Source of the DNA: Deinococci bacterium | GTDB taxonomy: Bacteria > Deinococcota > Deinococci > Deinococcales > Trueperaceae | DNA length: 42,595 nt | Assembly: GCA_030149325.1 (NCBI GenBank) | Contig: JASBRS010000061.1 | Location: forward strand, 1-42,595 | Reading direction: 5' to 3' | Shown: in pieces, positions 1 through 42,595 of the stretch | How the letters are laid out: the number at the start of each line of letters is the position of its first letter | Numbering within the stretch: position 1 is the first letter of the stretch | Made by a program: the position numbers and the translations under genes | The notes under the pieces: model-generated | The model's input: only the letters and a program-made list of their open reading frames with translations | What the model was told of the DNA's origin: nothing | Database searches by the model: none

Positions 1-69
1 CTCGCGCGCCTGGCCGCGGTCGGCGCCGAGCGCGTGCCGCCCGCGGTGGGCGCCGCGGTGCCGACGTGA
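1..69 (+). CDS. 3' end of an upstream gene (partial)
   Basis: Reading frame 1 is open from the window edge to a TGA at 67-69 and encodes 22 residues ending in GAAVPT. The stop lies 110 bases before the phenylacetate-CoA ligase and on the same strand, so this is probably the tail of another gene of the same operon. Too little is present to name a family. The open frame could also be chance in such GC-rich DNA. Confidence 0.4.
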   Translation, partial: LARLAAVGAERVPPAVGAAVPT

Positions 70-89
70 GCTCCGCCGGACCGAAGGCC

Positions 90-133
90 CCCGGCCAGGC
101 CGCCGCCGAAGGGCGGCCGCGGCGCTGGCCGGG
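90..133. terminator. long GC-rich dyad between partial gene and paaK
   Basis: Arms CCCGGCCAG (90-98) and CTGGCCGGG (125-133) are perfect complements, and inside them GGCCGCC (98-104) can pair with GGCGGCC (112-118). No T-run follows, so it is at best a weak terminator or an mRNA-processing stem between two cistrons. Position and symmetry are seen; function is inferred. Confidence 0.35.
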
Positions 134-178
134 AGGCCGACGCGTCCCGCGGGCCCGCTCCTCGGGCCGGAGGTGAGC

Positions 179-1516
179 ATGTTCGATCCCGCCGTCGAGA
201 CCCTCCCGCGCCCCCAGCTGCGCGCCCTCCAGGACGGGCGCGCACGCCGACTTGCGGCGTACGTCTACGAGCGCGTGCCCTTCTACCGGCAGCGCATGGA
301 CGAAGCGGGCCTCCACCCCGGCGCCGTGCGCGGCGTCGCGGACCTGACGCGCCTGCCCCTGACGCGCAAGGAGGACCTGCGCGCCTCCTACCCGATGGGG
401 ATGTTCGCCGTCCCGCAGGAGCAGGTGCTGCGCATCCACGCCTCCAGCGGGACCCGCGGCCGACCCACTCTGGTCGGCTACACCCGGCGCGACCTCGAGA
501 CCTTCGCCGAGGTCAACGCCCGCAGCCTGGCCGCCGGCGGCGCGCGGCCCGGCATGGTGTTCCACAACGCCTACGGCTACGGGCTGTTCACCGGCGGGCT
601 CGGGCTCCACGCCGGCGCCGAGCGCCTGGGCATGACGGTGGTGCCCGCCTCCGGCGGCATGACCGAACGCCAGGTCATGCTCATCCTCGACCTCCAGCCC
701 CAGATCATCGCCTGCACACCGTCGTACGCGCAGACGCTGGCCGAGGCCTTCCGCAGCCGCGGCGTGCCCCCCGACCAGATCAGCCTCGAGTACGGCGTCC
801 TCGGCGCCGAGCCCTGGACCGAGACGATCCGGCAGGACGTCGAGCGGGGCCTCGGCATCCGCGCCACCAACATCTACGGGCTCTCCGAGGTCATCGGACC
901 GGGCGTCGCCAACGAGGCCGTCGAGGAGCAGGACGGCAGCTACCTGTGGGAGGACCACTTCTACCCGGAGATCGTCGACCGCGACAGCGGCGAGCCGTTG
1001 CCCGACGGCGAGGAGGGGGTGCTGGTGATCACCACGCTGACCAAGGAGGCGTTGCCGCTGCTGCGCTACTGGACGGGGGACATCACCTCGCTGACGCGCG
1101 AGCCCGGACCCGGCGGCCGCACCCACGCGCGCATCGGCCGCATCAAGGGGCGGGCCGACGACATGCTGATCGTGCGCGGGGTCAACGTCTACCCCACCCA
1201 GATCGAAGCGGCCCTGGCCGGCCTGGCCGAGGCCTCGCCCCACTACCAGCTGCTGGTGCGGAGGACGCGCACGCTCGACGAGCTCGAGCTCCGTCTGGAG
1301 CTCACCGAGGAGGCCTTCCGCGCCGTCGGCGAGGGCGTCCTCGCCGACGGCGACCAGCGTGGGAAGCGCGCCGTACGCGTGCTGCGCGACGCCGTCCAGC
1401 ACCGCATCCGCGAGCACCTCGGCATCGCCGTCGAGGTATCGCTGCTGGCGCCGGGGACGGTCCCGCGCTCGGCCGGTGGCAAGCTGCACCGGGTCGTCGA
1501 CGAACGGACGCTGTAG
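179..1516 (+). CDS. paaK: phenylacetate-CoA ligase (PaaK-type)
   Basis: Cytosolic AMP-forming ligase of the ANL superfamily that activates phenylacetate, or a related aryl acid, to its CoA thioester. About 445 residues, the usual PaaK length. The ATP-binding loop SSGTRGRPT lies near residues 89-97, the A5-type YGLSE at 233-237, TGD near 299-301, and the C-terminal domain ends with the conserved lysine segment SAGGKLHR (Lys about 435). ATG at 179 is chosen because GGAGG at 169-173 sits 5 bases upstream; an in-frame GTG at 173 overlaps that ribosome site and is unlikely. Followed after 4 bases by a hotdog thioesterase, and further on by an EthD-like gene, a crotonase remnant and an aldehyde dehydrogenase, which fits an aromatic-acid (Paa) cluster. 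The exact acid substrate is inferred. Confidence 0.9.
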   Translation: MFDPAVETLPRPQLRALQDGRARRLAAYVYERVPFYRQRMDEAGLHPGAVRGVADLTRLPLTRKEDLRASYPMGMFAVPQEQVLRIHASSGTRGRPTLVGYTRRDLETFAEVNARSLAAGGARPGMVFHNAYGYGLFTGGLGLHAGAERLGMTVVPASGGMTERQVMLILDLQPQIIACTPSYAQTLAEAFRSRGVPPDQISLEYGVLGAEPWTETIRQDVERGLGIRATNIYGLSEVIGPGVANEAVEEQDGSYLWEDHFYPEIVDRDSGEPLPDGEEGVLVITTLTKEALPLLRYWTGDITSLTREPGPGGRTHARIGRIKGRADDMLIVRGVNVYPTQIEAALAGLAEASPHYQLLVRRTRTLDELELRLELTEEAFRAVGEGVLADGDQRGKRAVRVLRDAVQHRIREHLGIAVEVSLLAPGTVPRSAGGKLHRVVDERTL

Positions 1517-1520
1517 CGAC

Positions 1521-1973
1521 GTGCGAGCCATCCCCGAGGGCAGCGAAGCGCGCCACGACATCGTCGTGACCGACGCCATGACCGTCGACTTCGAGCAGGC
1601 CGACCCGCGGCTGGGCCGCCTGCACCCCGTGTACGCCACCTACTGGCTCACCAAGCACGCGGAGCTGGCCGGACGCAAGCTCATCCTGCCCTACCTCGAG
1701 GACGGCGAGGAGGGGATCGGCTACCAGGTGGGGCTCACGCACCTGGCGTCCGCCCTCCCCGGCATGCGGGTCGAGGTGACGGCGCGGCTCCGCAGCCAGG
1801 AGGGCAACCGCGTGGTGGCCGACGTGCGCGCCGTCAACGAGCTGGGCGACGTGGTCGGCGAGGGCACCACCACCCAGGTGATCCTGTCGCAGGTCCGGCT
1901 CGAGCGCAGCTTCGAGCGCCTGCGCGAGCGCTGGCGGCTCACCCGGGCCCAGGCCGACGAGGCGGGCGGGTGA
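1521..1973 (+). CDS. hotdog-fold thioesterase, FlK/PaaI-like
   Basis: About 150 residues. After a short N-terminus the segment VTDAMTVDFEQ, a central LHPVYATYWLTKHAEL helix and GYQVGLTHLASALPGM match the hotdog acyl-CoA thioesterases of the fluoroacetyl-CoA thioesterase (FlK) type, followed by a GEGTTTQVIL strand. It probably hydrolyses an acyl-CoA in the cytosol. Next to a phenylacetate-CoA ligase a PaaI-like housekeeping role, releasing CoA from dead-end aryl-CoA, is plausible. GTG at 1521 is the first start after the paaK stop (4-base gap). It has no clear ribosome site, so translation is probably coupled to paaK, and a start further in (near codon 16) is possible. Confidence 0.75.
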   Translation: MRAIPEGSEARHDIVVTDAMTVDFEQADPRLGRLHPVYATYWLTKHAELAGRKLILPYLEDGEEGIGYQVGLTHLASALPGMRVEVTARLRSQEGNRVVADVRAVNELGDVVGEGTTTQVILSQVRLERSFERLRERWRLTRAQADEAGG

Positions 1974-1998
1974 GCCCGGCCCGCGCCGGAGGGAGACC

Positions 1999-2310
1999 AT
2001 GGTCAAGCTGATCGCGCTGTACCGCCGCCCCGACGATCCCGACGCCTTCTTCGAGCACTACCGCGAGGTCCACACGCCCCTGGTGCGGGCGCTGCCCGGC
2101 CTCGAACGCCTGGTGGTCGATCGCGTCACCGCCGACGCCTTCGGGGGCGAGCCGGCCTACGCGCTCATCGCCGAGATGCACTTCGCCGACCGAACGGCCC
2201 TCAAGGAGGCGATGCGCTCCGAGGCCAACCAGCGCGTCGCCGAGGACCTTCGGGCGTTCGCCGGCGACCTGGCCACGGTGCTGATCGCCGACGCCGAGGA
2301 GGTGGGCTAG
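1999..2310 (+). CDS. EthD-family ferredoxin-like (dimeric alpha-beta barrel) protein
   Basis: 103 residues beginning MVKLIALYRRPDDPDAFFEH, a first strand plus helix typical of the EthD family, then HTPLVRALPGLERLVVDRV and a C-terminal helix. EthD proteins are small homodimeric ferredoxin-like folds found in catabolic operons; some are cyclases or monooxygenase accessories, and most have no known reaction. ATG at 1999 has GGAGGGAG just upstream. It lies 25 bases after the thioesterase and 1 base before the crotonase remnant, on one transcript with them. A specific function in the aryl-acid pathway is inference only. Confidence 0.85.
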   Translation: MVKLIALYRRPDDPDAFFEHYREVHTPLVRALPGLERLVVDRVTADAFGGEPAYALIAEMHFADRTALKEAMRSEANQRVAEDLRAFAGDLATVLIADAEEVG

Positions 2311-2311
2311 G

Positions 2312-2515
2312 GTGGCGGCGACAGGTACGGACGGCGCCGGACATCCCATCGACGAACGCCTCGACGGCGGGGTCGGGCCGATCCGCCTCAACCGGCCGGA
2401 GCGGCGCAACGCCCTCGAGCGGCACGCCTTCGCGCTGCTCTTCGGCACCGAGGACCGCCGGGAGGGCCTGCGCGCCTTCCTGGAGAAGCGCACCCCCACC
2501 TGGAAGGGACGATGA
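2312..2515 (+). pseudogene. internally deleted enoyl-CoA hydratase (crotonase) remnant
   Basis: Only 67 codons, yet it joins two recognisable ends of a crotonase. Residues about 20-35 (GVGPIRLNRPERRNAL) are the N-terminal strand and NRP motif. Residues about 38-67, including GTEDRREGLRAFLEKR and a final TPTWKGR, are the C-terminal helices that close enoyl-CoA hydratases of about 255 residues. Roughly 190 residues, with both oxyanion-hole and catalytic glutamate segments, are missing from around nucleotide 2415, and the frame is intact across the joint. The product cannot be a working hydratase. GTG 2312 follows the EthD stop directly and its TGA overlaps the ATG of the HAD gene (ATGA), so translation may still matter for coupling. 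An assembly collapse is an alternative explanation. Confidence 0.65.
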
Positions 2516-3279
2516 CGGCCGCGGCCTCCGCCATCGCGCTGGTGCTGTTCGACATCGACGGCACCCTGGTCGCGCCCGGTGGGACCGGCCGGCGCGCCAT
2601 GCTGGAGGCCGGCACCGCGCTCTTCGGCGACGCCTTCCGCGTCGACGAGCTCGACCCCTCGGGGAAGCTCGATCCCGTCATCTTCGAGGAGCTCGCCGAG
2701 CGGCATCCCGAGCTCGACCTGCGCGGCCGCGCCGGCGAGTTCCACCAGTACTACCTGGCGGCCATGCGCCGTCAGGCCGATCGCATGCGCCCGCTGCCCG
2801 GCGCACGCAGCACCCTCGAACGGCTGGCGACCGAGCCGCGGGTGGCCCTCGGCATCCTCACCGGCAACGTCGCCGCGGTGGCCACCCTGAAGCTGGAGGC
2901 CACCGGGATGACGCAGCCGGGACGGACCGACCCCTTCGCGGTACGCGTCCACGGCGACGACGCTCCGCGCCGCGCCGACCTGGTGCCGCTGGCGCAGCGG
3001 CGCTACCGCCTGCGGCACGGGGCCACCGCGGTGCCGCGGCCCGTGCTGGTGGGCGACACCCCGCGCGACGTGGAGGCCGCCCACGCGCACGGGGCGCCGG
3101 TGCTGGCCGTCGCCACCGGACGCTGGAGCGCCGACGCGCTCCGCGCCGCCGGAGCCGACCGCGTGGTGCAGGACCTGCGTGACCCCACGCCGCTGCTCGA
3201 GCTGATCGCCACGACCCTCTCCCCGACCCCCGAGACCCGCCCCGGCGCCGCCCGAACGCGCCGGGAGACCAGGAGCTGA
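2512..3279 (+). CDS. HAD-superfamily hydrolase, phosphoglycolate-phosphatase-like
   Basis: 255 residues, cytosolic phosphatase fold. Motif I is FDIDGTL with nucleophile Asp14 and acid/base Asp16; motif II is the ILTGN segment near residue 120; motif IV is LVGDTPRDVEAA, with the paired acidic residues that hold Mg2+. The cap between motifs I and II is helical, as in subfamily I (Gph-like) enzymes. ATG 2512 overlaps the stop of the crotonase remnant by 4 bases, showing tight coupling, and the gene ends 2 bases before the aldehyde dehydrogenase. The last ~25 residues are Pro/Arg-rich and probably disordered. The substrate cannot be read from sequence; phosphoglycolate or another small phosphate ester is a family-level guess. 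Confidence 0.87.
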   Translation: MTAAASAIALVLFDIDGTLVAPGGTGRRAMLEAGTALFGDAFRVDELDPSGKLDPVIFEELAERHPELDLRGRAGEFHQYYLAAMRRQADRMRPLPGARSTLERLATEPRVALGILTGNVAAVATLKLEATGMTQPGRTDPFAVRVHGDDAPRRADLVPLAQRRYRLRHGATAVPRPVLVGDTPRDVEAAHAHGAPVLAVATGRWSADALRAAGADRVVQDLRDPTPLLELIATTLSPTPETRPGAARTRRETRS

Positions 3280-3281
3280 CG

Positions 3282-4730
3282 ATGCTGGACGCCACCGAGA
3301 GCTACCTGCAACGCGACAAGCGCCTCTACATCGGCGGGGCCTGGATCGCCGCCGACCGCACCTTCGCGACCCTGAACCCGGCCAACGGCGAGGTGCTGGC
3401 GGAGGTCCCCTTCGGCGGCCACGCCGAGGTGGACGCCGCCGTGGAGGCGGCGCGCAGCGCCTTCGACGGCTGGCGCCGACTGCCCCCGCTGGAGCGCTCA
3501 CGCTGGCTAACGCGCGTCTCCGACGCCATCGAGGCGCACGTCGACGAGCTGGCCGAGATCGAGACGCTCGACAACGGCAAGCCGCTCAAGGAGTCGCGGC
3601 GCGGCGACGTGCCGCTGGCGGCCAACCACTTCCGCTACTTCGCCGGCCTGGCCCCGACCATCGGGGGCCGCACCGTTCCGGTGTCGGCGCGCAGCGTCTT
3701 CAACTACACGCTGCGCGACCCGGTGGGGGTGGTGGCCGCCATCGTGCCCTGGAACTTCCCGCTCTTGATCGCCGCGTGGAAGCTGGCGCCCGCCCTGGCT
3801 GCCGGGTGCACGGTGGTGCTGAAACCGGCCGAGGAGACGCCGCTGAGCGCCCTGCGCCTGGCGGAGATCCTCGACGACCTGGGCTTCCCGAAGGGCGTCG
3901 TGAACGTCGTCACCGGCGATGGCAGCACCGGCAAGGCCCTGGTGGAGCACGCCGGCGTCGACAAGATCACCTTCACCGGCTCGACGGCCGTGGGCAAGCA
4001 GATCATGGCCGAGGCGGCGACGCGCATGGCGCGGGTATCGCTGGAGCTCGGCGGCAAGTCGGCCAGCATCGTGTTCGACGACGCCGACATGAAGACGGCG
4101 CTGTTCGGCCTGGGCCTCGGCATCTTCTACAACCAGGGGCAGCTCTGCACCGCCGGCAGCCGCATGCTGGTGCAGCGCGGCATCGTCGACGAGGTGGTCG
4201 AGAAGCTGGCGGCGCAGGCGGCCAAGGTGCGCCTCGGTCCCGGCCTCGACGAGGGCACCAGCATGGGGCCGCTGATCAGCGAGGAGCAGCGCCAGCGCGT
4301 GCTCGGCTACGTCGAGCAGGGCAAGGCCTCGGGCAGCACGCTGGTGGCCGGGGGCGGGGCCCGCGATCCGGGCTTCTTCCTCGAGCCCACGCTGTTCCTC
4401 ACCGAGAACACCCGGCAGGCCATCGTCCAGGAGGAGATCTTCGGCCCCGTCGGCGCCATCATCCCCTTCGACGACGAGGACGAGGCCGTGCAGCTCGCCA
4501 ACGACTCGCGCTACGGCCTGGCCGGCGGCATCTTCACGCGCGACCTGGCGCGGGCGCACCGAGTGGCCGCGGAGCTCCGCACCGGCACCCTGTGGATCAA
4601 CACCTACAACGTCTTCGACGCAGCCTCGCCCTTCGGCGGCTACAAGGAGTCGGGCTTCGGGCGCGAGATGGGCGAGGAGGCGATCGAGCTCTACACCGAG
4701 GTGAAGTCGGTGTGGGTCAGCACGCGCTGA
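3282..4730 (+). CDS. NAD(P)+-dependent aldehyde dehydrogenase
   Basis: 482 residues, full ALDH-superfamily length. Visible landmarks: PWNFP with Asn158, the cofactor segment FTGSTAVG at 231-238, general base Glu255 in LELGGKS, catalytic Cys289 in NQGQLCTAGSR, and a C-terminal SPFGGYKESGFGRE. It oxidises an aldehyde to the acid in the cytosol. The overall look is that of betaine-aldehyde or phenylacetaldehyde dehydrogenases. Its place at the end of an operon with a phenylacetate-CoA ligase favours supply of phenylacetate from phenylacetaldehyde, which is inference. It lacks the hydratase domain of PaaZ. ATG 3282 has AGGAG about 7 bases upstream. Confidence 0.95.
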   Translation: MLDATESYLQRDKRLYIGGAWIAADRTFATLNPANGEVLAEVPFGGHAEVDAAVEAARSAFDGWRRLPPLERSRWLTRVSDAIEAHVDELAEIETLDNGKPLKESRRGDVPLAANHFRYFAGLAPTIGGRTVPVSARSVFNYTLRDPVGVVAAIVPWNFPLLIAAWKLAPALAAGCTVVLKPAEETPLSALRLAEILDDLGFPKGVVNVVTGDGSTGKALVEHAGVDKITFTGSTAVGKQIMAEAATRMARVSLELGGKSASIVFDDADMKTALFGLGLGIFYNQGQLCTAGSRMLVQRGIVDEVVEKLAAQAAKVRLGPGLDEGTSMGPLISEEQRQRVLGYVEQGKASGSTLVAGGGARDPGFFLEPTLFLTENTRQAIVQEEIFGPVGAIIPFDDEDEAVQLANDSRYGLAGGIFTRDLARAHRVAAELRTGTLWINTYNVFDAASPFGGYKESGFGREMGEEAIELYTEVKSVWVSTR

Positions 4731-4760
4731 GCCGATGCGGCGGCCGACCGATCGAGGCTG

Positions 4761-4766
4761 TAGAGT
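4761..4766 (+). promoter_or_regulatory. -10 element of a probable leaderless promoter
   Basis: TAGAGT ends 6 bases before the GTG of the YczE-type gene, and no Shine-Dalgarno sequence is present. The identical TAGAGT plus 6-base spacing recurs before the gene at 21997. TANNNT placed this close to a start is the leaderless pattern known from Deinococcus. No good -35 is visible. Confidence 0.5.
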
Positions 4767-4772
4767 CCAGGG

Positions 4773-5450
4773 GTGACCGTCGGAGCGCTCGGCGCCGCCT
4801 CCAAGCGCAGCTTCTGGCATCGCCTGGTCCGCCTCAACCTGGGCCTTGCGGCGCTGGGCCTGGGCATCGCGTTCATGCTCGACGCCGGCATCGGCTTGGG
4901 GCCGTGGACCGTCTTCCACCAGGGCGTCAGCCTCGTCACCGGCCTGAGCTTCGGCCGTGCCCTGCAAGGCGTGGGGCTGGTCGTGCTGCTCCTCAGCGTG
5001 GTGCTGACGCGCACGCGGCCGGGCCTGGGGACGGCCCTCAACATGCTGCTGGTCGGGCCGTGGGTCGACGCCTTCCGGGCCCTGCCCGGCTTCCCGCAGG
5101 CGCACGGCTACGTCGGCGGCATCCCGGAGTTCCTGCTCGGCCTCACGCTGCAGGGGCTCGGTACCGGCCTCTACATCGCCGCTCGCTTCGGGGCCGGGCC
5201 GCGCGACGGTCTCGTCCTGGGGCTCGCTCGGATGCTGCGCCTCAGCGTGCGCCTCACGCGCACCGGGCTCGAGCTGGTGGTGCTGGCGACCGGCTGGGCG
5301 ATGGGCGGCCAGGTCGGGCTCGGCACGGTGCTGTTCGCGTTGGGCATCGGGCCGCTGATGCAGCTCTTCCTGCGGGCGTTCGCGACACGAGCCTCCGAGG
5401 CCGACCCTGCTCCGTCAGGCCTCGGGGTCGAGCCCATCCGCCGGGAGTGA
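4773..5450 (+). CDS. YczE/YitT-type integral membrane protein
   Basis: 225 residues with five to six hydrophobic segments. The N-terminal region LGLAALGLGIAFMLDAGIGLG followed closely by GPWTVFHQGVSLVTGLSFG matches the YczE group of membrane proteins (AGIGLGPWTVFHQG core). A second related half, GTGLYIAARFGAGPRDGLV, follows near residue 130, showing the internal duplication typical of this family. Biochemical function is unknown in the family. GTG 4773 is chosen because translation from it gives the family N-terminus and because of the TAGAGT -10 six bases upstream. Its last 36 bases overlap the 3' end of a small gene on the other strand. Confidence 0.8.
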   Translation: MTVGALGAASKRSFWHRLVRLNLGLAALGLGIAFMLDAGIGLGPWTVFHQGVSLVTGLSFGRALQGVGLVVLLLSVVLTRTRPGLGTALNMLLVGPWVDAFRALPGFPQAHGYVGGIPEFLLGLTLQGLGTGLYIAARFGAGPRDGLVLGLARMLRLSVRLTRTGLELVVLATGWAMGGQVGLGTVLFALGIGPLMQLFLRAFATRASEADPAPSGLGVEPIRRE

Positions 5451-5606
5451 CTCCAGGTGGACGGCGAGCTCGGCAACGTCCGAGAAGTAGCGCGTCTCCC
5501 TCGTCGCCACGTTCAGCAGTGCCGCGCGGAAGGCGGGCGAGCGACCGTGCTCCTGCTCGGTCCAGATGCGGAGTACGTAGGTTCGATGGTCGTCTTTCGA
5601 CGTCAC
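5415..5606 (-). CDS. small conserved-looking protein of 63 residues
   Basis: The reading frame gives a compact protein with the pattern TYVLRIWTEQ, then FRAALLNVATRETRYFSD and a final helix AELAVHLESL. This resembles the short bacterial proteins with a strand-strand-helix layout often seen as Y-L-R-x-W ... W/F-R-A-x-L ... T-x-E-R-x-F. GTG at 5606 has GGAG 8 bases upstream and begins the conserved part; upstream codons are unlike protein. Convergent with, and overlapping by 36 bases, the membrane gene ending at 5450, and 68 bases downstream of the lipoprotein gene on the same strand. Role unknown; the family resemblance is from memory and not checked. Confidence 0.6.
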   Translation of the reverse strand: MTSKDDHRTYVLRIWTEQEHGRSPAFRAALLNVATRETRYFSDVAELAVHLESLPADGLDPEA

Positions 5607-5674
5607 AGTCGACGCTCCGATGCGGGGGTCGGACCGTAGGAACGGTCCGACCCCGAGCGAGAGCCGTGCGTACG

Positions 5675-7381
5675 TCAGGGCAGGCAGCCTTGCGTAGGCG
5701 TGGTGTTGACGGACAGGTACTGGTCGTTGGAGGTCGAGGGCTGGGCGCTCACGTCCCAACAGATCGCCTTGTCCGGGCTGTTCTGGAAGATGCTGTTGTT
5801 GATCTGGACCCCGGAGACCCGGGTGAAGACCTCGCCTGATCCGGAGCTGTCCGCATGTTCCACAACGACGTAGTTGAGGATGTCGCTACCACTGGAGAGA
5901 TCTATCCCGTTCCAGGTGCTGCCGGGCGCTCCCGTCGTGAACGTGATCATCGAAGCCGAGGATCCGCCGTCCGCGTTCAGCGTTCCGCTCGAGCTCACCG
6001 TGAACGTCGTGTTCATGGCGACCTGGACCTGGGTCCCCTGGGCGATCGTGAGGGCCGCATCGACCGAAGGTGTGCCGTCGACGTAGTAGGGGTCGGCGAG
6101 ATGCTTCCACGTCTGAGCGTGGGAAAGGGATGAATCGAAGACCTCGACCCGCTCGTCGCCGTTGTTGAGGTAGGTGCTCGTCGGGTCGAGCGCACCGGCG
6201 CCGTCCATCGTCACGCTGACCGGGTAGCTCACGTTGTTGCTGTAGGTGTTGGCCTGCAAGGAGAGGTCCGGATAGACGGTGGAGGCGTCGAACGCCAGCC
6301 CCATCGAGGCGCTATGGTCGATCACGCTGTGCTTGAGGGTGAAGGGGACGCCGCTGGCAACATCGATCGCTGCGCCCAGCCAGCTCCCGCTGCCGCCGGC
6401 GTGGCTGACGGTCGCGTACTCGAGATCCCCGCTCGATCCGGCGTGGAGGTTGATGCCTCCCCAGGTAGCGGGCACGCTGGAGCCGGGCGAGACGGCACCC
6501 TCGAAGGTGATCCCGGCCGCAGGCGTACCGACGGCCGTGAGGGCCACGGTCCCCCCGGTCGAAGCGTTGACGTCCATGTACGTACCCTGCGTGAACTGCA
6601 GGTCCGAGCCCGGCGCGAGCGTCAAGGACGCGTTGACCGACACGAACCCATCCACGCGATAGGGCGCCTTGAGGTTCCCCCAGGTCTGGGCGAGATCCAC
6701 CGATCCCCCGAAGACCTCGACGGCGTTGTCGGCGTTGTTCGTGTACTGACTCGCAGGGTCCAGGGCGCCGACGGCGTTCGCCGACAGACTCACAGGGAAG
6801 CCGTCCAGGTGATCGAAGGTGTTGGCCTGGAGCGTCAGGTCGGCGATCGAGCCACCGGCGTCGACAGCGAGCCCCATCCCGAGGCCGTAGTCGAGGATGG
6901 AGTTCCGCAACGTGAACGGGATGCCTGAAGCCACCCACAGGGCCGTGCCGTTGCCGGCGTTGGTGCTCCCGGTGTTGCGGATCTCGACGTACTCGAGGTC
7001 GTTGTTCGCGCTGCTGGAGTAGACGTAGATGCCCGCCCAGAAGCCCTTCACGTCGTTGGCGCCCTTGAAGACGATCTCACCGCCCGAAGCGGCGGTACCG
7101 ACCGCGGTGAGCCAACCTCCGGGGTTGACGTTCATCAAGCTGTCCTGCTTGAAGATGATCGTAACGCCGGGCATCAGGGTCAGCGGCGCGTTGACGTCGA
7201 CGTTGCCGGCGGGAGCGTAGCAGCCCGGGGCTAGCGAGGTCGCGGTATCGATGCTGGCGGGCAGCGCGGCGCACAGACCGCCCCCGCCTCCGCCGGCACC
7301 TGGGGACACGGGCGAGCATGCGGGCAGAGCGGCGAACACCGCCAGGCTGGTGATCAGAAGCAGAGCGAGCCTCTTCTTCAT
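5675..7381 (-). CDS. lipoprotein of three beta-helix-type repeats
   Basis: 568 residues. The N-terminus MKKRLALLLITSLAVFAALPAC is a lipoprotein signal, with the lipidated cysteine in the LPAC box, then a GAGGGGGG linker. The rest is three copies of a roughly 170-190-residue module. Each starts with a variant of VDGxxSVNAxLTLxPG, continues through LTAVGT, a WxGI strand, a DLEYVxxxHAG strand, an ASGxPFTLxxSxxD strand and LSLQANTY, and ends near TWxxLxxPYxVDG; the third is degenerate and truncated. Such Asn/Gly-rich short strands suggest a right-handed parallel beta-helix exposed on the cell surface. Carbohydrate or surface binding is only a guess. ATG 7381 has AAAGGAG 5 bases upstream. A PhoB-like regulatory site precedes it. 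Confidence 0.85.
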   Translation of the reverse strand: MKKRLALLLITSLAVFAALPACSPVSPGAGGGGGGLCAALPASIDTATSLAPGCYAPAGNVDVNAPLTLMPGVTIIFKQDSLMNVNPGGWLTAVGTAASGGEIVFKGANDVKGFWAGIYVYSSSANNDLEYVEIRNTGSTNAGNGTALWVASGIPFTLRNSILDYGLGMGLAVDAGGSIADLTLQANTFDHLDGFPVSLSANAVGALDPASQYTNNADNAVEVFGGSVDLAQTWGNLKAPYRVDGFVSVNASLTLAPGSDLQFTQGTYMDVNASTGGTVALTAVGTPAAGITFEGAVSPGSSVPATWGGINLHAGSSGDLEYATVSHAGGSGSWLGAAIDVASGVPFTLKHSVIDHSASMGLAFDASTVYPDLSLQANTYSNNVSYPVSVTMDGAGALDPTSTYLNNGDERVEVFDSSLSHAQTWKHLADPYYVDGTPSVDAALTIAQGTQVQVAMNTTFTVSSSGTLNADGGSSASMITFTTGAPGSTWNGIDLSSGSDILNYVVVEHADSSGSGEVFTRVSGVQINNSIFQNSPDKAICWDVSAQPSTSNDQYLSVNTTPTQGCLP

Positions 7382-7410
7382 GGCGACTCCTTTCGTACGT
7401 AGACGGTCGG

Positions 7411-7459
7411 AGCCTAGCGAGACCGGCGTTATTGGAGCGTTATCGGAGCGTTGTCGGTC
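7411..7459 (-). promoter_or_regulatory. promoter with three 11-bp direct repeats (OmpR/PhoB-type site)
   Basis: Read on the minus strand, 7459-7427 consists of three contiguous 11-mers: GACCGACAACG, CTCCGATAACG and CTCCAATAACG. Ten bases after the last comes a -10 element TAGGCT (7416-7411), and about 30 bases further the ATG of the beta-helix lipoprotein. OmpR/PhoB-family regulators bind 11-bp direct repeats that replace the -35 region about 10 bases upstream of -10, exactly this geometry. The regulator is not in the window. Confidence 0.6.
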
Positions 7460-7660
7460 GCCTCCGCCCCTTCGGCCGCCCGCGAACGCCCTCTCCGACG
7501 CCATGCGCCCGGCTGTGGCAGCCGCAGGTCGAGGAAGGCGGGTGGGAGCTATCATGGGCCGCAACGCGCGCCGAGGACGGGGACCACGACGTCCCCCGCG
7601 CGGCGCGCCGGGGCCGGTCGAGACGTGCGGGGATCGGCCCTTCCTGTGGAGGCGGGGAGC

Positions 7661-8410
7661 ATGGCGACACTTCATCTCCTGGGCACCGGGGCCGCGTTCT
7701 CCGATGCCGCTCGGACCACGACGATGCTGGCCGTCAGCGGACCGGCCTCCACCGTGGTGATCGATTGCGGCGGCGACGTGGTGCGCTGGCTCCTGGCCCA
7801 CGAGCTCGACCTCGACCGGATCGAAGCGCTGGTGGTGACCCACGAGCACGCCGATCACGTGTCGGGATTCCCGCTCATGATGGAACGCCTGTGGCTGGCC
7901 GGCCGACGACGGCCCCTGGACGTCTACGGCATCGCTCCCGCCGTCGAACAGGTGAGGCGCCTCCACGACGCCTTCGACACCTCCGAATGGCCCGGTTACC
8001 CCGAGGTCCGATACCACGAGGTGCCGCTCGAGGAGGGGGCGCCCGTCTTCCGCAGCGACGACTGGGAGATCACCGCCACGCCCGGTTGCCATGCCGTGCC
8101 CGTGACGGGTCTGCGCATCGTGGACCTCCACGGCGGCGGCAGTGTGGCCTACTCCGCCGACACCGAGCCGTGCTCCACCATCGAGCACCTCGCGGCCGGG
8201 GCCGACGTCCTGGTCCACGAGGCGACGGGCTCGGGCCCGGGGCACACCGGTGTGCTCGACGCCGCGCAGATCGCGTCGCGGGCGGGGGTCCGCCACCTCA
8301 GGCTGGTGCACATCGCGCCGAACGGCGACCTCGAGGGCGCCGTGATCGAAGCGCGCCGGGTGTTCGCCGACATCACCATCGGCGCCGACGGCGACATCCT
8401 GCCGTTCTAG
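7661..8410 (+). CDS. metallo-beta-lactamase-fold hydrolase (RNase Z-like group)
   Basis: 249 residues. The N-terminus ATLHLLGTGAAFSDAARTTT and the metal motif THEHADHVSGFP (HxHxDH) near residue 60 are those of the ribonuclease Z/arylsulfatase-like branch of the MBL fold. Further zinc ligands are probably the histidine in TPGCHAVPV, the Asp in AYSADTEP, and the late histidine in LVHIAPNGD. Cytosolic; the substrate could be an RNA, a phosphodiester or a small ester. It is shorter than RNase Z (about 300) and lacks an obvious exosite arm, so a true tRNase Z is unlikely. ATG 7661 has GGAGG about 8 bases upstream. It stands alone, divergent from the lipoprotein gene across a 279-base promoter region. 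Confidence 0.8.
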   Translation: MATLHLLGTGAAFSDAARTTTMLAVSGPASTVVIDCGGDVVRWLLAHELDLDRIEALVVTHEHADHVSGFPLMMERLWLAGRRRPLDVYGIAPAVEQVRRLHDAFDTSEWPGYPEVRYHEVPLEEGAPVFRSDDWEITATPGCHAVPVTGLRIVDLHGGGSVAYSADTEPCSTIEHLAAGADVLVHEATGSGPGHTGVLDAAQIASRAGVRHLRLVHIAPNGDLEGAVIEARRVFADITIGADGDILPF

Positions 8411-8495
8411 CGCGCGAGGCGCGAGCGGCCGAGCCGGGCGCTCGGTTGGAGGATCGGGACGCAGGGGACCGGAACGACGAGACCAGAACGACGAA

Positions 8496-8516
8496 AGGCG
8501 CTCCCTGCGAGCGCCT
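8496..8516. terminator. perfect 8-bp stem-loop between convergent genes
   Basis: AGGCGCTC (8496-8503) and GAGCGCCT (8509-8516) form a perfect stem with a 5-base loop. On the minus strand the stem is followed by TTTCGTCGTTC, and on the plus strand by ATAAAG. It lies between the convergent MBL-hydrolase and NUDIX genes, so a bidirectional terminator is the simplest reading. The T-tract is weak. The rest of 8411-8627 shows nothing recognisable. Confidence 0.45.
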
Positions 8517-8627
8517 ATAAAGCAATCCTACCCCGGTATGCGGTATTCGTCAAGATGTTGCGGGAGAACCGTCCCTGACGCGAACGGAACGGGTCGAAGC
8601 AGGTCCGATACGAGGCCGGCCGGCGCC

Positions 8628-9079
8628 TCAGAGGGGGGTGTCGAGCCCCTGCGCTGCGCGGAACCTGCGGTAGAGCTGCAGCGTGGCCAGGGCCGTACGC
8701 GCGGTCGACGCCAGGTCGTACGACGCCAGGGCGTCCTCGGGCGTCAGGTACGCCATCCCCTGCCCCTCGGTGAGGGTCAGGGCCTCGACGGGAACGTCGA
8801 TGCCCGCGAGGTAGAGGTGGAACTCGTCCCGATCACTCCTGAGCACCAGGAACGGGTGGTAGCGACTCGGCCGGAAGCCGATCTCCTCCTCGAGCTCGCG
8901 CAGCATCGCCGTCTCGGGATCCTCGCCGGGCTCGATGGCGCCGCCGAACAGCGACCACTTGCCGGGGCTGTTGATGGCGGGATCGTCGTCGCGGTGCTGC
9001 AGCAGCACGGTGCCGTCCGCACGCCAGAGCACCGCGCCGGCGATCCCACGCAGAGCCGCGTCGGTCGCAGCCGCAGCGC

Positions 9080-9083
<4 letters not shown>
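8628..9083 (-). CDS. NUDIX hydrolase, coupled to speA
   Basis: 151 residues with a textbook NUDIX box GAIEPGEDPETAMLREL then EEEIGF (G-x5-E-x7-REL-x-EE-x-G-F) near residues 48-70, binding Mg2+ for hydrolysis of a nucleoside-diphosphate-linked substrate. The preceding strand AVLWRADGTVLLQHRDD is typical of MutT-like members; substrate not predictable. GTG at 9083 overlaps the speA stop (GTGA, 4 bases), so the two are translationally coupled and co-regulated. This exact start gives the family N-terminus (LRGIAGAVL). Why a NUDIX enzyme should be tied to arginine decarboxylase is unclear. Confidence 0.9.
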
Positions 9084-11017
<1,934 letters not shown>

Positions 11018-11041
11018 TCCGGCCTCCAGGCGTCGACTGCC

Positions 11042-11126
11042 CCGGCGCCCAAGCCCGGGGCGGTCGGGCGCCGGTTCCGGCCGCCCCGCGACCGCCTCGC
11101 AGCGAGCGTCGAGCGCGCGTACTGTA
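11042..11126 (-). promoter_or_regulatory. speA promoter and GC-rich leader
   Basis: On the minus strand TACAGT (11126-11121) is a plausible -10 with TTCCGA 17 bases upstream (11149-11144, poor -35). Downstream the untranslated leader holds two interleaved perfect complements: 11042-11050 with 11066-11074 (9 bp) and 11056-11063 with 11081-11088 (8 bp). They cross, so they are either alternatives or a pseudoknot. High GC makes chance pairing likely; support is weak. Confidence 0.35.
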
Positions 11127-11218
11127 GCACGTCGGCGGCGGCCTCGGAAGTCGTGTCGACACGCCGCGCGGGCACCGCCCGGCGCGCTCCGGGCCGGGCG
11201 CGGCCGACGTCGGTCTGC

Positions 11219-11327
11219 TAGCATCGGAGGCCTGGAGGCCGCTCCTCCCCGACGCCCACGGGGTCGGGCCACGGAGCGGTCGCCCCGTCGGCCCGACCCA
11301 CGCCACGCCCCGACCGGGGAGGAGAGC
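11219..11327 (+). promoter_or_regulatory. aguA promoter and foldable 5' leader with alternative SD pairing
   Basis: TAGCAT (11219-11224) is a possible -10, without a clear -35. The following ~95-base leader has CTCCTCCCCG (11242-11251), a perfect 10-base complement of CGGGGAGGAG (11315-11324), which contains the aguA ribosome binding site. The CCTCC inside the same segment can instead pair with GGAGG at 11234-11238. Between them GGGTCGGGCC (11261-11270) and GGCCCGACCC (11290-11299) form a perfect 10-bp stem. This layout could switch translation of aguA. No known riboswitch class was recognised. Confidence 0.45.
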
Positions 11328-12395
11328 ATGTCCACGACCGCCGATCCCACCCCCGCCGACCTCGGCTTCGCCATGCCCCCCGAGTGGGCGCCGCACGCCG
11401 CGACCTGGACCAGTTGGCCCTTCGACGACGTGCTCTGGGAGGGGGAGCTGGAGGGCGTCCGTCGCGACATGACGGGGCTCGTCGCCAAGGTGGCGCGCTT
11501 CGAGCCGGTGATCGTCAACGTGCGCGACGACGAGGCGGAGGCCGACGCCAGGCGCCGTCTGACCGACGTCGGCGCGCCGCTGCACCGCATCGCCTTCCAT
11601 CGCGTCCCGCTCAACGACGCCTGGTTCCGCGACAACGGTCCGATCTTCGTGACCGACGCCGACGGCCGCGTGGCCCTCACCGACTGGCGCTTCAACGCCT
11701 GGGGCGGCAAGTACGCACCCTGGGACGACGACGATCGCGCCCCGCGTGCGGTGGCCGAGCGCCTGGGCATGCGGCGCTTCGAGGTCCCCTACGTGATGGA
11801 GGGGGGCTCGCTGGAGGTGAACGGCGAGGGCGTGTGCCTGACCACGGGCTCGTGCCTGCTGTCCCCCGAGCGCAATCCCGGCCTCGGGAAGGCGGCGCTG
11901 GAAGCGCTTCTGCGCGACCACCTGGGCGTGCGCCAGGTGGTGTGGCTGGAGGGCTCGCTGGAGGGCGACCACACCGACGGCCACATCGACACCCTGGTGC
12001 GCTTCACCGACGACCGCACCGTGGTGTGCGCCTTCGAGCCCGACCCGAACGACGCCAACCACGCGCCCACGCGCCGCAACCTCGAGATCCTGCGTGCGCT
12101 CCGCACCGCCGACGGCAGGCCCTACCGGGTGGTGCCGTTGCCGCTGCCGCGGCGACGCCGGGAGCACGCCGGCACGCGCCTGCCCCCCAGCTACGCCAAC
12201 TTCTACATCGGCAACGGCTTCGTGGTGGTGCCCCTCTATGATGACGACAACGACGCGGACGCCCTGGCGACGCTGTCGCCGCTGTTCCCCGGGCGCGAGG
12301 TGCTTGGCTCGAGCGCCGCGTACCTCGTGACCGGCGGCGGGGCGTTCCACTGCGTCACGCAGCAGCAGCCGGCCGGCGAGGTCGCCGAGCCGTGA
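11328..12395 (+). CDS. aguA: agmatine deiminase
   Basis: 355 residues of the peptidylarginine-deiminase-like (PPAD) family. It hydrolyses agmatine to N-carbamoylputrescine plus ammonia. Visible: MPPEWAPHAATWTSWP near the start, the substrate loop DAWFRDNGPIFV, EGGSLEVNGEG, the catalytic histidine/aspartate segment EGDHTDGHIDTLVRF, and the nucleophilic Cys342 in GGGAFHCVTQQQP near the C-terminus. ATG 11328 has GGGGAGGAG immediately upstream. It is followed after 25 bases by aguB and is divergent from speA, so the three genes make a complete arginine-to-putrescine route. The long leader suggests post-transcriptional control. Confidence 0.96.
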   Translation: MSTTADPTPADLGFAMPPEWAPHAATWTSWPFDDVLWEGELEGVRRDMTGLVAKVARFEPVIVNVRDDEAEADARRRLTDVGAPLHRIAFHRVPLNDAWFRDNGPIFVTDADGRVALTDWRFNAWGGKYAPWDDDDRAPRAVAERLGMRRFEVPYVMEGGSLEVNGEGVCLTTGSCLLSPERNPGLGKAALEALLRDHLGVRQVVWLEGSLEGDHTDGHIDTLVRFTDDRTVVCAFEPDPNDANHAPTRRNLEILRALRTADGRPYRVVPLPLPRRRREHAGTRLPPSYANFYIGNGFVVVPLYDDDNDADALATLSPLFPGREVLGSSAAYLVTGGGAFHCVTQQQPAGEVAEP

Positions 12396-12420
12396 TCCGG
12401 CCGGCCGAGCGGAGGCGAGC

Positions 12421-13299
12421 ATGACCGAACCCACGGGGACGACGGTGCGGCTGGCGGTGGTCCAGATGGCCTGCAGCGACCGTCCGGGCGACAACCTGGA
12501 CAAGGCCGAAGGCTTCGTGCGCCGGGCGGCGCAGGCCGGCGCCGACGTGGTGCTGCTGCAGGAGCTGTTCGAGAACCTCTACTTCCCTCAGCTCGAGCGC
12601 GAGGAGCTGTTCGAGCTCGCCCACCCCGCCGACGACCATCCCTTCCTCGAGCGCTTCGCGGGGCTGGCGCGGGAGCTGGGGGTGGTGCTGCCGGTGTCGT
12701 TCTTCGAGCGTGCCGGGCAGGCCTACTTCAACAGCCTGGCGATGATCGACGCCGACGGCACCCGGCTCGGCGTCTACCGCAAGAGCCACATCCCGGACGG
12801 TCCGGGCTACGAGGAGAAGTTCTACTTCAACCCGGGCGACAGCGGCTTCAAGACCTGGCGCACGCGCGCCGGCGCCATCGGCGTGGGGGTGTGCTGGGAC
12901 CAGTGGTTCCCCGAGGCGGCGCGGGCGATGGCGCTGCAGGGTGCCGACCTGCTGCTCTACCCCACGGCCATCGGTTCGGAACCGGACGAGGTCGGTGGCC
13001 TCGACACGCAGCCGCTGTGGCGCCGCGCCATGCTGGGCCACGCCGTGTGCAACGCCACCTACCTGGCGGCGGCGAACCGCGTCGGGCGGGAGGGGGACGC
13101 GAACTTCTACGGCAGCTCCTTCATCAGCGACTACCGCGGCGAGCTGCTGGCCGAAGCCGATCGGGAGAGCGAGACGGTGCTGTACGCCGACCTCGATCTG
13201 GCGGCGGCACGCCGTCACCGGGCGGGGTTCGGCTTCTTCCGCGACCGCCGCCCCGAGCTGTACGGAGCCCTGCTCACCCTCGACGGACGCGAGCCCTGA
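12421..13299 (+). CDS. aguB: N-carbamoylputrescine amidase
   Basis: 292 residues of the nitrilase/CN-hydrolase superfamily. The catalytic triad is visible: Glu48 in LLQELFEN, Lys121 in YRKSHIPDGPGY and Cys158 in GVGVCWDQWFPE. The ENLYFPQ and KFYFNPGD segments are characteristic of AguB rather than of other nitrilases. It converts N-carbamoylputrescine to putrescine, CO2 and ammonia in the cytosol. ATG 12421 follows aguA by 25 bases with GGAGG upstream; the two form an operon. The C-terminal 18 codons plus the stop are duplicated just downstream, leaving this gene intact. Confidence 0.96.
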   Translation: MTEPTGTTVRLAVVQMACSDRPGDNLDKAEGFVRRAAQAGADVVLLQELFENLYFPQLEREELFELAHPADDHPFLERFAGLARELGVVLPVSFFERAGQAYFNSLAMIDADGTRLGVYRKSHIPDGPGYEEKFYFNPGDSGFKTWRTRAGAIGVGVCWDQWFPEAARAMALQGADLLLYPTAIGSEPDEVGGLDTQPLWRRAMLGHAVCNATYLAAANRVGREGDANFYGSSFISDYRGELLAEADRESETVLYADLDLAAARRHRAGFGFFRDRRPELYGALLTLDGREP

Positions 13300-13375
13300 C
13301 GCGAGGCGGTCGCCACCGCCGTCCCGAGCTGTACGGAGCCCTGCTCACCCTCGACGGACGCGAGCCCTAGCGCGA
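13244..13375 (+). repeat. 61-bp tandem duplication of the aguB 3' end
   Basis: Bases 13244-13304 recur at 13315-13375 with a 71-base offset and only three mismatches. One mismatch is in the coding part, and two turn the TGA stop into TAG. The second copy carries the last 16 or so aguB codons without a start, so it is untranslated debris. It marks a recent small segmental duplication. Confidence 0.9.
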
Positions 13376-13393
13376 ACCGATCGCCCCGGCGCC

Positions 13394-15259
13394 TCAGACC
13401 TCGACGACCGCGACGCCGTCGGGCGGCTCCGTGCCGCGGTAGAGCGCTTCGATGACCCCGGCGTAGGCCTCCAGCACGGTGTGGCGCCGGACGCTGAGCT
13501 TCGGGGTCACCGCCCCGCTCTCCATGGTGAGCTCGTCGAGCACCAGCGCGAAGCGCTTGACGCTCGACCACGGGGGCATGTCGCCGTTGGCGGCGGCCAC
13601 CAGGTCGCGGTAGCGCCCCTGCACGGCGGGTTGGGTCAGCGCCCAGGCTTCCGGTTCGCGTCCGAGCAGCTCGGCGAGGGCCGGGCGGGCCACGAAGAGC
13701 AGCGCGGCACAGTACTTCTCCCCTTCGCCGATCACCAGCGCGGTGTCGACGAGGGGGCTGGCCTCGAGCTGCTGTTCGAGCGGCTGCGGCATGACGTACT
13801 TGCCGGTCGACAGCTTGAACAGGTGCTTGATCCGCCCGGTGATGCGGAGGAAACCGTCGTCGTCGAGCTCGCCCAGGTCCCCGGTGTGGAACCAGCCGTC
13901 GTCGTCGATGACCTCGGCCGTGAGGTCGTCGCGGCGGTAGTACCCGGTCATGACGTGGGGGCCTCGGGTGAGCACCTCACCGTCGGCGGCCACGGCCACC
14001 TCGACGCCGGCGAGCGCCGGACCGACCGTTCCCGGGCGGTTGTCCTCGGGGCGGTTGTACGCCACCACGGGGCTGGTCTCGGTGAGCCCGTAGCCCTGGA
14101 GCACGTCGATACCGGCGGCCTTGAGGACCCGCACCAGCTCGCCGCGCAGGGCCGCCCCACCGACGATGACGGTGCGCAGCCGCCCGCCCAGCGCCTCGCG
14201 CCAGCGGGCGTACACCAGGCGATCGGCCAGGCGGTGTGCGACGGCGGCGGCACCGGTGGGGGGATGCTGCAGGTCGTAGGCGCGGGCGAGCCCCAGGGCC
14301 CAGGCGAACAGCCGCGCCTTGACGCCGGTCAGCGCCAGCCCCGCGGCCTGGATGCGCTCGTACGCCTTCTCCAGCACCCGCGGCACCGACGCGAAGAAGG
14401 TGGGGTGCAAGGCCCGCAGGTCCTCGCCGACGCGCGACGGGTCGCTGAAGTACACGCTCGAGCCGTACCACATCACGCCGTACTGCAGGGTGCGCGCGAA
14501 GATGTGGGTGAGTGGCAGGAACGACAGCACGATCTCGTCGGGGCCGGTGCGGTAGGTGCTCAGCGCGGTGAAGGCCGCGATGACGTTGGAGCTGAGGTTC
14601 TGGTGGGTGAGGACGACGCCCTTGGGCAGGCCGGTGGTACCGGAGGTGTAGATGAGGGTGGCGACGTCGTCGGCGCCGACCGCCCGCTTCATCTCGGCGG
14701 CCGCTTCGGGGGACGCCTCGAGCGCGCGCGCGCCCGCCTCCTCCAGCGCCTGGTAGGTGGTGCCGCGGACCCGGCCGGGGAGGTCGGCCGCGGCGGCTTC
14801 GCCCTGCCACAGCGCCACCAGCTCGACCGCCTCGGCATCGTGCAGGACGTCGCGCAGGCCGTCGAGCAGGGCCGGTTCCGAGACCAGCAGGGCACGGGAG
14901 CCCGACTCGCTCAGGATGTGACGGATGGCCGTTTCGGCGTGCGTGAGGTAGATCGGGACCGTGACCAAACCGGCGATCAGGCAGGCCATGTCGCCCACCA
15001 CGAACGACACGTCGCTGTGCACGAAGAACGCGACGCGGTCGCCGCGCTCGAGGCCCGCCGCACGCAGCCCCAGCGCCATACGCTCGGCCTGGCGCAGGAA
15101 GTCCTCGTTGGACGTCGACCGCCAGCCGTCCTCGACGCGCTGGTTCAGTGCGCAGGGGTTGGGGCGCGTTTCGACGGCCTCGTCGAGGAGCTCGGGGAGG
15201 GTGCGGCCCAGCACCACCCGCCCGGAATCCGGCGGCGACTTGACGATGCGTAGGGCCAT
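13394..15259 (-). CDS. long-chain acyl-CoA synthetase (AMP-forming)
   Basis: 621 residues, in the size range of the FAA1/FadD15-like (COG1022) ligases. The ATP loop IYTSGTTGLPKG lies near residue 200, then PLTHIFARTLQ (L motif region), GYGLTETSPVV, WFHTGDLGELDDDGFL, and the hinge and C-terminal TGRIKHLFKLSTGKYVMP. It activates fatty acids to acyl-CoA at the membrane for beta-oxidation or lipid remodelling. ATG 15259 has GAGGAG 8 bases upstream. Its 3' end converges on the aguB duplication with an 18-base gap. Chain-length preference cannot be read. Confidence 0.93.
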   Translation of the reverse strand: MALRIVKSPPDSGRVVLGRTLPELLDEAVETRPNPCALNQRVEDGWRSTSNEDFLRQAERMALGLRAAGLERGDRVAFFVHSDVSFVVGDMACLIAGLVTVPIYLTHAETAIRHILSESGSRALLVSEPALLDGLRDVLHDAEAVELVALWQGEAAAADLPGRVRGTTYQALEEAGARALEASPEAAAEMKRAVGADDVATLIYTSGTTGLPKGVVLTHQNLSSNVIAAFTALSTYRTGPDEIVLSFLPLTHIFARTLQYGVMWYGSSVYFSDPSRVGEDLRALHPTFFASVPRVLEKAYERIQAAGLALTGVKARLFAWALGLARAYDLQHPPTGAAAVAHRLADRLVYARWREALGGRLRTVIVGGAALRGELVRVLKAAGIDVLQGYGLTETSPVVAYNRPEDNRPGTVGPALAGVEVAVAADGEVLTRGPHVMTGYYRRDDLTAEVIDDDGWFHTGDLGELDDDGFLRITGRIKHLFKLSTGKYVMPQPLEQQLEASPLVDTALVIGEGEKYCAALLFVARPALAELLGREPEAWALTQPAVQGRYRDLVAAANGDMPPWSSVKRFALVLDELTMESGAVTPKLSVRRHTVLEAYAGVIEALYRGTEPPDGVAVVEV

Positions 15260-15545
15260 GCCGTTCGCTCCTCGCGTGGCGGGACTCGGCGGGTGCGGCG
15301 CGATGGGGGCGGTCGCGGACGGGCCGGACCCGTCCGTTCCCCCGCCGGCGAAACCTTGTACCGAGTCCAAACTAGCACGGTCCCCGGGCCCTCGCCGGCG
15401 CTGTGTACCCGTCGCGGTACCCCGCCCCTCGCGGCGTCCAGCCATGGCTCCATGCTAGCGACGGTCCGTTCGCGGCGCGGCGACGCTCGTACCGTGACCT
15501 CGAGCCCGGGCCAGACCGCCGACATCGCACGGTGGAGGCGTACGG

Positions 15546-15580
15546 TACGATCCCATCGCATGGGAGGGGAACCGACATGA
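15546..15580 (+). promoter_or_regulatory. rmlA promoter with a possible leaderless 6-codon upstream ORF
   Basis: TACGAT (15546-15551) is a fair -10. Eight bases later an ATG (15560) opens a 6-codon frame encoding MGGEPT, whose TGA (15578-15580) overlaps the ATG of the transferase gene as ATGA. The same stretch contains GGAGGGG, which serves as ribosome site for the main gene. The mini-ORF may be chance. The -10 and SD are reasonable. Confidence 0.4.
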
Positions 15581-16650
15581 AGGGACTCATCCTCGCCGCC
15601 GGCCTGGGGACACGCCTGCGGCCGATCACCAGCCTCCGGCCGAAGCCCACCATCAGCGTCGCCAACAAGCCGCTGATCCACTACGCGGTCGACGATCTGG
15701 TCGAAGCGGGCGTCACCGACATCGGGGTGGTCGTCAGCTACCTGACGATCGAGAGCATCAAGGAGACGCTGGCGGGCTACCGCGGCGCGAGCTTCACCTA
15801 CCTGCTCCAGAACCCGCCCCGGGGGCTCGCCCACGCCGTCAAGGTGTCGCGCGAGTTCCTCGGCGACGATCCGTTCGTCATGCTCCTCTCGGACAACCTC
15901 TTCGAGCACGGCATCACCAGCTTCGTGAAGGCGTTCGAGCCGGAGCGCGGCATGAACGCGGTGTGCGCGCTGGTCCCGGTCCCGCGCGAGGATGCGCGCT
16001 CGCTCGGCGTCGCGGTGGTCGAGGGCGGCCGCATCACGCGGCTGGTGGAGAAGCCCGAGGACCCGCCGAGCACCCTGGCGGTGGCGGGCGTGTACGTCTT
16101 CGATGCCACCATCCACGCCATGATCGAGGACCTCGAGCCCGGCGCCAAGGGCGAGTACCAGATCACCGACGCCATCCAGATGCTCATCACCCGCGGGCAC
16201 ACCGTCGTTCCGGTGCAGGTCGAGGGGTGGTGGAAGGACACCGGCAAGCCCGAGGACATCCTCGACGCCAACCGCCTGCAGCTCATGCAGCTCCGCAGCG
16301 CCGTCCGCGGCGAGGTGACCGACAGCAACCTGGTCGGTGAGGTGGTGGTCGAGGAGGGCGCGGTGGTGCGCAACACCACCATCTTCGGACCGGCCATCGT
16401 GGGGCGCGGAGCGCAGGTCGAGAACGCCTACGTCGGACCCTTCACCTCGATCGGCGACGACGTGGTGCTGGTGAACGCCGAGCTGGAGTTCGCGGTGGTG
16501 GGCGCCCGCACCCGTATCCGCGGCGTGGGGCCGCGCATCCAGGGCAGCCTGATCGGGGAGGACGTCCACCTCGAGGGCCACCGCGGCCGCCCCAGCAGCC
16601 ACCGCCTGGTGGTGGGGGACGAGAGCCGCATCCTGTTGCAGGAGTCCTGA
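15577..16650 (+). CDS. glucose-1-phosphate thymidylyltransferase, long form (RmlA-like)
   Basis: 357 residues. The N-terminal nucleotidyltransferase domain (about 1-235) starts MKGLILAAGLGTRLRPITS, then KPTISVANKPLIHY (sugar-phosphate-binding), LLSDNLFEHG with the metal-binding Asp, VVEKPEDPPS, and WWKDTGKPEDIL. Residues about 250-350 form a left-handed beta-helix of hexapeptide repeats (VVRNTTIFGPAIVGRGAQVE). This long form makes dTDP-glucose, or another NDP-sugar, for cell-surface polysaccharides. ATG 15577 has GGAGGGG 7 bases upstream. No other sugar-pathway genes are adjacent. UTP or GTP as nucleotide is not excluded. Confidence 0.88.
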   Translation: MKGLILAAGLGTRLRPITSLRPKPTISVANKPLIHYAVDDLVEAGVTDIGVVVSYLTIESIKETLAGYRGASFTYLLQNPPRGLAHAVKVSREFLGDDPFVMLLSDNLFEHGITSFVKAFEPERGMNAVCALVPVPREDARSLGVAVVEGGRITRLVEKPEDPPSTLAVAGVYVFDATIHAMIEDLEPGAKGEYQITDAIQMLITRGHTVVPVQVEGWWKDTGKPEDILDANRLQLMQLRSAVRGEVTDSNLVGEVVVEEGAVVRNTTIFGPAIVGRGAQVENAYVGPFTSIGDDVVLVNAELEFAVVGARTRIRGVGPRIQGSLIGEDVHLEGHRGRPSSHRLVVGDESRILLQES

Positions 16651-16653
16651 ACC

Positions 16654-17133
16654 TCAGCCGCCCGACGCCGTCAGCCGGACGTCGAAGAGGAACGTCTCGG
16701 GAGGATGGATCTTCACGCGCGCGAAGTCCGGGTGTGCCGGGTTGAGCAGCAGGCTGTGCTCGTAGGGAACCACGGCGCTGGGAACGCGCAGCGCCAGGCT
16801 GGCGCCCTGCCGGAGCCACTGGGTGCCGATGGGGGCCGAGACCTGCGTCGAAGCAGGGTCGTTCCAGCCCGGCGGCAGCGCCTCGGTCGGCAGGTCGAGG
16901 GTGGAGGCGCGCGGGAGCTCGACGCGCACCAGGCGGTAGGCCTCGGCCAGCAACTGCGGCCTCAGGGCGTGAACCAGGACCTCGAGCGTGGCGATGGCGA
17001 CGCCCTCGCCCAGGTACACCGCTCGCACCCCCGGCAGGTTCCAGCGACCACCGACGCGGCGCGCCCCCTCGCCGTCGAAGGCGGTGGCCACGTGGCGGGC
17101 CTTGGTGATGCGGAAGCCGGTGAGGGTCGCCAC
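16654..17133 (-). CDS. RES-domain toxin of a type II toxin-antitoxin pair
   Basis: 159 residues. The RES signature GGRWNLPGVRAVYLGEG followed by ATLEVLVH (residues about 28-55) is intact: the Arg, Tyr and Glu expected at the NAD-binding site are all present, followed by a PPGWNDP and PSAVVPYEHSLLLNPAHPDF segment typical of the family. RES toxins degrade or phosphorolyse NAD+, or ADP-ribosylate targets. GTG 17133 begins 11 bases after the antitoxin stop, antitoxin first, as usual. Its end converges with rmlA (3-base gap). No sign of truncation, so the pair looks functional. Confidence 0.9.
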   Translation of the reverse strand: MATLTGFRITKARHVATAFDGEGARRVGGRWNLPGVRAVYLGEGVAIATLEVLVHALRPQLLAEAYRLVRVELPRASTLDLPTEALPPGWNDPASTQVSAPIGTQWLRQGASLALRVPSAVVPYEHSLLLNPAHPDFARVKIHPPETFLFDVRLTASGG

Positions 17134-17144
17134 CCGACGACGCC

Positions 17145-17618
17145 CTAGCCGAACACGCCGTGCTCGAGCCGGACCAGCACGTCCTCGGCAGCGCGAGCCC
17201 CGGGAGCATCCCGGGCAGCCTCGAGCGGCGAGCGGCCGCCGAGCGCGGGCAGCGGCGTGCCGAGCCAGCCGGCGGCGGCGTCGGGACCCTCCAGCACCTC
17301 GACCGCGCTGGCGTAGAGCTGCAGGTAGCGCCACAGGCGGTCGGACTCGGCGGGCTCGAAGCGCCCGGCCCGGCGGCGGCGGTAGAGGGTGCTGGGGCTG
17401 AGCCGCAACAGCGCGCCGAAGTCCTCGCGCGTGAGGCCGAGCTTGGCCGCAAGCTCCTCGAAGACCCGGAAGGGCAAGCCGCGCTCGACCCGCCGGCTGA
17501 GCGTGGTGGGGCGGACGTCCTTGCTCCGGAGCAGCGCCGCGACCACGCGCTGGGCCACACCGACGGGCGCCCCGGGGAGGTCCTCGTTCGGTTGCGGCGT
17601 CCAACTGGCGAGCGCCAT
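17145..17618 (-). CDS. Xre/MbcA/ParS-type antitoxin (DUF2384)
   Basis: 157 residues. The N-terminal half has a helix-turn-helix-like stretch, including LGLTREDFGALLRLSPSTLY. The C-terminal half has the toxin-binding domain hallmark DRLWRYLQLYASAVEVLEG, then AAAGWLGTPLPALGGRSPLEA, matching the antitoxin partner of RES toxins. It neutralises the RES enzyme and probably represses the shared promoter. ATG 17618 has GGAGG 9 bases upstream and a possible -10 TACCAT on the minus strand (17654-17649). The imperfect dyad GCCTGACAGTCGGC at 17659-17672 could be its operator. Confidence 0.9.
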   Translation of the reverse strand: MALASWTPQPNEDLPGAPVGVAQRVVAALLRSKDVRPTTLSRRVERGLPFRVFEELAAKLGLTREDFGALLRLSPSTLYRRRRAGRFEPAESDRLWRYLQLYASAVEVLEGPDAAAGWLGTPLPALGGRSPLEAARDAPGARAAEDVLVRLEHGVFG

Positions 17619-17865
17619 GCGGCCCGCCTCCTTCCATCTCGTCCTCCCATGGTAGCAGCCTGACAGTCGGCCTGGGCCCGCGCGGGCGCCTTCGAGGGCC
17701 CGATCGGTCCCGCCGGGCCCCCGCGCGGGCCGGACCGTCCGCTTCTCGTGCTCATTGTCACTCTATTTCCTAACGTTTGGCCACTTTCCTTTGTACGCTG
17801 TGCACGATTCCCCCGCCTTCACAGCATTCTGTCTTTCCACACGTTGACTCCGTGCAACTCCTTGC

Positions 17866-17894
17866 TTGACAGTGTGTATTCGTACAACTATGCT
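17866..17894 (+). promoter_or_regulatory. sigma70-type promoter of amt-glnK operon 1
   Basis: TTGACA (17866-17871), a 17-base spacer and TATGCT (17889-17894) form the best promoter in the window. It sits in a markedly AT-richer stretch (17750-17900) upstream of the first ammonium transporter. A second TTGACT lies 12 bases upstream at 17854. No sigma54 site was seen. Confidence 0.75.
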
Positions 17895-18005
17895 TGGCCA
17901 TGCCGTCCCACCTTGACGGCGGCAGGTGACGCGACCCCGGTGAAGCAGCGACCCTCGCGAGGCCCTTGGGGCCGCACCGGCTCAGCGGAACCCGTGGAGG
18001 TGACT
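17895..18005 (+). other. structured 5' leader of amt operon 1
   Basis: About 105 untranslated bases. GCCGTC (17902-17907) pairs with GACGGC (17915-17920). CCGGTG (17937-17942) pairs with CACCGG (17975-17980) and encloses a GGCCC-TTG-GGGCC hairpin. No known riboswitch consensus was recognised. It may be only chance folding of GC-rich RNA. The rest of 17619-17865 has the antitoxin promoter and nothing else evident. Confidence 0.3.
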
Positions 18006-19532
18006 ATGAAGCGCCGTACCCCGACAGCCCCGCTATCCGCCGGCGGACCCGTGAACGCCACGGCTCCGTCGGCGGCCCGCACGCGTACGTCTCCGCGCCG
18101 CGACGCGCAGCGCCGGGCGGAGGCGCGTGACCAGCGTGGGCTCGTCGCCGCGCGGCGGGCCGTCCCCGTCGTCGTCGCCGCCCTCGTCGCCAGCCTCGCC
18201 GCGGCGCAGGGCACCGACGTGACCGACAAGATCACCGTCGCCGTCGACACCCTATGGGTGCTGATCACCGCGGCCCTGGTGTTCTTCATGCAGGCGGGCT
18301 TCGCGCTCGTCGAAGCGGGCCTTCAGAGCGCGAAGAACGTGGTCAACATCCTGATGAAGAACGCGTCGGACTTCATGGTGGCCTCGATCGCCTTCTGGGC
18401 CTTCGGCTTCGCCTTCATGTTCGGCAACGGCACCGGCCTGCTGGGCCTGCACGGCTGGTTCCTGGCCGGCCCCGACACCAGCCCGCTGACCGGCGACGCC
18501 TACAAGGGCATCTTCGAGTCGCTGTCGTGGACCGGCGTCCCGCTCTTCGCCAAGTTCTTCTTCCAGCTCGTCTTCGCCGGCACCGCCGCGACCATCGTCT
18601 CCGGGGCCATCGGGGGCCGCGTCAAGTTCCCGGCGTACCTGGTGTTCTCGGTGGTGATGACGACGTTCATCTACGCCATCCTCGGCCACTGGGTCTGGGG
18701 CGGCGGCTGGCTGGCCCAGATGGGCTTCCGCGACTTCGCCGGTTCGACCGTGGTGCACGCCGTCGGGGGCTTCGCCGCCCTCGGTGCCGCCGCCGTGCTG
18801 GGGCCGCGCATCGGCCGCTACCAGAACGGCCGCGTCACCGCCATGCCCGGCCACAACATGACCTTCGTGGCCCTGGGCGTGTTCATCCTGTGGCTCGGCT
18901 GGTTCGGCTTCAACCCCGGCTCGACCATGGGCATCGTCGGCGATCCCGGCCTCGTCGCTCGCATCTTCCTCACCACCAACATCGCCGCGGCCGCTGCCGG
19001 CGTCGCCTCGATGATCGTGTCGTGGATGCGCTTCGGAAAGCCCGACTTCTCGATGACCATGAACGGCCTCCTGGCCGGCCTGGTGGCCATCACCGCCCCG
19101 TGCGCCTTCGTCAGCCCCGAGTCGGCCATCGTCATCGGCCTGGTGGCCGGCGTCATCGTCGTCCTGGCCATCCCCGTGTTCGACGCGATGGGCGTCGACG
19201 ACCCGGTCGGCGCGGTGTCGGTGCACGGCGTGGCCGGCATGTGGGGCACCATCTCCCTCGGCCTGTTCGGCCTGCCGGCGTTGGGCGCCAACGGCCTCTT
19301 CGCGGGCGGCGGCATCTCCTTCCTGCTGGTGCAGATCCTCGGCACGGTCGTCATCAGCGCGCTGGCCTTCGGTTCGGTGGCGCTGCTGTGGATGCTCCTC
19401 AAGGCCACCATCGGCATCCGCGTGCACGCCCACGAGGAGATCGGCGGCCTCGACGTCGCCGAGCACGGCGCCGAGGCCTACGTGAACGCCGACGCCCTGC
19501 GCGAACCCATCATCGTCGGAGCGGGCGACTGA
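18006..19532 (+). CDS. amt: ammonium transporter, Amt family (copy 1)
   Basis: 508 residues: an unusual Arg/Ser/Thr-rich N-terminal extension of about 45 residues, a hydrophobic signal-like segment AVPVVVAALVASLAAAQG, then about 11 membrane helices. Pore histidines lie in STVVHAVGGFAALG and VSVHGVAGMWGT. The second helix FFMQAGFALVEAGLQSAKN is of the subtype common in archaea and cyanobacteria, not the AmtB-like one of copy 2. It carries ammonium/ammonia inwards across the cytoplasmic membrane. ATG 18006 has GGAGG 5 bases upstream, supporting the extension. It is followed after 31 bases by its PII regulator. Confidence 0.94.
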   Translation: MKRRTPTAPLSAGGPVNATAPSAARTRTSPRRDAQRRAEARDQRGLVAARRAVPVVVAALVASLAAAQGTDVTDKITVAVDTLWVLITAALVFFMQAGFALVEAGLQSAKNVVNILMKNASDFMVASIAFWAFGFAFMFGNGTGLLGLHGWFLAGPDTSPLTGDAYKGIFESLSWTGVPLFAKFFFQLVFAGTAATIVSGAIGGRVKFPAYLVFSVVMTTFIYAILGHWVWGGGWLAQMGFRDFAGSTVVHAVGGFAALGAAAVLGPRIGRYQNGRVTAMPGHNMTFVALGVFILWLGWFGFNPGSTMGIVGDPGLVARIFLTTNIAAAAAGVASMIVSWMRFGKPDFSMTMNGLLAGLVAITAPCAFVSPESAIVIGLVAGVIVVLAIPVFDAMGVDDPVGAVSVHGVAGMWGTISLGLFGLPALGANGLFAGGGISFLLVQILGTVVISALAFGSVALLWMLLKATIGIRVHAHEEIGGLDVAEHGAEAYVNADALREPIIVGAGD

Positions 19533-19563
19533 GGCCCCGGCGCCTCGAAGGAGCGTGCAGACC

Positions 19564-19935
<372 letters not shown>

Positions 19936-19982
19936 TCCCGACCTCTGACGTAGCGGCGGGGGGCCGCTCCGCGAGAGGAACC

Positions 19983-20018
19983 ACGGTGCGCGCTCGATGG
20001 ACGGTCGGCGCGCACCGT
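19983..20018. terminator. perfect 11-bp inverted repeat after glnK copy 1
   Basis: ACGGTGCGCGC (19983-19993) and GCGCGCACCGT (20008-20018) pair perfectly around a 14-base loop, 48 bases after the PII stop. The sequence after it (CCCTTGACTTCC) is only mildly T-rich. Probably the 3' end of operon 1. Confidence 0.5.
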
Positions 20019-20081
20019 CCCTTGACTTCCATCCCGCCGACGCGCTGACTAGGTACAGCGCGCACGGATGGACCCCTGGCA

Positions 20082-20117
20082 CCGCACGATGCGTTCGATT
20101 TCGAGCGCATCGTGCGG
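20082..20117. promoter_or_regulatory. 36-bp palindrome just upstream of the amt operon 2 promoter
   Basis: CCGCACGATGCG (20082-20093) and CGCATCGTGCGG (20106-20117) are perfect 12-base arms. The 12-base centre, with TCGA-TT-TCGA inside it, extends the symmetry almost to the middle. It ends 7 bases before the -35 of the second operon. It could be an operator for a dimeric regulator or an intrinsic terminator; the lack of a T-run favours an operator. Confidence 0.5.
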
Positions 20118-20124
20118 CTATGCT

Positions 20125-20153
20125 TTGACGACTTGTCACCTCCGTGCTAGCCT
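20125..20153 (+). promoter_or_regulatory. promoter of amt-glnK operon 2
   Basis: TTGACG (20125-20130), a 17-base spacer and TAGCCT (20148-20153), then a leader of about 30 bases to the ATG at 20191 containing the ribosome site GGGGAGG. The large palindrome lies directly upstream. Confidence 0.65.
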
Positions 20154-20190
20154 CGTGCATCGCGCGGGAGGGGCCCGCGGGGAGGTGCAC

Positions 20191-21549
20191 ATGACACGCC
20201 GTCCATCCCTGGTCGTAGCGGGAGCGCTGGCCGCCGGACCCACCACGCTGGTCCGAGCGCAGTCCGCGGCGATCCCGCCGGCCCCGGCGGGAGACATCGC
20301 CTGGATGCTCACCTCGACCGCCCTGGTCCTGCTCATGGTGGTGGGTCTGGCGTTCTTCTACGGCGGCCTGGTGAGGCGCAAGAACGTGCTCAACACCATG
20401 ATGATGAGCTTCGTGGCGCTGGGCGTGGTGGGGCTGACCTTCACCGCCGTCGGCTACTCCCTGGCCTTCGCGCCCGGCTCCACCTGGCTCGGCGGCCTGG
20501 ACTACGTCTTCCTGAACGGCCTGAACACCTCCACCGCCGCCGGCCTGCCGTCGCTGCTGGCGTTCTGCTTCCAGGCCACCTTCGCCATGATCTCCGCGGC
20601 GCTGATCTCCGGCGCCGTGGTCGAGCGCATGCGCTTCGGCGCCTACATGCTCGTCATCGCGCTGTGGAGCATCGTCGTCTACGCACCCCTGGCGAAGTGG
20701 GTGTGGGGCGGCGGCTTCCTGCAACAGCTCGGCGCCCTCGACTTCGCCGGCGGGACCGTGGTGCACATCAACGCCGGCGTCGCCGCCGCCGTGCTGGCGC
20801 TGGTGCTCGGGCGCCGCCGCGATTACGGCCGCAAGGCGATGCTGCCCCACCAGGTGCCCTACACCCTGCTCGGTGCCGGCCTGCTGTGGTTCGGCTGGTT
20901 CGGCTTCAACGCCGGCAGCGCCCAGGCTGCGAACGGGCTCGCGGTGCTGGCCTTCGCCAACACCCTGCTGGCGCCCGCCGCGACCCTGGTGGTCTGGGCC
21001 CTCCTCGACCTCGCCCGCGACGGCCGCGTCACCGCGGTCGGCCTCGCCACCGGCCTGGTGGTGGGGCTGGTCGCCGTCACCCCCGCCGCCGGCTACGTCT
21101 CCCCGGGCGGTGCGCTGGCGATCGGCGCGCTGGCCGCCGTGCCCAGCTACCTGCTGATGCTGTGGCGGGCGCGCAGCCGGCTCGACGACTCCCTCGACGT
21201 GTTCGCCGCCCACGGCGTCGGCGGCATCAGCGGCGCCCTGCTGACCGGGCTGTTCGCCAGCCGCGCCTGGGGCGCCCCGGTCCAGGGCGGGCTCGAGCAA
21301 CTCGGCGTGCAGGCGCTGGCGGTGCTGTGCGCCCTGACCTTCAGCGCCGTCGGCACGCTCGGGGTCGCGCTGCTGGTGGGGCGGCTGGTCCCGCTGCGCG
21401 CCGACGCCGCCGCCGAGGCCCAGGGGCTCGACGTCGGCATGCACGGCGAGGAGGCCTACACCGACGGTGAGGGCGCCCTGCTGCTGCCGGCCACCCGCCT
21501 CGAGCCGCGCGCGCCGGCCGTCGGCGTGCCAGCCGGGAGCGAGGCATGA
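20191..21549 (+). CDS. amt: ammonium transporter, Amt family (copy 2)
   Basis: 452 residues with a cleavable-looking signal (LVVAGALAAGPTTLVRAQS) and about 11 membrane helices. Pore histidines lie in GTVVHINAGVAAAV and FAAHGVGGISGA. The segment FYGGLVRRKNVLNTMMMSF and GWFGFNAGSA are those of the AmtB-like subtype, unlike copy 1. It carries ammonium into the cell. ATG 20191 has GGAGG 5 bases upstream. Its TGA overlaps the next PII gene (ATGA), so transporter and regulator are coupled. The C-terminal tail (EAQGLDVGMHGEEAYTD) is the usual PII-docking end. Confidence 0.96.
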   Translation: MTRRPSLVVAGALAAGPTTLVRAQSAAIPPAPAGDIAWMLTSTALVLLMVVGLAFFYGGLVRRKNVLNTMMMSFVALGVVGLTFTAVGYSLAFAPGSTWLGGLDYVFLNGLNTSTAAGLPSLLAFCFQATFAMISAALISGAVVERMRFGAYMLVIALWSIVVYAPLAKWVWGGGFLQQLGALDFAGGTVVHINAGVAAAVLALVLGRRRDYGRKAMLPHQVPYTLLGAGLLWFGWFGFNAGSAQAANGLAVLAFANTLLAPAATLVVWALLDLARDGRVTAVGLATGLVVGLVAVTPAAGYVSPGGALAIGALAAVPSYLLMLWRARSRLDDSLDVFAAHGVGGISGALLTGLFASRAWGAPVQGGLEQLGVQALAVLCALTFSAVGTLGVALLVGRLVPLRADAAAEAQGLDVGMHGEEAYTDGEGALLLPATRLEPRAPAVGVPAGSEA

Positions 21550-21902
21550 AGCTCATCACCGCGGTGGTGCGCAAGGAGCGGCTCAACGACGTCCTGTCCG
21601 CCCTCTTCGAGGCCTCGATCTACGGCGTCACGGTGACGCCGGTGCGCGGCCACGGCGGCGAGCGCGAACCGGTGCAGACCTACCGCGGCCTCACCGTGAA
21701 GATGGAGCTGGTCGAGAAGGTGCGCCTCGACATCGGGGTCACCGAGGCGTTCGTCGACCCCGCCGTCGACGCCATCGTCCGCGGCGCCCGCACCGGCGAG
21801 GTCGGCGACGGCAAGATCTTCGTGATCCCCGTCGACCGGGTGGTGCGCATCCGCACCGGCGAGACCGACGCCGCGGCGGTGACGCCGCTCGAGCCCGCCT
21901 GA
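21546..21902 (+). CDS. glnK: PII nitrogen regulatory protein (copy 2)
   Basis: 118 residues, MKLITAVVRKERLNDVLSAL at the start and TGEVGDGKIFV, VVRIRTGETD near the end. It forms a trimer and controls the adjacent Amt channel by T-loop insertion. The T-loop reads GHGGEREPVQTYRG then LTVKMEL; residue 51 is valine, so the uridylylation tyrosine is absent here as well. It overlaps the amt copy 2 stop by 4 bases. The two PII proteins are clearly paralogous but diverged in the T-loop, consistent with each serving its own channel. Confidence 0.95.
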   Translation: MKLITAVVRKERLNDVLSALFEASIYGVTVTPVRGHGGEREPVQTYRGLTVKMELVEKVRLDIGVTEAFVDPAVDAIVRGARTGEVGDGKIFVIPVDRVVRIRTGETDAAAVTPLEPA

Positions 21903-21919
21903 GCCCGGCCGGCCGGCGC

Positions 21920-21990
21920 CGTCCGTGACGACGACGGCATCGGGGGCAGGCGCCACGTCACGGACGCGGCTCCGCGGGGCCCCCTAGAGT
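21920..21990 (+). promoter_or_regulatory. inverted repeat and leaderless -10 before the secreted-protein gene
   Basis: CGTCCGTGAC (21920-21929) and GTCACGGACG (21957-21966) are perfect 10-base arms 27 bases apart; they may end the glnK transcript or bind a regulator. TAGAGT (21985-21990) is the -10, six bases before ATG 21997, with no ribosome site. This is the same arrangement as at 4761. Confidence 0.45.
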
Positions 21991-21996
21991 CGGGAC

Positions 21997-23169
21997 ATGG
22001 GACCACGTGCGAGGGGGCAGACATCCACCGTGTCGCGGCCGTGGCTCGTCACCGTCACCGCCGTGCTCCTGGGCCTAGGAACCGCCGGCCACGCCCAACT
22101 CCTGGGTGACGCCGGACCCTACTTCGTGTGGCCCGACCGCTGGGTCGGGACCGTGTCGGGGAGCGAGGTCCTGCAGCGCGAGATGAACGCCCAGGGGGCC
22201 TACGTCAAGATGGCGAGCACCTCCACGGCCGACGCTCAGGTGCTGTTCAACAAGACGCGGGTCGACGGCGCCGTGGTCCGCTGGTGGGGCGAGGGCCTCG
22301 AGGCCCACGTGACCTACCGTTCCGGGATGTTCCTCAACGCCGGCGCCAGCAGCCAGGTCGTCGATTCCTCGGAGGGCGAGGGCGAGGTCGGGCTCGACGG
22401 CGAGCCGAACAGCAACGGGCTGTCGATCGACGTTGCCAACGGCAGCTACACGCTGGCGGTGCACAGCTGCACGAGAGCGCGGTGCGACGAGTTCCCCGTC
22501 ACGCGCAAGACCACCATCGCCATGCCCGGGATGGCGCGCGCCTTCGGCGATTCCGGTCCGGATCGACAGGGGGTAGGCATCACCGCGGAGATGCCGCTCC
22601 CACAACCGGGCGGCGGGCTCCAGGCGACGTACGCTCCGCCGGCGCGGCCGGTGGCCGGCAGCACGCAGACGCTCCGCCTGGAACACGACCTCACGCCCGA
22701 GTACGAGCTGGTGGTATGGGCGGCCGCCTACCGCGCCGGATACGTCGAGGCCCGGCAGGCCCAGCTCGATACCTTCAAGGACTACGCCGCCAAGAACTGC
22801 AGCGGTGGCAGCTCGCTGTTCGAGTTCGATCCGGTGTGCCGCGCGGCCGCCCGCGCCCAGGACCAGCTCGACGAGAACGCCAACCTGGCGACCAAGGACT
22901 TCGCACGGGTGACGTCCTCCCTCGTCCTCCGCAAGTGCCCCGGCTTCACGACGGCGCTGAACCGCCACCTGGGTCGCAGCCGCGATGTCGTGCTGGAGGG
23001 CCCGATCGCGACCTACCGAGCGGTGCGCGAGGTGCTGTTCGAGACCGTTGTCGAGGACCCGCACGTGAGCTACGACCGGCAGCCCGACTTCATGCGCTGC
23101 CTCTACGACTACGACACCTACGAAGCCATGGTCACGTTGCGTCTGCCGGGGACGTCGCCCATCCCCTGA
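21997..23169 (+). CDS. secreted protein of unknown function
   Basis: 390 residues. A signal peptide is clear: SRPWLVTVTAVLLGLGTAGHAQ with a likely cut after AHAQ/GHA. The first ~220 residues look beta-rich (GSYTLAVHSC, TQTLRLEHDLT). The last ~150 are more helical, with YVEARQAQLDTFKDYAAKN and ARAQDQLDENANLATKDF. Six cysteines in the mature part (HSC, RC, NC, VC, KC, RC) suggest disulfides outside the cytoplasm. No family was recognised. ATG 21997 fits a leaderless -10 TAGAGT; GTG 22030 is an alternative that still keeps the signal. The last bases converge with the glycosidase gene, 13 bases apart. Confidence 0.75.
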   Translation: MGPRARGQTSTVSRPWLVTVTAVLLGLGTAGHAQLLGDAGPYFVWPDRWVGTVSGSEVLQREMNAQGAYVKMASTSTADAQVLFNKTRVDGAVVRWWGEGLEAHVTYRSGMFLNAGASSQVVDSSEGEGEVGLDGEPNSNGLSIDVANGSYTLAVHSCTRARCDEFPVTRKTTIAMPGMARAFGDSGPDRQGVGITAEMPLPQPGGGLQATYAPPARPVAGSTQTLRLEHDLTPEYELVVWAAAYRAGYVEARQAQLDTFKDYAAKNCSGGSSLFEFDPVCRAAARAQDQLDENANLATKDFARVTSSLVLRKCPGFTTALNRHLGRSRDVVLEGPIATYRAVREVLFETVVEDPHVSYDRQPDFMRCLYDYDTYEAMVTLRLPGTSPIP

Positions 23170-23182
23170 GGACGACCCCGGG

Positions 23183-24625
23183 TCAGTCCCCGAGGCCCTC
23201 GAGCACCCAGCCGCTGCGTGCCGGCAGCCGAGCGCCGCCCGAACCCAGCAGCACCTCGCCACCGCCCAGGAGGTCTCGGTAGCGCCCGCGCAGCCCGGCC
23301 GTCGACGGCACCGGCGCGGCCTTCTCGCCGGCGTTGACCATCACCACCAGGCGTTCGGCCTCGTGATCGCGGGCGAACACCACCACCTCGCCCTTGGCCG
23401 CCAGCACGCTGGTGTCGCCGCGCCTGAGCGGCGCGCGCTCGCGGCGAAGTCCGGTGAGCTGCGTCAGGTAGCCGAGCAGCGCCTCGTCCCACGTCTCCGG
23501 CGCCTGCCACGGCATCGTCCCGCGGCTGGCGGGGTCGTGGCCGCCCGTCAGCCCCAGCTCGTCGCCGTAGTAGATGCAGGGCGCTCCCGGCAGCGTGAAC
23601 AGCAGCAGGTAGGCCAGCCGCAGCGCGGCGAGGTCCCCGTTCAGGATGGTCAGCGCCCGCGGCGTGTCGTGCGAGTCGAGCAGGTTCATCTGCGCGTGCA
23701 CGACGGCCTTCGGGTAGCGCGTCAGGAGGTCGCCGAGGTCGTCCGCGAAGGTGGGGGCGTCGACCCTGTCGAGCTTGCGGATACCGCTGCGGGCCACCTC
23801 GTTGTCGGCGAAGGAGCGCCCCACGAAGCCGTAGATGGCGCGCGCCAGGGGGTAGTTCATGACCGCGTCGAACTGGTCGCCCTGGAGCCAGCGATCGGCC
23901 TCCTCCCAGATCTCGCCGACGATGTAGCAGTCGTCGCGGGCGGCGCGGCAGCGGCGCCGGAACTCCTGCCAGAAGGCCTCGTCGTCGATCTCGTTGGGCA
24001 CGTCGAGGCGCCAGCCGTCGATGCCGAAGCGCAACCAGTGCTCGCCCACCCCCCACAGGAACTCGCGCACGGCGGGGGTGGCGGTGTCGAACTTGGGCAG
24101 CGCCGGCAGGTTCCACCAGGCGTCGTAGCCGATGTCGCCGCCGTCGTAGGCGTTGAGCGGGAAGCGGTGCACCGTGAACCAGTCGAGGTAGGCGCTGTTC
24201 TCGCCGTTCTCGAGGATGTCGTTGAACTGCAGGAAGCCGCGCGAGGCGTGGTTGAACACGCCGTCGAGCACCACCCGCAGGCCGCGCTCGTGGGCAGCCT
24301 CCAGCAGCTCCCGCAGAGCGTCGTCGCCACCCAGCATGGGGTCGACGCGGTGGTAGTCGTGCGTGTGGTAGCGGTGGTTGGACGCCGACTGGAAGATGGG
24401 GTTGAGGTAGATGGCCGTCACGCCGAGGCGTTCGAGGTGGTCGAGGTGCTCGACCACGCCCAGCAGGTCGCCGCCCTTGTAGCCGTGGACGGTGGGCGGG
24501 TCCGGCCAGGGCTCGAGCCCCGAGGCCTTGGCGACGCGCGCGCTGCGCGCGAAGCGATCCGGGAAGATCTGGTAGAAGACGGCGTCCTGCACCCAGTCGG
24601 GAACGTCGAGAGGAAGCTCTGGCAT
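23183..24625 (-). CDS. GH13 alpha-glycosidase (cyclomaltodextrinase/neopullulanase-like)
   Basis: 480 residues, a single (beta/alpha)8 catalytic domain plus a small C-terminal beta domain. The four GH13 regions are intact: DGVFNHA at 121-127, GWRLDVPNE with nucleophile Asp208, GEIWEE with acid Glu238, and LLDSHDTPR with Asp320. FYQIFPDRFARS and GGDLLGV (residues 17-56) are typical of the maltodextrin-hydrolysing subfamilies. It lacks the N-terminal dimerisation domain of neopullulanases. No signal peptide, so it is cytosolic and acts on imported maltodextrins. ATG 24625 is chosen because TAGGAT (24638-24633) lies 7 bases upstream, a leaderless layout; ATG 24634 overlaps that -10. No sugar transporter genes adjoin. 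Confidence 0.92.
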   Translation of the reverse strand: MPELPLDVPDWVQDAVFYQIFPDRFARSARVAKASGLEPWPDPPTVHGYKGGDLLGVVEHLDHLERLGVTAIYLNPIFQSASNHRYHTHDYHRVDPMLGGDDALRELLEAAHERGLRVVLDGVFNHASRGFLQFNDILENGENSAYLDWFTVHRFPLNAYDGGDIGYDAWWNLPALPKFDTATPAVREFLWGVGEHWLRFGIDGWRLDVPNEIDDEAFWQEFRRRCRAARDDCYIVGEIWEEADRWLQGDQFDAVMNYPLARAIYGFVGRSFADNEVARSGIRKLDRVDAPTFADDLGDLLTRYPKAVVHAQMNLLDSHDTPRALTILNGDLAALRLAYLLLFTLPGAPCIYYGDELGLTGGHDPASRGTMPWQAPETWDEALLGYLTQLTGLRRERAPLRRGDTSVLAAKGEVVVFARDHEAERLVVMVNAGEKAAPVPSTAGLRGRYRDLLGGGEVLLGSGGARLPARSGWVLEGLGD

Positions 24626-24632
24626 CCCGCCC

Positions 24633-24638
24633 ATCCTA
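24633..24638 (-). promoter_or_regulatory. -10 of the glycosidase gene (leaderless)
   Basis: TAGGAT on the minus strand, 7 bases before ATG 24625. No Shine-Dalgarno sequence lies between. Confidence 0.45.
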
Positions 24639-24693
24639 CGTCGCGCGGCCGCGCCGGAGCGCGGCCCTCCCCGCACGCCCGCCCGCCCCGCGC

Positions 24694-26181
24694 CTACTCC
24701 GGCCGCAGCAGCGGGAACAGGATGACGTCGCGGATACTCGGGGTGTCCGCCAGCAGCATCGCCAGCCGGTCGATGCCGAGGCCCAGCCCGCCGGTGGGCG
24801 GCATGCCGTACTCCAACGCGGTCAGGAAGTCCTCGTCGAGCATCTGCGCCTCCTCGTCGCCGGCCTCGCGCAGCGCCTGCTGCAGCTCGAAGCGCCGCCG
24901 TTGATCGAGGGGGTCGTTGAGCTCGCTGAAGGCGTTGCCCAGCTCCATGCCCACCGCCACCGGCTCGAAGCGCTCGACCAGGCCGGGGCGCTCGCGATGG
25001 CGCTTGGCCAGCGGGCTGATGGCCTCGGGGTGGTCCATCACGAACACCGGGCCGACCAGCTCGGGCTCGACGTAGATGTCGTAGAGCTTGTCGTAGACGT
25101 GGTTGATCGGCTGCTCGGCCAGGGCCGGCTCGCCGGGCGCGGGCGCATGGTGTTCGGCGACCCAGGCGCGCAGCCGCGCCTCGTCGAGCGGGTCGAAGTC
25201 GAGGCCGGCGCGCTCGCGCAGCGCCCCGGTGTAGTCCACGCGCGGCCACGGCGGCGTGAAGTCGAGCTCGCGGCCCTGGTAGGTCAGCTTGGTGGAGCCG
25301 GTGAGCTCGCGGACCAGCGAGCCGTACATTGTCTCGACGAGCTCCAGGATGTCGAGGTAGTCGCGGCCCGCCCAATACAGCTCGAGCATCGTGTACTCGG
25401 GGTTGTGCTTGAAGCTGATGCCCTCGTTGCGGAAGTTGCGACCGATCTCGTACACCGCGTCGAAGCCGCCCACGATCAGGCGCTTGAGGTAGAGCTCGAG
25501 GGAGATGCGTAGGTGGAAGTCGTAGTTGAGCGCGTTGTGGTGGGTCACGAAGGGGCGCGCCTCGGCGCCGCCCGGCACCGCCTGCAGCACCGGCGTCTCG
25601 ACCTCGAGGAAGCCCAGGTCGTCGAGGTAGCGGCGGATGTAGGCGATCGCCCGGCTGCGCAGCACGAAGGCGCGCTTCACCTCGGGGTTCACCATCAGGT
25701 CGAGGTAGCGCTGGCGGTAGCGCGCCTCCTTGTCGGTGATGCCGTGGTACTTGTCGGGCAGCGGCCGCAGGCTCTTCACCAGCGGCCGGAAGGCGTGCAC
25801 GTCCACCGTCAGCTCCCCCGTCTTGGTCACGAACAGCGGTCCCGTGACCTCGACCCAGTCGCCGAGGTCGAGCTTCTTGACGGCGTTGTAGGCCTCCAGG
25901 GCGTCGCGCTGGAAGTACGCCTGCAGCGTGCCGCTGGCGTCCTGCAGCGTCGCGAAGGTCACCTTGCCCATGTTGCGCACCGTCATGGCGCGCCCCGCCA
26001 CGGTGACGACCTCGTCGGCGAAGACCTCGCCCGGCTCGGCGCCGTCGTGGGCAGCCCGGAGGTCGGCGGCCCGGTGGCTAGCGCGGTAGCCGTAGGGGTA
26101 GGCCTCGAAGCCTCGCTCCTCGAGGCTACGTAGGTTCTGGAGACGTTGCTGGCGTTGCTCCTGGAGCGACTTCTGCGACAT
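24694..26181 (-). CDS. lysS: lysine--tRNA ligase, class II
   Basis: 495 residues, standard bacterial class II LysRS. The N-terminal OB-fold tRNA-anticodon domain (about 60-150, [21 protein letters not shown]) is followed by the catalytic domain: [16 protein letters not shown] (motif 1 region), [20 protein letters not shown] (motif 2) and [13 protein letters not shown] (motif 3). Charges tRNA-Lys with lysine in the cytosol. ATG 26181 is preceded by TACAAT (26195-26190) 8 bases away and no ribosome site, so the mRNA is probably leaderless. Divergently oriented neighbours are absent; the DinB-like gene upstream is on the same strand, 54 bases away. Confidence 0.98.
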
Positions 26182-26189
26182 GACGCCTG

Positions 26190-26195
26190 ATTGTA
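26190..26195 (-). promoter_or_regulatory. -10 of lysS (leaderless)
   Basis: TACAAT on the minus strand ends 8 bases before the lysS ATG. Close to the consensus TATAAT, without a visible -35 in the GC-rich upstream DNA. Confidence 0.5.
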
Positions 26196-26235
26196 CGGGG
26201 TCGGCCGGCCGCGCGGGCGACGCAGTGGCTCGGGC

Positions 26236-26715
26236 CTAGTCCGGGAGGACCAGGTCGAGGTCGATGCCCTCCGGGACCGGATGCCCCAGGATGCGACCTA
26301 GACTGGCCACTTGACCCTTGTGATGGAACTCGTGTGTGATCGGGTGGAGGACCAGCCACCTCAGCGAGAGCGGCCGCTCGCGCCACGTCACGTTCCGGTC
26401 GAGGTCGCCGGCCAATGCCTCCAGAACGACGTCGTCGACCCTCCGAAAGAGCGCCCGAACGTCGTCAAGTTCCCGCACGGGGCGCGGCAGCTCGAAGGCC
26501 TCAAGACCCTGCGCGACCCCGCCCGTCCAGTAGAGATAGCACTCGGCCTCGTGGGCCAGGAGCCCCAGCATGCTGTCGGGAAAGGCCGGGTGGGTTCGAC
26601 GTTGCACCGCCACCGGCACGTCGGAAGCATAGCGGAACACGACCTCACGGGTCCGCCGGACCCAAGCGTAGAGCTCGGCAAGATCACCCGTGGGGTCGGC
26701 ATCGGCCGCCGGCAC
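26236..26715 (-). CDS. DinB-family protein
   Basis: 159 residues forming a four-helix bundle. The three metal-binding histidines of DinB/YfiT-like proteins are visible: HEAE near residue 54 and HEFHHKGQ near 128-135. SLRWLVLHPITHEFHHKGQ is the characteristic last helix pair. Family members include thiol-S-transferases and damage-induced proteins; this one's reaction is unknown. GTG 26715 is the first in-frame start; GGAG is only 2 bases away, so a later start is possible. It lies between gfh1 (21 bases upstream) and lysS on the same strand. Confidence 0.85.
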   Translation of the reverse strand: MPAADADPTGDLAELYAWVRRTREVVFRYASDVPVAVQRRTHPAFPDSMLGLLAHEAECYLYWTGGVAQGLEAFELPRPVRELDDVRALFRRVDDVVLEALAGDLDRNVTWRERPLSLRWLVLHPITHEFHHKGQVASLGRILGHPVPEGIDLDLVLPD

Positions 26716-26736
26716 TGCTCCGCTAACTCGTGCCGA

Positions 26737-27204
26737 TCACGCGATCGACATCAGCGTGTACTCGGTGGTGCGGTCGTTGATGGTGACCTTGAAGGTCTCG
26801 CCGGGCTTGCGGCCGAGCACGGCCTTGCCCAGCGGCGACTCGTCGGAGATCCGGGGGATGTCCCCCTCCAACACGCCCGCCTCGACGGGCGAGACCACCT
26901 GGATCTCGAACGCCTCCTTGGAGGCGCTGTCCTGCAGGGTCACCACCGCCCCCAGGTCGACGCGGTCCATCTTGTGGGCCGCGATGATCTCGGCCCGGCC
27001 GAGCTGGTCCTCGAGGTTGTCGATGCGCTCCTCGATGCGGCCCTTCTCGCGCTTCGCCTCTTCCAGTCCCGAGTCGTCGTAGTCGTCCGATGACCCGGTC
27101 AGCTCCCGGAGGATGCGCGTGGCCTCCTCCAGGCGCTCCCGCTCCTGCTCGAGCGTGGCCTGAAGGCGCTCGTACCCCTCCTGTGTGACACGTACTCTAG
27201 CCAC
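26737..27204 (-). CDS. gfh1: Gfh1, Gre-factor homologue (anti-GreA)
   Basis: 155 residues with the two Gre-family domains: an N-terminal coiled coil (about 1-75, YERLQATLEQERERLEEATR) and a C-terminal FKBP-like domain (ISDESPLGKAVLGRKPGE). The coiled-coil tip reads SSDDYDDSGLEEA, with four aspartates (40, 41, 43, 44), instead of the D...E pair of GreA in GDLSENAEY. That four-Asp tip defines Gfh1 of Thermus/Deinococcus, which enters the RNA polymerase secondary channel and inhibits rather than reactivates it. GTG 27204 has GGAGG 6 bases upstream. GreA itself is not in the window. This is the best phylum marker here. Confidence 0.88.
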   Translation of the reverse strand: MARVRVTQEGYERLQATLEQERERLEEATRILRELTGSSDDYDDSGLEEAKREKGRIEERIDNLEDQLGRAEIIAAHKMDRVDLGAVVTLQDSASKEAFEIQVVSPVEAGVLEGDIPRISDESPLGKAVLGRKPGETFKVTINDRTTEYTLMSIA

Positions 27205-27461
27205 CGTGAACCTCCATGTTGCCCGATGCCGTCGATAGGATCCGGCACGCTCCCGGCGCGAAGGCATGCCGAAGCGGTTCCCATGCTGGCCCGCTTCGGC
27301 CATGCGGCGCCGGTCGGTGCCGCCCCCTCGCAGCCGGCCCGCCGCCTACGTCGGCGTCGGCCCGGTTCCTCCTGCCGGACAGTGTACGGCATCGCGGCGC
27401 TCGCCTGGGCGCAGCGCGGCACCGCCGCACGACACGACGCCGGGCCGGCAGGCCGCCGACC
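27205..27461. other. intergenic region between gfh1 and the ABC operon end
   Basis: 257 bases. Holds the gfh1 leader with its GGAGG (forward 27211-27215) and possible minus-strand -10 elements TACACT (near 27379) and TATCGA (near 27234). No further gene or convincing terminator was seen. The downstream transporter operon ends at 27462. Confidence 0.3.
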
Positions 27462-28586
27462 TCAACGCTCGATGATCAACCCCTTCGGGGTCATCACGTA
27501 CTCCACGCGGCCCAGGATGTAGTCGAGCAGGATGGCGAGCAGCGCGGCCGACAGGGCGCCGAGCAGCACCCACGGCTGGATCGCCTGGTTCAGGCCCGAG
27601 GCGATGGGGTTGCCGAAGCCGCCGGACCCCACGTAGGCGCCCAGCGCGGCCGTGCCGACGTTGATCACGACGCTGGTGCGGACGCCGGCCAGGATGATGC
27701 GGCTGGCGTTGGGGACCTCGATCTGCCACAGGATCTGGCTGGGCGTCATGCCCATGCCGCGCGCGGCATCGATCATGGCGGGGTCCACCCCCTCCAGCCC
27801 GACGATGGTGTTGCGCACCACCGGCAGCAGGCCGTAGAGGATGAGCGCCACGATGGCGGGCCAGAAGCCGAAGCCGATGATCGGCGCCATGATGGCCACG
27901 ATCGCCAGGGTGGGCACCGTCTGGCCGGAGTTCACCACGTCGGAGACGAGCGGGAGGAACTCCCGGAACTCCGCGCGCGTGACCAGGATGCCGAGCGCCA
28001 GGCCGATGGCCACGGTGAGGATCGAGGAGATGATGACGAGCGTCAGGTGCTGGCCGGCGAGGCTGATGACGGTGTTGGAGTTGTAGAGCAGGTCGGGGCT
28101 GCTGGGGAAGATGCCGTGCAGCATCCAGTCCCAGAAGGGCTCGTGCCCGTAGAACGACCAGATCACCAGGAAGATGCCGGCGGCGCGCACCAGCGGCCGG
28201 ACCAGCTTCTCGTCGACGCCGGCGTAGCGCAGGCCCAACAGGCCCTCGATCACCACCATCAACAGCGCGAACCAGCCCAGCGACACGCGCCAGGGGGCGC
28301 CGGCGCTGCCGGCGGCGGGATTGGGGCTGTCGCTGACGTCGGCCGGGAGCAGCCCGAAGCCGAGCACCCGCAGGTCGTCGCTGCCGTGCATCTCCAGCAG
28401 CGTCGAGGGCGAGAAGCGGAACACCGGGAGCCACAGGTCGGGCACGATGCTGGCCTCGGTGACGCCGGCAGCGCGGAGCTGCGGGTCGTGGATGGTCTCG
28501 CGCACGCTCAGCGCCGCGAACAGCAGGACCGCGAACACCAGCCACACCAGCGCCGCCGGGGTGAAGAAGCGGCGCAGCCCGCTCAC
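27462..28586 (-). CDS. quaternary-amine ABC transporter permease (374 aa)
   Basis: Residues 1-175 contain a signal-like helix, a ~70-residue external stretch (SVRETIHDPQLR...) and two or three extra helices. The BPD_transp_1 core follows at about 185-360 with the EAA-type loop AARGMGMTPSQILWQIEVP, which contacts the ATPase. Core wording NSGQTVPTLAIVAIMAP and GLLPVVRNTIVGLEGVDP is that of the OpuC/ProW/YehW-type permeases for glycine betaine, choline or carnitine. It is longer than usual (about 210-250), as in YehY. GTG 28586 overlaps the ATPase stop (GTGA). Last gene of the operon. Confidence 0.9.
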   Translation of the reverse strand: MSGLRRFFTPAALVWLVFAVLLFAALSVRETIHDPQLRAAGVTEASIVPDLWLPVFRFSPSTLLEMHGSDDLRVLGFGLLPADVSDSPNPAAGSAGAPWRVSLGWFALLMVVIEGLLGLRYAGVDEKLVRPLVRAAGIFLVIWSFYGHEPFWDWMLHGIFPSSPDLLYNSNTVISLAGQHLTLVIISSILTVAIGLALGILVTRAEFREFLPLVSDVVNSGQTVPTLAIVAIMAPIIGFGFWPAIVALILYGLLPVVRNTIVGLEGVDPAMIDAARGMGMTPSQILWQIEVPNASRIILAGVRTSVVINVGTAALGAYVGSGGFGNPIASGLNQAIQPWVLLGALSAALLAILLDYILGRVEYVMTPKGLIIER

Positions 28587-29713
28587 GACGCCTGCTCCCC
28601 TTCGACCCAGCCCTGGTCGGCCAGCTCCTGCAGCGCCCGCAGCGTGATGCTGCCGACCAGCGCGCCGCGCTCGTCGACCACCGGGGTGATGCGGAAGCCG
28701 CGCGCCACCATCGCCGACAGCGCCTCACGCGCGGTGGCGCTCTGGCGCACGCCGATCTCGCGGAAGTCACCCTCGTTCATGGCGTCGAGCAGCGAGTCGG
28801 GGTTCTCGCGCAGCCCCTCGCGGTCGACCCAGCCCTTGAGCACGCCGTCCTCGTCGACGACGAAGGCGCTCTTGACGGCCGCCGCCTCGATGGCGCGGCG
28901 GGCGTCGTCGGTGCTCGCCCGCAGGCTGACGTTGGGGGTGTCGCGCGTCATCAGCTCGCGCACGCGCAGCAGGCCGAGGCGCTTGAGCTGGCGGTCGGCC
29001 CCCACGAAGTCGCGTACGAAGCGGTTCTTGGGCTTGGCCAGCAGGGTGTCCGGGGTGTCGTACTGCACCAGCGAGCCGTCCTTCAGGATGGCGATGCGGT
29101 CGCCCATCTTGATGGCCTCGTCGATGTCGTGGGTAACGAAGATGATGGTCTTGCTGATGCGCTTCTGGATCTCCAGGAACTCGTCCTGGAGGACCTCGCG
29201 GGTGATCGGGTCGATGGCGCCGAAGGGCTCGTCCATCAGCATGATGGGCGGATCGGCCCCGAGCGCCCGGGCCACCCCCACACGCTGCTGCTGGCCGCCC
29301 GAGAGCTGCCGCGGGTACTTGTCGCGGTTGACGTCGGGATCGAGACCGACCAGCTCGAGCAGCTCGTCGACGCGCTTGCGGATGCGGTCCTCCTCCCAGC
29401 CGAGCAGCCTGGGCACGACGGCGATGTTCTGCAGCACCGTCATGTGCGGGAACAGACCGATCTGCTGGATGGCGTAGCCGATCTTGCGCCGGAGCTCCTC
29501 GGCCGGGTAGTCGCGGTTGTCGCGCCCCTCGACCAGGATGCGGCCCTCGGTGATCGAGAGCAGGCGGTTGACCATGCGCATCGAGGTGGTCTTGCCACAC
29601 CCCGAGGGGCCGATGAAGACGGTGATCTCCCCGTCGTGGACGGTGAGCGACAGGCCGTTGACGGCCCGGAAGCCGTCCGGGAACTGCTTGACGACGTTCT
29701 GGAACTCGATCAA
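28583..29713 (-). CDS. quaternary-amine ABC transporter ATPase with CBS domains
   Basis: 376 residues. ATPase domain with Walker A GPSGCGKTT at 35-43, signature LSGGQQQRVGVARAL, Walker B ILMDEPFGAIDP and the H-loop IFVTHDIDEAIKMGDR. Two CBS domains follow at about 250-370 (LLRVRELMTRDTPNVSL; GVRQSATAREALSAMVARG). In OpuA-type systems tandem CBS domains gate transport by ionic strength. Energises uptake of betaine-like osmolytes. Translation starts at TTG 29713, with GGAGG 5 bases upstream and the family N-terminus IEFQNVVKQFPDG directly after. It follows the large permease by 9 bases. Confidence 0.95.
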   Translation of the reverse strand: MIEFQNVVKQFPDGFRAVNGLSLTVHDGEITVFIGPSGCGKTTSMRMVNRLLSITEGRILVEGRDNRDYPAEELRRKIGYAIQQIGLFPHMTVLQNIAVVPRLLGWEEDRIRKRVDELLELVGLDPDVNRDKYPRQLSGGQQQRVGVARALGADPPIMLMDEPFGAIDPITREVLQDEFLEIQKRISKTIIFVTHDIDEAIKMGDRIAILKDGSLVQYDTPDTLLAKPKNRFVRDFVGADRQLKRLGLLRVRELMTRDTPNVSLRASTDDARRAIEAAAVKSAFVVDEDGVLKGWVDREGLRENPDSLLDAMNEGDFREIGVRQSATAREALSAMVARGFRITPVVDERGALVGSITLRALQELADQGWVEGEQAS

Positions 29714-29722
29714 GGCTGCCTC

Positions 29723-31372
29723 CTAGGAGTTCTGGGCATGGCGGATGCCGGGCGAGGTGAGGAGCCCCTCGGCGAAGCGCAGGAGCGCGTCGAGCACCAT
29801 CGCCAGCGCGATGGCCGGCAGGGCGCCCAACAGGATCAGGTCGATGGAGGTGTTGACGATGCCCTGGATGACGAAGTCACCCAGCCCGCCCGCACCGATG
29901 ACGGTGGCCACCGTGCCGATGCCCACCAGCGCCACACCGGCGTTGCGCACCCCCGCCATGATGACGGGGAAGGCGAGCGGCAGCTCGATCTGGAAGAAGA
30001 TCTGCGCCGGCGTCATGCCCATGCCGCGGCCGGAGTCGATGATGGCGTTGTCCACGTTCTTCAGGCCGGCGTAGGTGTTGCGCACCAGCGGCAGCAGGGA
30101 GTACAGCGTCAGCGCCACCAGCGCGGGCGCCACGCCGATGCCGGAGACGCCGAGATCGCGCACCGTCAGGGCGGAGAGGCTGGGGACGGCGCCCAGGAAC
30201 TGGTCGGTGGCCGCCGCGCGCACCATCAGGACCACGAACAGCACGCCGGTGGCGGCGTAGGCCAGCAGGTACGCCCAGCGCACCAGGCTCCGGACCACGC
30301 CGTCACGCACGAACACCCAGCGCCGCAGCACCCACAACCCCAGGCCGGCCAGCACCAGCGCCAGGATGCCGTTGTCGAGGCCGGACATGGCCCCGCCTCC
30401 GAAGCCGATGCGGGCGGCGCGGTAGACGAAGCTCACGAAGACGCCGGTGAACAGCGTCAGGGGCACCGCCGCCACCAGGGCCGCGACGATCAGCGAGGCG
30501 GTCTGCAGGCGGCTCGGGAGCCGGCCGGCCAGCGCGCGATAGCCCAGCCCGACCGCGATCGCCAGCACCGCCGAGACGGCGAAGAACAGCGCCACGGGCA
30601 GGAAGTGGGCGTCGCCGAGGCGAGCCAGCGGCACCAGCAGGACGCCGAACAGCGCCAGGCTGGGGATCGTCTGGATGATGCCGACGGCGTAGAGGATGAC
30701 GTTGGATACGCGCTCGTCACGCGATGCCCAGAGCCCCAGCCCGACCCCGACGATGAACCCGACGACCAGCGACACGAGCACGAACATCAGGTGCTCGACG
30801 AACTTCTGCTGCAGCGCCGCGCCGTTGGTGTGGAACTCGACCATCACCGAGTACACGTTGAAGGCGCCGGTCGCCAGCAGCACCGCGATCACGGCCACGC
30901 CGGCCCAGGCTCCGATGGCTCGGATCCAGGCCTGGACGCCGCTGCGTTCGAGGTCGCGCAGGCCCGCGAAGAGCGTCACGTAGCCGCCGGCGAGGCCCAG
31001 GGCCAGGCCGCCGGTGGGGAGCACGCGCGGGTTGCGGACGAAGGCGTTCTCGCCCAGGTACTGCGTGGCGTTGGCCAGCAGGTGGGTGGCGGCCATGGCC
31101 GGCAGCAGCAGCGTCAGCAGCAACAGCAGGTTGCCCAGCGCTACCAGCAGCCAACCGCGCGTGGTGACGTCCTTGCGGAACGCCACCATGAACGGCACCA
31201 GGGCCAGGGCGAAGAGCAGGATGTAGCGATAGTCGCCCTGGAGTTGCAGCAGGTTGAAGGGGACGCCGGCCGCGAGGCGGTTGGGCTTGAGGGCGACGAT
31301 CGGCAGGAAGAAGAAGCCGAGTGCCGCTACGGAGCTCCCCAGCATGGCGATGCGATTCGGGATGACGCTCAC
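29723..31372 (-). CDS. oversized quaternary-amine ABC transporter permease (549 aa)
   Basis: Membrane protein with about 12-14 hydrophobic segments. The transport core is split. Its first half, HLMFVLVSLVVGFIVGVGLG then IQTIPSLALFGVLLVPLARLG (about 215-270), is separated by roughly 140 residues of additional helices from its second half, YSLLPLVRNTYAGLKNVDN and SGRGMGMTPAQIFFQIE (about 440-480). A further five helices precede the core. Ordinary OpuCB-type permeases are about 220 residues. The EAA loop is intact, so it should couple to the CBS-ATPase. GTG 31372 lies directly on GGGAGG, which is too close, so the true start is uncertain; ATG at 31345 is a second choice. Confidence 0.9.
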   Translation of the reverse strand: MSVIPNRIAMLGSSVAALGFFFLPIVALKPNRLAAGVPFNLLQLQGDYRYILLFALALVPFMVAFRKDVTTRGWLLVALGNLLLLLTLLLPAMAATHLLANATQYLGENAFVRNPRVLPTGGLALGLAGGYVTLFAGLRDLERSGVQAWIRAIGAWAGVAVIAVLLATGAFNVYSVMVEFHTNGAALQQKFVEHLMFVLVSLVVGFIVGVGLGLWASRDERVSNVILYAVGIIQTIPSLALFGVLLVPLARLGDAHFLPVALFFAVSAVLAIAVGLGYRALAGRLPSRLQTASLIVAALVAAVPLTLFTGVFVSFVYRAARIGFGGGAMSGLDNGILALVLAGLGLWVLRRWVFVRDGVVRSLVRWAYLLAYAATGVLFVVLMVRAAATDQFLGAVPSLSALTVRDLGVSGIGVAPALVALTLYSLLPLVRNTYAGLKNVDNAIIDSGRGMGMTPAQIFFQIELPLAFPVIMAGVRNAGVALVGIGTVATVIGAGGLGDFVIQGIVNTSIDLILLGALPAIALAMVLDALLRFAEGLLTSPGIRHAQNS

Positions 31373-31495
31373 CTCCCGGGTTCGGGGGGACCTCGCCGCG
31401 CCGTCACGGCGCGCAGGTCAACGGCCCGAAGGCCGCCCCGCCGACGTCGCCGGTCGTGGGCAGCCGGATCGTGGCCGGGGCGTTGCGTACGGATA

Positions 31496-31543
31496 CTCCC
31501 ACAAGATAGAGGTGTGTGGGAGCCCCGAAGGGCCCCCACACCT
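31496..31543 (-). terminator. two overlapping stem-loops between binding-protein and permease genes
   Basis: On the minus-strand RNA, 31543-31510 folds as a hairpin with a TTCG loop (outer pairs AGGTGTG/CACACCT, inner GGGC/GCCC region). Its 3' arm contains CTCCCACA (31522-31515), which can alternatively pair with TGTGGGAG at 31503-31496. Located 12 bases after the binding-protein stop and about 120 before the permease start. Such a stem usually protects the abundant binding-protein mRNA or partly terminates; no strong T-run follows. Confidence 0.55.
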
Positions 31544-31554
31544 GGCTCCACGCG

Positions 31555-32505
31555 TTACTGGATGAAGCCGTACTGCTTCAGGAAGTCCTTGGCCACCTGG
31601 TCGGCGTTCTGGCCGTCGACCTCGACCTTGGCGTTGAGGTTCTGCAGTTCCTCGGTGGTGAACTTCGCCCAGATGGGGTTGAGGATGCCCACGATCTCCG
31701 GGTACTTGCGGATGACCGCGCCGCGGAACACCGGGGTCGGCGCGAACACCGGCTGGGCGCCGTCGGGGTCCTTCAGGACCACGAAGTTGTAGGCCTTGAG
31801 GGCGCCGTCGGTGCCGTACGCCATGGCGATGTTGACGCCGTTCGAGCCGTTGGCCAGGGCCTGCTCGGTCTGCGCGGGCGTGGCGCCGGCGATGACCAGG
31901 AGCTGGCTCTCCTTGAACTTGAAGCCGTAGGTCTTCTCGAACGAGGCGATGCCGTCGGGGCGCTGCGCGAACTCGTCGCCGGTGGCGAGCTTCACCTGGC
32001 CGCCGCCGTTGATGTACTTGGCGAGGTCGGCCACCGTCGCCAGGTCGTGCTCCTTGGCGAACTTGGCGGTCACGGCCAGGGCGTAGGTGTTGTTGGCGGG
32101 GGCGGGCTCGAGCCACACCAGGTCGTGCAGCGCAGCATCCAGCGAGCTCACGATGGAGTACGACTGGTAGGCGTTGCCGGACGCGCCCGCAGGGATCGAC
32201 TTGTTGGCCCAGGGGACGTCGCGGTACCAGTTGCTGATGGCCGTACCGGTGTAGTTCGGGTAGACGTCGATCTCACCGGCCTCGAGGGCCTTGCGCACCA
32301 CGGCGGTGCCGCCCAGGTTGGTCTTGTCGACCACCTGGTAGCCGTTGGCCTTGAGGGCCTCGACGATGACCTTGCCGAGCACGATCTGCTCCGTGAACTG
32401 CTTGGAGCCGACCCGGATGGGGGCGTCGTTCTTGTAGGTCTGGGCGAAGGCGAGGCCACCAGCGAGCATCGCGGCGGCGAGGATGATTGCGGTCAGTCTC
32501 TTCAC
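31555..32505 (-). CDS. quaternary-amine (betaine/choline-type) ABC substrate-binding protein
   Basis: 316 residues. Signal peptide MKRLTAIILAAAMLAGGLAFAQ ending at AFA-Q; no lipobox cysteine. The mature start IRVGSKQFTEQIVLGKVI and LEAGEIDVYPNYTGTAI are hallmarks of the OpuAC/OsmF (type 2 QAT) binding proteins. YSIVSSLDAAL, LATGDEFAQRPDGI and MAYGTDGALKAYNFVVLKD belong to the same fold. Binds glycine betaine, choline, carnitine or proline-betaine in the periplasm. GTG 32505 has GGAGG 5 bases upstream. First gene of the operon, followed by the stem-loop, two permeases and ATPase. The exact ligand is not readable. Confidence 0.94.
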   Translation of the reverse strand: MKRLTAIILAAAMLAGGLAFAQTYKNDAPIRVGSKQFTEQIVLGKVIVEALKANGYQVVDKTNLGGTAVVRKALEAGEIDVYPNYTGTAISNWYRDVPWANKSIPAGASGNAYQSYSIVSSLDAALHDLVWLEPAPANNTYALAVTAKFAKEHDLATVADLAKYINGGGQVKLATGDEFAQRPDGIASFEKTYGFKFKESQLLVIAGATPAQTEQALANGSNGVNIAMAYGTDGALKAYNFVVLKDPDGAQPVFAPTPVFRGAVIRKYPEIVGILNPIWAKFTTEELQNLNAKVEVDGQNADQVAKDFLKQYGFIQ

Positions 32506-32579
32506 GGGTACCTCCTGCGTGACGGGCGCTTACGAACGGAAAGAGCGGATCTTCCGACCGGAACTCGGACAAGTTTGAC

Positions 32580-32610
32580 GCTTGGGCCAAGCTGACCGCC
32601 AACGAGTCTA
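32580..32610 (-). promoter_or_regulatory. promoter and operator-like palindrome of the betaine-type operon
   Basis: TAGACT (32610-32605, minus) is a good -10; only a poor TTGCGC lies 19 bases upstream. GCTTGGCCCAAGC (32592-32580), a perfect 6+1+6 dyad, covers about +6 to +18 and is placed like a repressor site. The leader to the GTG is about 95 bases and also contains the dyad TTCCG-AC-CGGAA near 32551-32562. Confidence 0.45.
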
Positions 32611-32726
32611 GCACGACACCTCCGGCCAGCGCAAAATTCGTGAGCGCAAGACACTCAATCCGGTGTCCCAGCCGGGAATTCCCCGAGGTGGGAACGACCT
32701 CGCAGAAGCCTCACCCCTCGCGCCCG

Positions 32727-32732
32727 TAGACT
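32727..32732 (+). promoter_or_regulatory. -10 of the lytic transglycosylase gene (leaderless)
   Basis: TAGACT ends 5 bases before ATG 32738, with no Shine-Dalgarno sequence. It mirrors the TAGACT of the divergent transporter promoter. Confidence 0.5.
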
Positions 32733-32737
32733 GAGGC

Positions 32738-34576
32738 ATGGTGCGTCGCCGCCTGCTGATCCTGTCGCTGGCGGCCGCCTGCGCCGTACTGCTGGGAACG
32801 CTGTCCCTCACGCCCCGACACGACCCAGGCGCCCTCACCCTGGCGGCCGTCTACGACCCCTACGCCGCCGCTCCGCTGCGCCCCTACGGGACGCTGCGGG
32901 ACGCGGTGCGCTCGGGCGACGTGCTGACGCTGCAACACATCGCCGCCGAGTCCGATGGCTTCCTGGCCTACCGCGCCTCGCTCGAGCTGGCCCGCTGGCG
33001 TACCATCGACGCCGCCACCCGCCTCGCCTACATGCGGCGCGCCCTGGCGTTGCGCATCGACGACCCGCTCGCCCGCGACGCCACCCGCAGCCTCGACCTC
33101 GAGGCCGGCCGCATCGCCGAGGACGCCGGCCAGGTCGTCGCCGCGGTCGCCTACTACCGCGCCGCCCTGCCGCAGCAGGCGGCCATCGACGGCCTGATGC
33201 GGCTCGAGCCCGACCGGCGGCGCATCGCCTCCGACCTGCTCGACGCCCGCGCCTACCAGCAGGCGCTCGACACCCTCGGCGACCTGCCCGACGCCGAGGT
33301 CCGCGCCCGCGCCGAGTCCGCGCTCGGCCACAGCGACCTCGCGCTCCCCGCCTACCGCCAGTGGGTGGCGCAGGCCCCGAACGACGTCAGCGCCGTGAGC
33401 GGTCTGGCCTGGACGCTGTTCCGCCTCGACGAGCTCGACGCGGCCGAACGCCTGTTCGAGGGGCTGTCCGGCACCAACGCCCTGTACGGACGCGCCCTCA
33501 TCGCCAACCGGCGCGGCGACATCGACACCGCCGTGGCGCTGCTCGAGCGCACCGGCAGGGCCGACTACCTGTGGCTGGCCACCTCCCTGCTCGAGGGCAA
33601 GCAGCGCTACGCCGACGCCATCCCGCTCTACCTGACGATCGCCCGCGGCGGCACCTCCTACGCCGACGATGCCGCCTACCGCGCCTACGTGCTGGCCGAC
33701 CGGCTCGGCCGCCCCGAGGTCGCCGCCCAGGCGCGCGCGCTGATCCCAGCCGACAGCTTCTTCGCGCTGCTGCTCGGCGGGCGTCTCGACGTGCCGCAGG
33801 CCTCCGCGACCGGCGCCGTCGCGCCCCCCGACGCCGCCACCGGCGCCTCCCTGCGGCTGGCGCGCGCGCTCGCGGGCGTCCACGACCCCGACGCCGCGGT
33901 CGGCGAGCTGCTCTTCGAGCTCCGGAGCCTGGGCGCCACCACCGACGCTCGCGCGCCGCTGGCGACGACGCGCGAGCCCGACATCGTGGCCATCGCCCAG
34001 ATGCTGCAGTCGCTGCACGAGTACCGGCAGAGCGTCTACGCCGCACGGGCGCTGATCTCCGCCGGCAGCCGCTCGCTGGAGGTGTGGCGGCTGGCCTACC
34101 CCACCGCGTACGCGCAGGACGTCGAGCGCCAGGCCGCGAGCGCCGGCGTAGCGCCCGTCCTGGTCTGGTCGGTGATGCGCAAGGAGTCGGCGTTCAGCCC
34201 CATCGCGGTGTCGCGCTCCGACGCCATGGGCCTCATGCAGGTCACGCCGCCCACCTGGGACTGGCTGGGGACCCTGCAGGGCGACCCCTCCCCCGCCGAT
34301 CCCTTCGACCCCGGCGCCAACATCCGCTACGGCACCTACTACCTGGGCTTCCTGCTGCGGCACTTCGACGGCGACCTGGCGCTGGCGGTGTCGTCGTACA
34401 ACCGCGGCCAGGGCTACATCGGGCGGCTGTTCGTGGGCCCGACCGTCCACGGCGACCTGAACGACCTCTACCGCGCCATCGACTCCTACGAGACCCGTGA
34501 GTACATGCAGGCCGTCCTGGTCGACGTCGCCGTGTACCGGGCGCTCTACCCTCAGTACGCCTCGGCCAGGCCCTAG
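32738..34576 (+). CDS. soluble lytic murein transglycosylase (Slt70-like)
   Basis: 612 residues. Signal/anchor LLILSLAAACAVLLGTLSL at the N-terminus. A long alpha-superhelical part of TPR-like repeats follows (about 50-440, e.g. YQQALDTLGDLPDAEVRAR, DELDAAERLFEGL). The C-terminal SLT domain has catalytic Glu483 in VMRKESAFSP, then SDAMGLMQVTPPT and AVSSYNRGQGYIG. It cleaves peptidoglycan glycan strands to anhydromuropeptides in the periplasm. The leaderless -10 fixes ATG 32738. It is divergent from the betaine transporter across a shared 230-base promoter region. Confidence 0.93.
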   Translation: MVRRRLLILSLAAACAVLLGTLSLTPRHDPGALTLAAVYDPYAAAPLRPYGTLRDAVRSGDVLTLQHIAAESDGFLAYRASLELARWRTIDAATRLAYMRRALALRIDDPLARDATRSLDLEAGRIAEDAGQVVAAVAYYRAALPQQAAIDGLMRLEPDRRRIASDLLDARAYQQALDTLGDLPDAEVRARAESALGHSDLALPAYRQWVAQAPNDVSAVSGLAWTLFRLDELDAAERLFEGLSGTNALYGRALIANRRGDIDTAVALLERTGRADYLWLATSLLEGKQRYADAIPLYLTIARGGTSYADDAAYRAYVLADRLGRPEVAAQARALIPADSFFALLLGGRLDVPQASATGAVAPPDAATGASLRLARALAGVHDPDAAVGELLFELRSLGATTDARAPLATTREPDIVAIAQMLQSLHEYRQSVYAARALISAGSRSLEVWRLAYPTAYAQDVERQAASAGVAPVLVWSVMRKESAFSPIAVSRSDAMGLMQVTPPTWDWLGTLQGDPSPADPFDPGANIRYGTYYLGFLLRHFDGDLALAVSSYNRGQGYIGRLFVGPTVHGDLNDLYRAIDSYETREYMQAVLVDVAVYRALYPQYASARP

Positions 34577-34580
34577 ACGA

Positions 34581-34609
34581 CGCCCCGGCACGCGGGGCGC
34601 GCCGGGGCG
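34581..34609. terminator. stem-loop between convergent genes
   Basis: CGCCCCGGC (34581-34589) pairs perfectly with GCCGGGGCG (34601-34609), 5 bases after the transglycosylase stop and before the end of the convergent secreted-protein gene. No T-run follows. Confidence 0.45.
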
Positions 34610-34648
34610 GGCTCGGACCTGGGTCCGGGATCGGGTCGGGTCGGGACC

Positions 34649-35152
34649 TCAGTGCAGGATGCAGCCGTTGAGGTCGGTGAGCACCACGGCCTCGTCGTTG
34701 AGGTGGGTGTCGATGCCGATGGCGTCGTCGCCCATCTCGCCCTCGAGGAAGTACAGCATCTGCTTCGAGGTATCGACCTTGATGTCGTCCTGGTCGGGCT
34801 TCTCGTTGACCTCATTGTCCGACTGACCGGTGCGCTCGATGTCGACCGTGATGGTGCCGTCGGCGTTGTTCTGGGTGGTGATGTCGAAGCCGTCCAGCGC
34901 CTGGCTGGTCGCGGCGGGCTCGGGGTTGGGCATGGGGGCGATCTGGTACGACACCTGCCAGTACTGCGTGTCCTGCAGGCGGCGGCAGGTCGACGACGAG
35001 GACGACGTCCCGGAGCTCCCGTTCGAGCTCGAGCCCCCCTGGGCGAAGGCGGCCGGGATCAGCAGGCCCGCAGCGAGGAGGGTGGCGACCGCGGCCGCGG
35101 CGATGCGGACGGGCGCCTGACGACGAGACTCGTGGGTACGGCGATGGTTCAC
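34649..35152 (-). CDS. secreted Ser/Gly-rich small protein, unknown function
   Basis: 167 residues. Arg-rich n-region then IAAAAVATLLAAGLLIPAAFAQ, a clear Sec signal with cleavage after AFA. The mature N-terminus is a GGSSSNGSSGTSSSSS spacer, followed by an ~100-residue acidic domain containing DTQYWQVSYQIAPMPN, FDITTQNNADGTITVDIER and LYFLEGEMGDDAIGID. It has two cysteines (STC, NGC) that may form a disulfide. No family recognised. GTG 35152 has GGAG 8 bases upstream. It lies 123 bases downstream of the DoxX-like gene on the same strand, and both carry Ser/Gly tracts. Confidence 0.75.
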   Translation of the reverse strand: MNHRRTHESRRQAPVRIAAAAVATLLAAGLLIPAAFAQGGSSSNGSSGTSSSSSTCRRLQDTQYWQVSYQIAPMPNPEPAATSQALDGFDITTQNNADGTITVDIERTGQSDNEVNEKPDQDDIKVDTSKQMLYFLEGEMGDDAIGIDTHLNDEAVVLTDLNGCILH

Positions 35153-35275
35153 GGTGGAGCTCCTAGCTCGTCGGCCCGCAGGCCGACCTGGGATCGGGTT
35201 CCGATGCGCCCCGGTCCCCGCGCCCGGCCACCGGGGCCGCGCAGGTCGGAGAGGGGCGACGCGGACGGAGGAGGA

Positions 35276-36067
35276 TCAGGGGGCGCTCCCGCTCGAGGAC
35301 GCCTGGTTGGACGACGCGCTCCCGAGCGCCGAGAGCCCGACGGACGACGAGCCGGAGCTCGTGCCGGCGGAGGTCGCGCAGGGGGTGGACGTCGGGGTGC
35401 ACTGACCGGACGGCGCGGAGCCGCCCAGGCCGAGGCCGCCGGAGGTCGCGGACGAGCCCGACGAGCCGCCCAGCGTCGAGAGGCCGTTCATGCCACCGAG
35501 GTTGTTCAGCGCCGCCGCCGAGGCGCCGTGGGTGGGCACCGCGGTCGACGCCAGCACCCCCACCAGGGCGGCCAGCAGCACGCCGTAGGAGAGGGCGGGC
35601 ACGACGTAGCCGCGCAGCGAGCGTCCGGCCAGCCAGCGGTCGACGCCGGGGAGCTCGCGCGTGCTCGGCGCCAGCGCCAGGGCGAAGGAGCCGCACGCCA
35701 GACCCACGTCGCGTACGAACACGCTGTCGACGGAGCCGTTCATGGCCAGGGCACCGAGGATGGCGGCCAGGATCAGGCCGCCCAGCAGGGCGGCGGGGCG
35801 CTGGAACATCCCGACGACCATCAACGCCCCCACGACCAGCAGCGCGGTGGCGTGCAGGAACATCAGCGGCGTCAGCACCGGCGTGAAGATCTTGGGCACG
35901 AAGACGGCCCAGGCACCCGGGTTGTGGAGCTCCGCGGCGCCGAACCACACCAGGACGCCGCCCAGGCCCAGCCGCAGCAGCAGCAAGCCGTAGACGTCAC
36001 CGAGGCGCAGCGCGGCGCCCGATCGGGGCTCCGTGCCCTGCTCGCGCGCGGTCACCGCGCGCTCCAC
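35276..36067 (-). CDS. DoxX-like membrane protein with Ser/Gly-rich tail
   Basis: 263 residues. Residues about 20-175 hold four to five membrane helices with the DoxX-family look (LLLLRLGLGGVLVWFGAAEL, then PLMFLHATALLVVGALMVVG and RPAALLGGLILAAILG). The last ~80 residues are low-complexity Ser/Gly/Thr with two cysteines (SGQCTPTSTPCATS). DoxX proteins are membrane partners of oxidoreductases; the tail is not part of that family. GTG 36067 is the first start and has no clear SD; a second GTG is four codons on. Possibly one operon with the next gene downstream. Confidence 0.72.
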   Translation of the reverse strand: MERAVTAREQGTEPRSGAALRLGDVYGLLLLRLGLGGVLVWFGAAELHNPGAWAVFVPKIFTPVLTPLMFLHATALLVVGALMVVGMFQRPAALLGGLILAAILGALAMNGSVDSVFVRDVGLACGSFALALAPSTRELPGVDRWLAGRSLRGYVVPALSYGVLLAALVGVLASTAVPTHGASAAALNNLGGMNGLSTLGGSSGSSATSGGLGLGGSAPSGQCTPTSTPCATSAGTSSGSSSVGLSALGSASSNQASSSGSAP

Positions 36068-36106
36068 GGATGTGGGAGAGTGGGTTCGTGGGCAGGCATG
36101 CTTCGG

Positions 36107-36130
36107 AGTATGGCCACGCCCCGTTAACGG
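36107..36130 (-). promoter_or_regulatory. possible promoter with CCGTTAACGG palindrome
   Basis: On the minus strand, CATACT (36112-36107) resembles a -10, about 40 bases before the DoxX-like start. CCGTTAACGG (36121-36130), a perfect 10-bp palindrome, lies between its -35 and -10 positions, suggesting repressor control. No good -35. Confidence 0.3.
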
Positions 36131-36163
36131 ACGGTTAGACCTGGATGGGGTGTCGCGGCGCGG

Positions 36164-36685
36164 CTAGGCTTCGGCGTCCGCCCGCCCCGCCAGCACCTCG
36201 AAGGCGCGCCGCACGATGTCGTGGATGAACACGTCGTCGGGGTCGCGCCGCTCCAGCAGCAGCGGCAGCTCGTCGGGCGCCAGCCAGCGCGCGGCGGTGT
36301 GCTTGCCGGGCTCGAGCCGCGGCGCCTCCAGCTCCCCCTCGGCCGTCACCAGCAGGTCGATCTCGCGTTTCGCCTCGCCGCCGGCCTCCCAGTCGAGCAC
36401 CTCGACCACCTCGCCCAGGCCCGTCAGGCGCCAGCCGGTCTCCTCCCGGAGCTCGCGCGCCAGCGCCTCCCGTACGCCCTCGCCGGGCTCGGCGTGGCCG
36501 CCGACGACGTCCCAGCAACCGGGGTAGAGGGCGCGCTGCTCGCTGCGGCGCTGCACGAAGATGCGCCCCGCGCCGTCGTGCACCAGCGCCCCCACCACCA
36601 ACCGGCGCCCGTCGCGGCGCGCTCCGGCCTCGAAGGCTCGGAGCTGCGCCGCGCTGGGTACCTGGCCGGGGGCGGGGGCGCTCAC
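36164..36685 (-). CDS. NUDIX hydrolase
   Basis: About 173 residues from GTG 36685. The NUDIX box GGHAEPGEGVREALAREL then REETGW (G-x5-E-x7-REL-x-EE-x-G) is complete, preceded by VVGALVHDGAGRIFVQRRS, as in the IPP-isomerase-like/ADP-ribose-type NUDIX group. Substrate unknown. Start choice: ATG 36724 is in frame, but would overlap the permease by 29 bases; GTG 36685 leaves a 10-base gap after its stop. Neither has a strong ribosome site. It follows the nucleoside-transporter permease on the same strand, so it may act on imported nucleoside products (inference). Confidence 0.88.
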   Translation of the reverse strand: MSAPAPGQVPSAAQLRAFEAGARRDGRRLVVGALVHDGAGRIFVQRRSEQRALYPGCWDVVGGHAEPGEGVREALARELREETGWRLTGLGEVVEVLDWEAGGEAKREIDLLVTAEGELEAPRLEPGKHTAARWLAPDELPLLLERRDPDDVFIHDIVRRAFEVLAGRADAEA

Positions 36686-36695
36686 GTCCGCCGGA

Positions 36696-37619
36696 TCAGC
36701 GCTCGGGATCGTACGGCTGCCCATCGGCAGCGGGCGCCGTGGTGCGACCCACGAAGCCGGTCAGCGCCAGGATGGTGACGATGTAGGGGAGCATCAGCAG
36801 GATGTTCTTGCTGATGGCAGCGGTGCCCTGGAGCTGGAAGCTGAGCGACGTCGCGAAGCCGAACAGCAGCGCCGCCAGGAACGAGCCCCAGGGACGCCAG
36901 GCGCCGAAGATGACGGCGGCCAGGGCGATGAAGCCGCGGCCCGTGGTCATGCCCGGGCTGAAGCTGTTGAGGATGCCGATCGACAGGTCGGCGCCGCCCA
37001 GGCCGGCGACCGCTCCGGCCGCCACCACCGCCCAGAACTTCACGCGCAGCACCGGCACGCCGGCCGCGTCGGCGGCGCGAGGGTACTCGCCCACGGCCCG
37101 CCAGCGCAGGCCGATGGGGGTGCGGAACAGCACCCAGTTGCTCACGCCCAGCACCAGGAAGAACAGGTAGACGAGCGCCTCGTGGTGCCCCAGCACCGGT
37201 CCGAGCACGGGGATGTCGCGCAGCAGCGGCACGTGCCAGATCGGCAGCGACGGGGTGTCGGACGGGGTGCCCATCTGCCCGTAGATGCTGTTGAAGAGGA
37301 ACCCCGTCAAGCCCGCCGCCAGGATGTCGATGGCGAGGCCGGCGATGATGTGGTCGGCCCGGAGGTAGACGGTGGCCCAGGCGAAGAGCATGGCGGTGAG
37401 GGCGCCGGCCAGGATGGCGGCGATCAGCCCGATCCAGGCGCTGTGGAACAGCGACGCGAAGGCCACCGCGGCGAAGGCGCCGATGAGCATCTTGCCCTCG
37501 AGCGCGATGTTCACGACGCCGGCCCGCTCGGAGAACACGCCCCCGAGGGCGGCGAAGGCGATCGGGATGGCGAGCGTGAGCGCCGACGACCACAGCTCGG
37601 GGTTGAGGAGTACGTTCAC
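36696..37619 (-). CDS. nucleoside-type ABC transporter permease (second)
   Basis: 307 residues, about 8-9 membrane helices of the BPD_transp_2 (branched-chain/BMP) family. Typical segments: PIAFAALGGVFSERAGVVNIALEG near the start, LRADHIIAGLAIDILAAGLTGF, and the ATPase-contacting GEYPRAADAAGVPV followed by KFWAVVAAGAVAGLGGADLSI. It forms the channel with the upstream 350-residue permease for nucleoside or related-ligand uptake. GTG 37619 has GGGGAGG 8 bases upstream. It follows the other permease by 16 bases. Confidence 0.94.
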   Translation of the reverse strand: MNVLLNPELWSSALTLAIPIAFAALGGVFSERAGVVNIALEGKMLIGAFAAVAFASLFHSAWIGLIAAILAGALTAMLFAWATVYLRADHIIAGLAIDILAAGLTGFLFNSIYGQMGTPSDTPSLPIWHVPLLRDIPVLGPVLGHHEALVYLFFLVLGVSNWVLFRTPIGLRWRAVGEYPRAADAAGVPVLRVKFWAVVAAGAVAGLGGADLSIGILNSFSPGMTTGRGFIALAAVIFGAWRPWGSFLAALLFGFATSLSFQLQGTAAISKNILLMLPYIVTILALTGFVGRTTAPAADGQPYDPER

Positions 37620-37635
37620 GTGCCCGACCTCCCCA

Positions 37636-38688
37636 TCACTCCGCCGCCGCCGCGCGCGGCTCGGCAGCGGGCGCGCTCCGGCGTCGGCGGAAGTAGCGGA
37701 GCAGGCCCTCCGCGGCGATGAAGAAGATGATGATGCCCTGGATCACGCCTGCCAGGTTGAACGGAACGTTCGCGACGATCTGCATCTGGCTGGCCCCGGT
37801 ATCGAGGGCGCCGAACAGGATGGCCGCCAGCAGCACCCCGAAGGGACCGTTGCGCGCCAGCAGAGCCACCACGATGGCGGTGTAGCCGTAGCTGGGATCG
37901 AAGCCGTCGAACAGCCTGCGGTCGACGCCCAGCACCTGGATGCTGCCGGCGAAGCCGGCCAGGCCGCCGCTGATGGCCAGCGCGGTGAGGACGGCCGCCA
38001 CCGGGTTGACCCCGGCGTAGCGGGCCGCCCGCAGGTTGTAGCCCGCCAGCCGCAAGGAGAAGCCGAGGCTGGTGCGCTGGAGCACGAACCACGCCAGCAC
38101 CGCGATCACGGGGACCAGCAGGATCGCCCAGGTGAGCTGGGTGCCCGGCACCAGCGTGGCGATGATGGCGCTGGGTTGCATCGGCGGCGACTGAGGGGTG
38201 TACCCCGGAGCCTGCATCGGCCCGCCCTCGAGCAGGTAGTGCCCGAAGTCGGTCGCGATGTAGGTCATCATCAGCGTGGTGATGACCTCGTGCGCGCCGC
38301 GGTAGGCCTTGGCCAGGCCGGGGATGACGGCGCCCCACAGCGCGCCCGCCGCCACCGCCGCCAGCATCGCCAGCGGGATGTGGAGGACGGCCGGGAGCTT
38401 GACCGCGTAGCCGACCCAGGCGGCGGCGATGCCGCCCAGCCAGTACTGCCCGCCGGCGCTGATGTTGAACAGGCCGCTGCGGAAGCTGAACGCCACGGCG
38501 ATGCCGGTGATGGCCAGCGGCAGGGTGACCACCAGCGTGCTGGCGATCGAGTAGACGTCGCCGAAGGAGCCGCTGAGCAGCGCCCGGTAGGCGGTGATGG
38601 GATCGTTGCCGAAGGCGAACGTCAGGATGCCGCCCACCACGAACGCGATGACGATCGCGATGCCCGGCCAGATGGTGCGCGCGCTCAT
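37636..38688 (-). CDS. nucleoside-type ABC transporter permease (first)
   Basis: 350 residues, BPD_transp_2 family with about 9-10 helices. Landmarks: ALLSGSFGDVYSIASTLVVT, SFRSGLFNISAGGQYWLGGI, PGLAKAYRGAHEVITTLMM and RAARYAGVNPVAAVLTALAISGG. These match the YufP/NupP permeases that pair with BMP binding proteins in nucleoside uptake. ATG 38688 overlaps the ATPase stop by 4 bases (ATGA) with GGAGG 4 bases upstream. An insertion MQAPGYTPQSPPMQPS between helices is a common feature of the group. Confidence 0.94.
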   Translation of the reverse strand: MSARTIWPGIAIVIAFVVGGILTFAFGNDPITAYRALLSGSFGDVYSIASTLVVTLPLAITGIAVAFSFRSGLFNISAGGQYWLGGIAAAWVGYAVKLPAVLHIPLAMLAAVAAGALWGAVIPGLAKAYRGAHEVITTLMMTYIATDFGHYLLEGGPMQAPGYTPQSPPMQPSAIIATLVPGTQLTWAILLVPVIAVLAWFVLQRTSLGFSLRLAGYNLRAARYAGVNPVAAVLTALAISGGLAGFAGSIQVLGVDRRLFDGFDPSYGYTAIVVALLARNGPFGVLLAAILFGALDTGASQMQIVANVPFNLAGVIQGIIIFFIAAEGLLRYFRRRRSAPAAEPRAAAAE

Positions 38689-40223
38689 GCCGCCTCCTCC
38701 GCGTCCTGGTGGCCGAGCATCATCAGCCCGACCTTCTCGCGGGTGGCCTCCGCGCGGGTCAGCTCACCCATGGCGCGGCCGCGGTAGAGCACCACCACGC
38801 GATCGGCCAGCCCCAACACCTCGTCGAGGTCGAGCGAGATCAGCAGCACGCCGCGCTTGTGGCCGCGCAGCTCGAGCAACTGCTGGTGCACGAACTCGGC
38901 CGCGCCGATGTCGAGGCCACGGGTGGGCTGGCTGGCGATCAGCACCTTGGGCTCGCCCAGGATCTCGCGGGCGAGAACCACCTTCTGCTGGTTCCCGCCG
39001 GAGAGGGCGCTCGCCTTGGCGCGCGGCGCCGGAGGGCGCACGTCGAAGCGCTCGACCGCGGCGGTGGCCCGTTCGAGCCAGTACCCCAGATCGAGCAGCC
39101 CGCCGCGCCCGAAGGGCGGACGGTAGTACTGGCGCAGCGCCAGGTTCTCCGCCACGTTCAGCGGGAGCACCAGGCCCTCGTCCTGGCGGTCGCTGGGGAT
39201 GAGTCCGAGACCGGACTCCACCCGCTTGCGGACCGATAGGTTGTGGATCGGACGGCCGTCGAGGACGACCTCGCCCTGGGCCGGGAGGAGCCCCGCCAGG
39301 GCGCCGATGAGCGGCTCCTGGCCGTTGCCCTCGACGCCGGCGACGGCGACGATCTCGCCCTCCCGGACCTCTAGGTCGAGCGGCTCGAGCCCCTCGGCGC
39401 GCAGGCCGCGGACCTCCAGCAGCGCCGCGCCGGGCTCGACCTCGGGGTGCGGGATCTGCAGGTCGACGTCGCGGCCCACCATCAGGCGCGCGAGCTCGCG
39501 TGGCGTGGCGCCGGCCGTCGGCCGCGTGTCCACGCTCTTCCCGCGCCGCACCACCGTGACGCGCTGGGCGATCTGGCTGACCTCGGCCAGCTTGTGACTG
39601 ATGAAGATAACGGAGACGCCGCGCTCGGTGAACTGCGGGATGACGCGGAACAGCTCGCGGACCTCCTGCGGCGTGAGCAGCGCCGTCGGCTCGTCGAGGA
39701 TGAGCAAGCGGGCGTCGCGATAGAAGGCCTTGAGGATCTCCACGCGCTGCCGCATCCCCACCGACAGGTCGGCGACGCGGGCGCGGGGCGGGACCTCGAG
39801 ACCGAAGGCCTCCGACAGCTCCTCGAGACGGGCGACCACGCGCTCGAGGTCGAGGGCGCCGCGGCGGCGCGGCTCGGCGCCCAGGGCCACGTTCTCGGCG
39901 ACGGTCAGGGCAGGGATCAGCATGAAGTGCTGGTGCACCATGCCGACGCCGGCGGCGACCGCGTCGTTGGGCGACGCCGGCGCGTAGGGCTGCCCCCACA
40001 GGCGGATGTCGCCGCTGTCGGGGCGGAGCAGCCCGTAGAGCACGTTCATGAAGGTGCTCTTGCCGGCGCCGTTCTCGCCGAGGATGGCGTGGACCTCGCC
40101 GCGGGCGAGGTCGAAGTCGACGCCGTCGAGGGCGCGGACCCCAGGGAACGTCTTGGTCAGTCCGTGGACCTCGAGGACGGTCTCGTGGGGGCGCTCGGCT
40201 GGGGTGGGGGGCGGCTCACGCAT
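38685..40223 (-). CDS. nucleoside-type ABC transporter ATPase (two-domain)
   Basis: 512 residues with two fused ABC domains. Domain 1 has Walker A LGENGAGKST, signature LSVGMRQRVEI, Walker B LLILDEPTALLTPQE. Domain 2 has a degenerate Walker A GVEGNGQEPL (no lysine-threonine pair), signature SALSGGNQQKV and SQPTRGLDIGA. This one-good-site design is usual for RbsA/YufO-type ATPases. Drives the two permeases. ATG 40223 begins the family N-terminus; a TTG at 40265 is further upstream with no ribosome site. It starts about 147 bases after the binding-protein gene, separated by a stem-loop. Confidence 0.94.
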   Translation of the reverse strand: MREPPPTPAERPHETVLEVHGLTKTFPGVRALDGVDFDLARGEVHAILGENGAGKSTFMNVLYGLLRPDSGDIRLWGQPYAPASPNDAVAAGVGMVHQHFMLIPALTVAENVALGAEPRRRGALDLERVVARLEELSEAFGLEVPPRARVADLSVGMRQRVEILKAFYRDARLLILDEPTALLTPQEVRELFRVIPQFTERGVSVIFISHKLAEVSQIAQRVTVVRRGKSVDTRPTAGATPRELARLMVGRDVDLQIPHPEVEPGAALLEVRGLRAEGLEPLDLEVREGEIVAVAGVEGNGQEPLIGALAGLLPAQGEVVLDGRPIHNLSVRKRVESGLGLIPSDRQDEGLVLPLNVAENLALRQYYRPPFGRGGLLDLGYWLERATAAVERFDVRPPAPRAKASALSGGNQQKVVLAREILGEPKVLIASQPTRGLDIGAAEFVHQQLLELRGHKRGVLLISLDLDEVLGLADRVVVLYRGRAMGELTRAEATREKVGLMMLGHQDAEEAA

Positions 40224-40303
40224 GGCGTGCCGCCGCGGTGGGGCCGCGGCGGGCCCCGGCGGCAACGCGGGCCGCCACGGATCGAGGACTCTGCATGTGG
40301 AAC

Positions 40304-40336
40304 GGCGGAGCCGCGGCTCGGGTGCGCGGCTCCGCC
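40304..40336 (-). terminator. perfect 11-bp stem-loop between BMP protein and ATPase genes
   Basis: GGCGGAGCCGC (40304-40314) pairs with GCGGCTCCGCC (40326-40336) around an 11-base loop. It is 34 bases after the binding-protein stop. On the minus-strand RNA it is followed by GTTCC, not a T-run. As in the betaine-type operon, it probably keeps binding-protein mRNA above that of the membrane components. Confidence 0.55.
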
Positions 40337-40370
40337 TGGGTCCTTTCCTGTTCGAACGACCGGCCCGCGC

Positions 40371-41366
40371 CTACTGCGGGATCTTGTCGCTGACCTGGAT
40401 CTTGCCCGACTTGATGTCCGCCATGATCTGCTCGATCTTGGCCTTCATGCTGGCGGGCACGCCGTCGAGGATGGCCCCGACGCCGACACCGTCGTTCTGC
40501 AGGTCGAAGATCTGGGTGCCGGCCTTGAAGTCGCCGTTCTTGACGTTCTTGATGGTGTCGAACACCGCCACGTCGACGCGCTTCTCGGCGCTGGTCAGCA
40601 CGTGGGCGGGCGCCAGGTAGGCCTGGTCGACGTCGACGCCGATGGCGTAGTAGCCGCCGTCCTTGGCCGCCTGGATGACGCCCAGACCGGTGCCACCGGC
40701 CACCTGGAAGATGATGTCGGCGCCCTTGCTGTGCTGCGCCTGGGCAAGCGACTTGCCCGACGCCGGGTCATCGAAGTTGCCGGTGTAGCCGAGGATGATG
40801 TTGATGGCCGGGTCCTGGGCCTTGGCGCCCTGGTAGTAGCCGGCGATGTAGCGGTCGACCGGCGGGATCTGCATGCCGCCGACCACCCCGATGGTGTCGT
40901 TGTGCTTGAGGCCCGGCAGGTTCACCGACGAGTCGGCCTCGATCATGCCCGCCAGGGCGCCGACCAGGTAGCCCGCCTGCTGCTCCGAGAAGAGCGCGTT
41001 GGTGACGTTGGCGCGGTCGGTGACCTCGCTGTCGATCAGCAGGAACTTGGTGTCGGGGAACTCCTTCGAGACCTGCTCGACGGCGTCGTGCATGAGGAAG
41101 CCGACCGCGATCACCAGGTCGTACTTCTGCTGGGCGAAGCGCGTCAGGTTGGGCACGTAGTCGCCCTGGGCCTTCGACTGCACCACGCTGATGTCGACGC
41201 CGAGCTGCTTCTCGGCCTGCTGCAGGCCCTGGTAGGCCATCTGGTTGAAGCTGCGGTCGTTCAGACCGCCGGTGTCCGTCACCAGGCCGACCTTCAGCGC
41301 GAACGCGGCGGACGCCATGCCCATGACGACGGCGGCCAGCGCGAAGACCATCACGATGCGTTTCAC
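40371..41366 (-). CDS. BMP/PnrA-family nucleoside-binding protein
   Basis: 331 residues. Signal peptide KRIVMVFALAAVVMGMASA followed by AFA-LKVGLV; no lipobox, so it is soluble periplasmic rather than the usual lipoprotein. Then TDTGGLNDRSFNQMAYQG, AVGFLMHDAVEQVS, ALFSEQQAGYLVGALAGM, GADIIFQVAGGTGLGVIQAA and YYAIGVDVDQAYLAP, the standard BMP (basic membrane protein) ligand-pocket segments. Family members bind purine and other nucleosides. GTG 41366 has GGGAGG 8 bases upstream. First gene of the transporter operon; an operator-like palindrome lies 40 bases upstream. Confidence 0.94.
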   Translation of the reverse strand: MKRIVMVFALAAVVMGMASAAFALKVGLVTDTGGLNDRSFNQMAYQGLQQAEKQLGVDISVVQSKAQGDYVPNLTRFAQQKYDLVIAVGFLMHDAVEQVSKEFPDTKFLLIDSEVTDRANVTNALFSEQQAGYLVGALAGMIEADSSVNLPGLKHNDTIGVVGGMQIPPVDRYIAGYYQGAKAQDPAINIILGYTGNFDDPASGKSLAQAQHSKGADIIFQVAGGTGLGVIQAAKDGGYYAIGVDVDQAYLAPAHVLTSAEKRVDVAVFDTIKNVKNGDFKAGTQIFDLQNDGVGVGAILDGVPASMKAKIEQIMADIKSGKIQVSDKIPQ

Positions 41367-41406
41367 AGGTAGTACCTCCCGGAGTGGGATACGTCGGGCT
41401 CGAGTC

Positions 41407-41432
41407 CCGTATCGCAACATTCCACGATACGG
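41407..41432. promoter_or_regulatory. operator-like inverted repeat upstream of the BMP gene
   Basis: CCGTATCG (41407-41414) and CGATACGG (41425-41432) are perfect 8-base arms with a 10-base centre. The arms contain TATCGT/TACGGG on the minus strand that could be -10 elements. The spacing of 18 bases centre to centre suits a dimeric regulator. The regulator is unknown. Confidence 0.5.
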
Positions 41433-41673
41433 CTTCGGCGAGCGGAAATCCAGGCCCAACCTCGACCGATCGACGGCAGGGCCGAACGTGCCGCCCGCGT
41501 GACCACGAAGGGCAGAACCGCGGTCGCTACCTCGAGCCGGAGGCTTCGGCGTCCGCGCAGGCCCGGGCGACCCCTGGGCGCCACCCTCGCCCCAGCGGCG
41601 CTCGTTCCCCCGCCTGGCGCGGAGCGCCGATCCCGCCTCGTCGTCGGCACGTCCCGCTCCTTCCACGGGCCCT
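41433..41673. other. intergenic, no gene recognised
   Basis: Part of a 381-base gap (41367-41747) between divergent genes. Apart from the palindrome at its left end and the TetR-like site at its right end, open frames here are short and unlike known proteins. Nothing else is evident. Confidence 0.4.
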
Positions 41674-41701
41674 AACGACCGTTCGTTCGGTATGGCATAC
41701 T
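41674..41701 (+). promoter_or_regulatory. TetR-type operator and promoter of the small membrane-protein gene
   Basis: AACGACCGTTCGTT (41674-41687) has perfect arms AACGA/TCGTT. Its overlapping minus-strand reading CGAACGAACGGTCG agrees at 9 of the 10 fixed positions with CNAACGNNCGTTNG, the site I recall for Thermus PaaR, a TetR-family regulator. CATACT (41696-41701) is a possible -10, which would put the operator on the -35. No TetR gene is in the window. Confidence 0.45.
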
Positions 41702-41747
41702 GGTGCATCCGGGACGAACGTCCCCGGATCCCAGGAGGTGGTCCGCG

Positions 41748-42101
41748 ATGGTCGCCGTCCTCCTCCCCTACGCCCGGAGCATCGGACGCGGCGAGTACGC
41801 GATCCGGCTTCTCGTGTGCCTTCTGATCTCGGTCCCGCTGCTGCTGTGGCGATGGCAGGTGGTCCACGGCGGCCACGTCCCCGAGACGCTGGCGTTCCTG
41901 GGCGTCCTGCTGGTGGCGCTGTTCGTGATCCAGGCCCAGACCATCCCGCGGCTGCGCGACGCCGACGCCTCGATGCTGCTCTCGTTCCTGGTCTACGTCC
42001 CCTACCTCAACGCGGCCTTCGCCCTGGCCCTCCTGCTGCTGCCGCACCGCGCCGCCAGCTCGCCCGCGCAAGAGCAGCGCGCGCCCGGCCCTGCCGCCTG
42101 A
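41748..42101 (+). CDS. small integral membrane protein (DUF805-like?)
   Basis: 117 residues with three to four hydrophobic segments: YAIRLLVCLLISVPLLLW, VPETLAFLGVLLVALFVI and LLSFLVYVPYLNAAFALALLLL. The segment IPRLRDADAS between helices resembles the R-L-x-D-x-x-x-S motif of DUF805 membrane proteins. Function unknown. ATG 41748 has AGGAGG 9 bases upstream. Transcribed alone, ended by the hairpin at 42145-42170. The C-terminal 20 residues are Ala/Pro-rich and probably disordered. Confidence 0.65.
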   Translation: MVAVLLPYARSIGRGEYAIRLLVCLLISVPLLLWRWQVVHGGHVPETLAFLGVLLVALFVIQAQTIPRLRDADASMLLSFLVYVPYLNAAFALALLLLPHRAASSPAQEQRAPGPAA

Positions 42102-42144
42102 GTCGCGCGTCGTCCGGCCGGTTCCCCGGACCCGCCAAGACGAA

Positions 42145-42170
42145 GAGCCCCCACCGGTCGGTGGGGGCTC
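42145..42170. terminator. strong bidirectional terminator hairpin
   Basis: GAGCCCCCACCG (42145-42156) and CGGTGGGGGCTC (42159-42170) are perfect arms. On the minus strand it is followed by TTCGTCTTGG, suited to end the tRNA transcript. On the plus strand it ends the membrane-protein gene. Confidence 0.75.
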
Positions 42171-42196
42171 TCGGCCGCGCCGCGCACGGCGCTCGA

Positions 42197-42272
<76 letters not shown>

Positions 42273-42288
42273 TCGAAAGGTGGCGCGT

Positions 42289-42318
42289 ATAGTACCAAAC
42301 GGATTTTGGCCATGTCAA
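42289..42318 (-). promoter_or_regulatory. tRNA-Gly promoter
   Basis: On the minus strand: TTGACA (42318-42313), an 18-base spacer, and TACTAT (42294-42289), about 16 bases before the tRNA 5' end. Consensus -35 and near-consensus -10, as expected for a stable RNA gene. Confidence 0.75.
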
Positions 42319-42329
42319 CAAGGTTGGCT

Positions 42330-42430
42330 AAAAAATTGTTTCAAGGGGCGCGTAGTGCGGTTGTGTCGTTGGAATCGTGGTTGTTGCGTGTGTTTGGTGC
42401 GTTGATAGTTGGGGATGCTTGTCGCCATTT
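42330..42430 (+). other. G/T-skewed, AT-richer stretch without gene
   Basis: The plus strand here is almost devoid of C and A in long runs (for example GTGCGGTTGTGTCGTTGG) and is less GC-rich than the rest of the window. No reading frame or structured RNA was recognised. It separates the tRNA promoter from the tandem repeats. Confidence 0.5.
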
Positions 42431-42435
42431 TTCGA

Positions 42436-42595
42436 AGGTTATGCGCGCCTTTGGCGCGTAGATAGGCGGGACGCCTGACGTACTTTCTTGGAGGTCTTGC
42501 GCGCCTGCGGCGCGTAGACAGGCGAGACGTCTGTCCTACTTTCTTGGAGGTCTTGCGCGCCTTTGGCGCGTAGACAGGCGAGACGTCTGTTCTAC
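42436..42595 (+). repeat. 56-bp tandem dyad repeats (2.9 copies, cut by the window end)
   Basis: Units start at 42436, 42492 and 42548, exactly 56 bases apart; the third is cut off. Each contains two adjacent stem-loops. The first is CGCGCC-NNN-GGCGCG, where loop TTT, TGC, TTT varies while the stem does not. The second changes from AGGCG-GGA-CGCCT in unit 1 to GACAGGCG-AGA-CGTCTGTC in units 2 and 3, keeping pairing. A TACTTTCTTGGAGGT linker joins units. No coding frame. Resembles REP/BIME-like elements rather than CRISPR, because there are no unique spacers. Confidence 0.9.

Follow-up and report, generated by a model that had tools for sequence, protein, structure and literature searches.

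Upstream of a lipoprotein gene in a 42,595-nucleotide contig of the Trueperaceae (the window, by which we mean the whole stretch of DNA analysed), three 11-mers stand end to end in front of a -10 element, raising the question of what kind of regulator reads them. An initial annotation made from the sequence alone held that an OmpR/PhoB-type response regulator binds the repeat, and that the lipoprotein is switched on by a two-component signal such as phosphate or envelope stress. If the reading set out below is true, such an 11-bp tandem before a -10 is not in itself a Pho box.

The box, its operon and its recurrence

On the minus strand the arrangement reads GACCGACAACG-CTCCGATAACG-CTCCAATAACG-CCGGTCTCGC-TAGGCT, with CCGGTCTCGC a spacer of 10 bases, followed by 29 bases and then the ATG at 7381. 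The outer, third 11-mer GACCGACAACG (7449..7459, minus strand) was read from the sequence and is matched at 3 mismatches, whilst the predicted upstream operator half CTCCGATAACG (7438..7448, minus strand) and downstream half CTCCAATAACG (7427..7437, minus strand) were identified both by reading and by pattern searches. The -10 element TAGGCT (7411..7416, minus strand) lies 10 bp after ATAACG, and a likely ribosome-binding site, AAAGGAG (7387..7393, minus strand), precedes the start codon; transcription would begin near 7404. The inner two 11-mers are identical at 10 of 11 positions, the outer and middle ones at 8 of 11. The repeat unit is a heptamer plus a 4-nt spacer with an 11-bp period (GATAACG-CTCC-AATAACG), as in a SARP operator, and the tandem occupies the place of the -35, which is equally the layout of a PhoB/OmpR box. 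Reading confirmed the three contiguous 11-mers ending 10 bases before TAGGCT, and for the inner pair with its -10 the composite RATAACG-N4-RATAACG-N10-TAGNCT (≤3 mismatches) matched once in the window and in none of 100 dinucleotide shuffles. Its parts provided weak evidence: a single 11-mer gave 18 matches at ≤2 mismatches vs. 11.6 expected (3 of 100 shuffles reached 18), and a search combining a single half with the -10 (2 mismatches) gave 19 matches vs. 16 in controls. Overall, the repeated 11-mer before the lipoprotein gene looks like a real promoter switch.

The proposed target gene (5675..7381, minus strand) encodes a 568-aa lipoprotein with internal repeats and a lipobox LPAC; here and below, lipoboxes, signal peptides and the DegT, phoU and histidine-kinase genes are named by inspection, unless a family match is given. 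It has no Pfam or NCBIfam family, and its earlier description as a beta-helix protein was left unconfirmed, since no family matched and the single-sequence structure model was unusable (mean pLDDT 38.8). Homologues occur in 14 of the 39 genomes of the family (f1, probably Trueperaceae), its own included, and no relatives were found in named genomes. Downstream, a 13-bp perfect hairpin lacking a U-run (5625..5654, minus strand; folding z -4.8), possibly an attenuator or mRNA end, separates it from a GTG-started gene for a 63-aa protein (5415..5606, minus strand). The small protein has no Pfam or NCBIfam match, and was assigned by a custom HMM to a family with the signature ‘VLRLW...F...L..YL’ that recurs next to SARP genes across the order.

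A search of the 3.04-Mb genome for ATAACG-N5-ATAACG-N10-TAGNCT (≤3 mismatches) returned four matches vs. none for the reversed-pattern control, and loosening the -10 (≤1 mismatch) returned the identical four sites, again with no controls. They lie 22, 26, 29 and 52 bp upstream of an ATG, and all four genes encode secreted proteins (signal or lipobox by eye): a 164-aa signal-peptide protein on contig C51, a 485-aa lipoprotein on C4 with a stretch just above the Pfam cut-off for glucodextranase domain B, the 568-aa window lipoprotein on C17 and a 604-aa lipoprotein on C16. TAG[GC]CT at the same spacing is present at 4/4 sites, which were retrieved by a pattern that includes it, and the 10 bp from the hexamer ATAACG to the -10 agrees with the short fixed distance of a SARP operator, although the exact figure, vs. 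the 8 bp quoted for the SARP family, depends on how the repeat is framed. Similarly, 8 of 8 half-sites in the four-gene set are TAAC, the search pattern itself being biased to TAAC. The outer third 11-mer, in the form seen in the window, is absent by eye at the other three sites, and the C4 site has an additional, more distant AGTAACG (by eye).

Across the order, the composite (≤2 mismatches) was present in 38 of 111 genomes, with 182 matches vs. 12 for reversed-pattern controls, the latter in 7 of 111 genomes. It was found in all 22 genomes of g27–g29 (g29 being Meiothermus, as named records show) vs. 2 of 27 in g30 (probably Thermus). We inspected eight loci with homologues of the window lipoprotein, from seven of the 13 other homologue-bearing genomes. 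By eye, six of these loci had an 11-bp tandem in the corresponding position, in most cases built of different half-sites (TTGACG-CCCCG-TTGACG-N10-TACCGT in L106, for instance). No tandem was seen by eye at L120 or L122, and L105 and L118 had a poor -10 (by eye). The layout therefore recurs across homologue loci and the word varies, such that of the anticipated conservation of the 11-mers before orthologues, the arrangement held and the half-site word mostly did not. One match (L005, genome G012) was set aside, as it lies in front of a glutamyl-tRNA-synthetase-like gene and lacks a -10 that fits (by eye). TAACG boxes also occur before a DegT-type aminotransferase-like gene (by eye) in eight g29 genomes (L068, L070, L071, L073, L077, L079, L083 and L084), which may bring the synthesis of cell-surface sugars into the regulon.

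Boxes beside SARP genes

Genes with a BTAD domain were detected in 109 of the 111 genomes. The window's own genome has six PF03704 (BTAD) matches, two of them of SARP-AAA-TPR type (C60 and C16), and one, on C70, that looks like a TPR false positive. Contig C17, which holds the window, has no BTAD match, so the operator here does not adjoin a SARP gene as it does at other loci, such adjacency being usual, not obligatory. In six Meiothermus genomes, picked for motif and BTAD coordinates that lay close to each other, one or two TAACG boxes stand downstream of a SARP-AAA-TPR gene of ~1090 aa, in front of GGGGG-lipoproteins. The same arrangement was found in five of eight loci chosen by the SARP protein alone, three of which (L253, L256 and L258) are, judging by their length, the same contigs as the earlier L109, L113 and L112; the box was absent at L255, L259 and L260, the contig of the last ending ~360 bp after the SARP gene. 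BTAD genes also lie near homologues of the window lipoprotein at four of the eight inspected loci (L105, L106, L107 and L121).

The 63-aa family was detected at E ≤ 0.01 in 17 of 60 SARP loci (15 at E ≤ 0.001) vs. none of 40 response-regulator loci. These E-values are optimistic as the HMM, also applied to the 40 controls, was built from matches in the same SARP loci. A rule-based tandem box stood immediately before the small gene in 10 of the 17 loci, an imperfect box was seen by eye in L151, L157 (period 12), L183 and L187, and no box was found before it in L158, L161 and L186. Scanning the 60 SARP loci for a repeated NNNACG pair before TANNNT gave 16 matches at period 11 vs. 0–2 for any of the remaining periods between 7 and 16, and when the gap was scanned from 4 to 19 in the same loci, 16 of 17 matches lay 9–10 bp from the -10. 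Boxes at SARP loci often lie 5–10 bp ahead of the start codon. Response-regulator loci gave four period-11 matches in the same layout, and under a looser rule a box was found in 11 of 60 SARP vs. 5 of 40 response-regulator loci, samples that are unmatched (60 loci over the order vs. 40 in the family). Layout alone was therefore rejected as a discriminator.

Among the 18 g29 genomes, the number of boxes followed the number of BTAD matches (rho 0.82), and the association persisted after correction for genome size (partial rho 0.51; p 0.02 by permutation); genome size alone gave rho 0.79. A second operator word was observed in the window's own genome, TAGACG-N5-TAGACG-N9-CAGGCT (L125:3864-3895, minus strand; C16), between the SARP gene with helix NLRR and a gene of the small family.

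Half-site words and the recognition helix

Written as the hexamer b1b2b3ACG, the half-sites are near-identical within a locus, where the box rule requires 5/6 agreement, and different between loci. We compared base b2 with recognition-helix residue X (Q in the NLRQ helix of C60) using unique helices, and attributed every box to whichever SARP in the locus lay nearest. Where X was Q, b2 was T in 18 cases, mixed in one and not T in two, vs. T in four and not T in 13 for other X (Fisher p = 1.9e-4; 38 unique helices, including loci fetched for the ATAACG motif). In loci chosen by BTAD alone, the corresponding counts were 12/1/2 for X=Q and 1 T vs. 12 not T for other X (p = 1.7e-4, 28 helices), the helices being phylogenetically non-independent in both statistics. 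Two exceptions had Q and not T (L153, and a single SARP of the three at L136) and four had T and not Q (L105, L124, L129 and L170), with L162 mixed; L142, in which X=V accompanies ATAACG, was left out of the counts since no ORF was called.

The rule was recorded before 20 further BTAD loci were fetched. Eight of these had a box, including three with X=Q (L234, L237 and L242), all of which had T. The L237 helix is however that of the discovery locus L174, whilst L242 is close to L181/L169 and carries another SARP as well (X=P), which leaves L234 as the one success that is clearly new. In L249 (X=K) the rule fitted at one half only, and for the boxes of L233, L241, L245 and L246 (X=A, P, L and A) the rule made no prediction. 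Seven held-out loci with X=Q had no rule-based box (L235, L236, L239, L240, L244, L247 and L250).

Residue X of C60 lies 14 residues past the conserved helix-2 W, as T88 follows W74 in AfsR, and it is by this counting from the W that X was equated with T88, a PDB sequence search not having returned AfsR. T88 contacts a base in AfsR (PMC10936776), and the covarying base lies ~2 bp from that base when counted from the -10. At L121:5767 (plus strand), a SARP with the helix VHQ, in which H replaces R before X, accompanies the half-site TTGAGG in place of an ACG ending, which suggests, from this single case, that the residue before X reads the C.

Candidate reader and competing explanations

Sequence comparison points to the window box probably being the operator of a SARP-type activator (an OmpR-like winged helix plus BTAD), with C60 as the likeliest reader. 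This candidate is a 1107-aa SARP-AAA-TPR protein (L126:2100-5617, minus strand; G000:C60) with the recognition helix NLRQ, a class found mostly beside TAACG/TGACG boxes, and of the genome's own SARP-AAA-TPR pair it is C60 that has X=Q, C16 having X=R. Its nearest SARPs are L155, L167 and L115 (50–52% identity). Boxes were found at L155 (a CTAACG pair) and at L115 (CTAACG/ATAACG), and none at L167. As none of the four own-genome sites adjoins a SARP-AAA-TPR gene, and no TAACG box lies within the 10 kb around C60, only helix class and closest relatives point to C60 as the reader. Directly downstream of the C60 gene is a lipoprotein gene of subtilase-like type (by eye), and the two have no intervening TAACG box.

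Binding, activation, reader and signal are our inference, and would run as follows. Two SARP protomers would bind side by side on the GATAACG-CTCC repeats, replacing the -35 and bringing RNA polymerase to the TAGGCT -10; by analogy with AfsR (PMC10936776), they may keep sigma region 4 and polymerase in place at a promoter whose -35 is poor. Aligning the T of ATAACG with T-38/T-27 of the afs box would put the -10 at -12 to -7. The lipoprotein would thereby be switched on, perhaps together with the downstream 63-aa gene, whose protein may be a product or a modulator, and the signal would enter through the AAA/TPR part, which may sense ATP/ligand or a partner, in place of a phosphorylated receiver.

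Such an operator has known counterparts. The afs box of Streptomyces AfsR consists of two 11-bp direct repeats over the -35, with 8 bp to the -10 quoted for the family (PMC10936776), and the window box shares this pattern, its repeat pair covering the -35 region and ending a few bp short of the -10. AfsR is a SARP-NOD-TPR protein, similar to the C60 candidate, and its helix residue 88 touches a base, the equivalent position being the one that covaries here. Unlike the AfsR system of Streptomyces, the predicted operator described here occurs in Deinococcota, has the half-site TAACG and precedes a surface lipoprotein and a 63-aa gene, not an antibiotic cluster. PimR-type SARP-LAL operators likewise have heptamers with 4-nt spacers in two or three repeats, the PimR binding unit being a 22-nt box of two heptamers, but the heptamer is CGGCAAG and the main operator controls pimM and does not overlap the -35 (PMC5930380).

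The geometry noted in the initial annotation fits any tandem-binding OmpR-fold activator, SARPs included, and it is the choice of PhoB/OmpR as its reader that we consider unlikely. Pho boxes have an 11-bp spacing. They are also direct repeats overlapping the -35 and are bound in tandem by OmpR-fold domains (PMC3348028), and in the f1 family boxes of the same layout, CTGAC[GA]-N5-[CA]TGAC[AG]-N9/10-TANNNT, precede phoB-like genes (L195, L213 and L226), with a CTGACG pair before CATGCT at a phoU-like gene (L232). These Pho-type half-sites differ from the TAACG words in reading CTGAC[GA], and PhoB is itself a response regulator. Half-sites of the two classes can coincide, given that AfsR and PhoP sites overlap in Streptomyces (PMC10972967), and PhoB half-sites come as close as one base to those of the window, so cross-binding is possible. 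However, the genome's own phoB box, CTGACG-N5-ATGACG-N9-TATCAT (L195:2767-2798, plus strand; contig C72), differs from the TAAC half-sites of the four-gene set, weakly so since its nearer half ATGACG is one base from ATAACG; this comparison speaks weakly against the initial proposal. The phoB gene itself (best NCBIfam model TIGR02154, E 2e-68, below that model's cut-off) is divergent from a phoU-like gene and precedes a histidine-kinase-like gene, as judged from the translations. The 40 response-regulator loci, seven of them from the own genome, yielded no TAACG pair, the general rule also returning a TTTACG run in L207. Nor does the distribution of the box follow this regulator: a PhoB relative is present in 27/27 g30 genomes (best E 7e-62 to 3e-69 in 26 of them, and 3.1e-45 in the incomplete G103), yet the box occurs in 2/27. 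Box number did correlate with response-regulator matches across the 18 g29 genomes (rho 0.62, counting the matches listed, at most 26 per genome), but not once genome size was removed (partial rho -0.03). PhoB/OmpR was demoted from first choice on three grounds: the word of the genome's own phoB box, the distribution in g30 and this partial correlation. The two-component signal proposed for the lipoprotein is left unsupported, as boxes cluster with SARP genes, half-sites track the SARP helix and box counts follow BTAD.

A receiver-SARP fusion, with two-component input and SARP output, would reconcile part of this, since the initial annotation would then be correct about the two-component input and only the DNA-binding family would differ. 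The 400-aa BTAD protein on C4 has a receiver domain and shares its contig with one of the four sites, at a distance of 5–6 kb. Receiver-SARP proteins are reported from Deinococcus deserti, and Truepera radiovictrix has a relative with 41% identity (PMC3564903). The helix of the C4 protein, DNHLHVLVSRLRK, falls outside the NLRQ class, however, and box partners at other loci are mostly NLRX-type SARP proteins, which makes such a reader quite improbable. More improbable still is a promoter of ordinary or alternative-sigma type that lacks a dedicated activator and owes its repeats to chance or structure: the -10 TAG[GC]CT is of ordinary sigma-70 type, but four sites of fixed period and spacing with no controls argue against chance, and one sigma factor would not give half-sites that are near-matched within a locus and different between loci.

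Returning to the SARP-type activator, SARPs are known mainly as switches of antibiotic clusters in Streptomyces (PMC10972967), and among the titles listed from an open-licence full-text library none concerned SARP operators in Truepera or Meiothermus. The regulator class is already known, whilst its use in this lineage and the covariation of operator and helix are apparently new. A broader generalisation, which we put forward tentatively and which may well prove too wide, is that Deinococcota employ paralogous SARP-AAA-TPR activators with their own operator words, that the helix residue corresponding to AfsR T88 largely sets the word, and that each activator controls a ~60-aa protein, all of these belonging to one family, and surface lipoproteins. 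The words TAACG, TGACG, GGAACG, GCAACG, GCCACG etc. would then represent parallel, insulated cell-surface signalling channels, with the window operon as the target end of the TAACG channel. If true, operator words readable beside each regulator would form a natural data set for DNA choice by the OmpR fold, and control of these surface proteins, including an undescribed small-protein family, would become testable. At L124:1413-4523 (minus strand), a Meiothermus-type AAA-TPR protein with a C-terminal SARP-like domain has two TAACG boxes upstream of its gene, an arrangement that possibly reflects auto- or cross-regulation.
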